This document shows positions 1 to 64,000 of a DNA stretch of 64,000 nt, one piece after another. This stretch comes from Cloacibacillus sp. An23. Its GTDB lineage: Bacteria; Synergistota; Synergistia; Synergistales; Synergistaceae. The notes under the pieces were generated by a model. That model was given only the letters and a program-made list of their open reading frames with translations, was not told the DNA's origin and did no database searches. The position numbers and the translations under genes are program-made. The stretch lies in the NCBI RefSeq assembly GCF_002159945.1, contig NZ_NFJQ01000001.1:1-64000 (forward strand), read 5' to 3'. Each line of letters begins with the position of its first letter. Within the stretch, counting starts at the first letter, position 1.

Positions 1-298
1 ACTTTTACAGAAGGTGTTGTAATAATATGGAGAAGCCAAGCGATGTTTTGGGCTGTTGTTTAATGTATTTAGGCGCGTTTTATAAAGCGGCGTTGGGTGG
101 CGAAAAAGGTACACCTTTTGCGCCATTCATATATTGCAGGACATATATTGATTTTAAGTTATAATTTAATCAATTTATATTATCTTTGGTGTGCTATTAA
201 ATTTTATAGTTATACACAATATCATTCAGGCATGAGCTTCAAATAAGACGGAAGTTGTGGAAGTGAGAGGCTTCGCAATGTATACGCGGCAATTTCTC
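1..298. other. AT-rich non-coding flank
   Basis: This stretch is clearly richer in A+T than the rest of the window. No reading frame in it resembles a known protein. It lies on the far side of the decayed integrase from the tRNA-Leu gene, so it is probably interior sequence of an integrated element that continues off the left edge. Confidence 0.5.
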
Positions 299-910
299 TC
301 AATCAACCAGTTGTTGAAGGTATCGCTGCTTATTACAAACACCGGCAGCGCCATATTTCTGCCATCTCATCATGATTTTGACCTCTTCTGTAGGAAAAAG
401 CTGCGGCATTGTTCTCCTGCATCGGCGCGAATAAGAGCGCCAGCTCATGCGGTCATCCCGCCAACCAGTTCCACATTTCTGTGTATTAACGTTGGCTATG
501 CGCTTTGTGTAAAACGGCGCCTTTTCTATATAGTTTTTATAACGATATTCTGTTGATTCTACAGTGCTGTTTCTGCGCGCCCCTGTATAATCCTCTAGCC
601 ATTCCTCGGCAATATCCCGAAATGTCTTTGTGACTTGCTCTATACTCTTTTCTTCGCGCACTGCTCCGCGTATTAACACGGCCTGCTCTTTTGCGGCGAT
701 AAGCGTCATGTGTTCCGGCTTGTTTGGGTTAAATATGCCAATTTTCTTCATCTTCTGTTTCTGGCCTGCCGCCGGGGTATATCTCACACGCCATCCCCTT
801 GAACCTGTAGGCTCAATATAAATAAATAAATTTGTATCAATTTGCTTCGTAAATCGTTTATTTTTCGGAACTATTTTCGCTATCGCCGTATCTGTCCATA
901 TTTTCGTCAC
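299..910 (-). pseudogene. Decayed tyrosine-type integrase, N-terminal part
   Basis: A GTG at 910 behind AAAGGG begins a protein matching the N-terminal arm-binding domain (DUF4102) of P4-like integrases. It has the lysine/arginine-rich start and a FRDIAEEW segment leading into the core-binding domain. After roughly 150 residues the frame no longer makes integrase-like sequence, and the alternative frames continue only in pieces. The catalytic domain with its Arg-His-Arg-Tyr residues is absent before the stop. It sits about 270 bases downstream of a tRNA-Leu gene on the same strand, the usual arrangement for an integrase next to its attachment site. The family is clear; the exact point of frame loss was judged by eye. 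Confidence 0.7.
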
Positions 911-1081
911 TAATTTTTCGCCCTTTCTATACAACGCCAGAAAACTGACTAACGTTGCTCTTATTGTTCAATGCTACAATAGTAGGTTTTCAACGACTAA
1001 ACAATAGCTATTTTTTCGTCACTGATTCATCACTAATGGCGTTGTAAAGGGCTGTAAAAAGTTGGCTGATGTTGATAGATG

Positions 1082-1113
1082 TAAAAAACAAAAAAGCCCG
1101 GAAAACCCGGGCT
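1082..1113 (-). terminator. Intrinsic terminator after tRNA-Leu
   Basis: Seven-base-pair stem 1095-1101 / 1107-1113 (AGCCCGG with CCGGGCT) and a five-base loop. On the minus strand it is followed by a run of T. It lies 70 bases past the 3' end of the tRNA gene and would end that transcript. Confidence 0.8.
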
Positions 1114-1180
1114 ATTACTTGTTGAGTTGCATCTCTATGCTTAAAGTTGACCTATCTTGACATAAGCCAATAAACAATCT

Positions 1181-1270
1181 TGGTGTCAAGGAGGGGAATT
1201 GAACCCCTATGGGCTAATGCCCACTAGATCCTGAATCTAGCGCGTCTACCAGTTCCGCCACCCTGACGCC
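1181..1270 (-). tRNA. tRNA-Leu (anticodon CAG)
   Basis: On the minus strand the sequence folds into a 90-base tRNA with an encoded CCA end (1181-1183). The anticodon stem CTAGA/TCTAG flanks the loop TTCAGGA, giving anticodon CAG, which reads CUG leucine codons. The T arm reads GGGGTTCAATTCCCC, and a long variable arm typical of class II tRNAs is present. A strong promoter lies upstream and a terminator downstream, so it is a single-gene unit. A decayed integrase lies beyond the 3' end, suggesting that end was used as an attachment site. Confidence 0.95.
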
Positions 1271-1282
1271 TTAACGGAAGAG

Positions 1283-1311
1283 ATTTTATCAGCAATGGGG
1301 CTTTTTGACAA
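1283..1311 (-). promoter_or_regulatory. Sigma-70-type promoter of tRNA-Leu
   Basis: On the minus strand TTGTCA (1306-1311) and TAAAAT (1283-1288) are separated by exactly 17 bases. Transcription would start a few bases before the mature tRNA 5' end at 1270. Confidence 0.8.
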
Positions 1312-1431
1312 GGGGCTGTGCTAAAGTCGCGGCATTTGCCGGTGTCTTTTTAGATGTTATTGTTTTGCTCATTTTTGCTTAGACAAAATAAAACAAAACA
1401 GCGGCGCGCGGAGCCGCCAGGCTTATATTTA

Positions 1432-1440
1432 TGCTAGAAT
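1432..1440 (+). promoter_or_regulatory. Extended -10 promoter element for the ferredoxin/AOR operon
   Basis: TGCTAGAAT is an extended -10 element (TG, one base, then TAGAAT) about 75 bases before the ferredoxin start. I see no convincing -35 hexamer, which extended -10 promoters often lack. Confidence 0.5.
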
Positions 1441-1513
1441 TTTTACATTGGGGAAGGTTACGGCGCACAGGCGCCGCGGCCTTAAAAAACTGAATAAAGC
1501 GGAGGGGATTTGT

Positions 1514-1912
1514 GTGAGGATCATGCAGGTGAACGCTGAAAAATGCGTTCAGTGCGGTGTGTGCATGGAAGCATGCTCAACTGCATACTTCAAGGAAAAT
1601 TCACGAGAGCTTTCAAGAGTGAAGATCGACAACATGGCCGGTTTCGCTAATATCAACATCTGCACGCAGTGCGGCGCGTGCATCGGCGTGTGCCCGACGC
1701 AGGCGCTCGAGCGCGACGCCAACGGAGTCGTGCAGGTGCGCAAGGAGAAGTGCACTTCATGCCTCATGTGCGTCGGCTTCTGTCCGTCGGCCAGCATGTT
1801 CTTCGACGGCGACAAGCAGACCGAGCCGTTTAAGTGCATAGCCTGCGGCATTTGCGCCAGAAAGTGCCCGACGGGGGCGCTAGAGATAGTAAACGTGCCC
1901 GCTAAGGCGTAG
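1514..1912 (+). CDS. Polyferredoxin subunit of aldehyde oxidoreductase
   Basis: A small protein of 132 residues made almost entirely of iron-sulfur motifs. Four CxxC-type blocks follow one another (CVQCGVCMEAC, CTQCGACIGVCP, CTSCLMCVGFCP, CIACGICARKCP), enough ligands for up to four [4Fe-4S] clusters. I chose the GTG at 1514 because GGAGGGG lies six bases before it; an ATG at 1523 is the alternative. It is followed after 17 bases by a tungsten/molybdenum aldehyde oxidoreductase. It is therefore most likely the electron-transfer subunit passing electrons from the aldehyde site to soluble ferredoxin or another acceptor, as in the multi-subunit AOR enzymes of other bacteria. Confidence 0.85.
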   Translation: MRIMQVNAEKCVQCGVCMEACSTAYFKENSRELSRVKIDNMAGFANINICTQCGACIGVCPTQALERDANGVVQVRKEKCTSCLMCVGFCPSASMFFDGDKQTEPFKCIACGICARKCPTGALEIVNVPAKA

Positions 1913-1929
1913 AAGGAGGAGATCGACAG

Positions 1930-4116
1930 ATGGCTAACGCTCCGATGAAGGTTCTCGCCGAATGGTCTTACGAGCCGGCGAAGATACACCACGGTTATTC
2001 AAAGGAAACTCTTTACATCGGCCTCGGCAATAAGGACGGGAATTATAAATTTGAGAAGCGCCCGGTCTCCGAGGATATGATTGAAAAATTCACTGGCGGA
2101 CGCGGCTTCGGTCTGAAGCTGCTCTGGGACGCAGTGACGGAGGACACGAAGTGGGACGACCCAGAGAACGAGCTCGTCATCGCGGGCGGCCCGTTCTGCG
2201 GCATCACGCAGTATCCCGGCGCGGGAAAGTGCTATTCGGTGTTTCTCTCGCCCGCAACGAAGCAGACCTATAACAGCAACGCGGGGGGATATTTCGCTCC
2301 GTTCTTGAAATTCGCGGGCTTCGACGCGATGGAGCTTCAGGGCAAGGCCGACAGGCCGGTCGTCATTTTCATCGACGGCGACAATCATAAGGTCACGATT
2401 TACGAGTCCACGCTCGAGGATCCGAACGCCTACGCGATTTCGGAGGATCTTCACGAGTATTTCGCTAAGGACGAGGCGGACAAGCGCACCATCTCCGTCG
2501 TATCTACCGGCATGGCGGCCCGCACGAGCTACTGGGCGGGGATGAATTTCAGCTTCTACGACGTACGCCGCAAGGCGGTGCGCCTCAAGCAGGCCGGACG
2601 CGGCGGCGGTGGCACCGTGCTGTGCGACAAGAACGTCGCGGCGCTAGTCGTAAAGCGCACGCATTTTACGGGGCTTGAAAACGACCCTGTAGATATCAAG
2701 GCCATTCAGCGCGCGGGCGCGAGCCTTCACAAGCGCATCCACGACCTCGACGACAAGCAGTGCAAGATGCGTTCCGTCGGCACGGCCCACCTCACCGAGA
2801 TCATGGACGCCTACGACCTGCTCCCGATAAACAACTACAAGTTCGGCAGCCATAAGGACATCGACAACATCAGCTCAGACTCCTACACGAAGCTCTTCAC
2901 GCAGGGCATGGCGGACGGCTGCTGGTACGGATGCTCGCTCGCGTGCGCGAAGGCGGTCGACCACTTCCCGCTCCAGACTGGGCCGTGGAAGGGCAAAGAG
3001 GTCATCGTCGACGGGCCGGAGTATGAGACGGCCGCCGGCCTCGGCTCTAACCTCGGGATTTTCGACCCGCTGTGGACGATAGAGGCGAACTTCTACGCCG
3101 ACCATTACGGCCTCGATACTATTTCACTCGGCACCGGGCTCGCCTTCGTATGCGAGTGCTACGAGCTCGGGCTCATCAACAAGGAGCAGACTCACGGCCT
3201 CGACCTCAACTTCGGGCGCAAGGCCGACATTATGGAGCTCATCCACCGCATCGCGCGCGGCGCGGACGAGTTCGCAATAGCCTGCGGCAAGGGCATCGAG
3301 ACGTCGCGCGAGTTCTTCGCGAAGGAATACGGCGCCGACATGGACACGATGATGAAGATAGGCATGGTATGCCAGGGGCTCGAAGCGTCTGAATACCGCT
3401 GCCAGGAATCCATCGCGCAGTGGGGCGGCTACTTCCTCACGCTCAAAGGGCCGCAGCACGACGAAGCGTGGCTCATCTTCATGGACATGGTGAACAAGCA
3501 GCTTCCGACATACGAGGACAAGGCCGAGGCGCTCTTCTTCTTCCCGAACTTCCGCCTCTGGTTCTCGCTGCAGGGCCTCTGCAAACTTCCGTGGAACGAT
3601 ATCGAGCCGGCCGACAACGGCATGAAGTACAAGGGCATCGAAGCGGCGAAGGTTCCGGAGCACCTTCAGAACTACCTCGACATTTTCGAGGCGATCACCG
3701 GCAAGCACCTGACGCAGGAGGGGCTCATAGAGCAGTCTGAGAAAGTCTACAACTTCGAGCGCATTTTCAACCTGCGCATGGGCAAAGGCACGGCGAAGTA
3801 CCATGAAGCGCCGGACCGCGGCCTCGGCCCCGTCTGGGAGGACGAATGGAACGCGCGTCCCGAATATTTCGACGAGAAGCTCAGCGAGTTCGGCGTCGAT
3901 ATAGCGGGGCTCACCGTGAAGGAGAAGATTGCGCTGCTCCAGCAGCACCGCCGCGAGCAGTGGAAGATGCTCAAGATGGCGGTCTACAAGCGCCGCGGAT
4001 GGAACAAGAACGGAATCCCGACGCTCGCGACGGTGAAACGTCTCGGCATAGACTACCCGGACGTCGTCGAGCTTCTGAAGAAGCATCTGAGGCCGGAGGA
4101 CGAATTCGAAGCGTAA
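1930..4116 (+). CDS. Aldehyde:ferredoxin oxidoreductase family, tungstopterin enzyme
   Basis: At 728 residues it is slightly longer than typical AOR proteins (about 600-700). Enzymes of this family oxidise aldehydes to carboxylic acids, or run in reverse, with a tungsten bis-pterin cofactor and one [4Fe-4S] cluster in the cytoplasm. Visible features are the N-terminal pterin-binding domain with the glycine-rich segment AGRGGGGTVL (about residues 221-230) and the cluster ligands Cys331, Cys335, Cys339 plus a distant Cys551 in GLCKLPWND. The first three cysteines are spaced CxxxCxxxC, whereas the best-known AORs have CxxCxxxC, so the substrate class is uncertain. AAGGAGG precedes the ATG. The ferredoxin upstream and MoaD-like gene downstream make a three-gene operon. 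A role in disposing of amino-acid-derived aldehydes is inference. Confidence 0.88.
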   Translation: MANAPMKVLAEWSYEPAKIHHGYSKETLYIGLGNKDGNYKFEKRPVSEDMIEKFTGGRGFGLKLLWDAVTEDTKWDDPENELVIAGGPFCGITQYPGAGKCYSVFLSPATKQTYNSNAGGYFAPFLKFAGFDAMELQGKADRPVVIFIDGDNHKVTIYESTLEDPNAYAISEDLHEYFAKDEADKRTISVVSTGMAARTSYWAGMNFSFYDVRRKAVRLKQAGRGGGGTVLCDKNVAALVVKRTHFTGLENDPVDIKAIQRAGASLHKRIHDLDDKQCKMRSVGTAHLTEIMDAYDLLPINNYKFGSHKDIDNISSDSYTKLFTQGMADGCWYGCSLACAKAVDHFPLQTGPWKGKEVIVDGPEYETAAGLGSNLGIFDPLWTIEANFYADHYGLDTISLGTGLAFVCECYELGLINKEQTHGLDLNFGRKADIMELIHRIARGADEFAIACGKGIETSREFFAKEYGADMDTMMKIGMVCQGLEASEYRCQESIAQWGGYFLTLKGPQHDEAWLIFMDMVNKQLPTYEDKAEALFFFPNFRLWFSLQGLCKLPWNDIEPADNGMKYKGIEAAKVPEHLQNYLDIFEAITGKHLTQEGLIEQSEKVYNFERIFNLRMGKGTAKYHEAPDRGLGPVWEDEWNARPEYFDEKLSEFGVDIAGLTVKEKIALLQQHRREQWKMLKMAVYKRRGWNKNGIPTLATVKRLGIDYPDVVELLKKHLRPEDEFEA

Positions 4117-4131
4117 AAAGGAGAGTGCCGC

Positions 4132-4329
4132 ATGATAACCGTCAACGGGGACAAGTTTCCGTGGAGAGAAGGGCTCACGGTGAGCGACGTCCTGAAGGAG
4201 AAAAATTTCAAATTCAAGATGCTCTCCGTCTGGGTCAACGACAACGTCATAGACAAAGGCCGCTACGCGGAGGCGAAAATCCCTGACGGAGCGGACGTAC
4301 AGGTCATACACAACATAAGCGGCGGCTAA
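4132..4329 (+). CDS. MoaD/ThiS-like ubiquitin-fold protein
   Basis: A 65-residue protein beginning MITVNGDKF and ending NISGG. The size, beta-grasp-like pattern and C-terminal Gly-Gly are those of the sulfur carriers MoaD and ThiS, whose terminal glycine is activated to a thiocarboxylate. It starts 15 bases after the AOR stop with a GGAG ribosome site, and a terminator follows directly. Genes of this kind often travel with AOR genes and are thought to supply sulfur for the tungsten pterin cofactor; that dedicated role is inferred from position. No partner MoeB/ThiF-type activating enzyme is in the window. Confidence 0.8.
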   Translation: MITVNGDKFPWREGLTVSDVLKEKNFKFKMLSVWVNDNVIDKGRYAEAKIPDGADVQVIHNISGG

Positions 4330-4349
4330 GCGAGGCCGCGGAACAAGCG

Positions 4350-4379
4350 GCGGGGCGCGTTTTCGCGTCCCGCTTTTTT
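4350..4379 (+). terminator. Intrinsic terminator of the AOR operon
   Basis: A GC-rich ten-base stem (GCGGGGCGCG with CGCGTCCCGC) and a T loop are followed by six T residues, 20 bases after the MoaD-like stop codon. Confidence 0.9.
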
Positions 4380-4648
4380 ATGTCTACGGCGTGAAAACGC
4401 CGGGCGCGCCCGAACGCCGCCGGCCGCTTCCGCGCCTGCGAGTATGCCCCGACGCGGTGGATTTCGTGACGATTTATTCCGCGAAATAACTTTTAGATTT
4501 AAGCATAAATTTACAACTCGCTTTCCCGCGTGTCTTTTGTATGCAAGACTAATAATTTCGCTGTTCCGGATTAACCTTTTTACTATGCGCCCAAAATGTG
4601 ATAAGGTAAGGATGTTACAAAATTCACACTGTGAAAGGTCGTGCTGCA
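4380..4648. other. Intergenic leader before the YkvI-type gene, with small palindrome
   Basis: No gene is visible. The right half is AT-rich and probably holds the promoter of the next gene, though several weak -10-like hexamers compete. A perfect 13-base palindrome, TTCACACTGTGAA (4623-4635), sits just before the start codon and overlaps the ribosome binding region. It could be an operator, but nothing identifies a regulator. Confidence 0.4.
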
Positions 4649-5752
4649 ATGGACAACAACAAAGTCAGTTGGGTCAATGTCGTCAAGTTCGCGGGCGCAG
4701 TCATCGCGTTCTTGATCGGCGCCGGTTTCGCCACCGGTCAGGAAGTCCTCCAGTATTTCGCAGGATATGGGTACCAGGGGCTGCTTGTGGGAGGGTTCGT
4801 TCTTATCTGCTTCGTCTATCTCTGCTCCAGCTTCATGTGCGCTGGGTATGACGAGCATTTCCCGAACACGAACGATATATACCGCTACTACTGCGGCAAG
4901 TATATCGGCGGCTTCTACGATTATTTCTCAATCGCGTTTATTTATATGTCGTACATAGTCATGCTCGGCGGCGCGGGCGGAACATTCAACCAGTACTATC
5001 AGCTCCCCCCTGCATACGGCGCCATTTTCATGCTCGTAGTTTCGGTAGGAGTCGTTATTCTCGGGCTTGGCAAGATTGTTGACGTCATCGGCTCCATCGG
5101 CCCGCTGATCGTCCTTATCGCGCTCGGCGTCGGAGCCGCGGCAATCATCACGAACCCAGGCGGCATCGCCCAGGGCGTCGCGCTTATCGACTCCGGCTCG
5201 CTCGACCCCGAAAAGTTCATCCGAGTCGGCAGCAACTGGTTCATGTCCGGCTTCTCCTATGTCGGATTCTGTCTCCTCTGGCTCGCCGCTTTCTGCGCGG
5301 CTATGGGAACGAAGGCCAACAGCAAGAAGGAAGCCGTCATGGGGGCGACGCTCGGCGCGGCCGGATTTGTTGCCGGCGCTCTCGTCCTCGCCTTCGGTCT
5401 TCTTACGCAGTTTGAGTCTCTCTACGCTTCCGACATTCCATCGCTCATCCTCGCCGAAAAGCTCTGGCCGCCTCTCGCCTCGATATTCTCCGTCGTAATC
5501 CTCGCCGGTATATTCACGACGGCGGTTCCGCTCCTCTGGACTGTCTCCGCGAGATTCGCGCAGGAAAAGACGACGAAGTTCTACGCCCTCACGGCGGGCC
5601 TCGGCGCGGTAGCATGTTTCGTAGCGCTCATGCTCCCCTTCCGCAAGATAGTCAACATCATCTACGGAATCAACGGCTACGTCGGCATCCTCGTCATTCT
5701 CTTCATGCTCGCGAGGACATTCGGCCTTACGAAGAACCTCGGCAAGAAGTAG
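4649..5752 (+). CDS. YkvI-type integral membrane protein (APC-superfamily permease)
   Basis: A 367-residue, very hydrophobic protein with about ten membrane segments. The first helix begins with WVNVVKFAGAVIAFLIGAGFATGQE; the GAGFATGQE motif is characteristic of the YkvI family, a distant branch of the amino acid-polyamine-organocation transporters. Substrates are not established for most members; amino acid or cation-coupled transport is a reasonable guess in an amino-acid fermenter. I chose ATG 4649 with GAAAGG ten bases upstream rather than the in-frame GTG at 4631. It is monocistronic, with its own terminator downstream. Confidence 0.75.
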   Translation: MDNNKVSWVNVVKFAGAVIAFLIGAGFATGQEVLQYFAGYGYQGLLVGGFVLICFVYLCSSFMCAGYDEHFPNTNDIYRYYCGKYIGGFYDYFSIAFIYMSYIVMLGGAGGTFNQYYQLPPAYGAIFMLVVSVGVVILGLGKIVDVIGSIGPLIVLIALGVGAAAIITNPGGIAQGVALIDSGSLDPEKFIRVGSNWFMSGFSYVGFCLLWLAAFCAAMGTKANSKKEAVMGATLGAAGFVAGALVLAFGLLTQFESLYASDIPSLILAEKLWPPLASIFSVVILAGIFTTAVPLLWTVSARFAQEKTTKFYALTAGLGAVACFVALMLPFRKIVNIIYGINGYVGILVILFMLARTFGLTKNLGKK

Positions 5753-5776
5753 CGCGTAATACAAAAATACGTCAAG

Positions 5777-5804
5777 GGGCGTCCTTTTGGGGGCGCCCTT
5801 TTTT
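5777..5804 (+). terminator. Intrinsic terminator after the YkvI-type gene
   Basis: GGGCGTCC and GGGCGCCC form an eight-pair stem with one G-T pair, followed by six T residues 25 bases after the stop codon. Confidence 0.85.
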
Positions 5805-5842
5805 CTTGACCTCCGCGCCGCGCCGACCGTGCGCGCGCCATG

Positions 5843-5851
5843 TGATATAAT
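5843..5851 (+). promoter_or_regulatory. Extended -10 promoter of the penicillin-binding protein gene
   Basis: TGATATAAT carries the TG extension and a perfect TATAAT, 35 bases before the start codon and just after the terminator of the upstream gene. No good -35 hexamer stands 17 bases upstream. Confidence 0.65.
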
Positions 5852-5885
5852 GCCGGTATATGCAGAAGCATATCGGAGGTATCGA

Positions 5886-8204
5886 ATGTCCCGAACTCAG
5901 AAAAGCGACAAGGATTTTTCCCTGTCGAATAAAAAACCCAAAAAGAAAAAATCCTTAGCTTCAAAGCTCTTCGCATCGTTCATGCTGACAGCCGCGGTAG
6001 CCGCGGCTGTGATAGCCGTGGCTGCGCTGCTCTTCCTCAGGGAAATAACGGAATCGCTGCCGACGACGCCGGAGATACTCGCGCACGAGCCGAGCCTCGC
6101 TACGAAGGTCTACGACCGCAAGGGACGGCTTATCACGCAGCTTTTCCAGGAAAACCGCACGTGGGTGAAGCTTCAGAACGTCTCGCCGTGGATGGTGAAG
6201 GCGATACTCGCGGCGGAGGACGACAAATTTTACGAGCACGCCGGCATCCGCCCAATAGCGATAGCGCGCGCTCTGGTCATAGACATTTTCCACGGAGAAG
6301 CGAAGCAGGGCGCGAGCACGATAACGCAGCAGCTTGCGCGCAATCTGTTCCTGTCCAACGAAAAAACGATAATACGCAAGGCGCGCGAGATGGTCCTCGC
6401 CATACGCCTCGAACGCATATATACAAAAGACCAGCTCCTCGAGATGTACCTCAACACGATATATATGGGGCACGGAACCTACGGTATAGAGGCGGCGTCT
6501 CGGGAATATTTCGCGAAGCCGCCGGCGAAGCTCGACATAAACGAGTCGGCGACGCTAGCAGGACTGGTCGCCGCTCCCGAGAAATATTCGCCGTACCGCC
6601 ACAAGGGCAACTCGCAGGCTAGGAAGTCCTACGTCCTCCGCCGTATGCTCGACCTCGACTGGATATCGAAGGGCGATTACGACGCCAACATAAACAAAGA
6701 GCCGAAGCTGGCGCAGACAGAGCGCGTGGGCAATCCAATAACGCTTGAAGACGCGCCGTATTTCGTATCCTACATACTTTTCAGCCACCTGCTGCCGTCC
6801 TACGGGGCCGACAGGATATACCGCGGCGGGCTGAGCGTCCACACGACGATAGACAGAGACCTCCAGGCGAAGGGCGAGGAGATAGTTTCGTCGATGAAGC
6901 ATGAGGGCGCGCTGGTCGCGATAGACCCGAACACAGGCGAGATACTTGCGCTCGTCGGCGGACGCGACTTCAACAAGAGCAAGTTCAACAGGGCGACGCA
7001 GGCTTTCCGCCAGCCGGGTTCGTCGTTCAAGCCTATAGTCTACGCGTCCGCGCTTGAGCAGGGATACAGGGGCGTGGACCACGTGCTGGACGCGCCGCTG
7101 CTCTTCCCAAACGGCTGGGCTCCAGGCAACTACACATCGAACAAGTACGACGGCGAGGTCACACTGATGAAGGCGCTCGCCCGCTCTATAAACACCTCCG
7201 CCGTACGCCTGGCGCAGATAAGCGGCGTGCGCCACATAACCGACCTCGCGCGGCGCATAGGCATCACGACGCCGCACCTGCCCGACGACCTGTCGGTGGC
7301 GCTGGGGACGGCCAGCCTGACGCCGCTTGAGATGTCGGTCGCATATTCGGCTTTCGCGAACAACGGCTACCAGGTCAAGCCGTACGCGATAAAGGAAATA
7401 CTCTCGCAGCGCGGAGAAACGCTCGAACAGAACGGCCCCCAGCTCACGCCGGCCGTGACGCCCACCGTCGCCGTCACGATGCGCTCCATGCTGCAGCAGG
7501 TCACCTCGTGGGGCACAGGCGCACGCGCCAAAATTGCCGACCATGAGACCTTCGGCAAAACCGGAACTACAAACGAATGGACCGACGCATGGTTCGTCGG
7601 CGGCGTGCCCGGGCTCGTAGTCGTGGTCTACGTAGGCAACGACGACCATAAACCGCTCGGAGGCCGCTCGACAGGAGCCGCCGCAGCCCTGCCGGTGTGG
7701 AAAAGCTTCGTCGAATACGCGGTCAACACGCTCGCGCTGCCGTCTACTTTCTCTATCCCATCCGACGCTGAGGTGGAGGCCGTCCGCGTATGCAGGGCTA
7801 CAGGCTTCCTCGCCGCGCCGGGCTGCGAGGCGGCGGACCTGCTGCTTCCGCTTGGGCACGCTCCGTCGTCCCTATGCCCGTGGCACGGAGGGACTATCGC
7901 CGAAGCCTTGGCTGACGCCAACGCTCCAGTGCTGCTGCTCGCCCCGATAGACGAAGAGACCGACGTCAACCGCTACGCGCTTCACCTCGGCGGCGCACCG
8001 GCGGCGCAGCCGCAGCCTGGAGCGGCGGAAACGCCCGCGGAGCCGGCGCCGCCCGTCACGCCTACGCAGAAGCCGAAGAAGTCAGAGCCGTCAAAGGTCC
8101 CGAGCGCCACGGAAAAGAAGCCATACGAAAAGAGAAAATACGAAACTCAGGACGAAGTCGATAAGAGATACCAGGAGCTGCTTAAGCAGTACGGGATAAT
8201 ATAA
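5886..8204 (+). CDS. Penicillin-binding protein 1A, bifunctional transglycosylase/transpeptidase
   Basis: A class A penicillin-binding protein of 772 residues that polymerises and cross-links peptidoglycan at the outer face of the inner membrane. After a lysine-rich cytoplasmic tail there is one membrane anchor (about residues 32-54). The GT51 glycosyltransferase domain follows with the catalytic region EDDKFYEH (about residue 111) and QGASTITQQL. The transpeptidase domain has the nucleophile motif SSFK (Ser379), SIN, and KTGTTN. The C-terminus is a proline- and lysine-rich tail of about 80 residues. The start ATG at 5886 has CGGAGG just upstream; longer in-frame extensions lack a ribosome site. 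It is monocistronic, with an extended -10 promoter. Confidence 0.95.
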   Translation: MSRTQKSDKDFSLSNKKPKKKKSLASKLFASFMLTAAVAAAVIAVAALLFLREITESLPTTPEILAHEPSLATKVYDRKGRLITQLFQENRTWVKLQNVSPWMVKAILAAEDDKFYEHAGIRPIAIARALVIDIFHGEAKQGASTITQQLARNLFLSNEKTIIRKAREMVLAIRLERIYTKDQLLEMYLNTIYMGHGTYGIEAASREYFAKPPAKLDINESATLAGLVAAPEKYSPYRHKGNSQARKSYVLRRMLDLDWISKGDYDANINKEPKLAQTERVGNPITLEDAPYFVSYILFSHLLPSYGADRIYRGGLSVHTTIDRDLQAKGEEIVSSMKHEGALVAIDPNTGEILALVGGRDFNKSKFNRATQAFRQPGSSFKPIVYASALEQGYRGVDHVLDAPLLFPNGWAPGNYTSNKYDGEVTLMKALARSINTSAVRLAQISGVRHITDLARRIGITTPHLPDDLSVALGTASLTPLEMSVAYSAFANNGYQVKPYAIKEILSQRGETLEQNGPQLTPAVTPTVAVTMRSMLQQVTSWGTGARAKIADHETFGKTGTTNEWTDAWFVGGVPGLVVVVYVGNDDHKPLGGRSTGAAAALPVWKSFVEYAVNTLALPSTFSIPSDAEVEAVRVCRATGFLAAPGCEAADLLLPLGHAPSSLCPWHGGTIAEALADANAPVLLLAPIDEETDVNRYALHLGGAPAAQPQPGAAETPAEPAPPVTPTQKPKKSEPSKVPSATEKKPYEKRKYETQDEVDKRYQELLKQYGII

Positions 8205-8553
8205 CAGAAAGACAAGTGGAGCCCCGCGCACAGACAATAAGCCGCGCGGGGCTCCCGCATATAGACAGGCCGGCTGCGGACGCGGGGAAAAGAAAGGCTT
8301 GCCGTGCTATGTGGCGCGGATTGCCAGGCGTTTCCCGGCACAGGGGCATCTTTCATTCAACGCGCGTCGTTTGCAGCCGGTTAATTTGAGCAAAAAGACG
8401 TCCCGCCAGCCATGGAAGCCGGACGCCTCCGCGCGCGGACAGAACCTAAGGTATATATGACGCCATGCCGCCGAACCTATTACATGGACGGCAAATCACA
8501 GCCGCCGGAGTTTCAGCAGGTCACGCGCGAAGTAGGCGCGCGGCCGCGAGGGG
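8205..8553. other. Convergent intergenic region with a strong stem-loop
   Basis: No gene is visible in these 349 bases between convergent genes. A perfect 12-pair stem-loop lies at 8218-8229 / 8244-8255 (GGAGCCCCGCGC with its complement), 14 bases past the penicillin-binding protein stop. It has no T tract, so it may protect the mRNA end rather than terminate transcription. The rest is unremarkable. Confidence 0.5.
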
Positions 8554-9081
8554 CTATGTGTCAAGCTCGTAATAGTAAAGCCTGTTCCTCTCCGTGTCGA
8601 AAACCGCGAGCGTGAAGTTCAGCGACGCACGAGAGAGAATTCCTTCGCCGCCGTCTGAGGCAGCCTCCGAGCGCCGGTCTTTGAAGAAATAATATCCGCG
8701 TCCTATCTTCGGCAGCAAAGCTCCGCCGCCGCGCCCTGTCACGTACGGGCCGAACTGATTCGCCCCTTCGCGCAGGCCGTATGCCAGCGCAGTCAAGGTC
8801 CTGCCAAGAGGCAGCGGCTTCCATTCGCTGTTTTTTTCAAGCAGCGCAGAAAGCTCGCGCGCCGCGCCGCCGTCGAAGGCCGCAATGATAAAAGTGTGAC
8901 CGTCGCCGTGGCATCCGCCGTGCGTATCTTCGCTCCTAACGATTTCGTATCCGCGGGCGGAGGCGCCCGTTACGCGCGATATTTTAGCGGCCTCGCCGCC
9001 AGAGCGCATATAGACGGAAAGCGCAACTGCCGCTACGATGAGCGGTATTATATATTTGCGCAGAACCGCAGCGGCGTTCAT
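8554..9081 (-). CDS. Hypothetical membrane-anchored protein
   Basis: A 175-residue protein with one N-terminal membrane segment (about residues 8-25) and a soluble, presumably extracytoplasmic domain. The motif DTHGGCHGDG (about residues 52-61) resembles DTHGGFHGDG, which I recall from small anchored or lipoprotein-like proteins of anaerobes. No enzymatic motif is evident and no function can be assigned. It is the last gene of a minus-strand group and begins ten bases after the stop of the DUF6506 gene. Confidence 0.6.
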   Translation of the reverse strand: MNAAAVLRKYIIPLIVAAVALSVYMRSGGEAAKISRVTGASARGYEIVRSEDTHGGCHGDGHTFIIAAFDGGAARELSALLEKNSEWKPLPLGRTLTALAYGLREGANQFGPYVTGRGGGALLPKIGRGYYFFKDRRSEAASDGGEGILSRASLNFTLAVFDTERNRLYYYELDT

Positions 9082-9090
9082 AACGAAGCG

Positions 9091-9390
9091 TTAGACGCCG
9101 TCGCCGTTTCCAAAAACTTTTGCGAAAATATCGTCCTGCTCAGGAAGGTGCGTGACGTAGCCGATCGGGATATTATTCCCCGTGGCCTCAATGACGCGCC
9201 TCGCGTCTTCAGCCTTGAACGCGCCGCATAGCTCTATGCAGCCGACGCCGTCTCTTGCCAGAGCCGCAGCCTCGCGGCAGGCCTCGCCGACCGACGAAAC
9301 GCCGATCATCTGCGCCGCGCCGCCGTGAATGCGCGCCCTGTCCTCCGACGGATTGAAATCTCCCATTATTATGAACGCGAATTTTATCAT
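9091..9390 (-). CDS. DUF6506 family protein
   Basis: A 99-residue soluble protein starting MIKFAFIIMGDF at ATG 9390 with AAGGAG upstream. The sequence matches my memory of the DUF6506 family: a conserved start followed by GVGCIELCGAF and a C-terminal PIGYVTHLPEQD segment. The family has no established biochemical role. It starts 11 bases past the dgt stop codon, so it is probably co-transcribed with dgt. Confidence 0.7.
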   Translation of the reverse strand: MIKFAFIIMGDFNPSEDRARIHGGAAQMIGVSSVGEACREAAALARDGVGCIELCGAFKAEDARRVIEATGNNIPIGYVTHLPEQDDIFAKVFGNGDGV

Positions 9391-9401
9391 CTCAAAACTC
9401 C

Positions 9402-10415
9402 TTAAAGTCCGTCTACCTTCGGCCACGGCCTCGGCACGAAACATTTCTGGAACATATGCAGCGCGAAACGGTCCGTCATGCCGGAAATCATATCGACCGC
9501 CTCCTGCGCCGAGCCGCCGTTGCCCTCCATGCGCCTGTTAAAAAGCGCGGTTATCACATGATCCACGCGCGACTCCTCGATAATGGCGTTCGTCCGCGCG
9601 TAAACCCGTTCATACAGAAAACTCCGCAGCTTCTCTATACGGCCGAGCATGTCCGTGCTGAAGGCTATCGTCCCCTCGCCGCTGTTCCCGACGACATCCT
9701 TGATCATTCCGTCGATGCGGCGCGAATTGCGCATTGTTATCAGCCCGCGCATATCATCCGGCAGCCCGTCCGTTTCGAGAAGCCCGGCACGCAGCGCGTC
9801 GTCGATATCGTGATTCAGATAAGCCAGGGAATCCGACACGCGCACGACCCACGCCTCCATACTCGACGGGTTCGTCAGCCCGTAGCCGGAGCGCACGTCG
9901 ACCTGCCCCTTCGAATGCTGAAGTATGCCCATTCGCACCTCCCACGTAAGATTCAGGCCGTGCCCGTCCTTTTCAAGACAATCCACGACGCGCAGGCTCT
10001 GCGCCGCGTGGTGGAAACCGGGAAGGCCGTTCTCGCGCGCCAGCTTGTCGAGCACGCGCTCGCCCATATGCCCGAACGGAGTATGCCCGAGGTCGTGTCC
10101 CAGAGCTATCGCCTCCGTCAGATCCTCGTTGAGCCGCAGCGCGCGCGAAATAGTTCGCGCTATCTGTGAGACCTCGAGCGTGTGCGTCAGACGGGTGCGG
10201 TAATGATCCCCCTCCGGCAGCAGCAGGACCTGAGTCTTGTACTTGAGCCGTCGGAAAGATTTGCAGTGGATGATCCTGTCCCTGTCGCGCTGAAAACAGG
10301 TGCGTATCTCGCACGGCTCCTCCGCCCTCTCGCGCCCGCGGCTGTTCGCGGACAGACAGGCCGAAGGGGACAAAATCGAGCGCTCGACTTCCTCCCACCG
10401 TTCGCGTATATTCAT
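9402..10415 (-). CDS. dgt: Deoxyguanosinetriphosphate triphosphohydrolase-like protein
   Basis: A 337-residue HD-domain phosphohydrolase. Proteins of this family split dNTPs into deoxynucleoside and tripolyphosphate and help balance nucleotide pools. The metal ligands are visible in THTLEVSQ (first His, about residue 77) and GHDLGHTPFG (His-Asp, about residue 106), with a later Asp in YLNHDIDDA. The substrate-contacting RDRDRIIHCKSFRRL block near the N-terminus is typical of the dGTPase-like group. It heads a three-gene minus-strand unit with the DUF6506 and anchored hypothetical genes. Confidence 0.9.
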   Translation of the reverse strand: MNIRERWEEVERSILSPSACLSANSRGRERAEEPCEIRTCFQRDRDRIIHCKSFRRLKYKTQVLLLPEGDHYRTRLTHTLEVSQIARTISRALRLNEDLTEAIALGHDLGHTPFGHMGERVLDKLARENGLPGFHHAAQSLRVVDCLEKDGHGLNLTWEVRMGILQHSKGQVDVRSGYGLTNPSSMEAWVVRVSDSLAYLNHDIDDALRAGLLETDGLPDDMRGLITMRNSRRIDGMIKDVVGNSGEGTIAFSTDMLGRIEKLRSFLYERVYARTNAIIEESRVDHVITALFNRRMEGNGGSAQEAVDMISGMTDRFALHMFQKCFVPRPWPKVDGL

Positions 10416-10454
10416 GTCAAACCTCCTCGGAAATCGGAAAATCGAAATCAGAAA

Positions 10455-10958
10455 TCAGCGCCGCCCGTCCGCGCCGCGGCGAAATCCGTCCAGCACATGC
10501 GAACGGTTCACATACAGCGCGAGCGGCACGCCTATGCCGAAGCATACGGCGGACTGGCTGAGCGCGATATACAAGACGGAGAGCGCGACAGGCGTCTCCG
10601 TAAGAAACGCAAGATAGACGCCGACGACGGCGGCGTTGACTGCAACCGGCGGCACAGCAGCAAGCCACACGTTCGGCATCCGCGAAGTCATCCACGCCGC
10701 GGCTAGCGTAGCCGCGCTGCCGAACGCGACATCAGCAAGGCCCATGCCGCCGAGCATATTCGACAGCAGACAGCCCACGAAAAGCCCTGGCACAGCCTCC
10801 GGTATAAAAAACGGCAGAAGCGCCAGGGCCTCAGCGGCGCGAAACTGCACCGGCCCGAATGAAACCGGCGCAAGCGCCATAGTCAGTCCGGCATAAAGCG
10901 CCGCAATCAGCGCCGAAAGAGCCATTTTATTAGACGGAGTAAGATTCACGTTCTTCAT
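10455..10958 (-). CDS. queT: QueT-family queuosine precursor transporter (ECF S component)
   Basis: A 167-residue membrane protein with five or six hydrophobic segments. It belongs to the QueT family, the substrate-binding S subunits of energy-coupling factor transporters predicted to take up queuosine precursors. The APVSFGPVQFRAAEAL segment (about residues 30-45) and LSNMLGG are family-like. ATG 10958 has no ribosome binding site, but a TATAAT hexamer lies six bases upstream, suggesting a leaderless transcript beginning at the start codon. The shared ECF energising subunits are not in this window, and I found no preQ1 riboswitch. Confidence 0.8.
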   Translation of the reverse strand: MKNVNLTPSNKMALSALIAALYAGLTMALAPVSFGPVQFRAAEALALLPFFIPEAVPGLFVGCLLSNMLGGMGLADVAFGSAATLAAAWMTSRMPNVWLAAVPPVAVNAAVVGVYLAFLTETPVALSVLYIALSQSAVCFGIGVPLALYVNRSHVLDGFRRGADGRR

Positions 10959-10964
10959 AGGGCT

Positions 10965-10970
10965 ATTATA
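10965..10970 (-). promoter_or_regulatory. -10 element of queT, predicting a leaderless mRNA
   Basis: A perfect TATAAT on the minus strand lies six bases before the queT start codon, so transcription would start at or next to the ATG. The -35 region 17-18 bases upstream is weak. The element overlaps the last codons of the amidase pseudogene. Confidence 0.55.
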
Positions 10971-11293
10971 GCAGATAGCCGGGAAAGAACGTCGGAAGCG
11001 CGCCCCGCTCCGAAACGTACGACAAGCGGGTATCGCGCCTATACGTTTTTTGATACGGCGCAGAGCTGCAATACACGCTCACAAACAAGCCGGCCTCTGC
11101 ATGACCGGCAATAAGTGCGCGCCCCGGCAGTCCGACGTACACGTCTCCGTGCGTGTGCAGACGGCCTCGCAATCCGTGAGCGGCGAGCTGGTTATGAGAG
11201 CCGCGGCAAGTGCGATGTCATTCTCGCGGTCGCCGCCGGCGCAGGCCCGGGGTCTTTGCCGCCGCATCCTCCGTCTATGCAGATTGTTTTCAC
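10966..11293 (-). pseudogene. Decayed N-acetylmuramoyl-L-alanine amidase (Amidase_3)
   Basis: Three reading frames in succession recreate the first half of an Amidase_3 protein, a zinc enzyme that cleaves peptidoglycan stems. From GTG 11293 frame one reads TICIDGGCGGKDPG (family: DAGHGGKDPG). Frame two gives RENDIALAAAL and VCTRT (family: EKDINLAIAL, LTRT). Frame three gives GDVYVGLPGRALIAG and LFVSVYCSS (family: DVYVSLSERA, LFVSIHCNS). Two frameshifts therefore interrupt the gene. The first zinc His is replaced by Cys and the His of SIHCNS by Tyr. The C-terminal half with the catalytic Glu is missing. Confidence 0.75.
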
Positions 11294-11365
11294 GTTACGC
11301 CCCTTATATAGGTTATATTTCTCCTATTTTGAGCTATAATATTTCTTGAAAAGGATGTGAACGCC

Positions 11366-11608
11366 ATGATGGTAAATACCGATAATCTTATTTCCATAAC
11401 CGAAGCGAATCAGAATTTCTCCAAGGTCACGAGAATGGTCGAAGAAAAAGGCGCGGCGGTCATCCTGAAAAACAACGTGCCGCGCTACATCGTCATAGAG
11501 TTCAGCAAAGCGGAAGAGGCGCAGGAGGCCGCCGACGAGGACATAATGAGCATCTCAAAACGCCTGATAGAACAGAACCGCGAGGCGTACGAGGTGCTCG
11601 CCAGGTGA
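11366..11608 (+). CDS. phd: Phd/YefM-type antitoxin
   Basis: An 80-residue protein with the Phd/YefM pattern: an N-terminal operator-binding fold (SITEANQNFSKVTRMVEEKG, then AVILKNNVPRYIVI) and a charged C-terminal tail that would wrap the toxin. It neutralises Doc and usually represses its own promoter. ATG 11366 has AAGGA ten bases upstream; ATG 11369 or GTG 11357 are possible. Its last codon overlaps the toxin start by four bases (GTGA), the classic arrangement for translational coupling. Confidence 0.88.
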   Translation: MMVNTDNLISITEANQNFSKVTRMVEEKGAAVILKNNVPRYIVIEFSKAEEAQEAADEDIMSISKRLIEQNREAYEVLAR

Positions 11609-11982
11609 AGACGCTAAGCAAGAAACAGATACTCGCCCTGCACGACCACCTCATAGCCGAGACCGGCGGGCAGTCGGGGCTGCGCGACGATGGACTGCTT
11701 GAGTCGGCCCTCGTCGCGCCATTCGCCTCTTTCGGCTCCGAGGAGCTATATCCGACTCTCGTACAGAAGGCGGCGCGCCTCGGATACGGCCTCGTCAAAA
11801 ACCACGCCTTCATAGATGGCAACAAACGCATAGCGGCGCACGCAATGCTCGTCTTCCTCGCCGTCAACGGAGTCGAGCTGCGGTACACCCAGCAGGAGCT
11901 GTCCGGCATATTCCTGAAGCTCGCGGCGGATGAAGCGCAGTACGAAGACCTGCTCGCGTGGATAAAGGAGCACGACGCATAG
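11605..11982 (+). CDS. doc: Doc-type toxin (Fic-fold kinase)
   Basis: A 125-residue Fic-fold toxin with the Doc signature HAFIDGNKRIA (about residues 66-76), which fits the Doc consensus HxFx[ND][AG]NKR rather than the AMP-transferring Fic motif. The P1 Doc protein phosphorylates elongation factor Tu and stops translation. The N-terminal ILALHDHLIAETGG and GLLESAL segments are also family features. It starts with GTG overlapping the antitoxin stop, and a terminator follows. The motif is intact, so the pair should be functional. Confidence 0.9.
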   Translation: MKTLSKKQILALHDHLIAETGGQSGLRDDGLLESALVAPFASFGSEELYPTLVQKAARLGYGLVKNHAFIDGNKRIAAHAMLVFLAVNGVELRYTQQELSGIFLKLAADEAQYEDLLAWIKEHDA

Positions 11983-12000
11983 ACAAAAGGAAAGAAGAGA

Positions 12001-12035
12001 AAAAGCCCGGTGCAATGCCGGGCCTTTTGTTTTTT
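12001..12035 (+). terminator. Intrinsic terminator of phd-doc
   Basis: An A-flanked GCCCGG/CCGGGC stem with a short loop is followed by a T-rich run, 19 bases after the doc stop codon. Confidence 0.85.
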
Positions 12036-12467
12036 ATATGGCTGCTTTGCGATTCACGCGCATTTTCAGAGCGCCTCGCGGCCGCAAGGCCCGCATACGT
12101 TCCATTCTTCAAAAAACATATTCGCCTTGCAGCGCTGCGCTCTTTCAAGCTCCTATGAACTTCAATATCCAAAGCTGCCCGCCTCTTCCAGCATGATCCT
12201 AAACCGTTTCCGTTATCTCAGTCCACTGTACAGCCCTAGCCAGCCCCTTGAGGTATAGAATCAGTTTAGCAGTGCTTGGCAGTGCAAATTTTTGTTGACT
12301 AGTGCGGCCTTCATAAAACGCTGCGCCCTCGGCTTCAGGCCGCACGCCGCGATTTCAGTCAGCATCAACCTTCCCAGCCTTTCAGCACTACAAAAACGAC
12401 CACGGCAAAGCCGGAAACACGAATTTTCCAGTATTATACGGCATTCGTCGGACTTTTGAGAAGGCTT
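12036..12467. other. Intergenic region without recognisable genes
   Basis: These 430 bases lie between the phd-doc terminator and the tmRNA terminator. They are lower in GC than the surroundings. Frames on either strand are short and resemble nothing I know. tmRNA 3' ends are common integration sites, so this could be the worn remainder of an insertion, but I see no integrase or duplicated attachment core. Confidence 0.4.
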
Positions 12468-12501
12468 AAAAAACGAATCAAGCCCCCGTGAGGGGGCTTG
12501 A
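12468..12501 (-). terminator. Terminator of tmRNA
   Basis: A ten-pair stem TCAAGCCCCC / GGGGGCTTGA (12478-12487 and 12492-12501) with loop GTGA. On the minus strand a T run (12468-12473) begins a few bases after the stem. Confidence 0.75.
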
Positions 12502-12511
12502 AATAGCTTTC

Positions 12512-12868
12512 TGGTGGAGACGCGGGGAATCGAACCCCGGTCCAACAGAGGACAATCTGGAGGGCGCTACGTGCGTAGTCTATGCTTTAGGATTCGGGGC
12601 GGAGGCTCCCGTAGACAGGATACTCGTTCCCTAGCTTTTCCTGTGATCTCGGGCTGAGGCCGAAAGGCGCTGCCGCAGTCCCAGCCGTCTTTGTGACGCC
12701 CTATCGGGACCCGACGGCGGAAGTCCCGTAGAGCGCGCTACTTAAAGTTAAGCAGCGAGTGCGTAATTGTCTTCGACAATTATTTTTTCGGAGCCGGATT
12801 AACGAGGCTTCCCCATCCTCGGCACGCTCCCCCCGACCCTCCGCCTGCTGTCGAAACCTGTCGTCCCC
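12512..12868 (-). ncRNA. ssrA: tmRNA
   Basis: The 357-base RNA has a tRNA-like domain at both ends: GGGGACG at the 5' end pairs with CGTCTCC before the encoded CCA, and the T arm reads CCGGGGTTCGATTCCCCG. The tag reading frame ends EDNYALAA followed by TAA, close to the common ANDNYALAA form. tmRNA rescues ribosomes stalled on broken mRNAs and marks the product for proteolysis. The gene for its partner SmpB lies directly upstream on the same strand. Confidence 0.95.
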
Positions 12869-12908
12869 GGAGGATTGAGTTGTGAGCAGCGCGTTCGTCT
12901 TGCGCGCG

Positions 12909-13379
12909 CTAGTATTCGCCGCGAACTTTGCGGCGGACCGCTCTGTCTATTGCGCGAGCCGCGTCGCGTTCGGCGGCGCTGTCGCGCTTGTCATGGAGCT
13001 GCTTGCCTTTCGCCATGGCAAGCTCGATTTTCGCCCATCTGCCCTCTTTGAGGTACATCTTGAGCGGTACGAGAGTGAAGCCTTTTTCGCGCGTCTTTTC
13101 CACAAGGCGGCGGATGTCCGTCTTGTGGACGAGAAGTTTGCGCGGGCGCAGCGGATCTTTGTTGTAGATCGTACCCTTGTCGTAGGGCGATATGTGGACG
13201 TTGTAGAGCCACAGCTCGCCGTTCTCGACGGAGGCGAATCCGTCTTTGAGGTTTACGCGCCCTTCGCGCACGGATTTTATCTCCGTGCCGGACAAGACTA
13301 TGCCGGTCTCGAACGAGTCTATAATGAAATATTCGTGCCTCGCCTTCCGGTTTTGCGCGACAGTCTTGTCCTCCGCCAC
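12909..13379 (-). CDS. smpB: SsrA-binding protein SmpB
   Basis: A small basic protein of about 156 residues that binds tmRNA and guides it into stalled ribosomes. Family landmarks are NRKARHEYFI near the start, SGTEIKSVREGRVNL, the KDPLRPRKLLVHK segment, and a C-terminal RDAARAIDRAVRR helix. I place the start at GTG 13379 because GAGGTGA lies five bases before it; GTG 13388 would add three residues but has a poorer site. It precedes ssrA by about 40 bases, so the partners are likely co-transcribed. Confidence 0.95.
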   Translation of the reverse strand: MAEDKTVAQNRKARHEYFIIDSFETGIVLSGTEIKSVREGRVNLKDGFASVENGELWLYNVHISPYDKGTIYNKDPLRPRKLLVHKTDIRRLVEKTREKGFTLVPLKMYLKEGRWAKIELAMAKGKQLHDKRDSAAERDAARAIDRAVRRKVRGEY

Positions 13380-13523
13380 TTCTCTCACCTCGTGCGCGCA
13401 TTATACCCGTTTGAGCAAATTTAGTCAAACGCCGAGGGGGCGCTGAAATTTTTTGATAGGCTCGCAAGCCGCGGCGTTCTGAGCGATTCGCCGGCGATTC
13501 GTAATTTTACTGCTGCGGGCCGG

Positions 13524-14243
13524 TTACGGCGCGGCGTCTGCGTCGTCCGCGATTTTTTGCAGCTTCGCGAGCTTTTCCGCCGCGCATTCCGGCACTTCGG
13601 CGAGCGGGAATTTGAGGCCGAGTTTTTCGTATTTCGCCGCGCAGAGCTTGCGGAACGGCAGAAGCTCGATTTTTTCAAGATTCGGAAAGCCGCGCGCGAG
13701 ACGCGCGAGGGCGCTGACGTCGTCCGGCCCGTCGTTGAGGCCGGGGACGATCACCTGACGCACCCAGAGCGGCACGCGCATCTCCGCCGTCAGCGCGAGG
13801 AAATCAAGCGTGCGCGGGAGCTCGCCGCCGCAGTATTTGCGGAAGAGTCCTTCGTCCGTGAATTTCACGTCGCATATCGCCAGATCCGTATGGCGCAGCA
13901 CCTCCGCCGCAGCTTCATCGGCGCCGCGGCAGCCCGAGGTATCTAGCGCGGTGTGGAAGCCGCGGGCGCGCAGCGCGGCGAGCAGCCCGGCGGCGAATTC
14001 CGGCTGCGCGAGCGGCTCGCCGCCCGAGAGGGTGACGCCGCCGTTTTTTATGTAGGGGCGCATCCTCCCTATCTTCGCGACGAGCTCGTCGGTCCCGCGT
14101 TCCTCGCCGCCGGCGAAGGGCCATGTCTCGGGATTGTGGCAGTATGCGCAGCGCAGAGGGCAGCCCTGCGCGAATACTACGCAGCGCAGCCCCGGCCCGT
14201 CTACCGCGCCCATGCTCTGGAATCCGGCGACGCGCCCCTTCAT
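13524..14243 (-). CDS. pflA: Pyruvate formate-lyase activating enzyme
   Basis: A 239-residue radical SAM enzyme that creates the glycyl radical in pyruvate formate-lyase. The cluster motif CPLRCAYC (about residues 29-36) is the CxxxCxxC triad that binds [4Fe-4S] and S-adenosylmethionine, followed by GGVTLSGGEPL (SAM contact) and ALDTSGC. Its length fits the family. It starts one base after the pflB stop codon, so the two are co-transcribed and probably translationally coupled. Confidence 0.95.
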   Translation of the reverse strand: MKGRVAGFQSMGAVDGPGLRCVVFAQGCPLRCAYCHNPETWPFAGGEERGTDELVAKIGRMRPYIKNGGVTLSGGEPLAQPEFAAGLLAALRARGFHTALDTSGCRGADEAAAEVLRHTDLAICDVKFTDEGLFRKYCGGELPRTLDFLALTAEMRVPLWVRQVIVPGLNDGPDDVSALARLARGFPNLEKIELLPFRKLCAAKYEKLGLKFPLAEVPECAAEKLAKLQKIADDADAAP

Positions 14244-14244
14244 A

Positions 14245-16476
14245 TCAGAGCACGCCGTGGAAGGTGCGCGAGACCACCTCTTCCTGCTGAGCGCGAGAGA
14301 GCTTGTGGAAGTTCACGGCGTAGCCGGAGACGCGGATCGTGAGGTTCGGATATTTTTCCGGGAAATCCATCGCCTCGCGCAGAGTACGCCTGTCGAGCAC
14401 GTTTACGTTCAGATGGTGCGCCCCCTGCGCGAAATAGCCGTCGAGGACGGCTACCATGTTCGCGCGGCGCTCTTCGTCGGAGTGGCCCAGAGCTTCGGGA
14501 ACTATCGAGAATGTGTTGGATATTCCGTCGCGGCACGAGGCGTAGGAGAGTTTCGCCACGGAGTTGAGCGAGGCGAGGGCTCCGTTTTTGTCGCGGTTGT
14601 GCATCGGGTTCGCGCCCGGCGCAAAAGGCTCTCCGGCCTTGCGTCCGTCGGGCGTCGCGCCGGTCTTCCTGCCATAGACGACGTTCGATGTTATCGTCAG
14701 CACCGAGAGCGTGTGTTCCGCGCCGCGGTATGTCGGGTTCTTTTTCAGCTCGTCCAGAAACAGCTCTATCTGTTCGCGCGCTATCGAGTCAACGCGGTCG
14801 TCGTCGTTGCCGTAGGCGGGATATTCACCCTCGGTTATGAAGTCCGTGATGAGGCCGTCGGAGTTCCTGACTGGGCGCACCTTCGCGTATTTTATCGCGG
14901 AGAGCGAGTCGGCGAGCACGGAGAGCCCCGCCGCGCCGAAGGCCATGTATCTGTGGACATCCGTGTCGTGCAGCGCCATCTGCGTTTTTTCATAGGCGTA
15001 TTTGTCGTGCATGTAGTGGATCATGTTCATCGCCTTGACGTATGTGCGCGCGAGCCACGCGCGGTAGAAGTCCATGCGCTCCAGCACTTCGCCGTATTCG
15101 AGCACCTCTCCGCGGTACGGCTCGCGCTCCGGCCCGACCAGAGCGCCGCTTTTTTCGTCGCGCCCGCCGTTCAGGCTCATCAGCAGCAGCTTCGCGAGGT
15201 TGGCGCGCGCGCCGAAGAACTGCATCTCCTTGCCGACGCGCATCGCGGATACGCAACAGGCTATCGCGTAGTCGTCGCCGTATATCGGGCGCATGAGGTC
15301 GTCGTTTTCATACTGTATGGAGTCAGTGTCGCAGGAGACCTTCGCAGTGAAGAGTTTGAATGGCTCCGGCAGCGCCTCCGACCAGAGCACGGTAAGGTTC
15401 GGCTCTGCGGAGGGGCCGAGATTATAGAGGGTGTTCAGCATCCTGTACGTGCTCTTTGTGACGAGCGTGCGTCCGTCCTCGCCCACTCCTCCGAGCGCCT
15501 CCGTTATCCACATCGGGTCGCCCGCGAAGAGGTCGTTGTACTCCGGCGTGCGCAGGTGGCGCGCCATGCGCAGCTTAAGCACGAAGTCGTCTATTATCTC
15601 CTGCGCGCCGCTCTCGTCGAGGACGCCGCGCGCCATGTCGCGCTCGAAATATATGTCGAGGAAGGTCGATACGCGGCCGAGCGACATCGCCGCGCCGTTC
15701 TGCTCTTTTATCGCGCCGAGGTATGCGAAGTAGAGCCACTGCACGGCCTCGCGCGCGCACGAGGCTGGGCGCGAGATGTCGTATCCGTAGAGCGCCGCCA
15801 TCTCCTTCAGCTTGCCGAGGAAATTTATCTGCTGATAGAGCTCTTCGAGCAGCCGGATCTGGTCCTGCAGCATGACTGGAGAGTCCGCAACGCGCGCCTT
15901 GTCCTTCTTTTTCTCTTCGATAAGTTTGTCTACGCCGTAGAGCGCGGCGCGCCTGTAGTCGCCTATGATGCGCCCGCGCCCGTAGGAATCCGGCAGCCCC
16001 GTGATTATGCCGAAGTGGCGCGCGGTCTTTATCTCGTCGGAGTAGACGCGGAAGACGCCGTCGTTGTGCGTCGTCCTATACTGGAACTCCTTTTCGACCT
16101 TGTCCGAGAGTTTGTAGCCGTAGGCCTCGCATGCCTTTCGCGTCATCGTGATGCCGCCGAAGGGGTTGACGCCGCGCCGCAGCGGCCTGTCCGTCTGAAG
16201 GCCGACTATTATTTCGGAATCTTTGTCGATGTAGCCGGGGCCGTAGTTCGTGAGCGAAGTCACAGTCTGCGTGTCTATGTCGAGCACTCCGCCGAATTCG
16301 CGTTCGAGCTCGAAGAGCCGCTCCGCCCTCTTCGCGAGTTTCTTCGTCCTCTCGGTCGGCCCGCTCAGAAATTCCCCGCCGCCGCGATACGGGACGTAAT
16401 TCTTCTGAATGAAGTCCCGCACGTCTATCGCGTCCTGCCACTCTCCGCCGTTGAAACCTTTCCATTCATCGTACAT
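14245..16476 (-). CDS. pflB: Pyruvate formate-lyase (formate C-acetyltransferase)
   Basis: A 743-residue glycyl-radical enzyme converting pyruvate and CoA to acetyl-CoA and formate. The adjacent catalytic cysteines are in ACCVSAM (Cys407-Cys408). The radical glycine is Gly718 in RVSGYAVNF near the C-terminus. Both motifs are those of true pyruvate formate-lyases rather than the diol or glycerol dehydratase relatives. ATG 16476 has AGGAGG upstream. The gene lies behind a ZTP riboswitch with its own terminator, so expression should respond to ZTP, a signal of 10-formyl-tetrahydrofolate shortage; PFL supplies formate for that pathway. Confidence 0.97.
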
Positions 16477-16534
16477 TACAGCTTTCCTCCTGAATGTTTT
16501 GTAAAAACATCTCCGCCGCGCCCATTTCAAAAGA

Positions 16535-16640
16535 CAAAAAAATGGGCGGCATTCGGAAGGATGCTGCCCAGACGGTCGGCTTTATAAAGTTCCGCGCCTC
16601 CACTGTGGTGCTCCACAATTACCCGTCAGGAGACGCGAAC
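16535..16640 (-). promoter_or_regulatory. ZTP (pfl motif) riboswitch with terminator
   Basis: On the minus strand the 5' half reads CTCCTGACGGGTAATTG and the 3' half GCCGACCGTCTGGGC (16566-16580), which closely matches the conserved halves of the ZTP riboswitch. The CUGACGG and CCGUCUGGGC segments form the ligand-binding pseudoknot region. It is followed by a stem GGGCaGCAT / ATGCcGCCC and seven T residues (16535-16569), an expression platform of the intrinsic-terminator type. The class was first named the pfl motif because it precedes pfl genes, as here. Confidence 0.85.
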
Positions 16641-16655
16641 GTTCGTTGTGGCTAC

Positions 16656-16684
16656 ATTATATTCTATAAATCGGTTTTTGTGAA
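16656..16684 (-). promoter_or_regulatory. Promoter of the ZTP riboswitch-pflBA transcript
   Basis: On the minus strand TTCACA (16679-16684) and a perfect TATAAT (16656-16661) are separated by 17 bases. Transcription would begin just before the aptamer. Confidence 0.75.
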
Positions 16685-16776
16685 CCATGATAGGAACTTT
16701 TTTCTAGAGCATACGAATTTTTTTCAGCAAAAGATATTTTCCGCGCGTTCCGACTGGCGAAGCTTTCGCCCCGCTT

Positions 16777-17304
16777 TCAGAACAGCAGCACGCCGAGAGC
16801 GGCGCTCAGGCAGATCACCTTCGGAACGCTGACCTTCCATTTTATGAGCAACGCAGCGTCAAGCGCCGATATCGCGAGCGACGGGATAAGCCCGTCCCCG
16901 GCCGAGCCGTAGTTGGCGAGCGCGAGCTGGAGCGTAACGCCGACTATCATGCCGATGCAGGCGGGGCGCACGCCGACCATCGCGCGCGACATTCCCCTGC
17001 TTTCCTTGAAAAATCCGTAGAAGAAGGCCGCGAGCGCCGTTATCGTAAATGTCGGGCTGAGCACGCCGAGCGAAGCGGCCACGGCGCCAGGGATGCCCGC
17101 TGCGTGTATTCCGGCGAAGGTAGCGCAGTTTATGCCGAGCGGCCCGGGCGTCATCTCCGCTATCGCGATTATATCCGTCACCTCGCCGGCGGTCATCCAT
17201 CCGTGGCTGAGCATTTCGCTCGTTATCAGCGGAATCATCGAAAGGCCGCCGAAGCTCGTGAAGCCGATCTTAACGAAGCTCCAGAACAGGCTAAGCAGCA
17301 CCAT
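16777..17304 (-). CDS. Chromate transporter, short-chain ChrA subunit 2
   Basis: A 175-residue membrane protein forming one half of a two-gene short-chain ChrA (CHR family) transporter. The N-terminal FVKIGFTSFGGLSMIPLI and the AEMTPGPLGINCATFAG segment carry the conserved FGG and PGP motifs of the family. Members export chromate or related oxyanions; many are uncharacterised. Its start overlaps the end of the sister gene by 14 bases, so the two are translated together and likely form a heterodimer. Confidence 0.85.
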   Translation of the reverse strand: MVLLSLFWSFVKIGFTSFGGLSMIPLITSEMLSHGWMTAGEVTDIIAIAEMTPGPLGINCATFAGIHAAGIPGAVAASLGVLSPTFTITALAAFFYGFFKESRGMSRAMVGVRPACIGMIVGVTLQLALANYGSAGDGLIPSLAISALDAALLIKWKVSVPKVICLSAALGVLLF

Positions 17305-17857
17305 CGCCGCGGCCTCCCTTCGTGAAGCGGCTGATTACGAGCCCGGCCGCCGCGCCTCCGACGACGAGCCAGACGCAGTTGACGTGGAAGAAAAGATAAA
17401 GGGCTAGCGCCGCGGCAGACACGGCGTAGCAGATTCGCATGGGGAACGCGCCGCGCAGCAGTCCGAGTATCGCGCTCGCCATTATCGGCACGACGGCGGC
17501 GCGCACGCCGGTCATCCCGGCCATGACGGTCTCCTGGCTGCGGAATTCCTTGTAAAAGTATGTTATGACGGATAGCACTATCATCGGAGGTATTACCATG
17601 CCGAGCAGCGCCGCGAATGCGCCCGGATATCCAGAGTCGCGGTAGCCGTAGAGGAACGCGACGTTCCCGACGAAGAGGCCGGGAAGGCTGCGCGCGACGC
17701 TCGTCAGGTCGAGCAGCTCGACGTTCGATATTTTCTTCTCTTCTTCGACGTAGACATGCTGCATCTGAGCGACGATGTTGAGGCCGCCGCCGAATGTAAA
17801 GCAGCCGAATTTAAGGAACTGCAGAAAAAGCCTCGCGGCTCCTTTCGCGTTTTTCAT
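17291..17857 (-). CDS. Chromate transporter, short-chain ChrA subunit 1
   Basis: A 188-residue sister of the following protein, with the same topology of about five or six membrane segments and the FLKFGCFTFGGGLNIVAQM motif at the N-terminus. SVARSLPGLFVGNVAFLYGY takes the place of the PGP motif region. ATG 17857 follows GGGGGAAG; a GTG 15 bases upstream is possible. It lies directly behind a MerR-type promoter and the merR gene on the same strand, so expression should be induced by whatever ligand that regulator senses. Confidence 0.82.
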   Translation of the reverse strand: MKNAKGAARLFLQFLKFGCFTFGGGLNIVAQMQHVYVEEEKKISNVELLDLTSVARSLPGLFVGNVAFLYGYRDSGYPGAFAALLGMVIPPMIVLSVITYFYKEFRSQETVMAGMTGVRAAVVPIMASAILGLLRGAFPMRICYAVSAAALALYLFFHVNCVWLVVGGAAAGLVISRFTKGGRGDGAA

Positions 17858-17879
17858 AGGACTTCCCCCCACGCGCGAA

Positions 17880-17910
17880 AGTGTAAAGTCTACACCCGGT
17901 GTAAGGTCAA
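17880..17910 (-). promoter_or_regulatory. MerR-type promoter/operator with 19-base spacer
   Basis: On the minus strand TTGACC (17905-17910) and TACACT (17880-17885) are separated by 19 bases, two more than optimal. The spacer contains the palindrome TACACC-G-GGTGTA. An over-long spacer with a central dyad is the hallmark of promoters that MerR-family activators twist into alignment. The -35 overlaps the merR stop codon, and the start point would lie about 15 bases before the chrA pair. Confidence 0.8.
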
Positions 17911-18728
17911 GACCGCGCGGCGGCCGGCAGCCATACCTCGCGGTATCTCATACCGCCGCCGTTCCTGTTTATGGACAGAAACGTGCGCCATAGAGGGTCG
18001 CCCGTCACCTTGAGCCGTTCGCGCTCTGCATATTCCCTGAAAGGCTCCAGATAGGAGGCCGGAAGAAATGGGAAGAGCCCCTCGACGCGCACGACCGCGC
18101 GCAGGCAGCGGCACGCCGGGTAATACTCGCCGCGCTTGGCGAGCTTTTCCGCTCCGAGCATCTTCGCGTCGTCCTCAGTCAGCCCGAGCCCCGTGGCGTT
18201 TTCGTCGCGTCCCTCGCTGACGAACCGCTCCCAGCTCCCGAGCAGCAGCGGGAAGACGAACGGCGACAGCTCCCGCCATTTTCTGAAAAGCGGGAAATCT
18301 TCCGGGCGAAGGGTCAAATCTCCGCCGCGCATAAATTCGAGACGGTAGAGCGCCGGGCGGACGCGGTATTCGACGCGCCCGAGCTCCGATGGGGCTCGCT
18401 CTATCATTTCGCGGTTTTCGCGCAGCCGGGCGAGTATCATCTCCTTGCGGCGGATTTCGGCTTCGAGCTTCTCTTCGCGGCGCCGCAGGCTCGCGGCGAC
18501 TATCTCAGGGTCGTCGGTGTTGACGAGCTCTTCCGCCTCTCTGAGCGAAAAGCCGCAGCCTCGGTAGGACATCGCAAGCATCAGCGAGACGATGTCCGGC
18601 CTTTCGTAGAAGCGGTATCCGCCCTCTCCCTCGCGCCGTGAGCGTACTATGCCGCCCTTTTCATAAAGGCGTATGCCGCCCGCCGAAAGCCCGAGAAGTT
18701 TGGAGATGAGCCCTATGTGGTACTTCAT
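17907..18728 (-). CDS. MerR-family transcriptional regulator with effector-binding domain
   Basis: A 273-residue regulator. Residues 1-70 form the winged helix-turn-helix of the MerR family (HIGLISKLLGLSAGGIRLYEKGGIV, then YRFYERPDIVSLMLAMSYRGCGFSLREAEEL). A coiled-coil linker follows (about residues 80-115) and then a C-terminal domain of about 155 residues. The length resembles BmrR-type regulators with a drug- or small-molecule-binding GyrI-like domain rather than short metal sensors, and I see no obvious metal-cysteine cluster. It precedes the chrA pair, separated by the 19-base-spacer promoter that is its likely target. Confidence 0.8.
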   Translation of the reverse strand: MKYHIGLISKLLGLSAGGIRLYEKGGIVRSRREGEGGYRFYERPDIVSLMLAMSYRGCGFSLREAEELVNTDDPEIVAASLRRREEKLEAEIRRKEMILARLRENREMIERAPSELGRVEYRVRPALYRLEFMRGGDLTLRPEDFPLFRKWRELSPFVFPLLLGSWERFVSEGRDENATGLGLTEDDAKMLGAEKLAKRGEYYPACRCLRAVVRVEGLFPFLPASYLEPFREYAERERLKVTGDPLWRTFLSINRNGGGMRYREVWLPAAARS

Positions 18729-18741
18729 TTATAAAATTCTG

Positions 18742-18767
18742 CCAAAAAGCGGGGCGTTACGCCCCGC
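18742..18767 (-). terminator. Terminator of the nfeD-stomatin operon
   Basis: An eight-pair stem GCGGGGCG / CGCCCCGC with loop TAA on the minus strand, followed by five T residues, a few bases after the stomatin-like stop codon. Confidence 0.85.
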
Positions 18768-18771
18768 TTCG

Positions 18772-19782
18772 CTATTTCGCCGTTCCGCCGCAAGCCGGCT
18801 GGGCGCCGGCGGCTCCGCCTCCGTTCGGAAACGCGGACGCGCTTCCCGGCTTTTGCGCGGATTTATCAGAGCCGCGCGCCTTCTCCGAACCGTCAGGAAT
18901 GACGAGCTCCTTCAGCGACGCGGCGAGCCCCGCAACGCCCTGTATCTCCGACGGGATGATTATCTTCGTGGCCTGCCCGTCCGCGGCCTTCTCGAATGAC
19001 TCGAGGCTGCGCAGCGCTATGACCTCACGCGTCGGCGCGGCCTCGTTGAGCATCCTTATGCCGTCGGCGACGGCCTGCTGCACGGTGCGGATAGCCTCGG
19101 CCTCGCCCTCCGCTTCGCGTATCTTCTGTTCGCGCACTGCGTCGGCGCGAAGTATCGCGGATTCTTTTTCGCCTTCGGCTATGAGTATCTTGCTCTGCTT
19201 TTCGCCTTCCGCGAGCAGTATCGATTCGCGTTTCTCGCGTTCGGCCTTCATCTGGCGCTCCATCGCCGCCATTATCTCCTTCGGAGGCTCGATGTTCTTG
19301 ACCTCGACGCGGTTTATCTTAATTCCCCACTTGTCGGTCGCTTTGTCGAGCGTCAGAGTTATCGTCGAATTTATGTGGTCGCGCGATGTGAGCGTATGGT
19401 CGAGCTCCATCGAACCGATGATGTTGCGCAGCGTCGTCGCGGTGAGGTTCTCTATCGCGGCGAGCGGAAACTCTACGCCGTAGGTGAGCATCTTCGCGTC
19501 GGTGACCTGGAAGAAGACGACCGTGTCTATCTTCATCGTGACGTTGTCCTTCGTGATGACCGACTGCGGCGCGAAATCGACGACCTGCTCCTTTACGGAG
19601 ACCTTGTTGGCTATCCTGTCGATGAATGGGACCTTTATGTGCAGCCCCGCGCCCCACGTGCAGAGATATGTGCCGAGACGCTCGATTACGTAGACGTTGG
19701 CCTGCGGAACGATGCGCACGTTCGCGAAGACCACCATCACGAGCAGGAACACTATGAACAAAAGAAATATCGTCGAAAGCAT
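18772..19782 (-). CDS. SPFH/Band 7 (stomatin-like, QmcA-type) membrane protein
   Basis: A 336-residue protein with an N-terminal membrane anchor (about residues 2-22), then the SPFH domain starting IVPQANVYVIERLGTY. A long alanine- and glutamate-rich helix (EREKRESILLAEGEKQSKIL repeats, about residues 180-235) follows, then a low-complexity tail rich in Gly, Ala and Ser. These proteins form large rings in membrane microdomains and scaffold or modulate membrane proteases. Its start codon directly follows the nfeD stop; the NfeD/stomatin pair is conserved across bacteria. Internal repeats of the AEGEKE unit are normal for the family. Confidence 0.9.
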   Translation of the reverse strand: MLSTIFLLFIVFLLVMVVFANVRIVPQANVYVIERLGTYLCTWGAGLHIKVPFIDRIANKVSVKEQVVDFAPQSVITKDNVTMKIDTVVFFQVTDAKMLTYGVEFPLAAIENLTATTLRNIIGSMELDHTLTSRDHINSTITLTLDKATDKWGIKINRVEVKNIEPPKEIMAAMERQMKAEREKRESILLAEGEKQSKILIAEGEKESAILRADAVREQKIREAEGEAEAIRTVQQAVADGIRMLNEAAPTREVIALRSLESFEKAADGQATKIIIPSEIQGVAGLAASLKELVIPDGSEKARGSDKSAQKPGSASAFPNGGGAAGAQPACGGTAK

Positions 19783-20262
19783 TTACTTTTCCTCCTGTTT
19801 CTCTTTCGTTGTTTTTTCGACTATGAGAGTCACGCCGCGAAGTTCGAGTATCTTCACGATCGCGCCCTTTTCTATTTTCGAGCCGTCGGCGCTGCGGGCC
19901 TCCCAGTCGAGGCCGCCGGCGAGTACGCGCCCGTGTTCCGCGATGTTGTCGATCTCCGCCGTCACGGCGGCCTTCTCTCCTATGAGCATGTCCGCGTTCG
20001 TCGGCGTGTTCGCCACGCGCAGCACGCGCTTGAAGAAGGGCCGCGTGAATACGAGCGCAAGCGCGCTCGCGGCAATGAACACGGCTATCTGCGCGTTGAA
20101 GGAGACTCCGAGCCACGCTGGCAGCATCGTGACGAGCGCCCCTATCGCGAACCAGACGGAGAAGAGCCCGGCCGTCGAGGCCTCTATCACTCCGGCGAGT
20201 ATCGCCACTATCAGCCAGAATACCACGGGATTGGAAGTTATAAGCGACGCAAGTCCGTCCAT
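19783..20262 (-). CDS. NfeD-like membrane protein
   Basis: A 159-residue protein with three or four membrane helices followed by an OB-fold soluble domain. This is the short NfeD form lacking the ClpP-class protease domain. The OB segment includes LIGEKAAVTAEI and the VKILELRGVTLIVEK strand pair. NfeD proteins bind or stabilise the neighbouring SPFH protein. There is no gap before the stomatin-like gene, consistent with a two-gene operon ending at the 18742-18767 terminator. Confidence 0.85.
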   Translation of the reverse strand: MDGLASLITSNPVVFWLIVAILAGVIEASTAGLFSVWFAIGALVTMLPAWLGVSFNAQIAVFIAASALALVFTRPFFKRVLRVANTPTNADMLIGEKAAVTAEIDNIAEHGRVLAGGLDWEARSADGSKIEKGAIVKILELRGVTLIVEKTTKEKQEEK

Positions 20263-20379
20263 CGTCTCACCCTTTCGTGCGCGGCGGCCTTACAGTCGCC
20301 GCCCGCCAGTCAAGCATATCACAATCGCGCCGCCTTTGCGATTTATTTTTCCCCCGCGCGGCGCGGCGGGCTGAAGATT

Positions 20380-20407
20380 TTGACAATCGCGCGAAATCGG
20401 ATATAAT
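20380..20407 (+). promoter_or_regulatory. Consensus promoter of SRP RNA
   Basis: Perfect TTGACA (20380-20385) and perfect TATAAT (20402-20407) with a 16-base spacer, about 30 bases before the predicted RNA, as expected for a highly transcribed stable RNA. Confidence 0.88.
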
Positions 20408-20436
20408 TCTAACGTCGCGGCGTTTCGCGCGCCGCA

Positions 20437-20571
20437 GGAGCGCCTTTTACAGGGGTTCCAGTCCCATGCGGCGCAGGCCCGTGAACCTCGTCAGGTCCGG
20501 AAGGAAGCAGCGATAAGCGGAATCCTGCGGGTGCCATGGGAGCGCTGGAACTCCTGCAAAGGGCGCTTTAT
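20437..20571 (+). ncRNA. ffs: Signal recognition particle RNA
   Basis: The centre carries the universal SRP domain IV signature GTCAGGTCCGGAAGGAAGC with the GCAGCGA part of the symmetric loop. The flanks pair into one long hairpin: the outer arm AGCGCC...CAGGGGTTCCAG pairs with CTGGAACTCCTG...GGGCGCT. That gives roughly 130 bases, somewhat longer than E. coli 4.5S RNA. The ends are estimated from the outer stem. It binds Ffh to target membrane proteins. Confidence 0.9.
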
Positions 20572-20607
20572 CTTTGTCCGCCCGCAGGCGGAAGGAGGCC
20601 GCCGCAC

Positions 20608-21075
20608 GTGGACGTTCCCGTCAGAAAATTTCTTCCCTTGAAAGTAATGCCCGAGCCCGGAGACAAACTCGCCGCCGTGCCGTTCTACGCGCTGCCGGCG
20701 AACATCGCGGAACGCGGAGTCTTCACGCGGCTGAAGATAAAGCCCGTCACGGCGCTCGTCAACGCTTCGAGCGGAGCCGCCGAGATAATCGAGGAAGAGA
20801 TAGTCCCGGCGGAATACTCCGGGCTGCCGGCCGGCATAAAAACGGCCCCCGTGAAGCTGAGCCGCGCGGAGGCAGAAGGCGCGGCGGTCGCGGCGGCCTC
20901 CGCGTCGTCCCCGCGCGGATGGAAGCGCGGGCTGTGCCGCACCGACATTTTCCTGATAAGCGCGGAACGCGATGCGCTCGCGCTGCGCCTCTATATAATA
21001 CGCGGCCCGCAGCTCATCGACTCCTTCACGGGCGAGAGCGGCGAGGCCGCGTCTTTGATAGAATTTATTATCTAG
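20608..21075 (+). CDS. Hypothetical soluble protein
   Basis: A 155-residue protein of unknown function. GTG 20608 has AGGAGG nine bases upstream; longer in-frame starts would run into the SRP RNA. The sequence begins VDVPVRKFLPLKVMPEPGDKL and has no membrane segments, cysteine motifs or nucleotide-binding loops. A middle stretch (about residues 60-110) is rich in Ala, Glu and Pro, and the C-terminus is beta-like (ALRLYIIRGPQLIDSF). It stands alone between the SRP RNA and the convergent phoR gene. I do not recognise its family. Confidence 0.6.
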   Translation: MDVPVRKFLPLKVMPEPGDKLAAVPFYALPANIAERGVFTRLKIKPVTALVNASSGAAEIIEEEIVPAEYSGLPAGIKTAPVKLSRAEAEGAAVAAASASSPRGWKRGLCRTDIFLISAERDALALRLYIIRGPQLIDSFTGESGEAASLIEFII

Positions 21076-22851
21076 CTATTCTTTCGGAAGCGTTATCACG
21101 AAGGCCGCGCCGCCGAGCCTGCTTTCGCCGAGCTCCAGCTTTCCGCCGTGGCGCTCCGCTATCCTGCGCGAGATAGAGAGGCCGAGGCCGTAGCCTCCGT
21201 TTTTCTTGCCGCTGCCGCGCGCGCGGTGGCCGTCGCCGCGGCGGAAGCGCTCGAATATTATGTCTTTGTCCTTGTCGTGTATGCCGGGGCCGTCGTCGTC
21301 TACCACTATACGCCACGAGCCGCCGCCGTCCTCCACCGATACCTTTATCATGCCGGAGTCCCCGTTTCCAAGGCCTATGTACTTGTGCGCGTTCTCCATG
21401 AGGTTCAGCAGGGCGCGGCGCAGATCTCCGTAGACGCCCTTGACTTCCGCGCCGTCCGGCGCGTCTATCTCTATTTTTATATCCTTTTTGCGCGGCAGAA
21501 CGGCTATCTCGTCGCGCACGTCGGATATAAGCTCCTTCAGATTCACATCGCCGAGTGTCGGAAGCTCCGGCGCGGCGTCCGCGTCGAGACGGACGAGCAG
21601 AAGCATGTCGTCCACAAGGCGGCTCATCCTCTCCTGCTGGCGCAGCATACTGTCTATCGTTTCAAGGTCCTCGGCGCGCTCAGGCGATTTCATCTGCGGC
21701 GCGCTCCTCATAAGCTCGAGCCCGGTCCTTATTATCGTGAGCGGCGTCTGGAACTCATGGCCCGCGTCGATGAAGAAGTCGCGCCTCGCCTCTTCAAGGC
21801 GGAGCTTTTCCGTGAGGTCCTGCAATACTATCATGCGTCCGCGCGGGAGCACAAGCGTCGTCGCCTCTACCTCCACCCTTCCGCCGCGCATCACGGTGAC
21901 GTCGCGTTTGCCGTCAGGCTCGTCCAGCATTTGATATAGTTCGCCAGCCGGCAGTATGACCTCCACCGACGACCCGCGCGCCGGAAGCTCGCCGCCGTTT
22001 CCGCGGCATATGCGCGAGGCTTCGCGGTTGATATAGCGGATGCGCTTCTCGTCGTCGATAAGTATGACGCCGACCGGCAGGGCGCCGACGAGCTGCGCGA
22101 GCTCCTCCTTGCGCTCCTGCGCCTCGTGTATCGTGCTCGCGAGGGAGTCCTGCATATTGTTGAGAGTGTTGGAAAGCGACTGTATCTCGTCGTCCTCCGT
22201 TATCGGGAAGCGCGCTTTCTCGCCGCGCGCTATCTGCGCCGCGGCCTCGCTCAGCGTGTGGAGCGGAGTCATTATCGAACGCAGCACGAGATAGGTGCAG
22301 AGCGATATGAGGACGAGCGCCGGTATAAAGTATTTGATGAACGGCGCGCTCGCGTTCTGCATTATAGCGGAAAGCCCAGCGACCGGGTACGACAGGCGCA
22401 CGACGCAGACTCCGCCGCCAGGCAGCCCGGCCCTGCGCGCGCTGTAGACCTGCCACGAGCGGAGCGTGCTGCTGTAGCGCAGCTCGAAGCCCTCGCCGGT
22501 CTCAAATGCGCTTATGACCTCGCCGCGCGTGTAATGGTTCTCAAGCTCCCCGGCGTCGGCTTTGTTGTCGAGAAGCACTTCGCCGTCGGAGCCTATCACC
22601 GTGATGCGCCCGCCGGGATACAGCTCTTCCCATACCGCCGCGGCGCTGCGCAGTCCAGGCATCCCTTCCGACTCTGCGGAAGATACGGCGAAGCCGAGAT
22701 AACGTCCGAGCGTCCCGCGCGCGTCGGCGATGTCGCTGCTGCGCTCAGTATTGTAGATTATGAGGCAGGCCGCCGCCCCTATCACGCACACGGCGAAGGC
22801 CATAAGAAGAGCGATTTTCCTCTTCATGGCGAGAGAACGGAGGAAGCGCAT
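21076..22851 (-). CDS. phoR: PhoR-like sensor histidine kinase
   Basis: A 591-residue inner-membrane kinase with two membrane segments (about residues 12-32 and 170-190) flanking an extracytoplasmic sensor domain. HAMP, a PAS domain (PVGVILIDDEKRIRYIN), a HisKA dimer with the phospho-acceptor in GHEFQTPLT (near residue 365), and an HATPase domain (NLMENAHKYI, DDDGPGI, GYGLGLSISRRI) follow. The H box reads GHEFQTP rather than the usual SHELRTP. It is one base from phoB and in the pst operon context, so phosphate sensing is the natural assignment. Confidence 0.88.
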   Translation of the reverse strand: MRFLRSLAMKRKIALLMAFAVCVIGAAACLIIYNTERSSDIADARGTLGRYLGFAVSSAESEGMPGLRSAAAVWEELYPGGRITVIGSDGEVLLDNKADAGELENHYTRGEVISAFETGEGFELRYSSTLRSWQVYSARRAGLPGGGVCVVRLSYPVAGLSAIMQNASAPFIKYFIPALVLISLCTYLVLRSIMTPLHTLSEAAAQIARGEKARFPITEDDEIQSLSNTLNNMQDSLASTIHEAQERKEELAQLVGALPVGVILIDDEKRIRYINREASRICRGNGGELPARGSSVEVILPAGELYQMLDEPDGKRDVTVMRGGRVEVEATTLVLPRGRMIVLQDLTEKLRLEEARRDFFIDAGHEFQTPLTIIRTGLELMRSAPQMKSPERAEDLETIDSMLRQQERMSRLVDDMLLLVRLDADAAPELPTLGDVNLKELISDVRDEIAVLPRKKDIKIEIDAPDGAEVKGVYGDLRRALLNLMENAHKYIGLGNGDSGMIKVSVEDGGGSWRIVVDDDGPGIHDKDKDIIFERFRRGDGHRARGSGKKNGGYGLGLSISRRIAERHGGKLELGESRLGGAAFVITLPKE

Positions 22852-22852
22852 G

Positions 22853-23551
22853 CTATTCGCCCTCCTCCCACGTCAGCCTGTAGCCGCGCCCGCGCAGCGT
22901 CTGCGCCGAGAGGGTCGGCTTCTTTCCGTCGTCGAGCTTGCGGCGCAGCCGCGACATGTGGACGTCCACGGTGCGCGTATCGCAGCTTCCGAGCCCCCAT
23001 ATCTTGCGGAGAAGCTCGTCGCGAGAGACAGTGTGCCCCATACGGCGCGCCAGCACCTCGAGTATGGAATACTCCGTCGGGCTGAGGTCTATCATGCTGC
23101 CGCGCAGCCAGACCTCTTTCTCAGCCGTGTCGAGCTTGAAGTCTCTGTCTTCTATTATCTTCTTGTTGTCGGCCGGCCCCTGCGAGCGGCGCAGAAGCAC
23201 GCGCACGCGCGCCAGGAGCTCGTCGAGCGGGAAAGGCTTCCGCATATAGTCGTCCGCTCCGAGGTCGAGCCCCTGCACGACGTCCTCGGCTGAACTGCGC
23301 GCCGTCAGCATAAGTATAGGGATGTGGCGCGTCTCGTCGTCGGACTTCACGCGGCGGCAAATCTCCCAGCCGTCCATGAGAGGAAGCATGAGGTCGAGCA
23401 CGACGAGGTCGGGCATCTCCTCGTATATCAGCGAAAGCGCGTTGTCGCCGTCGTAGGCGCAGACGGTCTTGTACCCCTGCTGCCTGAGCGCGCGGCAGAC
23501 GAACTGCGCGAGGCTCTCTTCGTCGTCTACGACGAGGATTTTCTGTGCCAT
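22853..23551 (-). CDS. phoB: PhoB-like response regulator
   Basis: A 232-residue OmpR/PhoB-class regulator. The receiver domain shows the acidic pair DDEE, the phosphorylated Asp in VVLDLMLPLMDG (about residue 54), the LTARS switch and the KPFPLDEL lysine. The winged-helix DNA-binding domain covers about residues 130-230, ending LRGRGYRL. It is followed immediately by the kinase gene. The PHO box before pstS fits repeats recognised by this family, so it probably activates the pst genes during phosphate limitation and is itself part of that unit. Confidence 0.93.
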   Translation of the reverse strand: MAQKILVVDDEESLAQFVCRALRQQGYKTVCAYDGDNALSLIYEEMPDLVVLDLMLPLMDGWEICRRVKSDDETRHIPILMLTARSSAEDVVQGLDLGADDYMRKPFPLDELLARVRVLLRRSQGPADNKKIIEDRDFKLDTAEKEVWLRGSMIDLSPTEYSILEVLARRMGHTVSRDELLRKIWGLGSCDTRTVDVHMSRLRRKLDDGKKPTLSAQTLRGRGYRLTWEEGE

Positions 23552-23555
23552 GGCT

Positions 23556-24245
23556 CTACATCTGCCTCTTGCGGCGGTAGTCCGAAGCCTTTACGGAATG
23601 CCCCGTGTACATATAGGCGATCCTCTCCGCGACGTTCGTCGCGTGATCCCCCGCGCGCTCGAGGATGCGCGAGACGCTCATCAGCGCGAGCGACTGTTCT
23701 ATGCGCTCCGGCTTCTCCATTATGAGGAGCAGCAGCTCGCGTATGATCTGCTTGTCGAGGTCGTCCATGTCGTCGTCAAGAGGGAATACGTTCAGCACCG
23801 ATTCGCCGTCGTGCTTGTCGAGCGCCTCCATAGATATGGAGAGCATCTTCTTCAAAATCTCGACCATGCGAGGGATGTCTATCAGCGGCTTGAGCTGCGG
23901 CATCTTCGATAGCGCGAGCGCGGCCTTAGCGATGTTCTCGCCGTAGTCGCCGATGCGCTCGATGTCCACAGCTATGTGCATTATACTGACGACCGAACGC
24001 AGGTCCTCGCCGAGCGGCTGGTAGCGCGCCGCGAACTCCATGCAGCCCGCGTCAACCTTTTCCTCGAGCTCGTCTATCGTGTCGCCGTCGTCTATGACCT
24101 TCTGCGCGAGCCCGGCGTCGTTGTTCTTGAGAGCCCAGACGGCCTGCTCGACGGATTCCGCCGCCATGCCTCCCATACGGTATATCATGTTCTTCAGGGC
24201 CGAGAGGTCCTCATCCAGCCTTTTGCGTGTGTTTATAGTAGTCAT
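23556..24245 (-). CDS. phoU: Phosphate transport regulator PhoU
   Basis: A 229-residue all-helical protein made of two three-helix PhoU repeats. In PhoU the metal-binding acidic motifs are ExxxD-like; here they are seen as HIAVDIERIGDYGENI (first repeat) and ILERAGDHATNVAE (second repeat). PhoU links the Pst transporter to PhoR and represses the regulon when phosphate is ample. It lies between pstB and phoB, with only four bases before the latter. Confidence 0.95.
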   Translation of the reverse strand: MTTINTRKRLDEDLSALKNMIYRMGGMAAESVEQAVWALKNNDAGLAQKVIDDGDTIDELEEKVDAGCMEFAARYQPLGEDLRSVVSIMHIAVDIERIGDYGENIAKAALALSKMPQLKPLIDIPRMVEILKKMLSISMEALDKHDGESVLNVFPLDDDMDDLDKQIIRELLLLIMEKPERIEQSLALMSVSRILERAGDHATNVAERIAYMYTGHSVKASDYRRKRQM

Positions 24246-24275
24246 CCGTGCTCCGCTCCAATCTATATGCAGCTG

Positions 24276-25103
<828 letters not shown>

Positions 25104-25967
25104 TTATCTGCCGTTCCTTTCCGCCAGCCGCGCGCGGGCTATGACTCCCGCCGCGCTGGTCCCCATTACCAGCCCTATGAGCACGAGTATCGCGCCGTAT
25201 TCGATCGGCTCCGCCGCCGCCGGGTCAGTCGCCGACGTGGCGAGGACGTATATATGGTACGGGAGCGCCATGACCTGGCTGAAGAGGCTCTTCGCTATAT
25301 TCGGCGCGAAGTAGGCCGCACCCGTGAACATTATCGGCGCAGTCTCGCCGGCCACGCGGCCTATCGCGAGTATCGCGCCAGTTATTATCGTCGAAGCGGC
25401 CGAAGGAAGGACGACTTTGAAAATCGTCTGGGCCTTCGTCGCGCCCAGCGCGTACGAGGCGTCGCGGTAATCCTGCGGCACCGCGAGGAAAGCCTGCTCA
25501 GCGACAGTCACCACCAGCGGCAGAGAGAGGCAGGCGAGCGTCAGCCCCGCCGAAAGCAGGCACGAGCCGAACCGGAGGAACACGACGAAGAGCGAGAGCC
25601 CGAAGAGGCCGAAGATGACCGACGGCACCCCCGCCAGCGACCTTATCGAGATGCGCATGAGGCGCACGAACCAGGTATCCTTCGCATATTCGGCGAAGTA
25701 AAGCCCCGTGATTACGCCGACCGGGAGAGCCACCCCCATCGAGACGACGACGAGCTGCATCGTGCCGATGAGCGGCGTCAGTATGCCGCCCGCCATCATT
25801 CCGTCGCGCGGCGGCTGCGTCAGAAATTCTATCGAGAGAGTCCCCGCGCCCTTCTTGAGCAGATAGAGCGCCACGGCTCCGATGACCGCGACGAGCGCGA
25901 ACGCCACGAGGCAGAAAAGAGCCGTCGAGAGCCTGTCGAGAACCCTGCGTCCGTATGTACGGTTCAT
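25104..25967 (-). CDS. pstA: Phosphate ABC transporter permease PstA
   Basis: A 287-residue inner-membrane permease with six helices, the second of the two channel subunits. The cytoplasmic coupling loop DASYALGATKAQTIFKVVLP (about residues 170-190) is the EAA motif that docks on PstB. Its ATG overlaps the pstC stop by four bases (ATGA), so translation is coupled. Confidence 0.95.
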   Translation of the reverse strand: MNRTYGRRVLDRLSTALFCLVAFALVAVIGAVALYLLKKGAGTLSIEFLTQPPRDGMMAGGILTPLIGTMQLVVVSMGVALPVGVITGLYFAEYAKDTWFVRLMRISIRSLAGVPSVIFGLFGLSLFVVFLRFGSCLLSAGLTLACLSLPLVVTVAEQAFLAVPQDYRDASYALGATKAQTIFKVVLPSAASTIITGAILAIGRVAGETAPIMFTGAAYFAPNIAKSLFSQVMALPYHIYVLATSATDPAAAEPIEYGAILVLIGLVMGTSAAGVIARARLAERNGR

Positions 25968-26878
25968 CTCTTTTCACCTCTTTTTTCTATATATAACGAA
26001 GCTAGGTTTATAGCCAAAGTCATTATCAGAAGTATCAGTCCGGCGAAAAAAAGCGCGTGATAATGCGTGCTTCCCACCGGCGTCTCGCCCATCTCCGCCG
26101 CTATCGTCGAAGTGAGCGGGCGTATCGGGTCGGTGAACATAGTGGGCAGTATAGCCGCGCCGCCCGCCGCCATAAGGACGACCATCGTCTCGCCGAGAGC
26201 CCTCATCACGCCGAGCAGAGTCGCGGCGATTATTCCCGGGAGCGCGCTCGGGAAAACGACCTTGAAAATCGTCTCGAGCCTCGTCGCGCCGAGCGCGTAA
26301 GAGGCGTCGCGCAGCTCGCCCGGCACCGCGGCGAGCGCCTCGTCAGAAAGCGAGGCTACCGAAGGAATTATAAGGAACCCCAGCAAAATCGAAGAGTTGA
26401 GCAGATTCAGCCCGCTCGGGATGCCTATAGCCACCTGCATCCAAGGAGCTATTATCATCATGCCGATAAATCCGAGGACTATCGACGGCAGGAAGCCGAG
26501 CATTTCAAAGAGAACTTTGAAAAACTGGCGAACCTTGCGCGGCGCTATCTCCGCGGAGAAAATCGCGAGCGCGATGGAGACCGGGATCGCCATCACGCTC
26601 GAGAGGACGGTGGCCGCGAGCGTTCCCGCTATCAGGGCCGCCATTCCCAGCGCCGGGGGTTCTTCCGTCGGGTACCAGTCCTTCGAGAAGAACATCTCCC
26701 CCAGCGACGTAGATTCAAGGACGGGCAGCCCGTTCGCCACCAGGAACCCGAGGATGAAGATCAGGACGACGATTCCAGTCACCGCCACGCAGAAGACTAC
26801 GCGCGACATTATCCTGTCTCCTCTGCCCCCGAACCCCTGCGAGGCTATGGACGCCGTTTTGTTTGCGCTGCTGTTCAT
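25964..26878 (-). CDS. pstC: Phosphate ABC transporter permease PstC
   Basis: A 304-residue inner-membrane permease with six helices. The EAA loop DASYALGATRLETIFKVVFP is nearly the same as in PstA, as expected for paralogous halves. FEMLGFLPSIVLGFIGM is a typical PstC segment. It lies between pstS and pstA in the usual order. Confidence 0.95.
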   Translation of the reverse strand: MNSSANKTASIASQGFGGRGDRIMSRVVFCVAVTGIVVLIFILGFLVANGLPVLESTSLGEMFFSKDWYPTEEPPALGMAALIAGTLAATVLSSVMAIPVSIALAIFSAEIAPRKVRQFFKVLFEMLGFLPSIVLGFIGMMIIAPWMQVAIGIPSGLNLLNSSILLGFLIIPSVASLSDEALAAVPGELRDASYALGATRLETIFKVVFPSALPGIIAATLLGVMRALGETMVVLMAAGGAAILPTMFTDPIRPLTSTIAAEMGETPVGSTHYHALFFAGLILLIMTLAINLASLYIEKRGEKR

Positions 26879-26911
26879 AAGGGCTGTCCGCCTTCTTCCT
26901 TCAGAACCTTG

Positions 26912-27739
26912 CTACTTTACTTCGCGGAGCGAGACGTAACCGGTGCTGTTGACTATCTTCTGTCCGGCGTCGCTCTGCATATACATAAGGAAGTTCAGGA
27001 CTTCGCCCTGCGGCCAGCCGTTGGTGAACATGTAGAGGAAGCGGGAAAGCGGATACTGCCCGTTGCGCGCGGTCGCGGCGCTCGCGGCGACGCCTTCGAC
27101 CTTAAGCCCCTTGACGGTGTTGTTGACGTAGCCCATGCCTTCGTAGCCGATGGCGTTCGGGTTCTTGCTGACGGTGGCGAGCATAGCGCCGCTGGAAGCC
27201 GTGACCTGGGCCTTCGCCGTCACGCGGGTCTTCTCGCCGGCGTCCATGATCATTTCCTGCCACGTGCCGTAGGTGCCGGAGCTGGTGTCGCGTCCGACTA
27301 CCACTATCGGGGCGTCGGCTCCGCCGACTTCCTTCCAGTTGGTGATTTTGCCGGAGAAGATGTCCTTCAGCTGGGCCTTCGTGAGGTCGGCGACCTTGTT
27401 GTCCTTGTGGACGATGGGAACGATGCAGTCAAGCGCGACCGCGAAGGGAACGGGGTAGACCTTCTTGCTGATGCAGTTCTGGACTTCAGAATCCTTGATG
27501 AAGCGCGAAGCGTTGGCTATCTGCGCCGCGCCGTCGGCGAGGGACTTGAAGCCGTTGCCGGTGCCGGTGCCGGAGACCGAGAACTGCACGCCCTGATGCT
27601 CTTTCATATACTGCTCGACGGCAGCCTGCCCGAAGGGAAGGACCGTCGTTGAACCGTCCATTACGATAGGAGCCGCCATCGCCGCCGAGGCCGCTCCGAG
27701 AACCAATGTTGCAACTAATGCGCTAAGTACTTTCTTCAT
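26912..27739 (-). CDS. pstS: Periplasmic phosphate-binding protein PstS
   Basis: A 275-residue precursor with a clear Sec signal peptide (residues 1-22, ending ASAAMAAP); no lipobox cysteine, so it is periplasmic rather than a lipoprotein. Phosphate-contacting motifs MDGSTTVLPF (about residue 27) and DTSSGTYGTW (about residue 149) are present. It is the first gene of the pst operon behind a PHO box. The next gene starts 33 bases after its stop; I saw no terminator in that gap. Confidence 0.95.
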   Translation of the reverse strand: MKKVLSALVATLVLGAASAAMAAPIVMDGSTTVLPFGQAAVEQYMKEHQGVQFSVSGTGTGNGFKSLADGAAQIANASRFIKDSEVQNCISKKVYPVPFAVALDCIVPIVHKDNKVADLTKAQLKDIFSGKITNWKEVGGADAPIVVVGRDTSSGTYGTWQEMIMDAGEKTRVTAKAQVTASSGAMLATVSKNPNAIGYEGMGYVNNTVKGLKVEGVAASAATARNGQYPLSRFLYMFTNGWPQGEVLNFLMYMQSDAGQKIVNSTGYVSLREVK

Positions 27740-27770
27740 AGGTACTCCTCCTATAAATAGTGTACTTGGA

Positions 27771-27824
27771 AGTATATTCCCGAGCGGTTAACGATGTGTG
27801 TACGAAATGTAACGGTAATGTAAA
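27771..27824 (-). promoter_or_regulatory. PHO box (four direct repeats) and -10 of pstS
   Basis: On the minus strand four hexamers TTTACA, GTTACA, TACACA and TTAACC follow each other with exact 11-base spacing (27819-27824, 27808-27813, 27797-27802, 27786-27791). They resemble the TTAACA-like repeats bound by PhoP/PhoB dimers. A -10 element TATACT (27771-27776) lies nine bases past the last repeat, so the repeats replace a normal -35 element, as in activated pho promoters. Confidence 0.85.
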
Positions 27825-27828
27825 CGCC

Positions 27829-27887
27829 AAAAAAGCCGGACGCGGCAAGGGAAAAAGACGGATAACCATTATTTCGCGTCCGGGCGC
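27829..27887 (-). terminator. Terminator of the glycosyltransferase gene
   Basis: GCCCGGACGCG and CGCGTCCGGC form a ten-pair stem around a loop of about 30 bases, followed on the minus strand by six T. It lies between the GT8 gene and the PHO box, insulating the pst operon. Confidence 0.7.
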
Positions 27888-27943
27888 TTGTTTCGTACCT
27901 GCATAGCACCAGGTATATATCGATGCTTGCGAGGCGCCTAGCG

Positions 27944-28909
27944 TTATTTGGTAATCTTTTTGATATTTCTGATGTTGTCCGTGAACTGTCGCCAAAGTCT
28001 GCGTATGCAGTCGCAGGAATGTCTGTGGTAGTATCTGTCATTGACCGCAGCTTTATAAAAAGATTCAACGATCTCCTCTTTCCACGGAGTGAACAGAAGA
28101 TAATGCCAATACAGCATATCGGCGTTGCTGACCGTCACCATTTGCCACGGTTTGCCTTTGAGGTAAAAATGCCAGATTCGCCTGAGTGAAAATAAATCAT
28201 CGTATACCCTGTCAGGCGCGAAATTATATTTTCTATCCACATACAAAATATCCCCTATAAATTCCGCGTTTATGAAATCCTGATCCGGAGTCTTTGGACT
28301 ATAGCGCTTAATGTATGCTATGGCGTTTTTTGCCATTGTTAAATCTTTTCCGTATTTTGAGCGCATGTTATCAAGATTTACGACTAAGACACCTGAATTG
28401 ATATAGCGTTCGTAGTTCAGTCCACGTGAGTCCGTTTTTATATCACTTTTAGGGATCGTTATGTCAGGGAGTGAATGAACTTTTTCCCAGCAAACCCCGC
28501 ACACGCTGTGTTCATCGTCTTCCGCGAATTCGTGCCAAAGTTCAGAGATATCCAAAGTTACAACTACATCACAGTCTAGATATAGAACTTTTCTTATATC
28601 CGTCAACATCTCGTGCATACATAAACGGTATAGAGAGCCGCGGGTAAATCTTAAACAAGCATCGTCTATATCAGGAGTCAGACACCTATTGAAGTGGTTG
28701 GATATATCGATAAAACGGATATCAGCACGCGCAGAAGGCGAATTGGCGGCGCATGTTTCCTCCAATTTTATTTTATTACATTCCGTCAGCGTTTCGTCGT
28801 GCAGCACATGAAAAAACACATGCGCGCTCGTGTTCTGAAGGACAGAGGCGATAACAACGCCTGCGTGACGCGCGTAAGTCCCGTCTGGATCGTAAATAGT
28901 GAGAGCCAA
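27944..28909 (-). CDS. GT8-family glycosyltransferase, probably phase-variable
   Basis: A 321-residue cytoplasmic enzyme of glycosyltransferase family 8, whose members add galactose or glucose to lipopolysaccharide cores. Visible are the metal/UDP-sugar motif LDCDVVV (about residues 110-116), the INSGVLVVNL loop, the DQDFIN segment and the late HFYLKGKPW block (HxxGxxKPW in the family). The first beta strand VNLALTIYD begins two codons before the only usable in-frame start, a TTG (28909), so the true N-terminus probably lies upstream. A (CCAT)6 repeat sits there, behind a GTG with AAGGGAAGG that is one frame off. Codon and base usage are AT-rich compared with neighbours, suggesting acquisition by transfer. 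Confidence 0.85.
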   Translation of the reverse strand: MALTIYDPDGTYARHAGVVIASVLQNTSAHVFFHVLHDETLTECNKIKLEETCAANSPSARADIRFIDISNHFNRCLTPDIDDACLRFTRGSLYRLCMHEMLTDIRKVLYLDCDVVVTLDISELWHEFAEDDEHSVCGVCWEKVHSLPDITIPKSDIKTDSRGLNYERYINSGVLVVNLDNMRSKYGKDLTMAKNAIAYIKRYSPKTPDQDFINAEFIGDILYVDRKYNFAPDRVYDDLFSLRRIWHFYLKGKPWQMVTVSNADMLYWHYLLFTPWKEEIVESFYKAAVNDRYYHRHSCDCIRRLWRQFTDNIRNIKKITK

Positions 28910-28932
28910 GTTTACAGTAGTATTACCTTCGA

Positions 28933-28956
28933 ATGGATGGATGGATGGATGGATGG
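28933..28956 (-). repeat. Tetranucleotide tract (CCAT)6 at the 5' end of the GT8 gene
   Basis: Six perfect ATGG units on the plus strand (CCAT on the sense strand). Reading from GTG 28992 (ribosome site AAGGGAAGG) the frame runs through the repeat and stops at TAA shortly after. With seven or four units it would continue into the glycosyltransferase. Slipped-strand changes in such tracts switch surface-sugar genes on and off in several host-associated bacteria. Confidence 0.75.
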
Positions 28957-29141
28957 ATCTTTTTTCTGAAGTAATTTCAAGTTCCGCACGTCCTTCCCTT
29001 ATCTATAAAGCCCCAGCAAAGCTACACGGGTACAACTACATCATATCTAACCAACAACAACGGTACCTTTTGTAATTCCTCCATTGCGTAAACGGCACGA
29101 AGATTTACCTGCGCGCCGTTTACTTGATTTTTTCAGAATCT

Positions 29142-29621
29142 TTAATCCTCGCACTTCGCTATCGCGTCTTCGGCGGTGGCGTTTATGCATATTATGTCCA
29201 CTATGCCCGCGCCGTAGCGCTCGAGCATCGAGGCCGGGCAGTATATGCTGTTTCTTATCACGTCCTGGTTGGGGATCATGCTCTCGCAGTCCACGAAGCT
29301 TTTGTAGCGTATCTCGCCGTCGCGCATGTCGAACTCGAAGTTGCCGTTTTTCAGTCCGTAGTTGGCGCGGCACACGAAATCGGCCATCGTCGTCATCATT
29401 TTTTCGTCGTTTTTATCCGCGCCGATCGGGGAGCGTGCGTACACGGTGTAGTCGTCGACGTCCACAGTGATGAAGTATTTAGCCTCTTTGATTTTGCCGT
29501 CGAGGTTCAGCCCGAAGGTAAACACTCCTTTTTCTTCGTCGAAATCGAAGTTCCATTTTTCTCCCTCTAGGAAGCTTTTAACCGCGTCGGCTATGCCGGC
29601 GGAATATTCTCTTGTTTCCAT
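29142..29621 (-). CDS. YbjN-like domain protein
   Basis: A 159-residue soluble protein resembling the YbjN/T3SS-chaperone-like fold: an N-terminal helix (IADAVKSFLEGEKWNF), then alternating strands (KGVFTFGLNLD, KYFITVDVDDYTVYARSPI) and a central helix ADFVCRANYGLKNGNFEFD, which is the most family-like part. No enzymatic motif is visible. Such proteins are linked to stress regulation or protein binding, without a firm biochemical role. ATG 29621 is preceded by AGGGAG. It lies in the low-GC insert with the GT8 gene on the same strand, but some 230 bases apart. Confidence 0.65.
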   Translation of the reverse strand: METREYSAGIADAVKSFLEGEKWNFDFDEEKGVFTFGLNLDGKIKEAKYFITVDVDDYTVYARSPIGADKNDEKMMTTMADFVCRANYGLKNGNFEFDMRDGEIRYKSFVDCESMIPNQDVIRNSIYCPASMLERYGAGIVDIICINATAEDAIAKCED

Positions 29622-29819
29622 TGCAGACACTCTCCCTCATATAGATTCGTGTTCCGGTACAGGATATTATGCTTTCCGGGACAAGTCAATGACGCCGTGC
29701 TGAGACGCGGCGCGCACGTTCTTTGACAAAGCGGCGATTGAATACTATAACATAACACATGCTCCGCGAGTTCGGAAAAAACGCCTAAACCGGACGGCGG
29801 TTTTGGGGGGACGCGGCGG

Positions 29820-30986
29820 ATGGCCGACGGCAAGCTTTATTCTAAGGATGTTCTTCTGATTTTGACGGCGAGCTTTTTTTATTTTTCGTGCCCGATGCTG
29901 GTAACACCTATAATTACCGGGTTTTCCGGCTCGCTGGGCGCTTCGGCGGCTCTGATGGGGCTTATCGGCGGCATGATGAATCTCTGCTCGCTCTTCTGCC
30001 GCCCGTTCGCCGGCAATCTCGCGGACGTCGTGAGCAAAAGCCGCCTCTCGATAGCGGGGACGTGGATGATGGCGGCGGCCTGTCTCGGCTATATGCTCGC
30101 GCTCGGGCCGCGCGCGGTCGCGGCTTTCCGCGTGATACACGGCATTGGCTTCGCCTGCTGCTCCGTCTGCATGGCGACGTGGATGTCGAATCTGCTTCCG
30201 CGCGACAAGATCGGCTCCGGCATGGGGCTCTACGGCGCGATGAACGCGCTCGCAATGGCGCTGGCTCCGGCGCTCGGGATCTTCACCTACAGGCTTTTCG
30301 GCTACCGCGCCGCGTTTGGCGTGGCAATGCTTTCCGCACTCGTCAGCTCTTTCGTCATAATGCTCATCAAGAAGGGCGGCGAGCCGTCGAAGAAGGAACG
30401 CGCGGCAGAAAGCAGGAGGAGCCGCGGCTTCAGCTTCATCTATCCGAGAGTCGTGCCGGCGGCGCTTATCATTATGCTTTTCGCGATACCGTACTGCGCC
30501 ACGCAGTCCTTCATAGTCGGCTATACGGAGGCGCGCGGCCTCCACGTCTCGGTCGGCCTGTTTTTTCCGTTCTACGCGGCGGTGCTGCTCGTGCTGCGCC
30601 TCTGCCTCAAGAGCCTGTTCGACAAGCTTCCGTTCAGGGTGTTCCAGACCGGGGCCTCGCTCTGCACGCTCGCGGCTATCATCTGTCTTTCTCTGATGCA
30701 AAGCGACGCGCTGCTTCTTCTCGCCGCGGCCTTCATGGCGGGAAGCTACGGCATAATGAGCTCCGTCTGCCAGTCCGCCGCGATGCTCGCCGCGGGGCCG
30801 GAACACCGCGGGCTCGCAAACAGCACCTATTACATCGGCTTCGACCTCGGCATGATGCTCGGCCCGGTCTGCGGCGGTCTGCTTTTCGGACACGCGCCGC
30901 TCTCTCTTTTCTATCCGGCGCTCGCGCTCGCCGTGCCGCTCGCGGCGGCGGTCTACATGGTTTCGGCGCGCAGAGGCATGTTTTAG
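29820..30986 (+). CDS. Major facilitator superfamily transporter
   Basis: A 388-residue membrane protein with twelve predicted helices in two halves. The loop 2-3 motif RPFAGNLADVVSKSRLSIAG (family form GxxxDRxGRR) lies at about residue 61. Charged residues cluster in the central loop (KKGGEPSKKERAAESRRSRG, about residues 182-201). The sequence resembles drug/sugar-efflux MFS proteins of the YwfA/AraJ kind, but substrate cannot be inferred. The MATE reading frame follows after six bases, suggesting an efflux operon. Confidence 0.85.
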   Translation: MADGKLYSKDVLLILTASFFYFSCPMLVTPIITGFSGSLGASAALMGLIGGMMNLCSLFCRPFAGNLADVVSKSRLSIAGTWMMAAACLGYMLALGPRAVAAFRVIHGIGFACCSVCMATWMSNLLPRDKIGSGMGLYGAMNALAMALAPALGIFTYRLFGYRAAFGVAMLSALVSSFVIMLIKKGGEPSKKERAAESRRSRGFSFIYPRVVPAALIIMLFAIPYCATQSFIVGYTEARGLHVSVGLFFPFYAAVLLVLRLCLKSLFDKLPFRVFQTGASLCTLAAIICLSLMQSDALLLLAAAFMAGSYGIMSSVCQSAAMLAAGPEHRGLANSTYYIGFDLGMMLGPVCGGLLFGHAPLSLFYPALALAVPLAAAVYMVSARRGMF

Positions 30987-30992
30987 CGAAAG

Positions 30993-32366
30993 ATGAAAAG
31001 CCGGCTCAGCGAAAGGGAAATAGAAATCTTCGAGACGATGCCGGTGCCGAGGGCCGTCGCGGCTCTCGCGGTGCCTACGGTCGTCAGCCAGATAATCGCG
31101 ATAGTCTACAACATCGCGGACACGTGGTACATCGGGCAGCTCAATGACACCGGAATGATGGCGGCGGTGACGCTCGTCTTCCCGGCGTTTCTGATGCTTT
31201 CCGCGGTCGCGAACCTTTTCGGCATAGGCGGCGCGAGCCTGCTATAGCGTTCGCTCGGGCGGCGCGACTACGAAATGGCGAAAAAAGCCGGGGCTTCGGC
31301 GGCGTGGCTCGCGGCGGCCGCGTCGCTGCTATATTCTCTCGCGGTCTTCGTCTGGCGCGAGCCGCTGCTCTCCACGCTCGGAGCCGACGAAAATTCCCTG
31401 CCTCATGCGAGCGCCTATCTTTTCTGGACGGTGACCGTCGGCGGCCTGCCGACTATTATGAACATGGTGCTCGCGCACCTGATCCGCGCGGAAGGACAGT
31501 CGCGCCGCGCGAGCTTCGGCGTGAGCCTCGGCGGCGTGCTGAACGTCGCGCTCGACCCGATATTCATCTACGACTGGGGACTCGGCCTCGCGATGAAGGG
31601 CGCGGCTATGGCGACGGCGCTCTCGAATCTCATAGCGATGCTCTATCTTCTGTATTATCTGCTGCGCCCGCGCGAGGAGAATATAATCTCTCTGTCGCCG
31701 CGCCACGTGCGGCTCACTGGGAGCACTGCGGGGGAGATTTTCTTCGTCGGCCTGCCCGCCTCGATACAGTTGGTGATGAACACGCTTTCCAACATCGTGC
31801 TGAATTATCTGATGTCGGCCTACGCGGCCGGCGCTCTCTCTGCGGTCGGCATCGTCAAGAAAATAGACCAGGTGCCGACCTACATCGTGCAGGGGATATG
31901 CAGCGGCGTCATTCCGCTGCTGGCCTACAACTACGCGGCGGGGAACTACAAGCGGCTGTGGCGCTGCACTTACTTCGCGGGGCTCTGTTCGCTCGCCGTC
32001 ACTCTCTCCTACCTCGCCATGTGCGAGTCAGTCCCGGCCTTCCTGGTACGCCTCTTCATGGAAGACGGAGACGCCGTTTCAGCCGGCTCGGTCTTCCTGC
32101 GGCTGCACTGCGTCTCCATCCCGTTCCTGTCGATAATATCGCTCATCATAGCCTTCTTCCAGGCGACTGGACGCGGAAAGCCGGCGCTCGTTCTTTCCTT
32201 CCTGCGCAAAGGGCCTATAGACATCCCGCTGATGGTCCTGATGAACGCGGTATGGCCGATGTACGGCATAATGGCGGTGCAGCCGATGATGGACGTAGCC
32301 GTGGCCTCCGTCTGCGTCGCGATGTACCGCGCCGTGCAGAGGAAGGACCGCCGCGCCTCATCGTAA
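30993..32366 (+). pseudogene. MATE-family efflux protein interrupted by an amber codon
   Basis: The reading frame encodes a MATE (multidrug and toxin extrusion) transporter over about 457 codons: PTVVSQIIAIVYNIADTWYIG and GGASLL at the start, RSLGRRDYEMAKKAG next, and a full second half (QGICSGVIPLLAYNYAAGNY). An in-frame TAG at 31245-31247 breaks it after 84 codons, exactly where relatives have serine in GGASLxSRSLG; TCG to TAG needs one change. There are no frameshifts. Restart at ATG 31275 would give a protein lacking the first two or three helices. A recent nonsense mutation, a sequencing error, or read-through are all possible. Confidence 0.8.
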
Positions 32367-32414
32367 ACACGCCGCCCGGACGGCTCCGCCGGGGCCGCGG
32401 GCGCGAGGCGGACT

Positions 32415-32820
32415 TTACGCCACGTCGAGAAAGCCTATCGTCCTGACCTGCGGAGTCCCCCGGAGCGGCATTACATCGATCACAGCGCGCACGTCCTCTT
32501 CTTCGACATCCATTTGCTCGCTGCGAACGGCCTGCTTGATGCGTATCTGCTCGAAGACGCGGCGCACCGTCCTGCCGTTGGCGAAGTCCTCCTCGTGCGT
32601 CAGCTTTTCAAAGAATCCCGCGAGCGCGGCTCGCGCGCCGCCGCTTACGGCGTACCCGTCCGCGCGGCACATAGAGTCGAATATATCGAGCATCTCGCCG
32701 GCGCTGTAGTCAGGGAAATCTATGTAGAACTGCACGCGCCCGCGCATCCCCGGGTTCATGTCGAGCATCGCGTACATCTCGTCGGGATACCCCGCGAGTA
32801 TGCAGACGAATTCCTTCCTA
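32415..32820 (-). pseudogene. C-terminal fragment of an AAA+ ATPase (SpoVK/CbbX type)
   Basis: The fragment begins with EFVCILAGYPDEMYAM and continues MNPGMRGRVQFYIDFPDY, which is the sensor-1 and arginine-finger region of the CbbX/SpoVK AAA+ family. A normal helical lid (ANGRTVRRVFEQIRIKQ) and stop follow. Everything before it, including Walker A and B, is missing. The frame is broken precisely at a 45-base palindrome (32821-32865) that separates it from mutS2. The fragment has no own start signal upstream except internal ATGs, so it is most likely non-functional. Confidence 0.7.
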
Positions 32821-32865
32821 TTGTAATGACGACGGACAGTATGATACTGTCCGTCGTCATTACAA
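32821..32865. repeat. Perfect 22-base inverted repeat (palindrome)
   Basis: Arms 32821-32842 and 32844-32865 are perfect complements around a single central G: TTGTAATGACGACGGACAGT.. mirrors itself. It sits between mutS2 and the AAA+ gene fragment and marks the point where the latter loses its 5' part. It could be a solo palindromic element or the fused ends of a lost insertion sequence. There is no T run for either strand, so it is not a standard terminator. Confidence 0.75.
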
Positions 32866-32895
32866 AAAGAATACTTAATCGTAAAAACCGCGCGC

Positions 32896-35250
32896 TCAGC
32901 GGCGGAACTTCACCACCGTGACGCCGTAGCCGCCTTCGCCGGGGCCGCCGAGGTTGTGTTCGGCGACGTAGGGGAGGCGTTTGCAGAGTTCCTGCACTTC
33001 GCGGCGCAGTATGCCCTGCCCGCGTCCGTGGATGACGGTCACCGCGTCGTATCCGGCGCAGTAGGCCTGGTCTAGGTACTGCTCGACCATCGGCATAGCC
33101 TCGTCTATCGTCATGCCGCGCACCATAATCGAAGACGGCACGCCGACGGGGCGGCTGACCTTTATCTGCACCGTCGGCTGCGGCGGCGCGGCTTTGCGCG
33201 TTATGACCTTGAGCTTCGTCAGAGGCACTTCGACCTCGGCTATACCGGCGCGGACGCGCGCTTTTTTGCCGGAGACTTCGATGACGGTCGCGCTCTTGCT
33301 CGTGCCGATGAGCTGCACAGTGTCGCCGGCCTTTAGCTCCTGCCCCGTCGCGACGACGGATTCCGCCGTTTCTTTCTTTTCTTCGCGCTTTATCGCGGAT
33401 TTTTCTATTTTCTGGAAGTGGCTGCGCTTTTTCTCAAGCTCGCGGCGCGCCTGCGCTTCCGCCTCGGCGTTCGCCATGTTCTTGATGAGGGCGCGCGCCG
33501 AGTCCTCGGCGTTGCGTACTATCGAGAGCGCTTTTTTGTCGGCCTTGGCTATGAGCGCGTCGCGCTTTTCCTCTATCGCCTTTATCTTCGATTCGTAGTC
33601 CTTTTCGAGCGCCGCGAGCTTCTGGCGCGAACGCTCTACCTCGCGCGCCTCGCGCTCGAGCGCCGCGCGTTTTTCGTGCAGTTCGCCTATGAGGTCTTCC
33701 ATCGAGACTTCGCGCCCGTTTATCGCCTCTTCGGCGCGGCGGATTATTTCTTTCTTCATGCCGAGCTTTCCGGCTATGAGCAGCGCGTTGCTGCGCCCCG
33801 GGATTCCTATCAGTATCCTGTAGGTCGGCGAGAGCGTCGCCGCGTCGAATTCGACGCTCGCCGTCTCGACGCCGTCGGCGGCGAGGGCGTAGCGTTTTAT
33901 CGGGTTGTGGTGAGTAGTCGCGAGCACGAGCGCGCCGCGTTCGCGCAGCCAGTCGAGCAGCGCGATGCCGAGCGCCGCGCCTTCCTCGGGGTCGGTGCCC
34001 GCGCCTAGCTCGTCCATCATGACGAGCGAGCGCTGCGTAACCCTGTCGAGTATGCCGGTGACGTGGGTGATGTGCGCGCTGAAGGTCGAAAGACTCTGCT
34101 CTATGCTCTGCTCGTCGCCGATGTCCGCGAACAGCTCGCCTATGTCGCCGAGCACGGAGCCTTCGCCTGCGGGCACGGGGAAGCCGAGCCAGCCGAAGTA
34201 GACGCATACGCCCGCGGTTTTGAGCGCGACGGTCTTGCCGCCCGTGTTCGGCCCCGTTATGACGAGTATGCGGAATTTGCCGCCGCACCTGATGTCTATA
34301 GGCACGGACCTGTCGCCGAGCAGAGGGTGGCGCGCGCGGACGAAGGAGAACTCCGTGCGCTTCGACAGCTCCGGCATACGCCATTTGTAAAGGCGCGTCA
34401 TTTCTGAGAGGGCGTAGAAGAGGTCTATCGTCCCGAGGACGTTCTCGGTGTCGAGTATGCCTTTTTTGCGTTTTATGAGGCGCGCCGTGAATTCACGGAA
34501 TATGCGCGTCTCTTCGAGCATCTCTTCGCCGTAGAGGCGGCTGTATTCGTTGTTGAGGCTCATGAGGCTGTGCGGCTCCATGTAGACGCTGCTGCCCGAG
34601 CCGGAGCGTTCGATGACGGCGCCGGGAAACTGCGATATGGCGTCCTGGCGCACGAGGAATGCGTGCCGTCCGTTGCGCAGCGTGAGCACACGCTCCTGGA
34701 GCATCGAGGCTATCGACGGGTCGTTGAGCAGCGCGTGCCCGCGGCGGCGCAGAGTCTCCTTCAGCCCGCGCATTTCACGGCGCACTGCGGCCAGCTTCTC
34801 CGAGGCGTAGTCGTATAGGTGCCCCTCGTCGTCTATGACGGAGAGCATCTCCGTCTCTTCGGCGAAGTCGCGCATGTTTCGCAGAAGTATCGAAAACGAC
34901 GGGTATTCCTCACGGTTTTCGGAAAGTTCCTCGCGCATACGCCCCGCGAGCGTGAGCATGAGCCTTATCTTGACGAGCTCCTCGCCTGACAAAAGGCCGT
35001 TCTCCTCGGCGAATTCGAGCATGAAGGCGACCGAGACGAGGCCGTCGGCCCACGGAAGGTCGCCCTTGCGTCCGCGGTAACTCTCCACGTCGCCGAAAAG
35101 CTCGCGGCGCTTGGAGAGCTCGCCCATATCCGAGGCGGGCGCTGTGTTCTCCGCGACGAGCGCGCCGATTTCGCTGCGGCAGCGGCGCGCCACCAGAGCC
35201 GTTATCTTAGATATTTCAAGGCTGTTGTAGGCTGCTTGTTCTATATACAT
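32896..35250 (-). CDS. mutS2: Endonuclease MutS2
   Basis: A 784-residue MutS2 protein without the mismatch-recognition domain of MutS1. It has the clamp/core region, the ATPase with Walker A GPNTGGKTVALK (about residue 333), GDEQSIEQSLSTFSAH, Walker B MMDELGAGTDP, a long coiled coil (about residues 510-620), a KOW-like segment and the C-terminal Smr nuclease domain (HGRGQGILRREVQELC). MutS2 suppresses homologous recombination and acts on collided ribosomes in Bacillus. It follows cvpA by 45 bases, the frequent cvpA-mutS2 order. Confidence 0.95.
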   Translation of the reverse strand: MYIEQAAYNSLEISKITALVARRCRSEIGALVAENTAPASDMGELSKRRELFGDVESYRGRKGDLPWADGLVSVAFMLEFAEENGLLSGEELVKIRLMLTLAGRMREELSENREEYPSFSILLRNMRDFAEETEMLSVIDDEGHLYDYASEKLAAVRREMRGLKETLRRRGHALLNDPSIASMLQERVLTLRNGRHAFLVRQDAISQFPGAVIERSGSGSSVYMEPHSLMSLNNEYSRLYGEEMLEETRIFREFTARLIKRKKGILDTENVLGTIDLFYALSEMTRLYKWRMPELSKRTEFSFVRARHPLLGDRSVPIDIRCGGKFRILVITGPNTGGKTVALKTAGVCVYFGWLGFPVPAGEGSVLGDIGELFADIGDEQSIEQSLSTFSAHITHVTGILDRVTQRSLVMMDELGAGTDPEEGAALGIALLDWLRERGALVLATTHHNPIKRYALAADGVETASVEFDAATLSPTYRILIGIPGRSNALLIAGKLGMKKEIIRRAEEAINGREVSMEDLIGELHEKRAALEREAREVERSRQKLAALEKDYESKIKAIEEKRDALIAKADKKALSIVRNAEDSARALIKNMANAEAEAQARRELEKKRSHFQKIEKSAIKREEKKETAESVVATGQELKAGDTVQLIGTSKSATVIEVSGKKARVRAGIAEVEVPLTKLKVITRKAAPPQPTVQIKVSRPVGVPSSIMVRGMTIDEAMPMVEQYLDQAYCAGYDAVTVIHGRGQGILRREVQELCKRLPYVAEHNLGGPGEGGYGVTVVKFRR

Positions 35251-35295
35251 GTCCGTCCTGTAAATTTATGAGAAAATAGGCGCGCGTGCGCAGCG

Positions 35296-35979
35296 TTACG
35301 CGCCGCTCGTTCCGAACTCCGTCGGAAGCCCCTCCTCGTAATTCGGCGAAGCCTCCCCCGGCGCCTGGCCGCCGCCGTGATTGTAGTCGTAATCGTAGTT
35401 GTACCCCTCGGGCCATTCGCCGCCGCTCCGGTACGGACGAAGTATCTCTTCCAGAGTGCCGTCGGGCAGCGCCGTGTCGTCCGGCAGAAGGCCGAGGCCG
35501 ATGAGCATGGAGCGGAACTGGGGCCAGCTCCGTCCCGCGTAGCGCAGCACGTCGCTGTCCGACATCCACGTCGGATTCGCGACCGGGGCGAGCAGTATGC
35601 CGGCCGTCATTATCGCGAATATGACGACGACGGTCTTGAGCACGCCCGAAAAAAGCCCGAGCAGCTTGTCGAGGCCGCCGAGGCTGACGGCGCGTATGAC
35701 GCTTTTTAAGACCATGCGGACGACCGAGGCGAGCATAGAGACCGAGAGCCATATCACAACGCCGGCGACCGCCTGCGCGACGTAAGGATTAACGCCGGCG
35801 GCGGACTCTATGAAGCCGCCGAATCCCTTGGAGTAATGAAATGAAAAATAAAAGGCCGCGATGAAGCCCGCGAGCGAGACGACCTCGCCGACAAAGCCTC
35901 GGAAAAGTCCCCGGACTACGAAGTAGAGTCCGAGGACGGCGAAGAATATATCCCAGTAGCTGAATCCGGCGACGCTCAA
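35296..35979 (-). CDS. CvpA-family membrane protein
   Basis: A 227-residue inner-membrane protein with four helices in the first 130 residues and the CvpA-like glycine-rich region GLYFVVRGLFRGFVGEVVSL at residues 17-36. The second half is a soluble tail with a Tyr/Asp/Gly-rich stretch (YNYDYDYNHGGG). CvpA homologues affect colicin secretion and envelope integrity, but the mechanism is unclear. It overlaps the zapA-like stop by four bases and precedes mutS2. Confidence 0.82.
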   Translation of the reverse strand: MSVAGFSYWDIFFAVLGLYFVVRGLFRGFVGEVVSLAGFIAAFYFSFHYSKGFGGFIESAAGVNPYVAQAVAGVVIWLSVSMLASVVRMVLKSVIRAVSLGGLDKLLGLFSGVLKTVVVIFAIMTAGILLAPVANPTWMSDSDVLRYAGRSWPQFRSMLIGLGLLPDDTALPDGTLEEILRPYRSGGEWPEGYNYDYDYNHGGGQAPGEASPNYEEGLPTEFGTSGA

Positions 35980-36251
35980 GCCTTATCCGCCCCTCCGCCG
36001 AACTCCGAGCAAAGCCCCTCGACGCGCTCCCCTACGTCCTCGAGGCGGAAGGCGAGCGCCATCAGCGCGAGGACGAGACGTTCGTCCTGGCTCAGATTCG
36101 GAGGGAATCCCGCGACGAGCGAGCTGACGCCTTCCGCGATGCGGCAGAAGCGCGCCGGCTCAAGCTTCGTCGAGAGAGTATATTTCTGCCGCCCGACCCA
36201 GAAGGAGTACCTTCCGTCGCCGAGCGATTTTATCTCGTTCAGTTCATCCAT
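35976..36251 (-). CDS. ZapA-like cell division protein
   Basis: A 91-residue protein resembling the ZapA family: an N-terminal strand domain (YSFWVGRQKYTLSTKLEPARFCRIAE) followed by a helix (ERLVLALMALAFRLEDVGER) that would form the coiled-coil dimer. ZapA stabilises FtsZ filaments at midcell. In many bacteria a short zapA lies near pheT and mutS2/cvpA, as here. The match is at fold level rather than close. Confidence 0.7.
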   Translation of the reverse strand: MDELNEIKSLGDGRYSFWVGRQKYTLSTKLEPARFCRIAEGVSSLVAGFPPNLSQDERLVLALMALAFRLEDVGERVEGLCSEFGGGADKA

Positions 36252-36279
36252 AAGAGGGATGCGCGGACGCTAATGCGCG

Positions 36280-36564
36280 TTACTGCTCCTCCGCGGGAGC
36301 CTCCTTAGGCTGCGCGGCGAGGCGTCCCATGCGTCCCAGCAGGCTGTCGAGCGTGCTGCCGATCTCGTCCTTTTCGGCCTTCGCGGCGGCGGCCGCCTTC
36401 TCCGCGTCCTCCTGGAGCTGGAGTATCTCGAGGTCCCTGTCCTCTATCACGCCTTTGAGCTCGGCGTTCTCGCGGCGGAGAGCTTCGTTGTCGTTCTTCA
36501 TTTCCGTCAGTATCGCTTCGAGGCGGTCGAGGGCCTCGTTGAATTTCTCAAACTGTTCCATCAT
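36280..36564 (-). CDS. Small coiled-coil protein next to zapA
   Basis: A 94-residue, highly charged protein; almost the whole length is heptad coiled coil (MEQFEKFNEALDRLEAIL, then NDNEALRRENAELKGVIEDR), ending in an acidic tail. It resembles ZapB and other short division-associated coiled coils in style but not clearly in sequence. ATG 36564 is preceded by GGAGGTG; the upstream extension lacks a site. It lies between pheT and zapA-like, and a division role is only suggested by this position. Confidence 0.65.
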   Translation of the reverse strand: MMEQFEKFNEALDRLEAILTEMKNDNEALRRENAELKGVIEDRDLEILQLQEDAEKAAAAAKAEKDEIGSTLDSLLGRMGRLAAQPKEAPAEEQ

Positions 36565-36642
36565 TGCAAAACACCTCCGTGTTCTTCGCGCCGCTAAGGC
36601 GTTCGGGGAAGGAGGAAGCCCTCCCCGCATAAGTCTAGCAGA

Positions 36643-39075
36643 CTATTGCGCTCCGCGCACGTCTCCGCCGAATTTTTTGTTTATCTTTTTGGTCACTTGT
36701 CTGGCTACATTGTCTATCTGCTCAGAGGTGAGCGTGCCCTTGTCCGAGCCGACCCAGACTCTGAACGAGACGGACTTCTTGCCATCGCCGACCTGCTTGC
36801 CGCGGTATTCGTCTATGAAGCGCACGTCGCGCACAAGGTCTGCCTTGCGCGCTATCGCCTCGATGTCGCTCCACGCGACCTCGTCGTCGAAGATTATCGA
36901 GAGGTCGAAGTCGGAGAGCGGGTACTCGGGCAGATGGACGAACTCGTTCTGGCGCGAGGCGAGCGGCACGAGCTTCTCCACGTCCAGCTCGAATATTGTC
37001 ACGAGGCTGCGCTTGACGCCCGCGGCCTTCGCGCACTTCGGCGAGACGAGACCGAGCGAGCCTATCACCTCGCCGCCGCGCGTGACGTTGACCCAGAGCT
37101 TTTCGTCGGCCCACGACGGCTTTTCGCTCTGGACGAAGCCCAGCGGCTCCATCTGCACGGCGCGGTGCATGTACTCGAGCGCGCCCTTCGCCTCGCGGAA
37201 CAGCGCGCGCGCGTCGCTTCCGACGAAGGCCGCGCCGAGATGGCGCGCCATCTCCGGCAGCAGCTCGTCCTCGGAGTTGACGCTGTGGTAATTCCTGTCG
37301 AAGAACACCTGCGTCATCTCGAATATGCGGAAGTCTGAGAAGTAGCGAAGGTTCGTCACGACGGCCTTGAGAAGCCCAGGCACGAGCGTCGAGCGCAGAC
37401 GGCGTTCCTCCGGCGCGGGCGGCGTCGAAAGCTCGAGCATCGCCGAGGTATCGGCTCCGCTCGCCTCTATGTAGGAATCCTCTATCCACGGGTAGGTGAA
37501 TATCTCCTGCATGTTGCAGCGGAAGGCGAGATATTCGCGTATCGCGCGCTCGAGCTGCGGCCCGCGCTGGTTTATCGCGTGGTCGAGCGTGACGGTGGGC
37601 GCGACGAACGGGAAGTTCTCGTAGCCTATGAGGCGCGCAACTTCCTCGAGTATGTCGTCCGGCAGCGATATGTCGCCGGTCGAGCGCCACGACGGAGCCG
37701 TGACGCGAAGGACGCCGTCAAGCTCTTCAGTCGTGAAGCCGAGCGTGTCGAGTATGGCGGTGACGTCGGCGGCGGAAAGATCGCGTCCGAGGCGCTTGCG
37801 CAGGAAACCGAGGTCTACGTCGACGACGGCGCATTCGAGCGGGCGCGGATACACGTCGGTGTGCGCGGTGACTACGGACTCGGGGAAATATTCGCGGAAG
37901 GCGGCCAGCGCCACGGAGGCCGCGTCGTCTATGCGCTGCGGGTCGAGCCCCTTCTCGTAGCGCGACGAGGCGTCGGTGCGCAGCTCGAAGCGCTGCGAGG
38001 TGCGGCGTATGCCGAGCGGGCTGAAGTTCGCTATTTCGAGGATAAGCTCGGTCGTGTCCTCGAGTATAGAGTCAAGCTTGCCGCCCATGACTCCGGCGAG
38101 GCCGACCGGCGACTTCTCGTCGGCTATCACTAGATCCTCCGTCGTGAGCGTCAGCGCCTCGCCGTCTAGCAGCACGAGCTGTTCGCCCTCGTAGGCGCGG
38201 CGGACGTGGATGCCGCCCGTGATGTGCTTGCGGTCGAAGCCGTGGCACGGCTGGCCGGTCGCGAACATTATATAGTTTGTGATGTCTACCGGAAGGTTTA
38301 TCGGCCTCTGCCCTACGCGCCAGAGCATGCTCTGAAGTTCGAAGGGCGAGGGGACGTTCTTTATCCCCTTGATGATGAAACCTGTGTAGCGAGTGCAGCG
38401 CTCGCCGTCCTCAATGACGACCTTCAGCTCTTCGCTCATCTCGGGCAGGACGGCGGGCTCTATGGGCTTCAGCGGGCGCTTGTATATCGCCGCGAGCTCG
38501 CGCGCCATTCCGTAGTGGCCCCAGAGGTCGGGGCGGTTGGTCATCGACTTGTTGTCTATTTCGAGAATAACGTCGTTCAGGCCGAGCGCGTCGGCGAGCG
38601 GCGTGCCGGGGGCCGCGCCGAAGGAGGTGATGTCCATTATCTCCGCCGGCTGCGTAGTCGGGAATAGCTCCGCGAGGCCGATCTCGCCCGAGGCACAGAT
38701 CATTCCGTAGCTCATGACGCCGCGCAGCTTAGCTGGCTTTATCTCGACTGGGTCGCCCTCGCCGTGCCAGCGCACCCACGCGCCGGGCTTCGCGACCGCG
38801 ACGAGCTGTTCAGGCGCGAGGTTCACTCCGCCGCAGACGATGAGCGACGGCTCGGGATCGCCGACGTCCACGGTGCAGACGCGCAGCTTGTCGGCGTCGG
38901 GGTGTTTTTCGACGGTCAGTATTTTGCCGACGACGAGGCCGGAAAGGCTCTCGCCCAGATTCACGGCGTCCTCGACCTCGACGGTGCACATCGTGAGGTC
39001 GTAGGCGAGCTTTTCCATCGTCAGATCCTCGGGGAGGTCGACGTAGCGTTTTATCCAATTCAAAGAAAGCTTCAT
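36643..39075 (-). CDS. pheT: Phenylalanyl-tRNA synthetase beta subunit
   Basis: An 810-residue beta chain of the heterotetrameric synthetase that charges tRNA-Phe. Visible parts are the N-terminal EMAP/OB domain (ISLAEDL-like region LVVGKILTVEKHPDADKL), B3/B4 editing domains, B5 (TDVYPRPLE on), and the C-terminal ferredoxin-fold anticodon-binding domain (YPLSDFDLSIIF ... FRVWVGSDKGTLTSEQI). Length is as usual. It follows pheS by 12 bases. Confidence 0.97.
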   Translation of the reverse strand: MKLSLNWIKRYVDLPEDLTMEKLAYDLTMCTVEVEDAVNLGESLSGLVVGKILTVEKHPDADKLRVCTVDVGDPEPSLIVCGGVNLAPEQLVAVAKPGAWVRWHGEGDPVEIKPAKLRGVMSYGMICASGEIGLAELFPTTQPAEIMDITSFGAAPGTPLADALGLNDVILEIDNKSMTNRPDLWGHYGMARELAAIYKRPLKPIEPAVLPEMSEELKVVIEDGERCTRYTGFIIKGIKNVPSPFELQSMLWRVGQRPINLPVDITNYIMFATGQPCHGFDRKHITGGIHVRRAYEGEQLVLLDGEALTLTTEDLVIADEKSPVGLAGVMGGKLDSILEDTTELILEIANFSPLGIRRTSQRFELRTDASSRYEKGLDPQRIDDAASVALAAFREYFPESVVTAHTDVYPRPLECAVVDVDLGFLRKRLGRDLSAADVTAILDTLGFTTEELDGVLRVTAPSWRSTGDISLPDDILEEVARLIGYENFPFVAPTVTLDHAINQRGPQLERAIREYLAFRCNMQEIFTYPWIEDSYIEASGADTSAMLELSTPPAPEERRLRSTLVPGLLKAVVTNLRYFSDFRIFEMTQVFFDRNYHSVNSEDELLPEMARHLGAAFVGSDARALFREAKGALEYMHRAVQMEPLGFVQSEKPSWADEKLWVNVTRGGEVIGSLGLVSPKCAKAAGVKRSLVTIFELDVEKLVPLASRQNEFVHLPEYPLSDFDLSIIFDDEVAWSDIEAIARKADLVRDVRFIDEYRGKQVGDGKKSVSFRVWVGSDKGTLTSEQIDNVARQVTKKINKKFGGDVRGAQ

Positions 39076-39087
39076 GATTTCATTCTC

Positions 39088-40173
39088 CTACTTGAACTGC
39101 TGAAGGAAGCGGAGGTCGGCGCTGTGGAAGAGGCGCACGTCGTCCACGCCGTAGCGCATCATTACGAGGCGGTCGAGTCCGATGTTGATGTAGAAGCCCG
39201 ACCACACCGCCGGGTCGAGCCCCGCCGCGCGCAGCACGTTCGGGTGCGGCGTGCCGCCCGGCATGACCTCTATCCAGCCGACGTGCTTGCAGACCTTGCA
39301 GCCCGCGCCGCCGCAGACCTGGCACTTCATGTCTATCTCGAAGCCCGGCTCGACGAACGGGAAGAAGCCTACGCGCATACGCACGTCTACGTCGTGTCCG
39401 AAAACCTTTTCGAGTATCGTCTTGATGAGCACGCGCCCCGAAGCGAAGGAGAAGTCCTTGTCCACGATGAGCGCCTCGTACTGGAAGAAGGCTCTCTCGT
39501 GGCGCGCGTCGGTCGTCTCGTTGCGGTAAACGCGCCCCGGGTATACGAAACGCGCCGGCGCGCCGTGCTCCATCAAGTAGCGCACGGAAGCTCCCGTAAG
39601 ATGCGGGCGCAGGCAGAGGCGCTTCGCTCCGCGCTCCTCGTCGTGCCCCTTGAGCCAGTATGTGTCCATGCTCTCGCGCGCCGGGTGCTCGGGCGCGAAG
39701 TTGAGATTGTCGAAAGCGTACTTCTCGCTCGTGATCTCGGGCTCGGAGAAAATCTCAAAGCCGAGCGAGCGGAAGGCGTCGTTGAGGTCGTAGCACATCT
39801 GCGTGATCGGGTGGAGCCCGCCGCTGAACGGCATGACGCCCGGCACCGTGATGTCAGCCTCGCCCTCGAACGCCGAGAGAGAGTCGAGAAGCTCCGCGCC
39901 GCGCTTTTCCACGGCGTCCGAGAGAATCTGCTTCACTTCGTTCGCCGCCTGCCCGAGAGCCTTGCGCATCTCCGGCGCGGCCTGTCCGACGCTTTTCAGA
40001 ATGTCCGTCAGCTCGCCCTTGCGTCCGAGAAGATTCGCCCGCACGAGCTGAAGCTGCTCGGGCTGCGTGCTCTCCGCTATCCTTTCCAGCCCGGACGCCT
40101 TTATCCTTTCCAGCCTTTCGAGAAGGCCGCCGTCACCGCACTGCGGCGCCTTCGAACCGTCGTTTTCCTGCAT
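39088..40173 (-). CDS. pheS: Phenylalanyl-tRNA synthetase alpha subunit
   Basis: A 361-residue catalytic subunit. An N-terminal coiled coil (residues 10-90) is followed by the class II core with motif 2 FVYPGRVYRNETTDARHERA and motif 3 GLDRLVMMRYGVDDVR. The specific block CQVCGGAGCKVCKHVGWIEV carries four cysteines that likely bind zinc; such a cysteine block occurs in only part of the PheS family. It pairs with pheT downstream. I found no T-box or leader signature upstream. Confidence 0.97.
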   Translation of the reverse strand: MQENDGSKAPQCGDGGLLERLERIKASGLERIAESTQPEQLQLVRANLLGRKGELTDILKSVGQAAPEMRKALGQAANEVKQILSDAVEKRGAELLDSLSAFEGEADITVPGVMPFSGGLHPITQMCYDLNDAFRSLGFEIFSEPEITSEKYAFDNLNFAPEHPARESMDTYWLKGHDEERGAKRLCLRPHLTGASVRYLMEHGAPARFVYPGRVYRNETTDARHERAFFQYEALIVDKDFSFASGRVLIKTILEKVFGHDVDVRMRVGFFPFVEPGFEIDMKCQVCGGAGCKVCKHVGWIEVMPGGTPHPNVLRAAGLDPAVWSGFYINIGLDRLVMMRYGVDDVRLFHSADLRFLQQFK

Positions 40174-40240
40174 ATTTATGCCTCCTGCCCCGGCGCGCGC
40201 TGAGGCCGCCGGGCGATTTTATCCTGAGTCTCCGGCGCGT

Positions 40241-40909
40241 CTACGAATCACGCCCAATCAGCGCGTCGATGCCGTCCACCGTACCTTGTACCCACAGCAT
40301 GTCGCCTTCCTCGATGGGGCGCATCGGGTCGGGGATATGCTGCTTTCCGTCATATTCCATAAGTATAACAATAACTTTGTATTTTTGTGAGAATTTCAGC
40401 TCCGCCATGCTGCGCCCGATCATCTCAGGCAGCGGTGGGATCTTGCCTATCACGAAGTCGCTGCCCCCGATGCGAGTGAACGACGAGTACCACGGGTAGA
40501 CGAGAGCTTCGCCGATGCGCGCGCCCATGTCGTACTCCGGCGATATGACCTTGTGCGCTCCGACGCGTTCGAGCACGCGCGCGTGCAGCCTGTTCGATGC
40601 GCGGGCTATGACCGTCGGCACTCCCAACTCGACGAGCAGCGAAGTGCAGAGCACGCTCGGCTCCACGGCCTCGCCTATCGTCACGACGGCGACGTCGACC
40701 TCCTTCGCCCCTATCTTTATCAGAGAGGCTTCGTCGGTGACGTCCATCTGCGCCGCGACGGAAATTTTGTCTGCAATCTCGGCGACGGGCGCGGCCGCAT
40801 CGTCTACGCCGATGACGTTCTGCCCCAGAGAGGCGAGCTTTTCGCAGAGCGCGGTGCCGAAGCGTCCGAGCCCGACTATCAGATAGCTCTTTTCTTCTTT
40901 TTCGTTCAT
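40241..40909 (-). CDS. ktrA: KtrA/TrkA-type potassium channel regulatory subunit
   Basis: A cytoplasmic regulatory subunit of about 222 residues. RCK_N domain with dinucleotide-binding GLGRFGTALC (residues 11-20 from my start) and VIGVDDA; C-terminal RCK_C domain with EGDMLWVQG. It forms the octameric ring that gates KtrB according to nucleotide. I prefer ATG 40909 over the TTG 27 bases upstream. It follows ktrB by 19 bases. Confidence 0.9.
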   Translation of the reverse strand: MNEKEEKSYLIVGLGRFGTALCEKLASLGQNVIGVDDAAAPVAEIADKISVAAQMDVTDEASLIKIGAKEVDVAVVTIGEAVEPSVLCTSLLVELGVPTVIARASNRLHARVLERVGAHKVISPEYDMGARIGEALVYPWYSSFTRIGGSDFVIGKIPPLPEMIGRSMAELKFSQKYKVIVILMEYDGKQHIPDPMRPIEEGDMLWVQGTVDGIDALIGRDS

Positions 40910-40928
40910 TTCAGAAAACGTCCTTTCG

Positions 40929-42257
40929 TCATCCAATCGGGACGTGGGTCTCGGGATAGCGTATCTCCGAGCCGCCGTCCACGGCTACGAGCGTCGAAAT
41001 GAATGTGTAGAGGCCTACGCGCCCCCAGAACATGAGAGTCGTGACTATGAGCTTGCCCGGCGTTGAGAGGTCGGGCGTGATGCCGACGCTGAGCCCCGTC
41101 GTCGCGAGAGCCGAAGCCGTCTCGAAAATCAGAGCCGAGCACGGCATGTTCTCCGTAAAGGTGAGAAGCACCGTCCCCGCGAGCATCGTCATGAGGTAGA
41201 CCGCGACGACAGAGAGCGAGCGGCGCTCCGTCGCGGGCGAAATGCTCCTGTTGAGGAAGGTGGATTCAGACCGTCCGTGCAGCTCGCTCCATACGGAGAC
41301 GGCGAGCACGCCGAAGGTCGTCGTCTTGACGCCGCCGCCGGTCGAAGCCGGCGACGCTCCTATCAGCATCAGCACGATCATAAGCGCCTGACCGAGCCCG
41401 GAGAAGGTCCCAGGCGCGACGGTGTCGTAGCCCGCCGTCCTCGTCGTCACGCTCGCGAACAGCGCGTTCCAGACCTTGGCCCACGCCGGCAGCCCGCGCA
41501 GCGCGACGTTCCAGTCGGAGAGCAGCAGAAGCGCGGCTCCGCCGAAGACGAGCCCGAGAGTCATGATGACGACGAGCTTAGAGTAGACCGTGAGCCTGCG
41601 CCCGCGCTCCTTCCAGCATGCGGCGAAGTCCGCCGCGACGGGGAAGCCGATGCCTCCGAGGATTATCAGCAGCATCGCGGCCCCAGGCACGATGATCGAC
41701 ATGCGGTAGCCTTGCAGCCCGCCCGGACATGGAGAGAAGCCCGCGTTGCAGAACGAGCTGACAGAGTGGAACACCGCGAGATAGAGCGAACGCGCCGCGC
41801 CCTGCCCGTCGAGCAGAAAGCCCGCGAGAAGCACGAGCGCGCCTATCCCTTCGACCGCGAAGGTGTACTTTATTACGGTGAAGAAAAGCTTCACCGCGCC
41901 CTGGAGGCCGTCAACTCCGAGGCCGCCGAGGAAAAATATGCGACCCTTTATCCCGACGCGCCGCCCGACGACGATGGACAGAAGCATCATGCCCGTCATT
42001 ATGCCGAGGCCGCCTATCTGAATCAGCGCGAGAAGCACTAGCTGCGATACTATCCCGGTATCCTTTGAAAGATCAAGGACGCTCAGCCCCGTCACGCATA
42101 CGGCCGAAGTCGCCATGAAAAGAGCGTCTACCGGCGAGAGCGGCAGCCCGTGGATAAAGTTGTTGGAGAGCCATAAGAGAAAGGCCCCCGCCAATATTAC
42201 CAGCAGGAAGCCTAAAACGATAACTCTCTCTACTTTATAAGAGGTGTGTATTTGCAA
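40929..42257 (-). CDS. ktrB: KtrB/TrkH-type potassium transporter
   Basis: A 442-residue inner-membrane channel subunit with four repeated M1-P-M2 units. The selectivity-filter glycines can be read in SAVCVTGLSV, SSFCNAGFS, VTTRTAGYDT and SALATTGLS, one per unit. The length (442) fits KtrB better than TrkH. It takes up K+, Na+-coupled in KtrAB systems, and works with the KtrA ring encoded next to it. Confidence 0.93.
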   Translation of the reverse strand: MQIHTSYKVERVIVLGFLLVILAGAFLLWLSNNFIHGLPLSPVDALFMATSAVCVTGLSVLDLSKDTGIVSQLVLLALIQIGGLGIMTGMMLLSIVVGRRVGIKGRIFFLGGLGVDGLQGAVKLFFTVIKYTFAVEGIGALVLLAGFLLDGQGAARSLYLAVFHSVSSFCNAGFSPCPGGLQGYRMSIIVPGAAMLLIILGGIGFPVAADFAACWKERGRRLTVYSKLVVIMTLGLVFGGAALLLLSDWNVALRGLPAWAKVWNALFASVTTRTAGYDTVAPGTFSGLGQALMIVLMLIGASPASTGGGVKTTTFGVLAVSVWSELHGRSESTFLNRSISPATERRSLSVVAVYLMTMLAGTVLLTFTENMPCSALIFETASALATTGLSVGITPDLSTPGKLIVTTLMFWGRVGLYTFISTLVAVDGGSEIRYPETHVPIG

Positions 42258-42290
42258 TTCGGCACAACCCCGGCCCGAAGGCCACGGATG

Positions 42291-42641
42291 CTACAGAGCG
42301 GCCCGAGCCTTCTCCACGAGCTGGGTGAAAGCCGGAGCGTCGTTCACCGCGAGGTCGGCGAGCATCTTGCGGTTGATCGTGATGTTCGCCTTCTTGAGGC
42401 CGTTGATGAGCGCGCTGTAGGCGATTCCGTTGGCGCGCGCCGCCGCGTTGATACGGATGATCCACATCTTGCGGAAGTCGCGCTTTCTGTTCTTGCGGCC
42501 CGCGAAGGCGCTCGTCAGCGCGTGCAGGTAAGCCTCGCGCGCGCGGCGGTAGACGTTCTTCTTGCGTCCCCAGAATCCCTTTGTGATGCTGAACAGCTTC
42601 TTATGCTTATTGCGGCTGGCGCTTGAACCCTTTACTCGCAT
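42291..42641 (-). CDS. rplT: Ribosomal protein L20
   Basis: A 116-residue, highly basic large-subunit protein that binds 23S rRNA early in assembly. Start [15 protein letters not shown] and the [16 protein letters not shown] block are typical. In other bacteria L20 also represses the infC-rpmI-rplT operon by binding its leader. It is the third gene of this operon. Confidence 0.97.
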
Positions 42642-42691
42642 TTATAAGTCACTCCTTGAGAATTGTTTTAAGATAAACGGCTTCCCCGCGC

Positions 42692-42889
42692 CTAGGCGTA
42701 GGGGAGCATCTTCCTGACGTGGGCCTCGATGCCCGGCAGGAGAATGCCCTTCTTCCTCAGCGTGCGGAGGCGCTTCGAATTCTTCGTCGAAAGAAGGTGT
42801 CCGCGTCCGCTTTTCTTATAGCTTATCTTGCCGGTGCCCGTTACCTTAAAACGTTTCTTCGTAGCGGAATGTGTCTTCAGTTTAGGCAT
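42692..42889 (-). CDS. rpmI: Ribosomal protein L35
   Basis: A 65-residue basic protein with the classic start [20 protein letters not shown] and end HVRKMLPYA. It is part of the large ribosomal subunit, encoded between infC and rplT as in most bacteria. Confidence 0.97.
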
Positions 42890-42933
42890 TGTTTGGTTCC
42901 TCCTCTAATTTCTCTGCCACTTGAGGCAATTTC

Positions 42934-43590
42934 TTATATCTGGTCTGCATCGGGCAGGACGTTCTTCTTGACCTTCTGCGGCTTCGCCTGCGCGGGCTGC
43001 GCCGGAGCATCGGACTGATCGCCCGCCGGCTTCTGCAGCTTCTTCTGCGCCTGCTTCTTCGTCTGCGCGTCCGCGGCCGGAGCTATCATGATGCGCATAT
43101 AAGCGCCTTCCATGCGCGGCTCCATCTCGATCTTGCCGTAGTCGGAGACGGCCTCAAGCACCTTGTTCAGCACGTCGCGCCCCCTGTCGAGGAAGGCCAT
43201 CTCACGCCCGCGGAAGAAAATCGAGACCTTGACTCTGTGCCCGTCCTGCAGGAAGGCCTTGATCGCCTTCACCTTGAACTCGTAGTCGTGCAGGTCTATC
43301 TTCGGACGCATCTTGATTTCCTTGACGACCTGGTTCTTCTGCTTCTTGCGGGCGTCCTTGTCGCGCTTCTGCTGCTGGAAACGGTACTTGCCGTAATTCA
43401 TAATGCGGCATACCGGCGGCTTCGCCTGCGGCGCGACCTCGACGAGGTCGAGCTCGGCGGCCTCGGCCAATTTCAGAGCTTCCTGGATGCTGACTACTCC
43501 GCGCTTCGCGTTCATCTCGTCGATGAGAAGCACCTCGGGAGACCGGATCTCCGAATTTACGCGCGGTTCGTCGTCTTTCGTGTTTGCTAT
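42934..43590 (-). CDS. infC: Translation initiation factor IF-3, AUA start
   Basis: A 218-residue factor that keeps ribosomal subunits apart and checks the start codon. The N domain carries RVNSEIRSPEVLLIDE and GVVSIQEAL, the C domain KIDLHDYEFKVKAIKAFL and VSIFFRGREM. A C-terminal extension of about 35 residues (rich in Gln, Lys, Pro, Ala) is unusual. No ATG, GTG or TTG stands at the expected place. GGGAGGTG lies seven bases before an ATA (43590-43588) in frame with the conserved start, so the gene probably begins at AUA. Rare start codons in infC allow IF-3 to limit its own synthesis. Confidence 0.9.
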   Translation of the reverse strand: MANTKDDEPRVNSEIRSPEVLLIDEMNAKRGVVSIQEALKLAEAAELDLVEVAPQAKPPVCRIMNYGKYRFQQQKRDKDARKKQKNQVVKEIKMRPKIDLHDYEFKVKAIKAFLQDGHRVKVSIFFRGREMAFLDRGRDVLNKVLEAVSDYGKIEMEPRMEGAYMRIMIAPAADAQTKKQAQKKLQKPAGDQSDAPAQPAQAKPQKVKKNVLPDADQI

Positions 43591-43620
43591 GGCATTACAC
43601 CTCCCGTTAAAATTCCTTAC

Positions 43621-43686
43621 AATAAAAAGGCCCGGGCGCATAAGAATGCACTCGGGCCTGAATCTTCTCATCAGGGCGGGCCCGGC
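43621..43686 (-). promoter_or_regulatory. Attenuator in the infC leader
   Basis: A 14-base stem (43628-43641 / 43646-43659) with loop TCTT and a T run (43623-43628) forms a strong terminator about 30 bases before infC. An upstream segment CGGGCC (43679-43684 on the complement) can pair with the terminator's GGCCCG arm to form an alternative hairpin. This is the layout of attenuation control, possibly by L20 as in other infC-rpmI-rplT operons. Confidence 0.65.
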
Positions 43687-43756
43687 AGTAAACTGAACCG
43701 ACGGGCGAGAGGCGCATTCCTCTGCTTGAAACCCATTGACGTTCGCCAACTGGCAA

Positions 43757-43785
43757 ATATTAGCACATTTCGCGCCGCGCCGCAA
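43757..43785 (-). promoter_or_regulatory. Promoter of the infC operon
   Basis: On the minus strand TTGCGG (43780-43785) and TAATAT (43757-43762) stand 17 bases apart. The predicted start lies about 90 bases before the attenuator. Confidence 0.5.
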
Positions 43786-44144
43786 CAACCGGCGAAGCCG
43801 CTGCGGGATTTCATGCGCTTACCCGCCGCCGCTGCGCGCATGACGCGGAGCGCGGCGTCTCAAAAACTCCCATGCGCGCGGAGGACGGCGAATGCCGCGC
43901 GGCTCCGCAGACTCCGAATGAGAGTGCGTGAAAAATGGGAAAGCCGCGGTGTATGCGTATCCTCACGCTGCGTCCGGCGCTGAGGCCGCACGCGCGACGG
44001 CGCGCTTTCGCTTGCCTTTCGCCCCCCCGATATGGCTGTGCGCCGGAAACGGCTCCGGCGCACAGGATGGGGTGGGGTTGGTGAAGAAGTTAGTCTTTTT
44101 GGGAGCGCGGCGCAATGTCCGCCGCGCTTTCGCGAAGCGCCGCT
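43786..44144. other. Intergenic region with hairpins, no gene
   Basis: These 359 bases lie between the infC promoter and the end of the carboxyltransferase gene. I see no convincing reading frame. Two strong hairpins stand after the stop codon of the minus-strand cluster: AGCGCGGCG / CGCCGCGCT (44104-44112, 44120-44128) and the repeat hairpin at 44036. Neither has a T run on the minus strand. Confidence 0.5.
44036..44065. repeat. Repeat hairpin CTGTGCGCCGGA, copy 1
   Basis: A perfect 12-pair stem (44036-44047 / 44054-44065). The sequence CCGGCGCACAGGAT and a looser following stretch recur at 47821. Both copies stand just past the stop codon of a gene of the acyl-CoA cluster. Confidence 0.6.
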
Positions 44145-45686
44145 TTAGAGCGGGACGTTCGCGTGCTTGCGCGCGGGGCGTTCTTTTTTCATGCCCCAGA
44201 ACATGCGCAGCGTCTGTATTATTTTTTTTCTCGACTCCGCGGGCTCTATGACGTCTTCGAATTTGCCGAGCTCGGCCGAGCGGTACGGGTTGAGGAACTC
44301 GTCCTCGTACATTTTTTTATACATCTCGCGCGCGGCGGCGGGATCCGCGGCCTGCTCTATCTCGTTCTTGTAGAGCACCGCGACGGCTGCGTCGGCTCCG
44401 ACGACGGCGCGTTCGCAGGTCGGCCACGCCATTACGAAGTCGGCGTGCATGTCTATGCTGCACATGGCCGGCGTAGCGCCGCCGTAGGATTTTCTTATCG
44501 GCATGATTATTTTGGGCACGGTCGCTTCCGCCCACGCGAAGAGCATTTTCGCGCCGTGGCGTATTATGCCGTCGTGTTCCTGCTGTACGCCGGGGAGGTA
44601 GCCCGGAACGTCCACTATCGAAAGAAGCGGGATGTTGAAGGCGTCGCAGGTGCGGATGAAGCGCGCGGCCTTGCATGAGGCGTTGATGTCGAGGCAGCCG
44701 GCCATGCAGGCGGCCTGGTTCGCGACGACGCCTACCGGCATTCCGCCCATGCGGATGAAGCCTATGATTATGTTGCGCGCGTACATCGGCGATATTTCAA
44801 AGAAGAAGCCGTTGTCGGCTATCTTCGATATGATGCTCTTCATGTCGTAGGATTTGCGTTTGCTCTCTGGGATTATGTCGTTGAGCTCTTCTATTCTGCG
44901 GTTCACGTCGTCGCTGCACGGCACGACGGGCGGAAGCTGCGAGCAGTTGTCCGGGAAGAAGCTGAGAAGGCATTTGATCTGCGATATGCAGTCGTAGTCG
45001 TCTACCGCGACGAGCTGGCAGAGGCCGGACTTCGTGCTGTGCGTCGCCGCTCCGCCGAGAGTTTCAAGGTCTACGACCTCGCCCGTCACCTGCTGTATGA
45101 CTTTCGGGCCCGTTATGAAGGCTTTGCTGGTCTTGTCCACCATTATTACGAAGTCGGTGAGAGCAGGCGAGTAGCAGGCTCCGCCGGCGCAGCTTCCCAT
45201 GATGGCTGATATCTGCGGTATTACGCCGGATGCGTTGACGTTGTTGTAGAAGACTGTGCCGTAGACCGACGCGCCGGGGCCTTCCTGAAGGCGTCCGCCG
45301 CCCGAGTCGTTGAGGCCGATGATTGGGACTCCAGCTTCAAGCGCGAGCTCCTGCATACGCGCGAGCTTGAGGCCGTGCATCTCGCCCATCGAGCCGCCGA
45401 GCACGGTGGCGTCCTGCGAGTATACGAAGGCGCGGCGTCCGTTGATGAGGCCGTGGCCCGTGACGATGCCGTCCGCCGGCGCGTCGACTTTGTCCATGCC
45501 GAAGCGCGTCGCGCGCGGTTTGACGAACATGTTGTATTCGACGAATGTGCCTGGGTCGAAGAGCTGGTCTATCCTCTCGCGCGCGGTGAGCTTGCCCTTG
45601 AGGTGCTGTTTGTTTATTCTTTCCTGCCCGCCCTGGAGCATGATGTGCGCTTTCATATCGAGCATTGTTTGAAGGCTTTTATTCAT
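44145..45686 (-). CDS. Acyl-CoA carboxyltransferase / methylmalonyl-CoA decarboxylase alpha-type subunit
   Basis: A 513-residue protein of the MmdA/PccB carboxyltransferase family: N- and C-terminal crotonase-like halves with LNDSGGGRLQEG, IMGSCAGGACYSPALTDF, and in the second half GFIRMGGMPVGVVANQ, DVPGYLPGVQQEHDGIIRHGAKML. Family members move CO2 between biotin and an acyl-CoA. As part of Na+-pumping decarboxylases they turn methylmalonyl-CoA into propionyl-CoA. No biotin carrier, beta subunit or biotin carboxylase gene is in the window, so partners must be encoded elsewhere. It is the last gene of the cluster; decarboxylation of the mutase product is a natural role. Confidence 0.82.
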   Translation of the reverse strand: MNKSLQTMLDMKAHIMLQGGQERINKQHLKGKLTARERIDQLFDPGTFVEYNMFVKPRATRFGMDKVDAPADGIVTGHGLINGRRAFVYSQDATVLGGSMGEMHGLKLARMQELALEAGVPIIGLNDSGGGRLQEGPGASVYGTVFYNNVNASGVIPQISAIMGSCAGGACYSPALTDFVIMVDKTSKAFITGPKVIQQVTGEVVDLETLGGAATHSTKSGLCQLVAVDDYDCISQIKCLLSFFPDNCSQLPPVVPCSDDVNRRIEELNDIIPESKRKSYDMKSIISKIADNGFFFEISPMYARNIIIGFIRMGGMPVGVVANQAACMAGCLDINASCKAARFIRTCDAFNIPLLSIVDVPGYLPGVQQEHDGIIRHGAKMLFAWAEATVPKIIMPIRKSYGGATPAMCSIDMHADFVMAWPTCERAVVGADAAVAVLYKNEIEQAADPAAAREMYKKMYEDEFLNPYRSAELGKFEDVIEPAESRKKIIQTLRMFWGMKKERPARKHANVPL

Positions 45687-45815
45687 TGTCCACTCTCCCT
45701 ATGGGCGGGACGCGAACCGGAAGAGGTTGCGAGCGCTCCGCGCCGTAAAATTTATAAATCAGCATATAAAATATAAAGACGACGGCCGCCGGAGGGTCCC
45801 CCCGGCAGGCCGGGC

Positions 45816-45845
45816 GCGCGCCGCGAGCAACGGTGCGCGGCGCGC
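45816..45845. other. GC-rich intercistronic stem-loop
   Basis: A perfect ten-pair stem GCGCGCCGCG / CGCGGCGCGC with a ten-base loop between the amidohydrolase and carboxyltransferase genes. It has no T run on the minus strand, so it more likely affects mRNA stability or processing than termination. Confidence 0.5.
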
Positions 45846-45870
45846 AAAATCGTTTCAGCCGGTTTTCAGC

Positions 45871-46863
45871 TTACATTAACCCTTTCCACGGGCTGAGGTC
45901 GAGTCCGCACTGCTCGAAGCGTTCGCCGAGGAAGTTCAGTGCGTTCTTGTACATGACCTTTTCCATGATTCCCGGACGCAGGTCGAGCTCTTCCCACTCT
46001 TTGAGTATTTCGCTGAGTTTGAAGACTCCCCACTCGGAGCCGAAGATGAATTTGTCCTGCAGGCGGCGGTTCATCTCGTAGAGCATGCACTGCGGGAAGT
46101 ACTTGGGCCACATGCCGGAGGTCTCGCGCATGACGTTGGTCTTGTGCATGGCGACGTGGTTGATGACTTCGGGCCACGGCTCTCCGACGTGGAGCGCGAT
46201 TATCTTGAGGCGCGGGAACTCGGCCGCGACTTCATCGACGTCGAGCGGCTGGCAGTAGGTCATGCTGTAGAGGCCGTCGCCGCCGGGCGCGCCGCTGCCC
46301 ATGCCGGTGTATCCGATGTGGAACTGCACCGGGGCGCCGAGCTGCTGGCAGAGGTCCCATAGCGGGAAGAAGCGGCGGTCGTTGACGCGGAATTTCTGCG
46401 TGCACTGCTGGAACTTGAGCCCTATGAGCTTAAGGTCTACGAGCGCGTGCTCCGCGGCGTGAAGGGCCTGCTGTCCCTGCCACGGGTCTACCGAGCCCCA
46501 CGCTCCGAAGAAGGAGTCGGGGAACTGCTGCCAGAGGTTGTAGACGAACTCGTTGCTCGTCGGAGGCTCGCCCATTCCGCTCGTCGCGTCCCACGCGACG
46601 GGCTGCATTTTGACGCCGTGGGTCTTGGCGTCGTTCGCCATTACCTCCGGCCCGGTCTCGTCGAACTCTGCCTTGAGGTCTTCGAGGGTGGCGTTGCCGG
46701 ATTTGCCGCGCCAGTGGGGCTGCGTGTACTTTCTCGATGCGAGCATCGCTTTCATTGCCGGCGGGTATCCTCCGCGGATGAACGGATGCGCGTGTATGTC
46801 TATTATCTGAAATCCTCTTTCGTCAGGGGTTTTCGGGGTTCTGTCTCCCGCTGCGATTGCCAT
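45871..46863 (-). CDS. Amidohydrolase-family (ACMSD-like) metal enzyme
   Basis: A 330-residue TIM-barrel hydrolase of the Amidohydrolase_2 (PF04909) group that includes aminocarboxymuconate-semialdehyde decarboxylase and related non-oxidative decarboxylases and lactone hydrolases. Metal ligands appear as IDIHAHPF (about residues 21-28), a middle His in VQFHIGYTG and IIALHVGEPWPEV, and Asp/Glu late (FIFGSEWG). ACMSD-type enzymes have Asp in the last position; here Glu-Trp follows Ser, so activity is uncertain. It lies between the crotonase and carboxyltransferase genes, suggesting a hydrolysis or decarboxylation step in the same pathway. Confidence 0.75.
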   Translation of the reverse strand: MAIAAGDRTPKTPDERGFQIIDIHAHPFIRGGYPPAMKAMLASRKYTQPHWRGKSGNATLEDLKAEFDETGPEVMANDAKTHGVKMQPVAWDATSGMGEPPTSNEFVYNLWQQFPDSFFGAWGSVDPWQGQQALHAAEHALVDLKLIGLKFQQCTQKFRVNDRRFFPLWDLCQQLGAPVQFHIGYTGMGSGAPGGDGLYSMTYCQPLDVDEVAAEFPRLKIIALHVGEPWPEVINHVAMHKTNVMRETSGMWPKYFPQCMLYEMNRRLQDKFIFGSEWGVFKLSEILKEWEELDLRPGIMEKVMYKNALNFLGERFEQCGLDLSPWKGLM

Positions 46864-46920
46864 TCTATGACTCTCCTTTCAAATCAAAAAACCGGCGCGA
46901 GGCCGATACCGTGTTCTATT

Positions 46921-47706
46921 TTAACGGAACCGCGCGACGTCTGCGTCGCGCTTTTCGGCGAAGGCTTTGCCGCATTCCTTCGCCTCGTCCGTGCCGAAGT
47001 ACATGCCGAGCGCGACGCCGGCCATCGACTGTATGCCCCATATCGAGGCGCTGTCGGCGTTGAAGGACGCCTTGAGCGCGGCGAGGGCCGTCGGGCTGTG
47101 CTTGACGATGGTATCGACCCATTTGTCGGTCTCTTCCATCAGTTTGTCGGGCTCGACGACGGCGTTTACGAGGCCCATCTGCAGGCATTCCTCGGCCGTG
47201 TATTTTTTGCAGAGATACCAGAATTCACGGGCCTTCTTCTCGCCGACTATGCGGGCGAGGTAAGCGCTGCCGTATCCCGCGTCGAAGGTGCCGACTTTCG
47301 GGCCGACCTGTCCGAACTTCGCGGAGGACGAGGCTATCGTGAGGTCGCAGACGACCTGGATCACGTGCCCGCCGCCTATCGCGTAGCCGTTGACCGCCGC
47401 TATGACGGGCTTCGGTATCGTGCGTATCGTGTGCAGGAGCTGCGTGAAAAGGCTCGGCATAGGCAGTTTCTCGATGGGCAGGGCGTCGGCGTCGGTCTCG
47501 GCGGGCGTTCCGCCTATCGTGAAGGCGCGCGTACCGGCCCCGGTCAGTATGACCGCCCCGACCTCCTTGTCCGTCCACGCGCTCTGGAGAGCCGTTATCA
47601 TCTCGTGCAGAGTGCGGTTGGTGAACATGTTCATGCAGTCGGGCCTGTTTATAGTGATTCTCGCCCTGTCGTTATATTTTTCGTACAGTATGTCCTGGAA
47701 TTCCAT
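46921..47706 (-). CDS. MenB/BadI-type crotonase (ring-forming or ring-opening acyl-CoA hydrolase)
   Basis: A 261-residue crotonase. The stretch GYAIGGGHVIQVVCDLTIAS forms the oxyanion hole region. FGQVGPKVGTFDAGYGSAYL and the ARIVGEKKAREFWYLCKKYT block are close to both MenB (dihydroxynaphthoyl-CoA synthase) and BadI (2-ketocyclohexanecarboxyl-CoA hydrolase), with the conserved Asp of FDAGYG. No menaquinone gene is nearby, so a BadI-like hydrolytic ring or C-C bond cleavage of a beta-keto cyclic acyl-CoA is the better guess. It sits between thiolase and amidohydrolase genes in the same run. Confidence 0.78.
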   Translation of the reverse strand: MEFQDILYEKYNDRARITINRPDCMNMFTNRTLHEMITALQSAWTDKEVGAVILTGAGTRAFTIGGTPAETDADALPIEKLPMPSLFTQLLHTIRTIPKPVIAAVNGYAIGGGHVIQVVCDLTIASSSAKFGQVGPKVGTFDAGYGSAYLARIVGEKKAREFWYLCKKYTAEECLQMGLVNAVVEPDKLMEETDKWVDTIVKHSPTALAALKASFNADSASIWGIQSMAGVALGMYFGTDEAKECGKAFAEKRDADVARFR

Positions 47707-47803
47707 AGCTGTGCGGGCCTCCTTCGCTGTAGACGATTCGGTCTCTATTGCTCTCTCCGGCCCCGCTCCGGCTGCGCTGGCCGCGGGGCTGCTCCCTTAT
47801 AAG

Positions 47804-47832
47804 CTGTGCACCGGCGCGAGGCCGGCGCACAG
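47804..47832. repeat. Repeat hairpin CTGTGCACCGGC, copy 2
   Basis: A twelve-position stem (47804-47815 / 47821-47832) with one A-C mismatch and loop GCGAG, resembling the hairpin at 44036, and followed by a similar flank (CAGGATGTGTGG against CAGGATGGGGTG). It stands 24 bases past the thiolase stop codon. Confidence 0.6.
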
Positions 47833-47855
47833 GATGTGTGGAGTGTATGGAGAAG

Positions 47856-49046
47856 TTACACTCTGATTATGAACGCTTCGCTTTCGCCGACTCCGCCGCA
47901 TATCGTGCAGAGTCCGTATCCGCCGCCGCGGCGCTGGAGCTCGTAGGCCATCGTCATGACGAGGCGTCCGCCGGTGGCTCCGGTCGGGTGTCCGATCGCT
48001 ATCGCTCCGCCGTTGATGTTGGTCTTGGCGCGGATGGCTTCGACCTTCGCTGGGTCGCTGTCGCCGAGGTATATCGTCGAGGCGAGCGGCATGACGGCGA
48101 AGGCTTCATTGATTTCGATGACGTCCATCTGGTCGATGGTCATTCCGGCCTTGTCGAGCGCTTTCTTCGCAGCGAAGGCGGGGATGGTCGCGATGTACTT
48201 CGGATGTCCCGAGGCCTGCGCGTGGGAGACTATCGTCGCAAGCGGCTTGATGCCGCGGCGCTTTGCTTCGCTCTCGGCCATGAGGACGAGGGCGCTGGCT
48301 CCGGTGTTGAGTCCCGGGGCGTTGCCCGCGGTGACGGTCGGGCTCTGGTTGACGGTCTTGAGCTTCGCAAGGCCTTCGAGCGTCGTGTCGGGGCGCGGCT
48401 GCTGGTCGTCGGTGATGACTATGTCGCCTTTCTTCGTGTGGACGGTGTAGGGCTTTATCTCATCTTTGAACTTGCCGGCCTTGAAGGCTTCCTGATAGTA
48501 CATCTGGCTGCGGTAGGCCCATTCGTCCTGCATCTCTCTCGAAATGCCGAGTTCGAGCGCGACGTCGCCGGCCTGCTTCGCGCGCGGTTCGCCGGTGTAG
48601 GGGCAGGAGACGATCATGATGTCCTTGAGGACGACGTCGCCCATGCGCTTGCCCCAGCGGAGGTCTTCGAGGAAGTAGGGGACGTTGCTCATGTTCTCGG
48701 AACCGCCGCCGACGGTTATCTTCGCGTCGCCGAGCTCTATGGCGCGCTTCGCCATCGCGATGGCGACCATCGAGGAGCAGCAGGCGCGGTCGACCGTGGT
48801 CGAGTTCGCCTCGGGCGGCATGCCGGAAGCGAGGGATATCTGGCGCGCTATCGAGCGGTTCGCCGTCGGCATGTTGATGCCTATGTAGGTCTCCTCGACG
48901 TCCGCGGGGTCTACCGCGGCGCGCTCCATAGCCTCTTTGACCACGAAGGAGCCGAGGGCTACGGTGTTTTCGTTTTTCATAACTCCGCCGAATTTATCGA
49001 ACGGGGTGCGGACTGCGGATACGATGACTACGTTTTCCATTTTCAA
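47856..49046 (-). CDS. Thiolase (acetyl-CoA C-acyltransferase family)
   Basis: A 396-residue condensing/cleaving thiolase. The nucleophilic cysteine is in VDRACCSSM (about residue 90), slightly unlike the usual NRxCxSG; the second motif is NEAFAVMP; the catalytic His is in AIGHPTGATGG; the last cysteine is in CTICGGVGES where typical thiolases read CxGGGxG. All four catalytic elements are present. It would release acetyl-CoA or another short unit from a beta-ketoacyl-CoA in this pathway. It lies between the CaiB-type transferase and the crotonase. Confidence 0.9.
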   Translation of the reverse strand: MKMENVVIVSAVRTPFDKFGGVMKNENTVALGSFVVKEAMERAAVDPADVEETYIGINMPTANRSIARQISLASGMPPEANSTTVDRACCSSMVAIAMAKRAIELGDAKITVGGGSENMSNVPYFLEDLRWGKRMGDVVLKDIMIVSCPYTGEPRAKQAGDVALELGISREMQDEWAYRSQMYYQEAFKAGKFKDEIKPYTVHTKKGDIVITDDQQPRPDTTLEGLAKLKTVNQSPTVTAGNAPGLNTGASALVLMAESEAKRRGIKPLATIVSHAQASGHPKYIATIPAFAAKKALDKAGMTIDQMDVIEINEAFAVMPLASTIYLGDSDPAKVEAIRAKTNINGGAIAIGHPTGATGGRLVMTMAYELQRRGGGYGLCTICGGVGESEAFIIRV

Positions 49047-49070
49047 TATCCCCTTTTTAAAAAGCTTCGG

Positions 49071-50279
49071 TTATATGGCTTTCTTCTCGTGGAGCTCTTT
49101 TATCTTTTCGTCGCTGTAGCCGATCTTCTTGAGGACTTCGTCCGTGTCGGCGCCGAGGTTCGGGAGCGGCTTGTAGGTCGGCTCGTGCTCTTCCATCTTT
49201 ATCGGGCAGCCGACCATCGATATCTCGCCGATGATCGGGTCGGGAAGAGTGACTATCATCTGGCGCTTCTTGGTGTGTTCGTCGTGCGCCACGTCCTCGG
49301 AGCTCTGCACCGGTCCGCAGGGCAGCCCGTGCGACATGAATATCTCGCAGGCTTCGACCTTCGTCTTGTCGGCGAGCCATTCGTTGATGATGGGACGGAT
49401 GAGCGTTTCCATGTATTTGCCGCGTCCCGGGCCGGACTGTATCTCGGGGTTCTCAAGCAGCTCGAGGTGGTCGATGGCGGTGAGGAATTTCTTCCACATG
49501 GATTCAGTCGGGACGATGATGGCGACGTAGCCGTCCTTGCACTTGAAGGGGCCCCACGGAGCGATTAGCTTGTCCGGGCCTCTCGTTACGACGTTGCCGG
49601 TGAAGGCGTAGACGTTGTGCGAACGCTCGGCGAGCGCGACCATGCAGTCGTACATCGAGACGTCGAAAAATTCGCCTTTGCCGGTGCGGAGCTTGTTGAC
49701 GTAGCCGAGCATCGCGGCGTAAGCGGCGTATACGCCGGTGCCGGAGTCGCCGAGCGCGAAGCCGAGCCAGGTCGGCGGGCCCTGCGGGTCGCTTCCGCAG
49801 GTGTACATGAGGCCGGCCATAGCCTGCGCTATTATGTCGTATGCGAGGCGCTTCGCGTAGGGGCCTTCGTATTTCTTGGAGCGTCCGAAGCCGCTTATCG
49901 CGACGTAGATGAGGCCGGGGTTGACTTCCTTGATTTTGTCATAGGTGAAGCCGAGCTTGTCCATGAGTCCGGGCTTCATGTTTTCTATAACGATGTCGGC
50001 CTCTTTGATGAGGTCCCAGAGGACGGCCTGTCCGTCGGGGGACTGCATGTCTACCGTGATGCTCTTTTTGCCGCGGTTGAAGCGCGCGAAGTATCCGCTC
50101 TGCACTCCGCCGTGGTCGTTTTTGAGCAGCGGCGCCATTTCGCGCGCCGTGTCTCCCATGCCCGGACGCTCGACCTTGAGCACTTCCGCGCCCTGGTCGG
50201 CGAGCATCATGGTGCAGGTCGGGCCTGCGACCTGCTGCTCAAGTCCGAGGACTTTTACTCCGTCAAGTATTCCTTTCAT
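49071..50279 (-). CDS. Class III CoA-transferase (CaiB/BaiF family)
   Basis: A 402-residue family III CoA-transferase: GLEQQVAGPTCTMMLADQGAEVLKVE at the start, NRGKKSITVDM, the catalytic Asp in FALGDSGTGVYAAYA (about residue 180), and the PFKCKDGYVAI segment. Family members move CoA between carboxylates, for example carnitine, bile acids, formate/oxalate or benzylsuccinate with succinyl-CoA as donor. In the same run there is also a class I CoA-transferase and a ligase, so this enzyme may activate a different intermediate or recycle CoA. Substrate cannot be told from sequence. Confidence 0.88.
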   Translation of the reverse strand: MKGILDGVKVLGLEQQVAGPTCTMMLADQGAEVLKVERPGMGDTAREMAPLLKNDHGGVQSGYFARFNRGKKSITVDMQSPDGQAVLWDLIKEADIVIENMKPGLMDKLGFTYDKIKEVNPGLIYVAISGFGRSKKYEGPYAKRLAYDIIAQAMAGLMYTCGSDPQGPPTWLGFALGDSGTGVYAAYAAMLGYVNKLRTGKGEFFDVSMYDCMVALAERSHNVYAFTGNVVTRGPDKLIAPWGPFKCKDGYVAIIVPTESMWKKFLTAIDHLELLENPEIQSGPGRGKYMETLIRPIINEWLADKTKVEACEIFMSHGLPCGPVQSSEDVAHDEHTKKRQMIVTLPDPIIGEISMVGCPIKMEEHEPTYKPLPNLGADTDEVLKKIGYSDEKIKELHEKKAI

Positions 50280-50311
50280 TTGTTTTCCTCCTTTTATAAT
50301 TCTTTATACGA

Positions 50312-50761
50312 CTAGATGTTGGAAGCTTTGTTAGTCATATCCTGCGCGGCGTTTTCAGCGAGCTCTTCGGCCTTCGCCATAGCCACCTGCTCGAAGGTGA
50401 AGTCTACGACTTCGTCGAGCGGCGTGCCGGGGCCGAACACCCCGCTGACGCCTTTTTCCATCAGCGCCGGTATGTCCTGCTGCGGGATTATGCCGCCGAG
50501 GATGAAGACGGTCTTGTCCATGCCTTCCTTGGCCTTCACCTTGTCTATGACCTTCGGCATGAGCGTGTTGTGAGCGCCGGAGAGCAGGCTCACTCCGACT
50601 ACGTCTACGTGCTCCTTCTCCGCTATGTCGGCTATTTCGTCTGGCGTCGCCTGGAGCCCCGTGTAGATGACTTCGGCTCCGGCATCCTTGAATGCGCGCG
50701 CGACGACCTTCGCGCCGCGGTCGTGTCCGTCAAGTCCGGGTTTTGCTATCAAAACTTTCAT
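50312..50761 (-). CDS. B12-binding small subunit of acyl-CoA mutase
   Basis: A 149-residue cobalamin-binding domain protein. It contains the base-off/His-on motif DGHDRG (DxHxxG) at residues 11-16, SLLSGAHNTLMP (SxL region), and LGGIIPQQD with FGPGTPLDEV (GG and GxxT-like region). Methylmalonyl-CoA mutases often carry this domain fused to the catalytic chain; here it is separate, as in isobutyryl-CoA mutase and archaeal or alkylsuccinate-pathway enzymes. It starts 16 bases after the large-subunit stop. Confidence 0.93.
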   Translation of the reverse strand: MKVLIAKPGLDGHDRGAKVVARAFKDAGAEVIYTGLQATPDEIADIAEKEHVDVVGVSLLSGAHNTLMPKVIDKVKAKEGMDKTVFILGGIIPQQDIPALMEKGVSGVFGPGTPLDEVVDFTFEQVAMAKAEELAENAAQDMTNKASNI

Positions 50762-50777
50762 AATGACGGTTCCTCCT

Positions 50778-52376
50778 TTAGTAAATCTTCATCGGCGTGT
50801 ATTTGCCGTAAACTTCTTTGAGCACGCCGCATATTTCTCCGATGGTGGCGTATGCTTCGACGGCCTCTATCATGTAGTCGCCGAGGTTCTCGTCGTTCTG
50901 AGCGGCCTTCTTGATGGCGGCGAGAGCTCTCGCGACGCGCTCGTTGTCGCGCGTTTCCTTGAGCTTGTTGAGCTTTTCGGTCTGCTTGATGGCGACCTCT
51001 TCGGAGACGGTGAACTGCGCGGGCTCAATGGGCTTGCCGTCCTTGAACTCGTTGACTCCGACGACGATGCGCTCTTTGTTGTCGACGGCCTTCTGATACT
51101 TGTAGGCGTTGTCGGCGAGCATCCTCTGCTGGAAGCCCTCTTCGATGCACTTCATCGCTCCGCCCTTCTTCTCTATCGTGTCGAGCAATTCGAGGACGTC
51201 CTTCTCTATCGCGTTGGTGAGAGCTTCGACTGCGTAGGAGCCGCCGAGCGGGTCGACGGTCTCGGTGAGGCCGGACTCGTAGCCGACTATCTGCTGCGTG
51301 CGCAGCGAGAGCGTGACGGCCTGCTGCGTCGGCAGCGAGATGGCCTCGTCGTAGGACGACGCGTGGAAGGTCTGGATGCCGCCGGCGGCCGCCGCCATCG
51401 TCTGTATCGTAACGCGGACGGCGTTGTTGATTGGCTGCTCAGCGGTCAGCGCGGAGCCGCTCGTGAAGGCGAATATCTTGAGGCGCTGCGTCTCTTCGTC
51501 GGTAACGTGATAACGCTCTTTCATGATGCGCGCGTAGAGGCGGCGCGCGGCGCGGTACTTCGCGACTTCCTCAAGGAAATCGAGCTGCGCGGCGAGGAAG
51601 AAGTAGCTGTTCGCCGTGGCCGCGGCGATGTCCACTCCGCGCTTTACCGCCGCGTCGTAGTACTCGATCATGTCCGCCAGCGTGAAGGCGAGCTCCATCG
51701 CGGCGGTGGCCCCGGCTTCCCTGATGTGGTAGCCGGATACCGCTATCGGCGTCCAGTGCGGCAGGTGCTTGCCGCAGTATTCAAGGACGTCGACGGAAAG
51801 CTTGACGCCTGCCGCGGGCGGGAAGATGTAGGTGCCGCGGCACATATATTCCTTAAGTATGTCGTTCTGGAGGAAGAAGCCTATCGAGTTCGGGTCGATG
51901 CCGTTCTTCTTCGCGAAGGCGACGTAGAAGGCGAGCATGATTATGGAGTTCGCGTTCGCCGTCGTGCGTATCTGGCGCACCTTTTCAAAGGGGATGCCTT
52001 TGAAGAGCGCCTCAATGTCGGCGAGCGAATCTATCGCGACGCCGACCTTGCCGACTTCGCCCTCGGACATCGGGTCGTCGGAATCGTAGCCCATCTGCGT
52101 CGGCAGGTCGAGCGCGACCGAGAAGCCTGTGCCTCCCTGCTCTATGATGTAGCGGAAGCGCTTGTTGGCTTCCTCGGCGGAGGCGAAGCCCGCGTACTGC
52201 CCCATCGTCCAGAGCTTGCCGTCGCGGTACATATTCTCGCGGATGCCGCGCGTGAAGGGATAGTGCCCCGGCTCGCCGAGCTGGGCCTTGAGATCCTCTC
52301 CCTTTATATCTTCCTCTGTGTATACGCGCTTAAGCTCGTACCCCGACAGCGTCGTATGTTTCTTCTCTTCCGACAT
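50778..52376 (-). CDS. Catalytic large subunit of a divergent B12-dependent acyl-CoA mutase
   Basis: A 532-residue TIM-barrel mutase chain without the cobalamin domain. Aligned by eye with Propionibacterium methylmalonyl-CoA mutase (numbers from memory), it keeps Tyr89 (here Tyr61 in GQYAGF), Arg207 (Arg180 in MCRGTYIFPP) and His244 (His217 in SGYHIREAG), which bind a carboxylate and the thioester. Thr195, His328, Gln330 and Asn366 are replaced (Phe168, Phe302, Phe304, Ser), and the PPxPSM stretch reads PPAAGV. The retained Tyr/Arg pair suggests a dicarboxyl-CoA substrate like methylmalonyl- or substituted succinyl-CoA. The replaced residues suggest it is not ordinary methylmalonyl-CoA mutase. 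No MeaB/ArgK chaperone or epimerase is nearby. Confidence 0.85.
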   Translation of the reverse strand: MSEEKKHTTLSGYELKRVYTEEDIKGEDLKAQLGEPGHYPFTRGIRENMYRDGKLWTMGQYAGFASAEEANKRFRYIIEQGGTGFSVALDLPTQMGYDSDDPMSEGEVGKVGVAIDSLADIEALFKGIPFEKVRQIRTTANANSIIMLAFYVAFAKKNGIDPNSIGFFLQNDILKEYMCRGTYIFPPAAGVKLSVDVLEYCGKHLPHWTPIAVSGYHIREAGATAAMELAFTLADMIEYYDAAVKRGVDIAAATANSYFFLAAQLDFLEEVAKYRAARRLYARIMKERYHVTDEETQRLKIFAFTSGSALTAEQPINNAVRVTIQTMAAAAGGIQTFHASSYDEAISLPTQQAVTLSLRTQQIVGYESGLTETVDPLGGSYAVEALTNAIEKDVLELLDTIEKKGGAMKCIEEGFQQRMLADNAYKYQKAVDNKERIVVGVNEFKDGKPIEPAQFTVSEEVAIKQTEKLNKLKETRDNERVARALAAIKKAAQNDENLGDYMIEAVEAYATIGEICGVLKEVYGKYTPMKIY

Positions 52377-52416
52377 TTGTCTGTTTCCCCTTTCTGCCTT
52401 TTTGTATATTCGGGCT

Positions 52417-53991
52417 TCATTCGTCGATGAAGCTTATTCTCATCTTTTTGTCTGTGAATATCCGCTCGTCCATCAGCTTCAGCTTCGGAGATATCTTCGG
52501 CGCGAAGTCCATCCTCGCGAGGATGTCGCGCTCCACATCGACGCCAGGAGCTCTTTCAACCAGCTCCACTCCGTCCGCGCCGAGCCGGAAAACCGCGCGC
52601 TCCGTTATATAGAGCACCTCCTGCCCCATCTCACGCGCGTAACGCGCCGAGAAGGTGACCTGCTGGACCTTTTTGCGGAATTTCGTCTTTTCCGCGTCCT
52701 TTTCTATGACCAATCTGCCGTCGCCGGTCTTATATTCCAGCTTTCCCGCTGTGAAGGTTCCGATGAAGCAGATTTTTTTCGTGCTTTGAGTGATGTCTAT
52801 AAAGCCGCCTGGCCCAGTGCAGCGCGTGCCGAATTTGGAGACGTTGACGTTGCCCTCCTCGTCGGCCTCGCCGAGTCCCAGGATCGCGGCGTCGAGCACG
52901 CCGCCGTCGTACATGTCGAGAGTATCCGTTATCGACAGGATCGCCTCCGGGTTGAACGCCGCGCCGAAGCCTACGCCGCGCACCGGCAGCCCTCCGCAGA
53001 CTCCTGTCTCTATCGAGAACGTGACCTGGTGGCTTATCCCCTCTTCGTTCGCTATGTCCGCGACGCTGTCGGGCATCCCTATGCCGAGGTTTATGTAAGA
53101 GCCGCCCTTTATCTCGGACGCGGCGCGCCTTCCGCAAATCTTGCGCGGCGTGAGCGCCATCGGCTTGAGCAGGTCGAGCCTCGCTCGCACGTCGCCGATA
53201 AGTTCCGGGCGGAACGGCGAGCCGTCGTAGCACTGCGGGTGGTTCTCCGGCTTAGCGAGCACTACGTAGTCCACGAGCGCGCCAGGTATAGCCACGTGAC
53301 GCGGGTCGAGGACGCCGCGCTTGAATATCCCCTTGACCTGCACGATGACGGTGCCGCCGTTGTTATGCACCGCCGCCGCCATCGCCGCCTGCTCGCTGTA
53401 GAGCGCCTCCTCCTCCAGCGAAACGTTGCCGTATTCGTCGGCGTAGCTACCGCGTATTATGCAGACGTCAATACGGAACGGCTTATAATGAAGATATTCC
53501 GTTCCGTCTATGTTGATAAGCGAGACGACTTCGCGTCCCGAATTTTTTGCAAGCTCATTGACCCTGCAGCCTTCGAGGCGCGGATCGCAGAAGGTGTGAA
53601 GTCCTATGCGCGTTATAACGCCGGGCGTCTTACCAGCCATCGCGCGCAGAAGATGCCCGTAAACTCCGAGCGGCACCGTGTAGCCCGCTATCTCGTTGGA
53701 GCTGACGGCGCGCCCGATAGCGGGCGGCATGCCGACATGCGAGGCGTAGATGGAGGAAAGAAGCCCGGGAGCCTTTATTATGCTCAATCCCCAGCCGTCC
53801 TCGGTGAGGTCGCCGGGCGATACGCCGCAGACGGCGTGAAGCCCCTTGGGCGTTCCATGCGTAAGATATGATTTCGCCATCTCGCGCAGCAACTCGTCCG
53901 GCGCGGAAAATCCGCCGAAACCGCCGATGCCTATCACAGAATTATCTCTAATTAGTGATATTGCCGCAGACGAAGAAATCACTTTACTCAT
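52417..53991 (-). CDS. Class I CoA-transferase (propionate/acetate CoA-transferase type)
   Basis: A 524-residue single-chain family I CoA-transferase with fused alpha (about residues 1-270) and beta halves. The alpha half begins SSAAISLIRDNSVIGIGGFGGF; the beta half has YINLGIGMPDSVADIA and the catalytic glutamate in SIETGVCGG (about residue 334). Such enzymes shuttle CoA among acetate, propionate, butyrate or succinate. GGGGGGAA precedes the ATG. A near copy of the MarR operator palindrome lies inside the first 20 codons. In this cluster it could activate the growth substrate or recover energy from a product acyl-CoA. Confidence 0.88.
   Translation of the reverse strand: MSKVISSSAAISLIRDNSVIGIGGFGGFSAPDELLREMAKSYLTHGTPKGLHAVCGVSPGDLTEDGWGLSIIKAPGLLSSIYASHVGMPPAIGRAVSSNEIAGYTVPLGVYGHLLRAMAGKTPGVITRIGLHTFCDPRLEGCRVNELAKNSGREVVSLINIDGTEYLHYKPFRIDVCIIRGSYADEYGNVSLEEEALYSEQAAMAAAVHNNGGTVIVQVKGIFKRGVLDPRHVAIPGALVDYVVLAKPENHPQCYDGSPFRPELIGDVRARLDLLKPMALTPRKICGRRAASEIKGGSYINLGIGMPDSVADIANEEGISHQVTFSIETGVCGGLPVRGVGFGAAFNPEAILSITDTLDMYDGGVLDAAILGLGEADEEGNVNVSKFGTRCTGPGGFIDITQSTKKICFIGTFTAGKLEYKTGDGRLVIEKDAEKTKFRKKVQQVTFSARYAREMGQEVLYITERAVFRLGADGVELVERAPGVDVERDILARMDFAPKISPKLKLMDERIFTDKKMRISFIDE
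53946..53963. promoter_or_regulatory. MarR operator-like site inside the CoA-transferase gene
   Basis: CTCTAATTAGTGATATTG differs in one base from the CACTAATTAGTGATATT element found twice near marR. It lies within the first 20 codons of the class I CoA-transferase gene, where a bound repressor could block elongation or an internal promoter (TAATTC follows at -10 distance). Confidence 0.55.
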
Positions 53992-54018
53992 AAGTTTCCC
54001 CCCAACTGCCCCATAATT

Positions 54019-54043
54019 CCCGCCGCCCGTGAAGGACGGCGGG
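54019..54043. other. Intercistronic stem-loop between permease and CoA-transferase genes
   Basis: CCCGCCGCCC and GGACGGCGGG form a ten-position stem (one mismatch) around loop GTGAA, 15 bases past the permease stop codon on the minus strand. There is no T run. Confidence 0.45.
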
Positions 54044-54057
54044 ACGATTAAAACTTC

Positions 54058-55026
54058 TTACTTCGCAGGCGCCTGCTGGGCGGCCTGCACGCCGCTCCCG
54101 TACTTCGAGACTATCCATTTCGTTATGTACGGGAAGACTATTATCGAGAACACCAGCACCACGGCCATCTGCGCCGTAACGCTTTCCACATAAGGCTGAT
54201 ACTGCGGCAGACGCTCGCCGATGACGCGCGGAGCGACCACGGCGAAACCTCCGAGGCAGGTCGCGGCCACAGAAGCGTATCCGGGACGCTTCAGGATGAA
54301 CCTGTCCGTCGCTATCATGATCGGCATGAATATGAAGAGGTGTATCGCTATCAGGATAACCTCAGCGATGCCGACGTTCAATATCGCCTTCATGTTGATG
54401 CTCGCGCCGAGGCACGCACCGACGAACATAAGAACGACGGGCGTCGCGGTCGAGAACATCTTCCTGATCTTCTCGTCGGCGTTGGCTAGTATCATGCCGA
54501 GCGAGAACGGAATGAGCGTCGATATCGCGCTCATATAGTCGAAGCCGGTGCCGTCGGCTATACCGAGGATGACGAGCGGCGTCGCCGGGACCGCTATGAG
54601 GTTGATGACGCCCATCGCGGCCTTGTCGATGTTGTCGCCGTAGGACTGCATAAGCCCTGCGTAGACGCCGGGGTTGCAGTTCGCCAGGACTATCGTTATC
54701 GCCATCGCGGAGACTCCGCAGAAGCCGTCGAGGCCGAAGAACTTTATCGTCAGCCACGAGCCGATGTAGGCCACGGCGAGGCGCACCACCACAAGGACGC
54801 CGCCGCGCGAGCAGATCGCGCGAAGGTCGCTGTACTTCGCCTGGCTTCCCGCCGTGAAGAGCAGCGCGCCGATAAAGGCCATCGCTCCGGCTCCGCTGAA
54901 GGCTCCCGTCGTCGGGCCGCCTATCTTGAGCACGCCGGGCACGAAGGTGTTTATGACAGCGGTTATGATCATAGGTACTACCATTATACCGCCAGGTACT
55001 TTATTTACTTTGCCCAGAATATCCAT
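54058..55026 (-). CDS. KdgT-family permease
   Basis: A 322-residue membrane protein with about ten helices. The start ILGKVNKVPGGIMVVPM and the repeated inverted-topology pattern match the 2-keto-3-deoxygluconate permease (KdgT) family. GSQAKYSDL and VLANCNPGVYAGLMQ are family-like segments. Members are proton-driven importers of small organic acids. There is no sugar-acid catabolic gene nearby, so it most likely imports the organic acid that the surrounding acyl-CoA pathway degrades. The C-terminus is a short Ala/Gln tail. Confidence 0.82.
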   Translation of the reverse strand: MDILGKVNKVPGGIMVVPMIITAVINTFVPGVLKIGGPTTGAFSGAGAMAFIGALLFTAGSQAKYSDLRAICSRGGVLVVVRLAVAYIGSWLTIKFFGLDGFCGVSAMAITIVLANCNPGVYAGLMQSYGDNIDKAAMGVINLIAVPATPLVILGIADGTGFDYMSAISTLIPFSLGMILANADEKIRKMFSTATPVVLMFVGACLGASINMKAILNVGIAEVILIAIHLFIFMPIMIATDRFILKRPGYASVAATCLGGFAVVAPRVIGERLPQYQPYVESVTAQMAVVLVFSIIVFPYITKWIVSKYGSGVQAAQQAPAK

Positions 55027-55074
55027 GGCATACCTCCCGTTGCCGCGCTTCCGTAAAAGCGCCTTTGTGCGCCG

Positions 55075-56187
55075 CTAGTCCTGCTTCGCCTGCTGCGCCG
55101 CCTTGCGCTCGGCGATCTTGTCGGCGATGACGCAGTTGACTATCTCGTGGCGCTGGTCGCGCTCGAGGCAGCCGTTGCAGTAGACGCACTTGATTATTTC
55201 CTTCTCGCGGCCTTCGACCTGCTTCTTAATCCAGTCCGGGTCGGCGAGCGCCGGACGGCAGACTCCGATGAGGTCGGCGTCGCCGGCCTGGAATACTTCT
55301 TCGCCGTGCTGGAGGTCTTTGATCTTGCCGGAGACGATGACGGGGATATCGGAGTTGATCTCGCGCAGCGCCCTCTTGATGCCTCTCGAGAGATAGACGT
55401 GGCATCCGTATGGCAGGTTCGCGGTCGCCATGCAGCGGCTTCCGCTGTATCCGGTGTACCACGGGCCGTCCTCGGTCTTTCCGCCCGCCGACACACTGAT
55501 GAAGTCCATTCCGGCCTGCGCGAATATCTTCGCTATCTCGGTCGTCTGCTTCAGCGTGTTGCCGCCGATGACGAACTCTTCGCCCGAGATGCGGCAGCCG
55601 ACGCAGTAGTCGTCGCCGACTTCCTTGCGGATGTCTTCCATTATCTCGGTGACGATGCGGCAGCGGCCTTCGGTGTTGCGTCCGTACTTGTCGGTGCGCT
55701 TGTTGAGGAGCGAAATGAATGATGAAAGCGTGTAGCCGTGCGCTACGTGGAGCTCGACGCCGTCGAATCCGGCCTTACGGGCCCTGACGGTGCTGTCTAC
55801 GAACTGCTTTTTGATCTCGTCTATTTCCTCATAGGAGAGGTCTTCGATAGCCTGCTTCCAGCCTGTACGGACCGACTGCTTGACGTAGTGGATGAGCTGG
55901 AGCGTCATCTTGCAGCCCTCGGCGTGGACGGCGTCGGTCATCTCTTTAAGTCCGGGGATGAACTTGTCGTCGCATATGCGGAGAAGGTGGGGGCTCTTTC
56001 TGTCGAGGACGCCGCAGGCTTCCACGTCGATGAGTCCGAAGCCGCCCTTCGCGCGCGCGACGTGGCGCTCGATAAGGGGATCGGTGACGAAGCCTATTTC
56101 GTCGGCCATGCAGGTGACCGCGGGCAGCCAGACAAGGCGGTTTCTCAGCTCGAGATTTCTAAATTTTACAGGCTCTAATATCTGCAT
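55075..56187 (-). CDS. Old Yellow Enzyme-family reductase with [4Fe-4S] motif, lacking the NAD(P)H domain
   Basis: A 370-residue TIM-barrel FMN protein: LEPVKFRNLELRNRLVW at the N-terminus, GVELHVAHGYTLSSFISLLNKR with the His-Gly-Tyr active-site region, and RTDKYGRNTEGR. Cysteines CVYCNGC plus a fourth after eleven residues (CX2CX2CX11C, about residues 339-357) form an FeS site like that of 2,4-dienoyl-CoA reductase and BaiCD, but with one residue less between the second and third cysteines. The FAD/NAD(P)H domains of those 650-residue enzymes are missing, so electrons must come from a partner. ATG 56187 follows GGAGGTAG. Likely reduces an enoyl-CoA or ring double bond. Confidence 0.82.
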   Translation of the reverse strand: MQILEPVKFRNLELRNRLVWLPAVTCMADEIGFVTDPLIERHVARAKGGFGLIDVEACGVLDRKSPHLLRICDDKFIPGLKEMTDAVHAEGCKMTLQLIHYVKQSVRTGWKQAIEDLSYEEIDEIKKQFVDSTVRARKAGFDGVELHVAHGYTLSSFISLLNKRTDKYGRNTEGRCRIVTEIMEDIRKEVGDDYCVGCRISGEEFVIGGNTLKQTTEIAKIFAQAGMDFISVSAGGKTEDGPWYTGYSGSRCMATANLPYGCHVYLSRGIKRALREINSDIPVIVSGKIKDLQHGEEVFQAGDADLIGVCRPALADPDWIKKQVEGREKEIIKCVYCNGCLERDQRHEIVNCVIADKIAERKAAQQAKQD

Positions 56188-56212
56188 AAAAGCTACCTCC
56201 AATTTTTATAAT

Positions 56213-56242
56213 CGGTGCGGAGAACACCCGGTCTCCGCACCG
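56213..56242. other. Intercistronic stem-loop between ligase and reductase genes
   Basis: A perfect 11-pair stem (CGGTGCGGAGA with TCTCCGCACCG, 56213-56223 / 56232-56242) between the ligase stop and the reductase start. There is no T run, so partial termination or mRNA processing is possible. Confidence 0.5.
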
Positions 56243-56268
56243 TGGCCGTACAGTCGGGAGGACTGTCT

Positions 56269-57981
56269 TTACTGCTTGTTCTTCTCCTCTTCCGCCATTA
56301 TCGCGTAGATTTCCTGGCGGAGCTCCTCTTTCTTGACCTTGCCTATGTTCGTGTGCGGCAGGTCGTCGCGGACTTCGAGACGCTCAGGCATCTTGAACTT
56401 AGCGAGCTTGCCGTCGAGGAACGAGTTTATCTCTTCAAGCGTGATCGTGAGCCCGGGCTCTCTGAGAGATACGAAGAGGCAGGCCTTCTCGCCGAGCACC
56501 GGATCGGGCATCGGGACGAGCGCCGCGTCGTGGACTTTCTCGTTTTTCAGGACGAGGTTCTCGACTTCTTCGCAGCTGAACTTCTCTCCGCCGCGGTTGA
56601 TGGCGTCCTTGATGCGTCCCATTATCACGAAGCCCTTCCCGCTTTCGTGCATGGCGCCGAGGTCGCCGGAACGATAGAAGCCGTCCTCGGTGAACGCCTT
56701 TTTGTTATGCTCGGCCGCGTTGTAGTAGCCGCGTATCGTGTACGGACCGCGGAAGATCAGTTCTCCGGGGACCTCGGCCTCGCCCTTCCAGCGGGCGGTG
56801 CCGTCGTGTACGCTTTCGGCGATGACGTGTCCGTCATCCTTATCTATTATCTTCCACTCGTCGGCGGGAGAGACCGGGAGGCCTATCGTGTTGTAAGTCA
56901 CATCGTCGTCGTCGAAGAGGCTCGTCTGCGTGATCGTACCCTCGGACATACCAAACTGCGAGATGAGGCGGCAGCCGAGCTCAGGATAGACGCGCGCCGC
57001 GACGACGGGCTCGATCTTCGAACCGCCGTTGACGACGATCTTCCAGGAAGAGAGGTCGTACTTCGGCCTGTCCTCGAAGTTCAGCATATTGATGATCATA
57101 GCCGGAACCATCGGGACGTGCGTGATTCTTTCTTTTTCTATAAGCTTGCAGATGTCCTCGGTCTTCGGCGAGGTGGACATGACGACCTTTCCTCCGAAGC
57201 TGAAAGCGCCCTGGATTCCGGGGGCCGCGAGCACCATGTTGTGCGCGACCGGGGCGACCGCGAGCTGCACCGTGTACATGTTGTATCCGAGCTCACGGCT
57301 GGATTCCTCCGCGACGTAGCGGTAGGCGTTGTATTCGCGTGGGATAAGCTTGGGTATTCCGGTGGTTCCTCCGGAGAGGAGAAGGATGCAGACGTCGTGC
57401 GGGTCGGGCAGGTAGCTTCTGAGGAGTTCCGCGTCGTCCTCGCCCTCGACGGGCGTCTTGAGCAGTTCGTTGATGTAGTGGTAGCCCGCGGGGATTTCCT
57501 GGTTCTCGCCCGCGATCATCTTGAATTTCATGTAGGGAAGCTCGGCGGCCACCTGGTCGACAAGCTCGACATAATTATACTTTTTCGCAAAACCTGGTAT
57601 AATGTAGCCGACCGCCTCCGCTTTGGCAGCGATCTGGGAAATTTCCGTGTATCTGTGCTGCGGCAGGCACATCACCGGAATAACCCCGATTTTCTGGAAA
57701 GCGATGTAGATGAATACAAACTCCGGAATGTTTATGAGCTGAACTACGACCCGATCACCGTGTTTCAGCCCCATCTTCACGAAATGAAGCGCGAGGCGGT
57801 CAGTCCCCTTCTTCAGTTCGCCATACTTATAACGCTGATCGCCTCCGACCAGTGCTTCGCGTTCCCAGAAGCGCTCGGCTATGTTGTCGAACACCTGCGA
57901 GAAGGTTTCTTTCTTCCAGTATCCCTTTTCCTCATACTGCTTCGCTAGCTCCGGCCGGTATGGCGTCCAATGTTCCAGCAT
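56269..57981 (-). CDS. Acyl/aryl-CoA ligase of the EntE/DhbE subfamily
   Basis: A 570-residue adenylating enzyme. Core motifs are LLLSGGTTGIPK (P loop, about residue 190), GMSEG, YRSGDL and GRIKDAINRGGEK, with the C-terminal catalytic lysine in IGKVKKEEL. The start WTPYRPELAKQYEEKGYWKKET and the VAHNMVLAAPG motif place it with 2,3-dihydroxybenzoate/salicylate-AMP ligases (EntE, DhbE). The asparagine that in those enzymes holds the aryl carboxylate is kept, while the next residue, Tyr in DhbE, is Met. There is no carrier-protein or siderophore gene nearby, so CoA ligation of a cyclic acid for degradation is likely. ATG 57981 follows AAAGGA. First catabolic gene after marR. Confidence 0.85.
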   Translation of the reverse strand: MLEHWTPYRPELAKQYEEKGYWKKETFSQVFDNIAERFWEREALVGGDQRYKYGELKKGTDRLALHFVKMGLKHGDRVVVQLINIPEFVFIYIAFQKIGVIPVMCLPQHRYTEISQIAAKAEAVGYIIPGFAKKYNYVELVDQVAAELPYMKFKMIAGENQEIPAGYHYINELLKTPVEGEDDAELLRSYLPDPHDVCILLLSGGTTGIPKLIPREYNAYRYVAEESSRELGYNMYTVQLAVAPVAHNMVLAAPGIQGAFSFGGKVVMSTSPKTEDICKLIEKERITHVPMVPAMIINMLNFEDRPKYDLSSWKIVVNGGSKIEPVVAARVYPELGCRLISQFGMSEGTITQTSLFDDDDVTYNTIGLPVSPADEWKIIDKDDGHVIAESVHDGTARWKGEAEVPGELIFRGPYTIRGYYNAAEHNKKAFTEDGFYRSGDLGAMHESGKGFVIMGRIKDAINRGGEKFSCEEVENLVLKNEKVHDAALVPMPDPVLGEKACLFVSLREPGLTITLEEINSFLDGKLAKFKMPERLEVRDDLPHTNIGKVKKEELRQEIYAIMAEEEKNKQ

Positions 57982-58120
57982 CGTATCATTCCTTTCGGTT
58001 TTATGTGAGTGTGGTATTTGTTTTAGCCGTTGACGGCGGTAAACACGAAACGGACACTTCACTGACGGCGCACCGCCTCCCTTCACTGACAAAAGTACAT
58101 AGCAACAACAGCAGAAGTAC

Positions 58121-58137
58121 CACTAATTAGTGATATT
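58121..58137. promoter_or_regulatory. MarR operator upstream of the ligase gene
   Basis: CACTAATTAGTG (58121-58132) is a perfect 12-base palindrome followed by ATATT, identical to the element in the marR promoter. It lies 140 bases before the ligase start and 43 bases after the marR stop. Confidence 0.7.
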
Positions 58138-58179
58138 TCAGTAAAAAATATAAAATGGACTTAGAACCGTTTCTGCCGG

Positions 58180-58599
58180 CTATTTCAGTTTTTTCAGTAT
58201 GCCGACGACCGTTTCCTTTTCCTCAGTCGTCAGCTTCGAAAAAGCTTCCGCCAGATTCTCCATATGCACGGAGAACGTCTCATCCATTAAAGCTTTGCCC
58301 TTAGGCGATATGCCGATCAGATAGGAACGACCATCGTCAGGATTGTCGCGCCGGCTGACCAGCCCCATCTGCTCAAGGTTCCTCACCACGACGGTTATAT
58401 TGCCGCTGCTGGAAAGAACCTTGTCTATTATGCTTTGCACCGTCTGTTCTCCCCTGTTGTAGAGAAGTTCCATCACGGTGAACTGGGGCAGAGTCAATCC
58501 TTTCTCGCGAAACAATTCACTTGATTTTCGATGGGCGTTTCTATAGGTCCGGCCTAAAGCTATAATTAACTTTCCGTTCAACCGATCCCTGTCATTCAT
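58180..58599 (-). CDS. MarR-family transcriptional regulator
   Basis: A 139-residue winged helix-turn-helix protein: LTLPQFTVMELLYNRGEQTVQSI (helix 3 region), LSSSGNITVVVRNLEQMGLVSRR (recognition helix), and the wing DNPDDGRSYLIGISPKG. Dimerisation helices lie at both ends. MarR regulators usually repress nearby genes until a phenolic or acyl-CoA-like ligand binds. The palindrome in its own promoter and the same element before the ligase gene point to autorepression and control of the acyl-CoA cluster. It is the promoter-proximal gene on the same strand as the cluster. Confidence 0.9.
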   Translation of the reverse strand: MNDRDRLNGKLIIALGRTYRNAHRKSSELFREKGLTLPQFTVMELLYNRGEQTVQSIIDKVLSSSGNITVVVRNLEQMGLVSRRDNPDDGRSYLIGISPKGKALMDETFSVHMENLAEAFSKLTTEEKETVVGILKKLK

Positions 58600-58659
58600 T
58601 ATTTCAAAGTCCCTTGCCCATTTAATCTTTGACAGATTGACTTATGTCCCGTTGGCTGT

Positions 58660-58688
58660 AGAATAGCACTAATTAGTGATATTGTCAA
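58660..58688 (-). promoter_or_regulatory. marR promoter with operator between -35 and -10
   Basis: On the minus strand TTGACA (58683-58688) and TATTCT (58660-58665) are 17 bases apart, and the spacer contains the palindrome CACTAATTAGTG (58667-58678). A repressor bound there would directly exclude RNA polymerase. Confidence 0.82.
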
Positions 58689-58773
58689 TTAATTTTCTGA
58701 CAAATCTGACAGACGAAATACCGGCAATTTGGTCCGGCTCTGAACAAAACAGGATTTTGGGAGCGATTGCGGA

Positions 58774-59223
58774 ATGATCGAATTACGCGCGGCGGACAGC
58801 CGCGACATAGCGGAAATCTTATCGACGGACACTTACATCCCGAAGGAGATGCTGCTGGCAAAAATCGACAGGGCTCCCGAGCAGGTTCGGCTTATCAGAC
58901 ATTCGGGCGCGACGGTCGGCGTGCTGCGTTACGGTTTTCTTTGGGACTATATCCCGTATCTGTGTTTTCTGAATATCCGCGGAGAATTTCGCGGAAGAGG
59001 CTACGCGGGCGAAGCTCTGAGGTCGTGGGAAAACGAGATGGCGCGCGGGGGACACGACACGCTGTTCTGCTCCATCCCGTCGGACGACGCGGCCCAGGCC
59101 TTTTACAGGAAAATGGGGTACGAGGACGCCGGCTCGCTCTGCATCCGCTGCGGACGCTTCGCTCAGCCGGCGGAGATATTTTTTATAAAATTCCTGACGC
59201 CGCGGAATCCCGGCGATTTTTAG
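58774..59223 (+). CDS. GNAT-family N-acetyltransferase
   Basis: A 149-residue GNAT protein starting MIELRAADSRDIAEIL. The acetyl-CoA site is the RGEFRGRGYAGEAL motif (Q/RxxGxG/A, about residues 69-82). The C-terminal half has SDDAAQAFYRKMGYEDAG, the other conserved block. The acceptor cannot be predicted. It is divergent from marR, separated by about 170 bases, and 33 bases before an AAA+ ATPase gene, so the two may form a unit. Confidence 0.85.
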   Translation: MIELRAADSRDIAEILSTDTYIPKEMLLAKIDRAPEQVRLIRHSGATVGVLRYGFLWDYIPYLCFLNIRGEFRGRGYAGEALRSWENEMARGGHDTLFCSIPSDDAAQAFYRKMGYEDAGSLCIRCGRFAQPAEIFFIKFLTPRNPGDF

Positions 59224-59256
59224 AAAAATCAATCTTTCATGGAGTGTTGACAAATA

Positions 59257-60390
59257 ATGACTCAGAAAATAGTTTTCTACTACGGGCCGAAGTCCGGCTT
59301 TCTCCGCCGCCTTCCTAGGAAGCTGCCTATAACCACGATCAGCGAGCTCGCGATATACAGCGACAGGAAGATGCGCGAACACACTTTCAAGATACAGAGC
59401 GCGCGCCGCGGCGCCGAAAACACGGAGAACGAGCCGGAGCGTCTTAGCGTCCCGTGCCTCGTCGCCTTCTCCGAGCAGTACGCCTCAATCAGCGAGAGCG
59501 CGATAAATTCTTTCCTCAGCTTCATCGCGCAGTTCGACGTGGGGTCGATATATCTGCAGAACCCGCCAGTCCACATAGCGGCGCAGTTTGAAGGACTGCA
59601 CAGCCGCATAAAGATCATGCGCTACTCCTACAACGAGCTTGACTTCGACTGCCTGCGGCGTATCAACCGCGAGTACGACGGCGTGATCGTCGGGCAGCCG
59701 GAGGTGAAGGACCGTCTGCTCAGGGCGCTCTATCCCCTCGCCTCCGGGGCGTCGGACAAGCCCGCCGTGCTTCTGTTCTACGGGCCTACGGGAGTCGGGA
59801 AGTCGGAGACTGCGAAGTATCTCAGCGAAGTCGCGGGGCAGCCGCTGCTGCGCCGCCAGTTCTCGATGTTCCACAGCAATGAATTTTCGTCATATCTCTT
59901 CGGCGGGCGGCACACGGGGAGCTGTCTCGCTAAGGATCTCATGGAGCGCGAGTCCAACGTCATTCTTTTCGACGAGTTCGACAAGCCGAACCCGGTCTTT
60001 CACAGCGCATTCTACCAGGCCTTCGACGAGGGGATATACGAGGACAGGAACTACCGCGCGGACATTCGCGGCGCTCTCGTGATATGCACGTCGAACTACG
60101 CCTCCGCCGAAGAGGCGAGAGAGAGGCTCGGCGCTCCGATATTCGCAAGGTTCGACTCGGTGATAGAGTTCAAGCCTCTGTCGAAGGAAGCGCAGCGCAA
60201 AATAATGCTGAAGAGGATAAACGAGGCGCTCGCGGCGCTCTCAGACCAGGAGCGCGCGCGAATCGACGCGGACGCGCTCGCGGCGTCGCTCGCCGGTTCT
60301 CTGCGGGGAGACGACGGAGCCAGAGGCATAGAGCGCGCGGTGAGGGATAAAATTTCCGAGGAGCTGCTCAAGTGGGCGCTTGCGGAATAA
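59257..60390 (+). CDS. Stand-alone AAA+ ATPase of the Clp/HslU clade
   Basis: A 377-residue protein with one AAA+ module. The first 130 residues are unlike known Clp N-domains. The module has Walker A FYGPTGVGKSETAK (about residues 173-186), the pore region SMFHSNEFSSYLFGG, Walker B VILFDEFDKPN, sensor 1 VICTSNYAS and the arginine-finger region GAPIFARFDSVIEF, followed by a ClpB_D2-small lid (RGDDGARGIERAVRDKI). All ATPase residues look intact. It may be a remodelling ATPase with a private substrate; a protease partner is not nearby. Confidence 0.8.
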   Translation: MTQKIVFYYGPKSGFLRRLPRKLPITTISELAIYSDRKMREHTFKIQSARRGAENTENEPERLSVPCLVAFSEQYASISESAINSFLSFIAQFDVGSIYLQNPPVHIAAQFEGLHSRIKIMRYSYNELDFDCLRRINREYDGVIVGQPEVKDRLLRALYPLASGASDKPAVLLFYGPTGVGKSETAKYLSEVAGQPLLRRQFSMFHSNEFSSYLFGGRHTGSCLAKDLMERESNVILFDEFDKPNPVFHSAFYQAFDEGIYEDRNYRADIRGALVICTSNYASAEEARERLGAPIFARFDSVIEFKPLSKEAQRKIMLKRINEALAALSDQERARIDADALAASLAGSLRGDDGARGIERAVRDKISEELLKWALAE

Positions 60391-60424
60391 TATTTGATTA
60401 ATTATATAAAAGAGACTGGCATTT

Positions 60425-60520
60425 CGTCATACCGGGCCTGACCCGGCATCCAGTGTCGTTAAACATCGCGGCGTGTCGAATGCTAAAGTCGCTGGATTCC
60501 GCGTCAAGCGCGGAATGACG
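60425..60520. repeat. MITE-like palindromic intergenic repeat
   Basis: Two inverted ends: CGTCATACCGGGCCTGACC..ATCCAG (60425-60452) and CTGGATTCCGCG..GGAATGACG (60492-60520). Each end is itself a small hairpin (CCGGG/CCCGG; TTCCGCG/CGCGGAA). This GTCATxCCG...ATCCAG pattern is a common form of short, non-coding, dispersed bacterial repeat. It occupies the 331-base gap after the AAA+ gene; the rest of that gap shows no gene. Confidence 0.7.
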
Positions 60521-60721
60521 GCAAAGCCGGCTATTTCTCTTTATTAGTTAAATAAGTATAAAAGCCGCCGAGACAAAGCCGGAAGTCTGGGCATAACGCC
60601 GCCGCGCCGCCTACGGCGAGGCGTTTCTCATCCCACTGGCGCGGGCGCGGCGACAAAGACGGAGCGGCAGCCGTTAAAGAACGTCGCCGCTTTCGCGCGC
60701 GGCGCTTTAATCCTTCCCGGA

Positions 60722-61516
60722 CTAAGCGAACATTCCTTCGCGGACGTCGTTGAGCGTCGGGAACCCGCTGCGCTGTCTCCGCGTCGTCTCTATATCATAT
60801 TCGCAGTTCAGAATGCATGGCTCCTCGCCGAGCGAATATACCGGGTCGCCCCAGGTGTCTATCATCGCGCTGTTGCCCGCCATCTGCAGATGTTTGTAGG
60901 GGCCGGCGAGGTTGCAGACGAACATGTGCGCCGAGTTCTCGAGCGCGCGCACGCGGGCGCACATCGTGAAGGCGTCCTTGCGCGGATAAGGCCACGCGGT
61001 CGGCACGATGAACAGCTCCGCGCCGAGGCCGAGCGTCATGCGGCGAAAGAGCTCCGGGAAGCGTATGTCGTAGCATATCGCGAGGCCGACCTTGCCGAAC
61101 TCGCCCGTGTCCACTACGACGGCCTTGTCTCCGTGAGTGAAGGAGTCGGCCTCGTGCCCGTAGCAGGAAAAGAGGTGTATTTTGTGATATTCCGCTATGT
61201 CGTTGCCGCGGCGGTCGAATAGTATGCTGGCGTTGAAGAGCTTGTCACCGCGTTTTTCGGCGAAGCTGCCGCAGTGGATGTATGCTCCGAGCGCGCGCGC
61301 CTTCTCGGATATGCGGCGCATCAGCGGGCCGTCCTTTTCCTCGGCGAAATCCCATATCGTCCTGTAGCTCAGAAGGCCGACGTTCCACAGTTCCGGCAGC
61401 ACTATCAGGTCGGCTCCGGCGCACGAATCTATAAGCCCCATCACGCGGCCAACGAGCGCTTCGCCGCCGTCCTTTTCCTTAGGCGATATCTGGAGCTGTA
61501 TAAGAGATATTTTCAT
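60722..61516 (-). CDS. Carbon-nitrogen hydrolase (nitrilase superfamily, omega-amidase-like)
   Basis: A 264-residue nitrilase-fold amidase. The catalytic triad is readable: Glu in LIVLPELWNVG (about residue 43), Lys in YHKIHLFSCYG (about 113) and Cys in GLAICYDIRFPELFR (about 147). The PTAWPYPRKDAF segment is typical of omega-amidase/NIT2-like members that hydrolyse alpha-ketoglutaramate or similar amides. ATG 61516 is preceded by GGGGGAT; longer starts lack a site. It is a single minus-strand gene, and substrate is unproven. Confidence 0.88.
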   Translation of the reverse strand: MKISLIQLQISPKEKDGGEALVGRVMGLIDSCAGADLIVLPELWNVGLLSYRTIWDFAEEKDGPLMRRISEKARALGAYIHCGSFAEKRGDKLFNASILFDRRGNDIAEYHKIHLFSCYGHEADSFTHGDKAVVVDTGEFGKVGLAICYDIRFPELFRRMTLGLGAELFIVPTAWPYPRKDAFTMCARVRALENSAHMFVCNLAGPYKHLQMAGNSAMIDTWGDPVYSLGEEPCILNCEYDIETTRRQRSGFPTLNDVREGMFA

Positions 61517-61597
61517 GACTATCCCCCATTTTATAAAAACTATCGTTATCCTATATCGTTTCCGGCGCGTTTGCAAGCCCCGTGCGCGGCCGCGAGG

Positions 61598-62197
61598 CTA
61601 TTCCGTCACGCCCGTCCTGTGCACCGTTATCACGCCGGAGGCGGATTTTTTCACGCGCATGCTGACTGAGGAGGCGCGCTCGTATTTTTCGTTTCCGGCC
61701 TCGGAGACCGTCGTCCTTATGTAATAAGCGCGGACAGCGCCGCCGTCCTCCGTCACGAAGGGCGCGACGCGCGGTATCCCGGCCGCGCCGGCGCGCTCGC
61801 TGAAGGAATCGGGATAATGAAGGTCGTAGCAGGCGCATTTTATGACGTAGCGCGGATTTTCGGCGCGCAGAGCGTCGAATATGCCGTCGGGCACGTCCGG
61901 AGTAGGGTCGTCCGCCGGCGCGGCGTCGGGCGAAAATCCGCCGGAGGCGGCTATCTGCGCGGCGTTGGCCGCAAACCAGGCCTCAGCCGCCGCCGAGGCC
62001 TGGGCCGAGACGTTTCCTATGCGGAGCGCGCGGGCCGCCTCCGCCCTTTCCTCCGCCAGCCGCAGCGACGAATCGAGGGCGAGCGCCAGCAGTGAGAGCA
62101 GAGCCGTCGAGGCGGCGAGGACGTATATCAGCGTGAAGCCGCGCTTTTTACGCGGCCAGGCGCGGAGCTCAGCCCTGCCGGCGGCGAAGTTTTTCAA
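61598..62197 (-). CDS. Type IV pilin-like (prepilin-type N-terminus) protein
   Basis: A 199-residue protein with a short basic leader and KKRGFTLIYVLAASTALLSL at about residues 17-36, a class III signal of the type cut by prepilin peptidase after Gly, though the usual Glu at position +5 is absent (Tyr is there). The remainder is an alanine-rich helix followed by a soluble domain resembling PilX-type minor pilins. It overlaps the end of rnc by 29 bases and probably starts at TTG 62197. No other pilus gene is in the window. Confidence 0.6.
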   Translation of the reverse strand: MKNFAAGRAELRAWPRKKRGFTLIYVLAASTALLSLLALALDSSLRLAEERAEAARALRIGNVSAQASAAAEAWFAANAAQIAASGGFSPDAAPADDPTPDVPDGIFDALRAENPRYVIKCACYDLHYPDSFSERAGAAGIPRVAPFVTEDGGAVRAYYIRTTVSEAGNEKYERASSVSMRVKKSASGVITVHRTGVTE

Positions 62198-62864
62198 GAG
62201 CGATTTTTGCTGCGGCGAACTCGGCTTCTTTTATTGAGGGCCCCCAGGCTTCGGCGGAAAGTCCGCCACCCGCCGTGAGTCCGACTTTGAAGCTGCTGGC
62301 GTGCTCCGGGCCGCGCCGCTCGAGCAGTTTGTAGACTGGGGCTGACTCGCCGGATCCCTGCAAAAGCTCCTGAAGCTCTGTTTTCGGATCCTTTTCCATG
62401 ACCGGCGCGGCGGCCTCCTCCTTAGTGTCGAGGAAGCGCGAGACCACGCCGCGCGCGGCCTCGTATCCGCCGTCGCGGAAGACGGCGCCGAAGACGGCCT
62501 CGACGCAGTCCGCCGCCATCGAGCCGGTGGGGGTTTTAATACTTTTCCCTAGGCGTATGAGCGGTTTCAGCCCGTTGGCCGAGGCCCAGTCGTTAAGGCT
62601 GTTTTTGCAGACGAGGCGCGCGCGCAGCCGCGTCATCTCGCCTTCGCTGAAATCCGGGTAGGCGGAGAAGAGCCGCTCCGAGGTGAACAGTTCAAGCACG
62701 GCGTCGCCTAAAAACTCGAGCCGCTCGTTGTAGGACGAGCCGTTTTCGTTCGCGTAGGAAGAATGGGTCAGCGCCTCAGTCAGAAGCGCCGCGTCCTTAA
62801 ATTCGTAACCCAGCTTTAATTGAAAGGCGCGAAGTTCTTCTTCGCGCCTTTTGTCGTTCTTCAT
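62169..62864 (-). CDS. rnc: Ribonuclease III
   Basis: A 231-residue double-stranded-RNA nuclease. The catalytic signature NERLEFLGDAVLEL (residues 45-58) is intact and the second acidic site is in AADCVEAVFGAVF. The dsRNA-binding domain covers about residues 160-230 (DPKTELQELLQ ... AKIALEKL). It processes rRNA and other structured RNAs. It follows fabF by nine bases, an order common in Synergistota and Firmicutes. Confidence 0.97.
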   Translation of the reverse strand: MKNDKRREEELRAFQLKLGYEFKDAALLTEALTHSSYANENGSSYNERLEFLGDAVLELFTSERLFSAYPDFSEGEMTRLRARLVCKNSLNDWASANGLKPLIRLGKSIKTPTGSMAADCVEAVFGAVFRDGGYEAARGVVSRFLDTKEEAAAPVMEKDPKTELQELLQGSGESAPVYKLLERRGPEHASSFKVGLTAGGGLSAEAWGPSIKEAEFAAAKIALEKLRRRQG

Positions 62865-62873
62865 TGATGTGCG

Positions 62874-64000
62874 CTATTTAAGGCTCTCTATCGCGAGGAC
62901 TCCGTTGTGTCCGCCGAAGCCGAAGCTGTTGATGAGCGCCTTGTCCACCTTCGCGTTCACCGCCTTGTTCGGCACGACGTTGAGCGCGCATTCGGGATCC
63001 GGCGTCTCGAAGTTTATCGTCGGGTGGACGACGCCGCGCTCGAAGGCGAGCAGGGCGGCTATCGTTCCGACGGCGCCGGCCGCGCCGAGGGCGTGTCCTA
63101 TCATCGACTTCGTGGCCTGCACCATGACTTTATCGGAGGCGTCGCCCATGAGACGCTTTATCGCGGCGGTCTCCATCTTCTCGTTGAGAGGCGTTGAGGT
63201 GCCGTGCGCGTTGATGAGGTCTACCTCTTCAGGTTTCCATCCGGCCTTGCGCACCGCCATCGCCATCGCGCGGTAAGCCCCGTCTCCGTCGGGCGACGGC
63301 GCCGTTATATGGTGCGCGTCGCACGAAAGCCCGTAGCCTTTGACCTCCGCGTAGATGTGAGCGCCGCGCGCCTTCGCGTGCTCATACTCTTCAAAGACGA
63401 GGATTCCAGCGCCCTCGCCTATGACGAAGCCGTCACGGTCGAGGTCGAACGGACGCGAGGCGTGCTTCGGGTCGTCGTTGCGGCACGAGAGCGCCTTGAG
63501 CGAGCCGAAACCGGCGGTAGCGAGGGGCGATATGGCGGCTTCCACTCCGCCCGTTATCATGACGTCGGCGTCGCCGCGCACGATGCAGTTGTAAGCCTCG
63601 CCCATGCTGTGTATCGAGCTGGCGCAGGCTGTGACGACGGCCATGTTCGGCCCCTTCGCTCCGAGGCGTATGCCTATGTAGGCGGCGGGCATGTTCGTTA
63701 TCATCATCGGCACCATGAACGGGCTGACGCGGCTCGGCCCCTTCTCGTAGAGCAGGCGGAAGTTTTCTTCTATAGTGTTGATGCCGCCCTCTCCGCTTCC
63801 GACGTAGACTCCGAACATCTCAGGGTCGAGCGCGGCGACGTCGAGTCCCGCGTCGGCGACTGCGAGGTCGGCACCGGCGGCCGCGAAGTGCAGCACGCGG
63901 TCGGTGCGGCGCACCTCTTTCTTGTCAAGCCAGTTCTCGGGGTTGAAGTTCTTGACCTCGGCGGCTATCTTTATGTTGTGCTTCTCTGTGTCGAAAAGAG
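62874..64000 (-). CDS. fabF: Beta-ketoacyl-ACP synthase II, 5' end outside the window
   Basis: The reading frame is open to the window edge; about 375 residues are visible, starting at FDTEKHNIKIAAEV. The Cys-His-His triad of elongating condensing enzymes is present: VTACASSIHS, NAHGTSTPLNE and SMIGHALGAAG. It extends acyl chains on acyl carrier protein in fatty-acid synthesis. The N-terminal 35-40 residues are missing from the window. The rnc gene follows directly. Confidence 0.95.
   Translation of the reverse strand, partial: LFDTEKHNIKIAAEVKNFNPENWLDKKEVRRTDRVLHFAAAGADLAVADAGLDVAALDPEMFGVYVGSGEGGINTIEENFRLLYEKGPSRVSPFMVPMMITNMPAAYIGIRLGAKGPNMAVVTACASSIHSMGEAYNCIVRGDADVMITGGVEAAISPLATAGFGSLKALSCRNDDPKHASRPFDLDRDGFVIGEGAGILVFEEYEHAKARGAHIYAEVKGYGLSCDAHHITAPSPDGDGAYRAMAMAVRKAGWKPEEVDLINAHGTSTPLNEKMETAAIKRLMGDASDKVMVQATKSMIGHALGAAGAVGTIAALLAFERGVVHPTINFETPDPECALNVVPNKAVNAKVDKALINSFGFGGHNGVLAIESLK

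Follow-up and report, generated by a model that had tools for sequence, protein, structure and literature searches.

A CCAT repeat ahead of a family 8 glycosyltransferase gene in Cloacibacillus sp. An23 points to a phase-variable locus

The DNA analysed here, a stretch of 64,000 nucleotides from contig NZ_NFJQ01000001.1 of Cloacibacillus sp. An23 (the window), carries a family 8 glycosyltransferase (GT8) gene preceded by a short leader reading frame with six CCAT units. The locus is best explained as a simple-sequence-repeat contingency locus with slippage-driven phase variation, a reading to which we assign a probability of about three in four. In the proposed mechanism, ribosomes would load at the Shine-Dalgarno (SD) sequence at 29000-28991, begin at GTG 28989 or TTG 28980 and then cross the CCAT tract, in which slipped-strand mispairing during replication would add or drop units of 4 bp. 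Of every three states, one (4, 7 or 10 units) would yield a leader-GT8 fusion, a full-length enzyme with an N-terminal extension rich in Ser-Ile-His-Pro, and the remaining two would yield a short leader peptide only, so that cells of one clone would differ in whether they carry the sugar added by GT8. The genome as assembled is in a short-leader state. Slippage, use of the upstream start and a role of the enzyme in surface glycans are what we infer here. A phase-variable glycosyltransferase had been proposed at this site in a sequence-only reading, and the proposal is supported by the reading frames, by the loss of an ATG kept by the paralogs, by the intact gene and by similar tracts across the genome.

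Reading frames and starts around the CCAT tract

As the sequence-only reading had described, six CCAT units separate an SD-led GTG (28989-28987, with AAGGGAAGGA) from the GT8 region, and Tandem Repeats Finder called the tract as (ATGG)6.5, 26 bp long and 100% perfect (Table 1). On the minus strand the leader region reads AAGGGAAGGAC GTG CGG AAC TTG AAA TTA CTT CAG AAA AAA GAT (CCAT)6, directly followed by TCG AAG GTA ATA CTA CTG TAA AC TTG GCT CTC ACT ATT TAC GAT. The tract codes for Ser-Ile-His-Pro repeats and is free of stops in all frames. A consensus promoter scan of the minus strand gave no site immediately ahead of the leader. The second candidate start, TTG 28980, sits 9 nt after GTG 28989 in the identical frame, and the two are equally good leader starts, giving leaders of 22 and 25 residues, respectively, at six units.

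Table 1 Features of the GT8 locus, its paralogs and other repeat-bearing genes of the same genome
Feature	Position	Strand	Basis or remark
(CCAT)6 tract, AT + six CCAT	28933..28958	minus	Tandem Repeats Finder and sequence
Shine-Dalgarno-like AAGGGAAGGA of leader	28991..29000	minus	anti-SD duplex -7.5 kcal/mol
Candidate leader start GTG	28987..28989	minus	sequence, frame count
Candidate leader start TTG	28978..28980	minus	GTG 28989 frame; aligned with leader ATG of par1 and par2
Leader ORF, present 6-unit state	28912..28989	minus	25 codons, stop TAA 28914-28912
ACT codon, site of ATG start in par1/par2	28916..28918	minus	alignment
TTG, sole in-frame GT8 start as assembled	28907..28909	minus	third residue of strand VNLALTI
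GT8 coding region, conserved part VNLALTI to stop	27944..28918	minus	PF01501; DCD intact; no decay
Paralogs par1 and par2	G000:C1 about 298-300 kb; L004 1432-2412 and 2571-3563		same genome
(GACA)6.25 in GT2 glycosyltransferase	tract L052:15808-15832 = G000:C5:145808-145832; gene L052:15006-16007	minus	in frame as assembled
(ACTC)12.75 before signal peptide of Synerg-CTERM surface protein, 776 residues	tract L087:2276-2326 = G000:C5:42276-42326; gene L087:21-2351	minus	
Fused N6-methyltransferase and specificity protein, G10 in specificity part	L189:3820-7533, tract 7009-7018; G000:C6 about 47.0 kb		
Secreted surface-type protein, C9 14 codons after SD-led ATG	L094:3054 onward, tract 3095-3103; G000:C5 about 213.1 kb		
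Three prophage tail-collar genes (PF07484), G9/G10 leaders	L081:5123-5132, 5832-5840, 8630-8639; G000:C2 about 225.1-228.6 kb		

When the unit number was varied in silico and the leader frame followed at 2-10 units, 4, 7 and 10 units fused the leader to GT8 (345, 349 and 353 aa; 342-353 residues over both starts), and the earlier prediction that one extra unit or two fewer would join them proved exact. With 2, 3, 5, 6, 8 or 9 units the leader ended within 30 codons. At six units the GTG frame meets TAA 28914-28912 after 25 codons, soon after the repeat, as had been read by hand, and at 5 or 8 units it stops at a different, earlier TAA. In silico, unit number decides whether the gene shares its frame with an upstream start, a feature by which contingency loci are recognised.

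The leader SD is stronger than that of TTG 28909 (-7.5 vs -3.9 kcal/mol, the latter with a GAAGG motif 16 nt upstream); as a yardstick, the median is -6.6 kcal/mol for 315 long ORFs, each taken at its best start, and -2.6 for random positions. Between the preceding stop and the conserved domain, TTG 28909 is the single ATG, GTG or TTG in frame with GT8, and VN of the first conserved strand, VNLALTI, falls upstream of it. The sequence-only reading had drawn attention to this strand and argued for an earlier start, which is supported by the relatives: all those examined have an in-frame start at least three codons upstream of the TTG 28909 position, and the GT8 gene here has none. Constant expression from TTG 28909, with the tract a neutral repeat in the 5' UTR, is very improbable. 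A gene caller would pick this TTG, as no other GT8-frame start exists in the assembly, yet it lacks an SD at normal spacing and truncates the strand, no relative examined has to begin that late, and the bimodal tract lengths of the genome would be left unexplained.

The assembled six-unit state is out of frame and probably off. The earlier statement that the gene is currently out of frame therefore holds for the reading frame, but "off" is less secure because the leader stop lies only 2 nt ahead of TTG 28909 (TAA-AC-TTG) and could feed reinitiation there, and because par2 and, in one of their phases, the tail-collar leaders of the genome have a similar stop-start spacing. The same spacing speaks for a graded, leader-coupled switch, a rather unlikely alternative in which the leader is a separate small gene and the repeat sets three output levels. 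Six units would then allow reinitiation and some enzyme, leaving the present state partly on, 7 or 4 units would give the fusion and full output, and 5 or 8 units, with the stop further upstream, the least. Such a switch would have to use a TTG that lacks an SD at the usual distance and costs the conserved strand two residues, and none of the relatives examined needs to start at that point.

The glycosyltransferase and its relatives

The protein matches the GT8 profile PF01501 (E 6.3e-23; 82.1 bits vs a gathering cut-off of 24.3) and carries the DxD motif of the family as DCD in VLYLDCDVVV. LgtC belongs to GT8, and LgtC structures (1ss9/1g9r, E 1e-11) are the sole PDB sequence matches, a similarity that already gives a predicted GT8 fold. 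The LPS 3-alpha-galactosyltransferase equivalog NF011718 scores far below its curated cut-off (35.6 bits vs 461). Judging by the enzyme family, the product would modify LPS, and its probable role is the addition of a single sugar to LPS or another glycan of the cell surface. We know of no LPS structure for Cloacibacillus sp. An23. Two observations weigh against the phase-variation reading: the gene stands alone beside pstS, outside any LPS cluster, and in the same-genus genome G001 there is no GT8 gene upstream of pstS. PstS is nevertheless 97% identical there (positions 27944-29100 of the window compared with L059), and the gene was therefore recently gained or lost at the site.

Two paralogs in the same genome illuminate the leader. 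Both have an ATG directly ahead of the conserved strand (MIHIALA and MIQVALS), where the GT8 gene has ACT; judging from the alignment, the copy with the CCAT tract is the one that has lost this ATG. Par2 (at about 299.08 kb of G000:C1) retains both flanks of the tract (TTCAGAAAAAA.AT ... CCATTCGAAGG) with one CCAT instead of six. The two leaders are homologous, and the tract therefore either grew in the CCAT-bearing copy or shrank in par2. The par2 leader reads ATG AAA CCG GTT CAG AAA AAA AAT CTA TTT ACC CAT TCG AAG GAT TGT TAG CCT ATG and stops 3 nt ahead of the GT8 ATG (TAG CCT ATG), as a graded switch would have it, but the par1 leader has no stop near the GT8 start. No orthologs with other CCAT unit numbers were found, the GT8 gene being missing from the same-genus genome and the nearest homologs being 48-53% identical and repeat-free, and a scan of the contigs of named genomes for GT8 homologs matched only a Synergistaceae MAG and remote Firmicutes.

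The replaced ATG, together with a net loss of 4 nt, compared with par2, in the stretch from GAAGG to the first conserved codon, could also be read as inactivation, the gene being a duplicate that recently became a pseudogene with an incidental tract. This is unlikely, as 963 nt of GT8 run uninterrupted with the catalytic motifs preserved, and changes at conserved columns are not in excess, the 1 in 35 seen here falling inside the spread of 25 relatives. Chance does not yield the tract under a Markov null, and the other long tracts of the genome sit in intact surface and restriction genes.

Repeat tracts elsewhere in the genome and in Synergistota

Repeats were sampled from stretches amounting to 1.65 Mb of the 2.90-Mb genome (57%). 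Within these 1.65 Mb, perfect tetranucleotide tracts number 55, 12, 2 and 1 at 2.75, 3.0, 3.25 and 3.5 copies, and above 3.5 copies only three occur, with 6.25, 6.5 and 12.75 copies. In 5.0 Mb generated under an order-5 Markov null, no tetranucleotide tract exceeded 3.75 copies. The CCAT tract is a perfect non-triplet repeat beyond chance expectation in or before a coding region, it belongs to a gene whose product, by its enzyme family, would modify the surface, and the genome holds further such loci.

The 6.25-copy tract (GACA) lies in a GT2 glycosyltransferase of an LPS-type glycosyltransferase cluster, beside an LPS-heptosyltransferase-like gene; the protein has 333 aa at 6 GACA units but 70-78 aa if the count differs by one or two. 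The 12.75-copy tract (ACTC) lies just ahead of the signal peptide in the gene for a Synerg-CTERM surface protein, which has two starts in different frames, of which an SD-led ATG joins the gene at 11 or 14 units and a GTG without an SD at 12. A search for orthologs of these two genes, meant for a comparison of tract lengths, returned only remote homologs.

Homopolymers follow the same pattern, with 8 G/C runs of at least 9 in the sampled genome against 0.7-2.3 expected, and 4 of at least 10 against 0-0.33 expected, the latter including one methyltransferase-specificity gene and two tail-collar leaders. The fused methyltransferase-specificity protein has 1237 aa at G10 and about 1070 aa at 8, 9 or 11 G. 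Specificity genes of restriction-modification systems can be phase-variable, forming phasevarions, and this separate locus, with its G10 in the specificity part, resembles them and is a candidate phasevarion. The C9 secreted protein has 23 aa as assembled and would attain full length, 824/825 aa, with 7 or 10 C.

The three tail-collar genes have leaders of 13-34 codons that begin at an SD-led ATG; in one phase the stop of the leader overlaps the start of the collar gene or lies directly next to it, and in the others it comes early. They resemble phase-variable phage tail proteins that act via translational coupling. For the GT8 gene, the placement of a leader stop at the collar start in these G9/G10 leaders favours a graded switch. 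By extension, small leader ORFs with slippage tracts may act as translational rheostats with three outputs (fusion, stop-start coupling or early stop) at the GT8 gene (CCAT) and the three poly-G tail-collar genes, as part of a wider, undescribed set of repeat-switched genes in Synergistota, an idea that we hold with little confidence.

Across 188 Synergistota genomes, (CCAT)5 has a single occurrence, the GT8 locus, whereas (GACA)5 occurs in 21 genomes of 12 genera and (GAGT)5 in 4. Some GACA tracts of relatives lie in GT17, type I specificity and GNAT acetyltransferase genes. The long GACA tracts of relatives (L112-L131, L152-L171) reach 28 copies, and because many are intergenic or near contig ends, not every one is claimed as a switch. 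A reversed-pattern search was unusable as a null, GACA read backwards being a rotation of the same repeat. In two Synergistota genomes, VKVVVFTDALLN recurs ahead of the GACA tract.

Comparison with known switches

Slipped-strand mispairing drives such repeat tracts. In H. influenzae lic1A, lic2A, lic3A and lex2A, tetranucleotide tracts in the 5' coding region encode N-terminal tetrapeptide repeats, as the CCAT tract would. The closest parallel is the galactosyltransferase gene lgtC of the same species, which is switched by GACA, with 10 units ON and 11 and 12 OFF (PMC6479036 Table 1), and shares with the locus here the glycosyltransferase family, a tetranucleotide tract and one ON phase in three. 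It differs in unit and length (GACA with 8-38 units there, PMC2651432; CCAT with six here) and in phylum, the protein similarity is remote, and switching has been observed there, whereas the locus here is known from sequence. Since six units are short beside the published 8-38, the switching rate may be low; in H. influenzae, tetranucleotide tracts of 4-8 units have also been found at variable loci (PMC2651432). A second parallel is the GT8 gene of H. influenzae F3031/F3043, with a CAAT tract in its 5' region and repeat-free homologs (PMC2651432, section 3.14). There as here one copy bears the repeat and its homologs (par1/par2 in the present case) do not, although unit and organism differ.

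An invertible-DNA screen was positive for 1 of 2 Synergistetes species (PMC5903667), and no paper on repeat-based phase variation in Synergistota was found in the literature searched. The mechanism is long known; Synergistota is a phylum in which repeat switching appears undescribed. Since further surface-related genes of this genome carry comparable repeats, the cell surface is probably switched on and off at random in Synergistota too, as is well known from Haemophilus. Now that one genome has been seen to hold several such tracts, and GACA repeats are present in 21 of the 188 Synergistota genomes, phase variation in this phylum becomes testable, and a tetranucleotide switch on the same enzyme family in Haemophilus and here would, if true, be a case of convergence.
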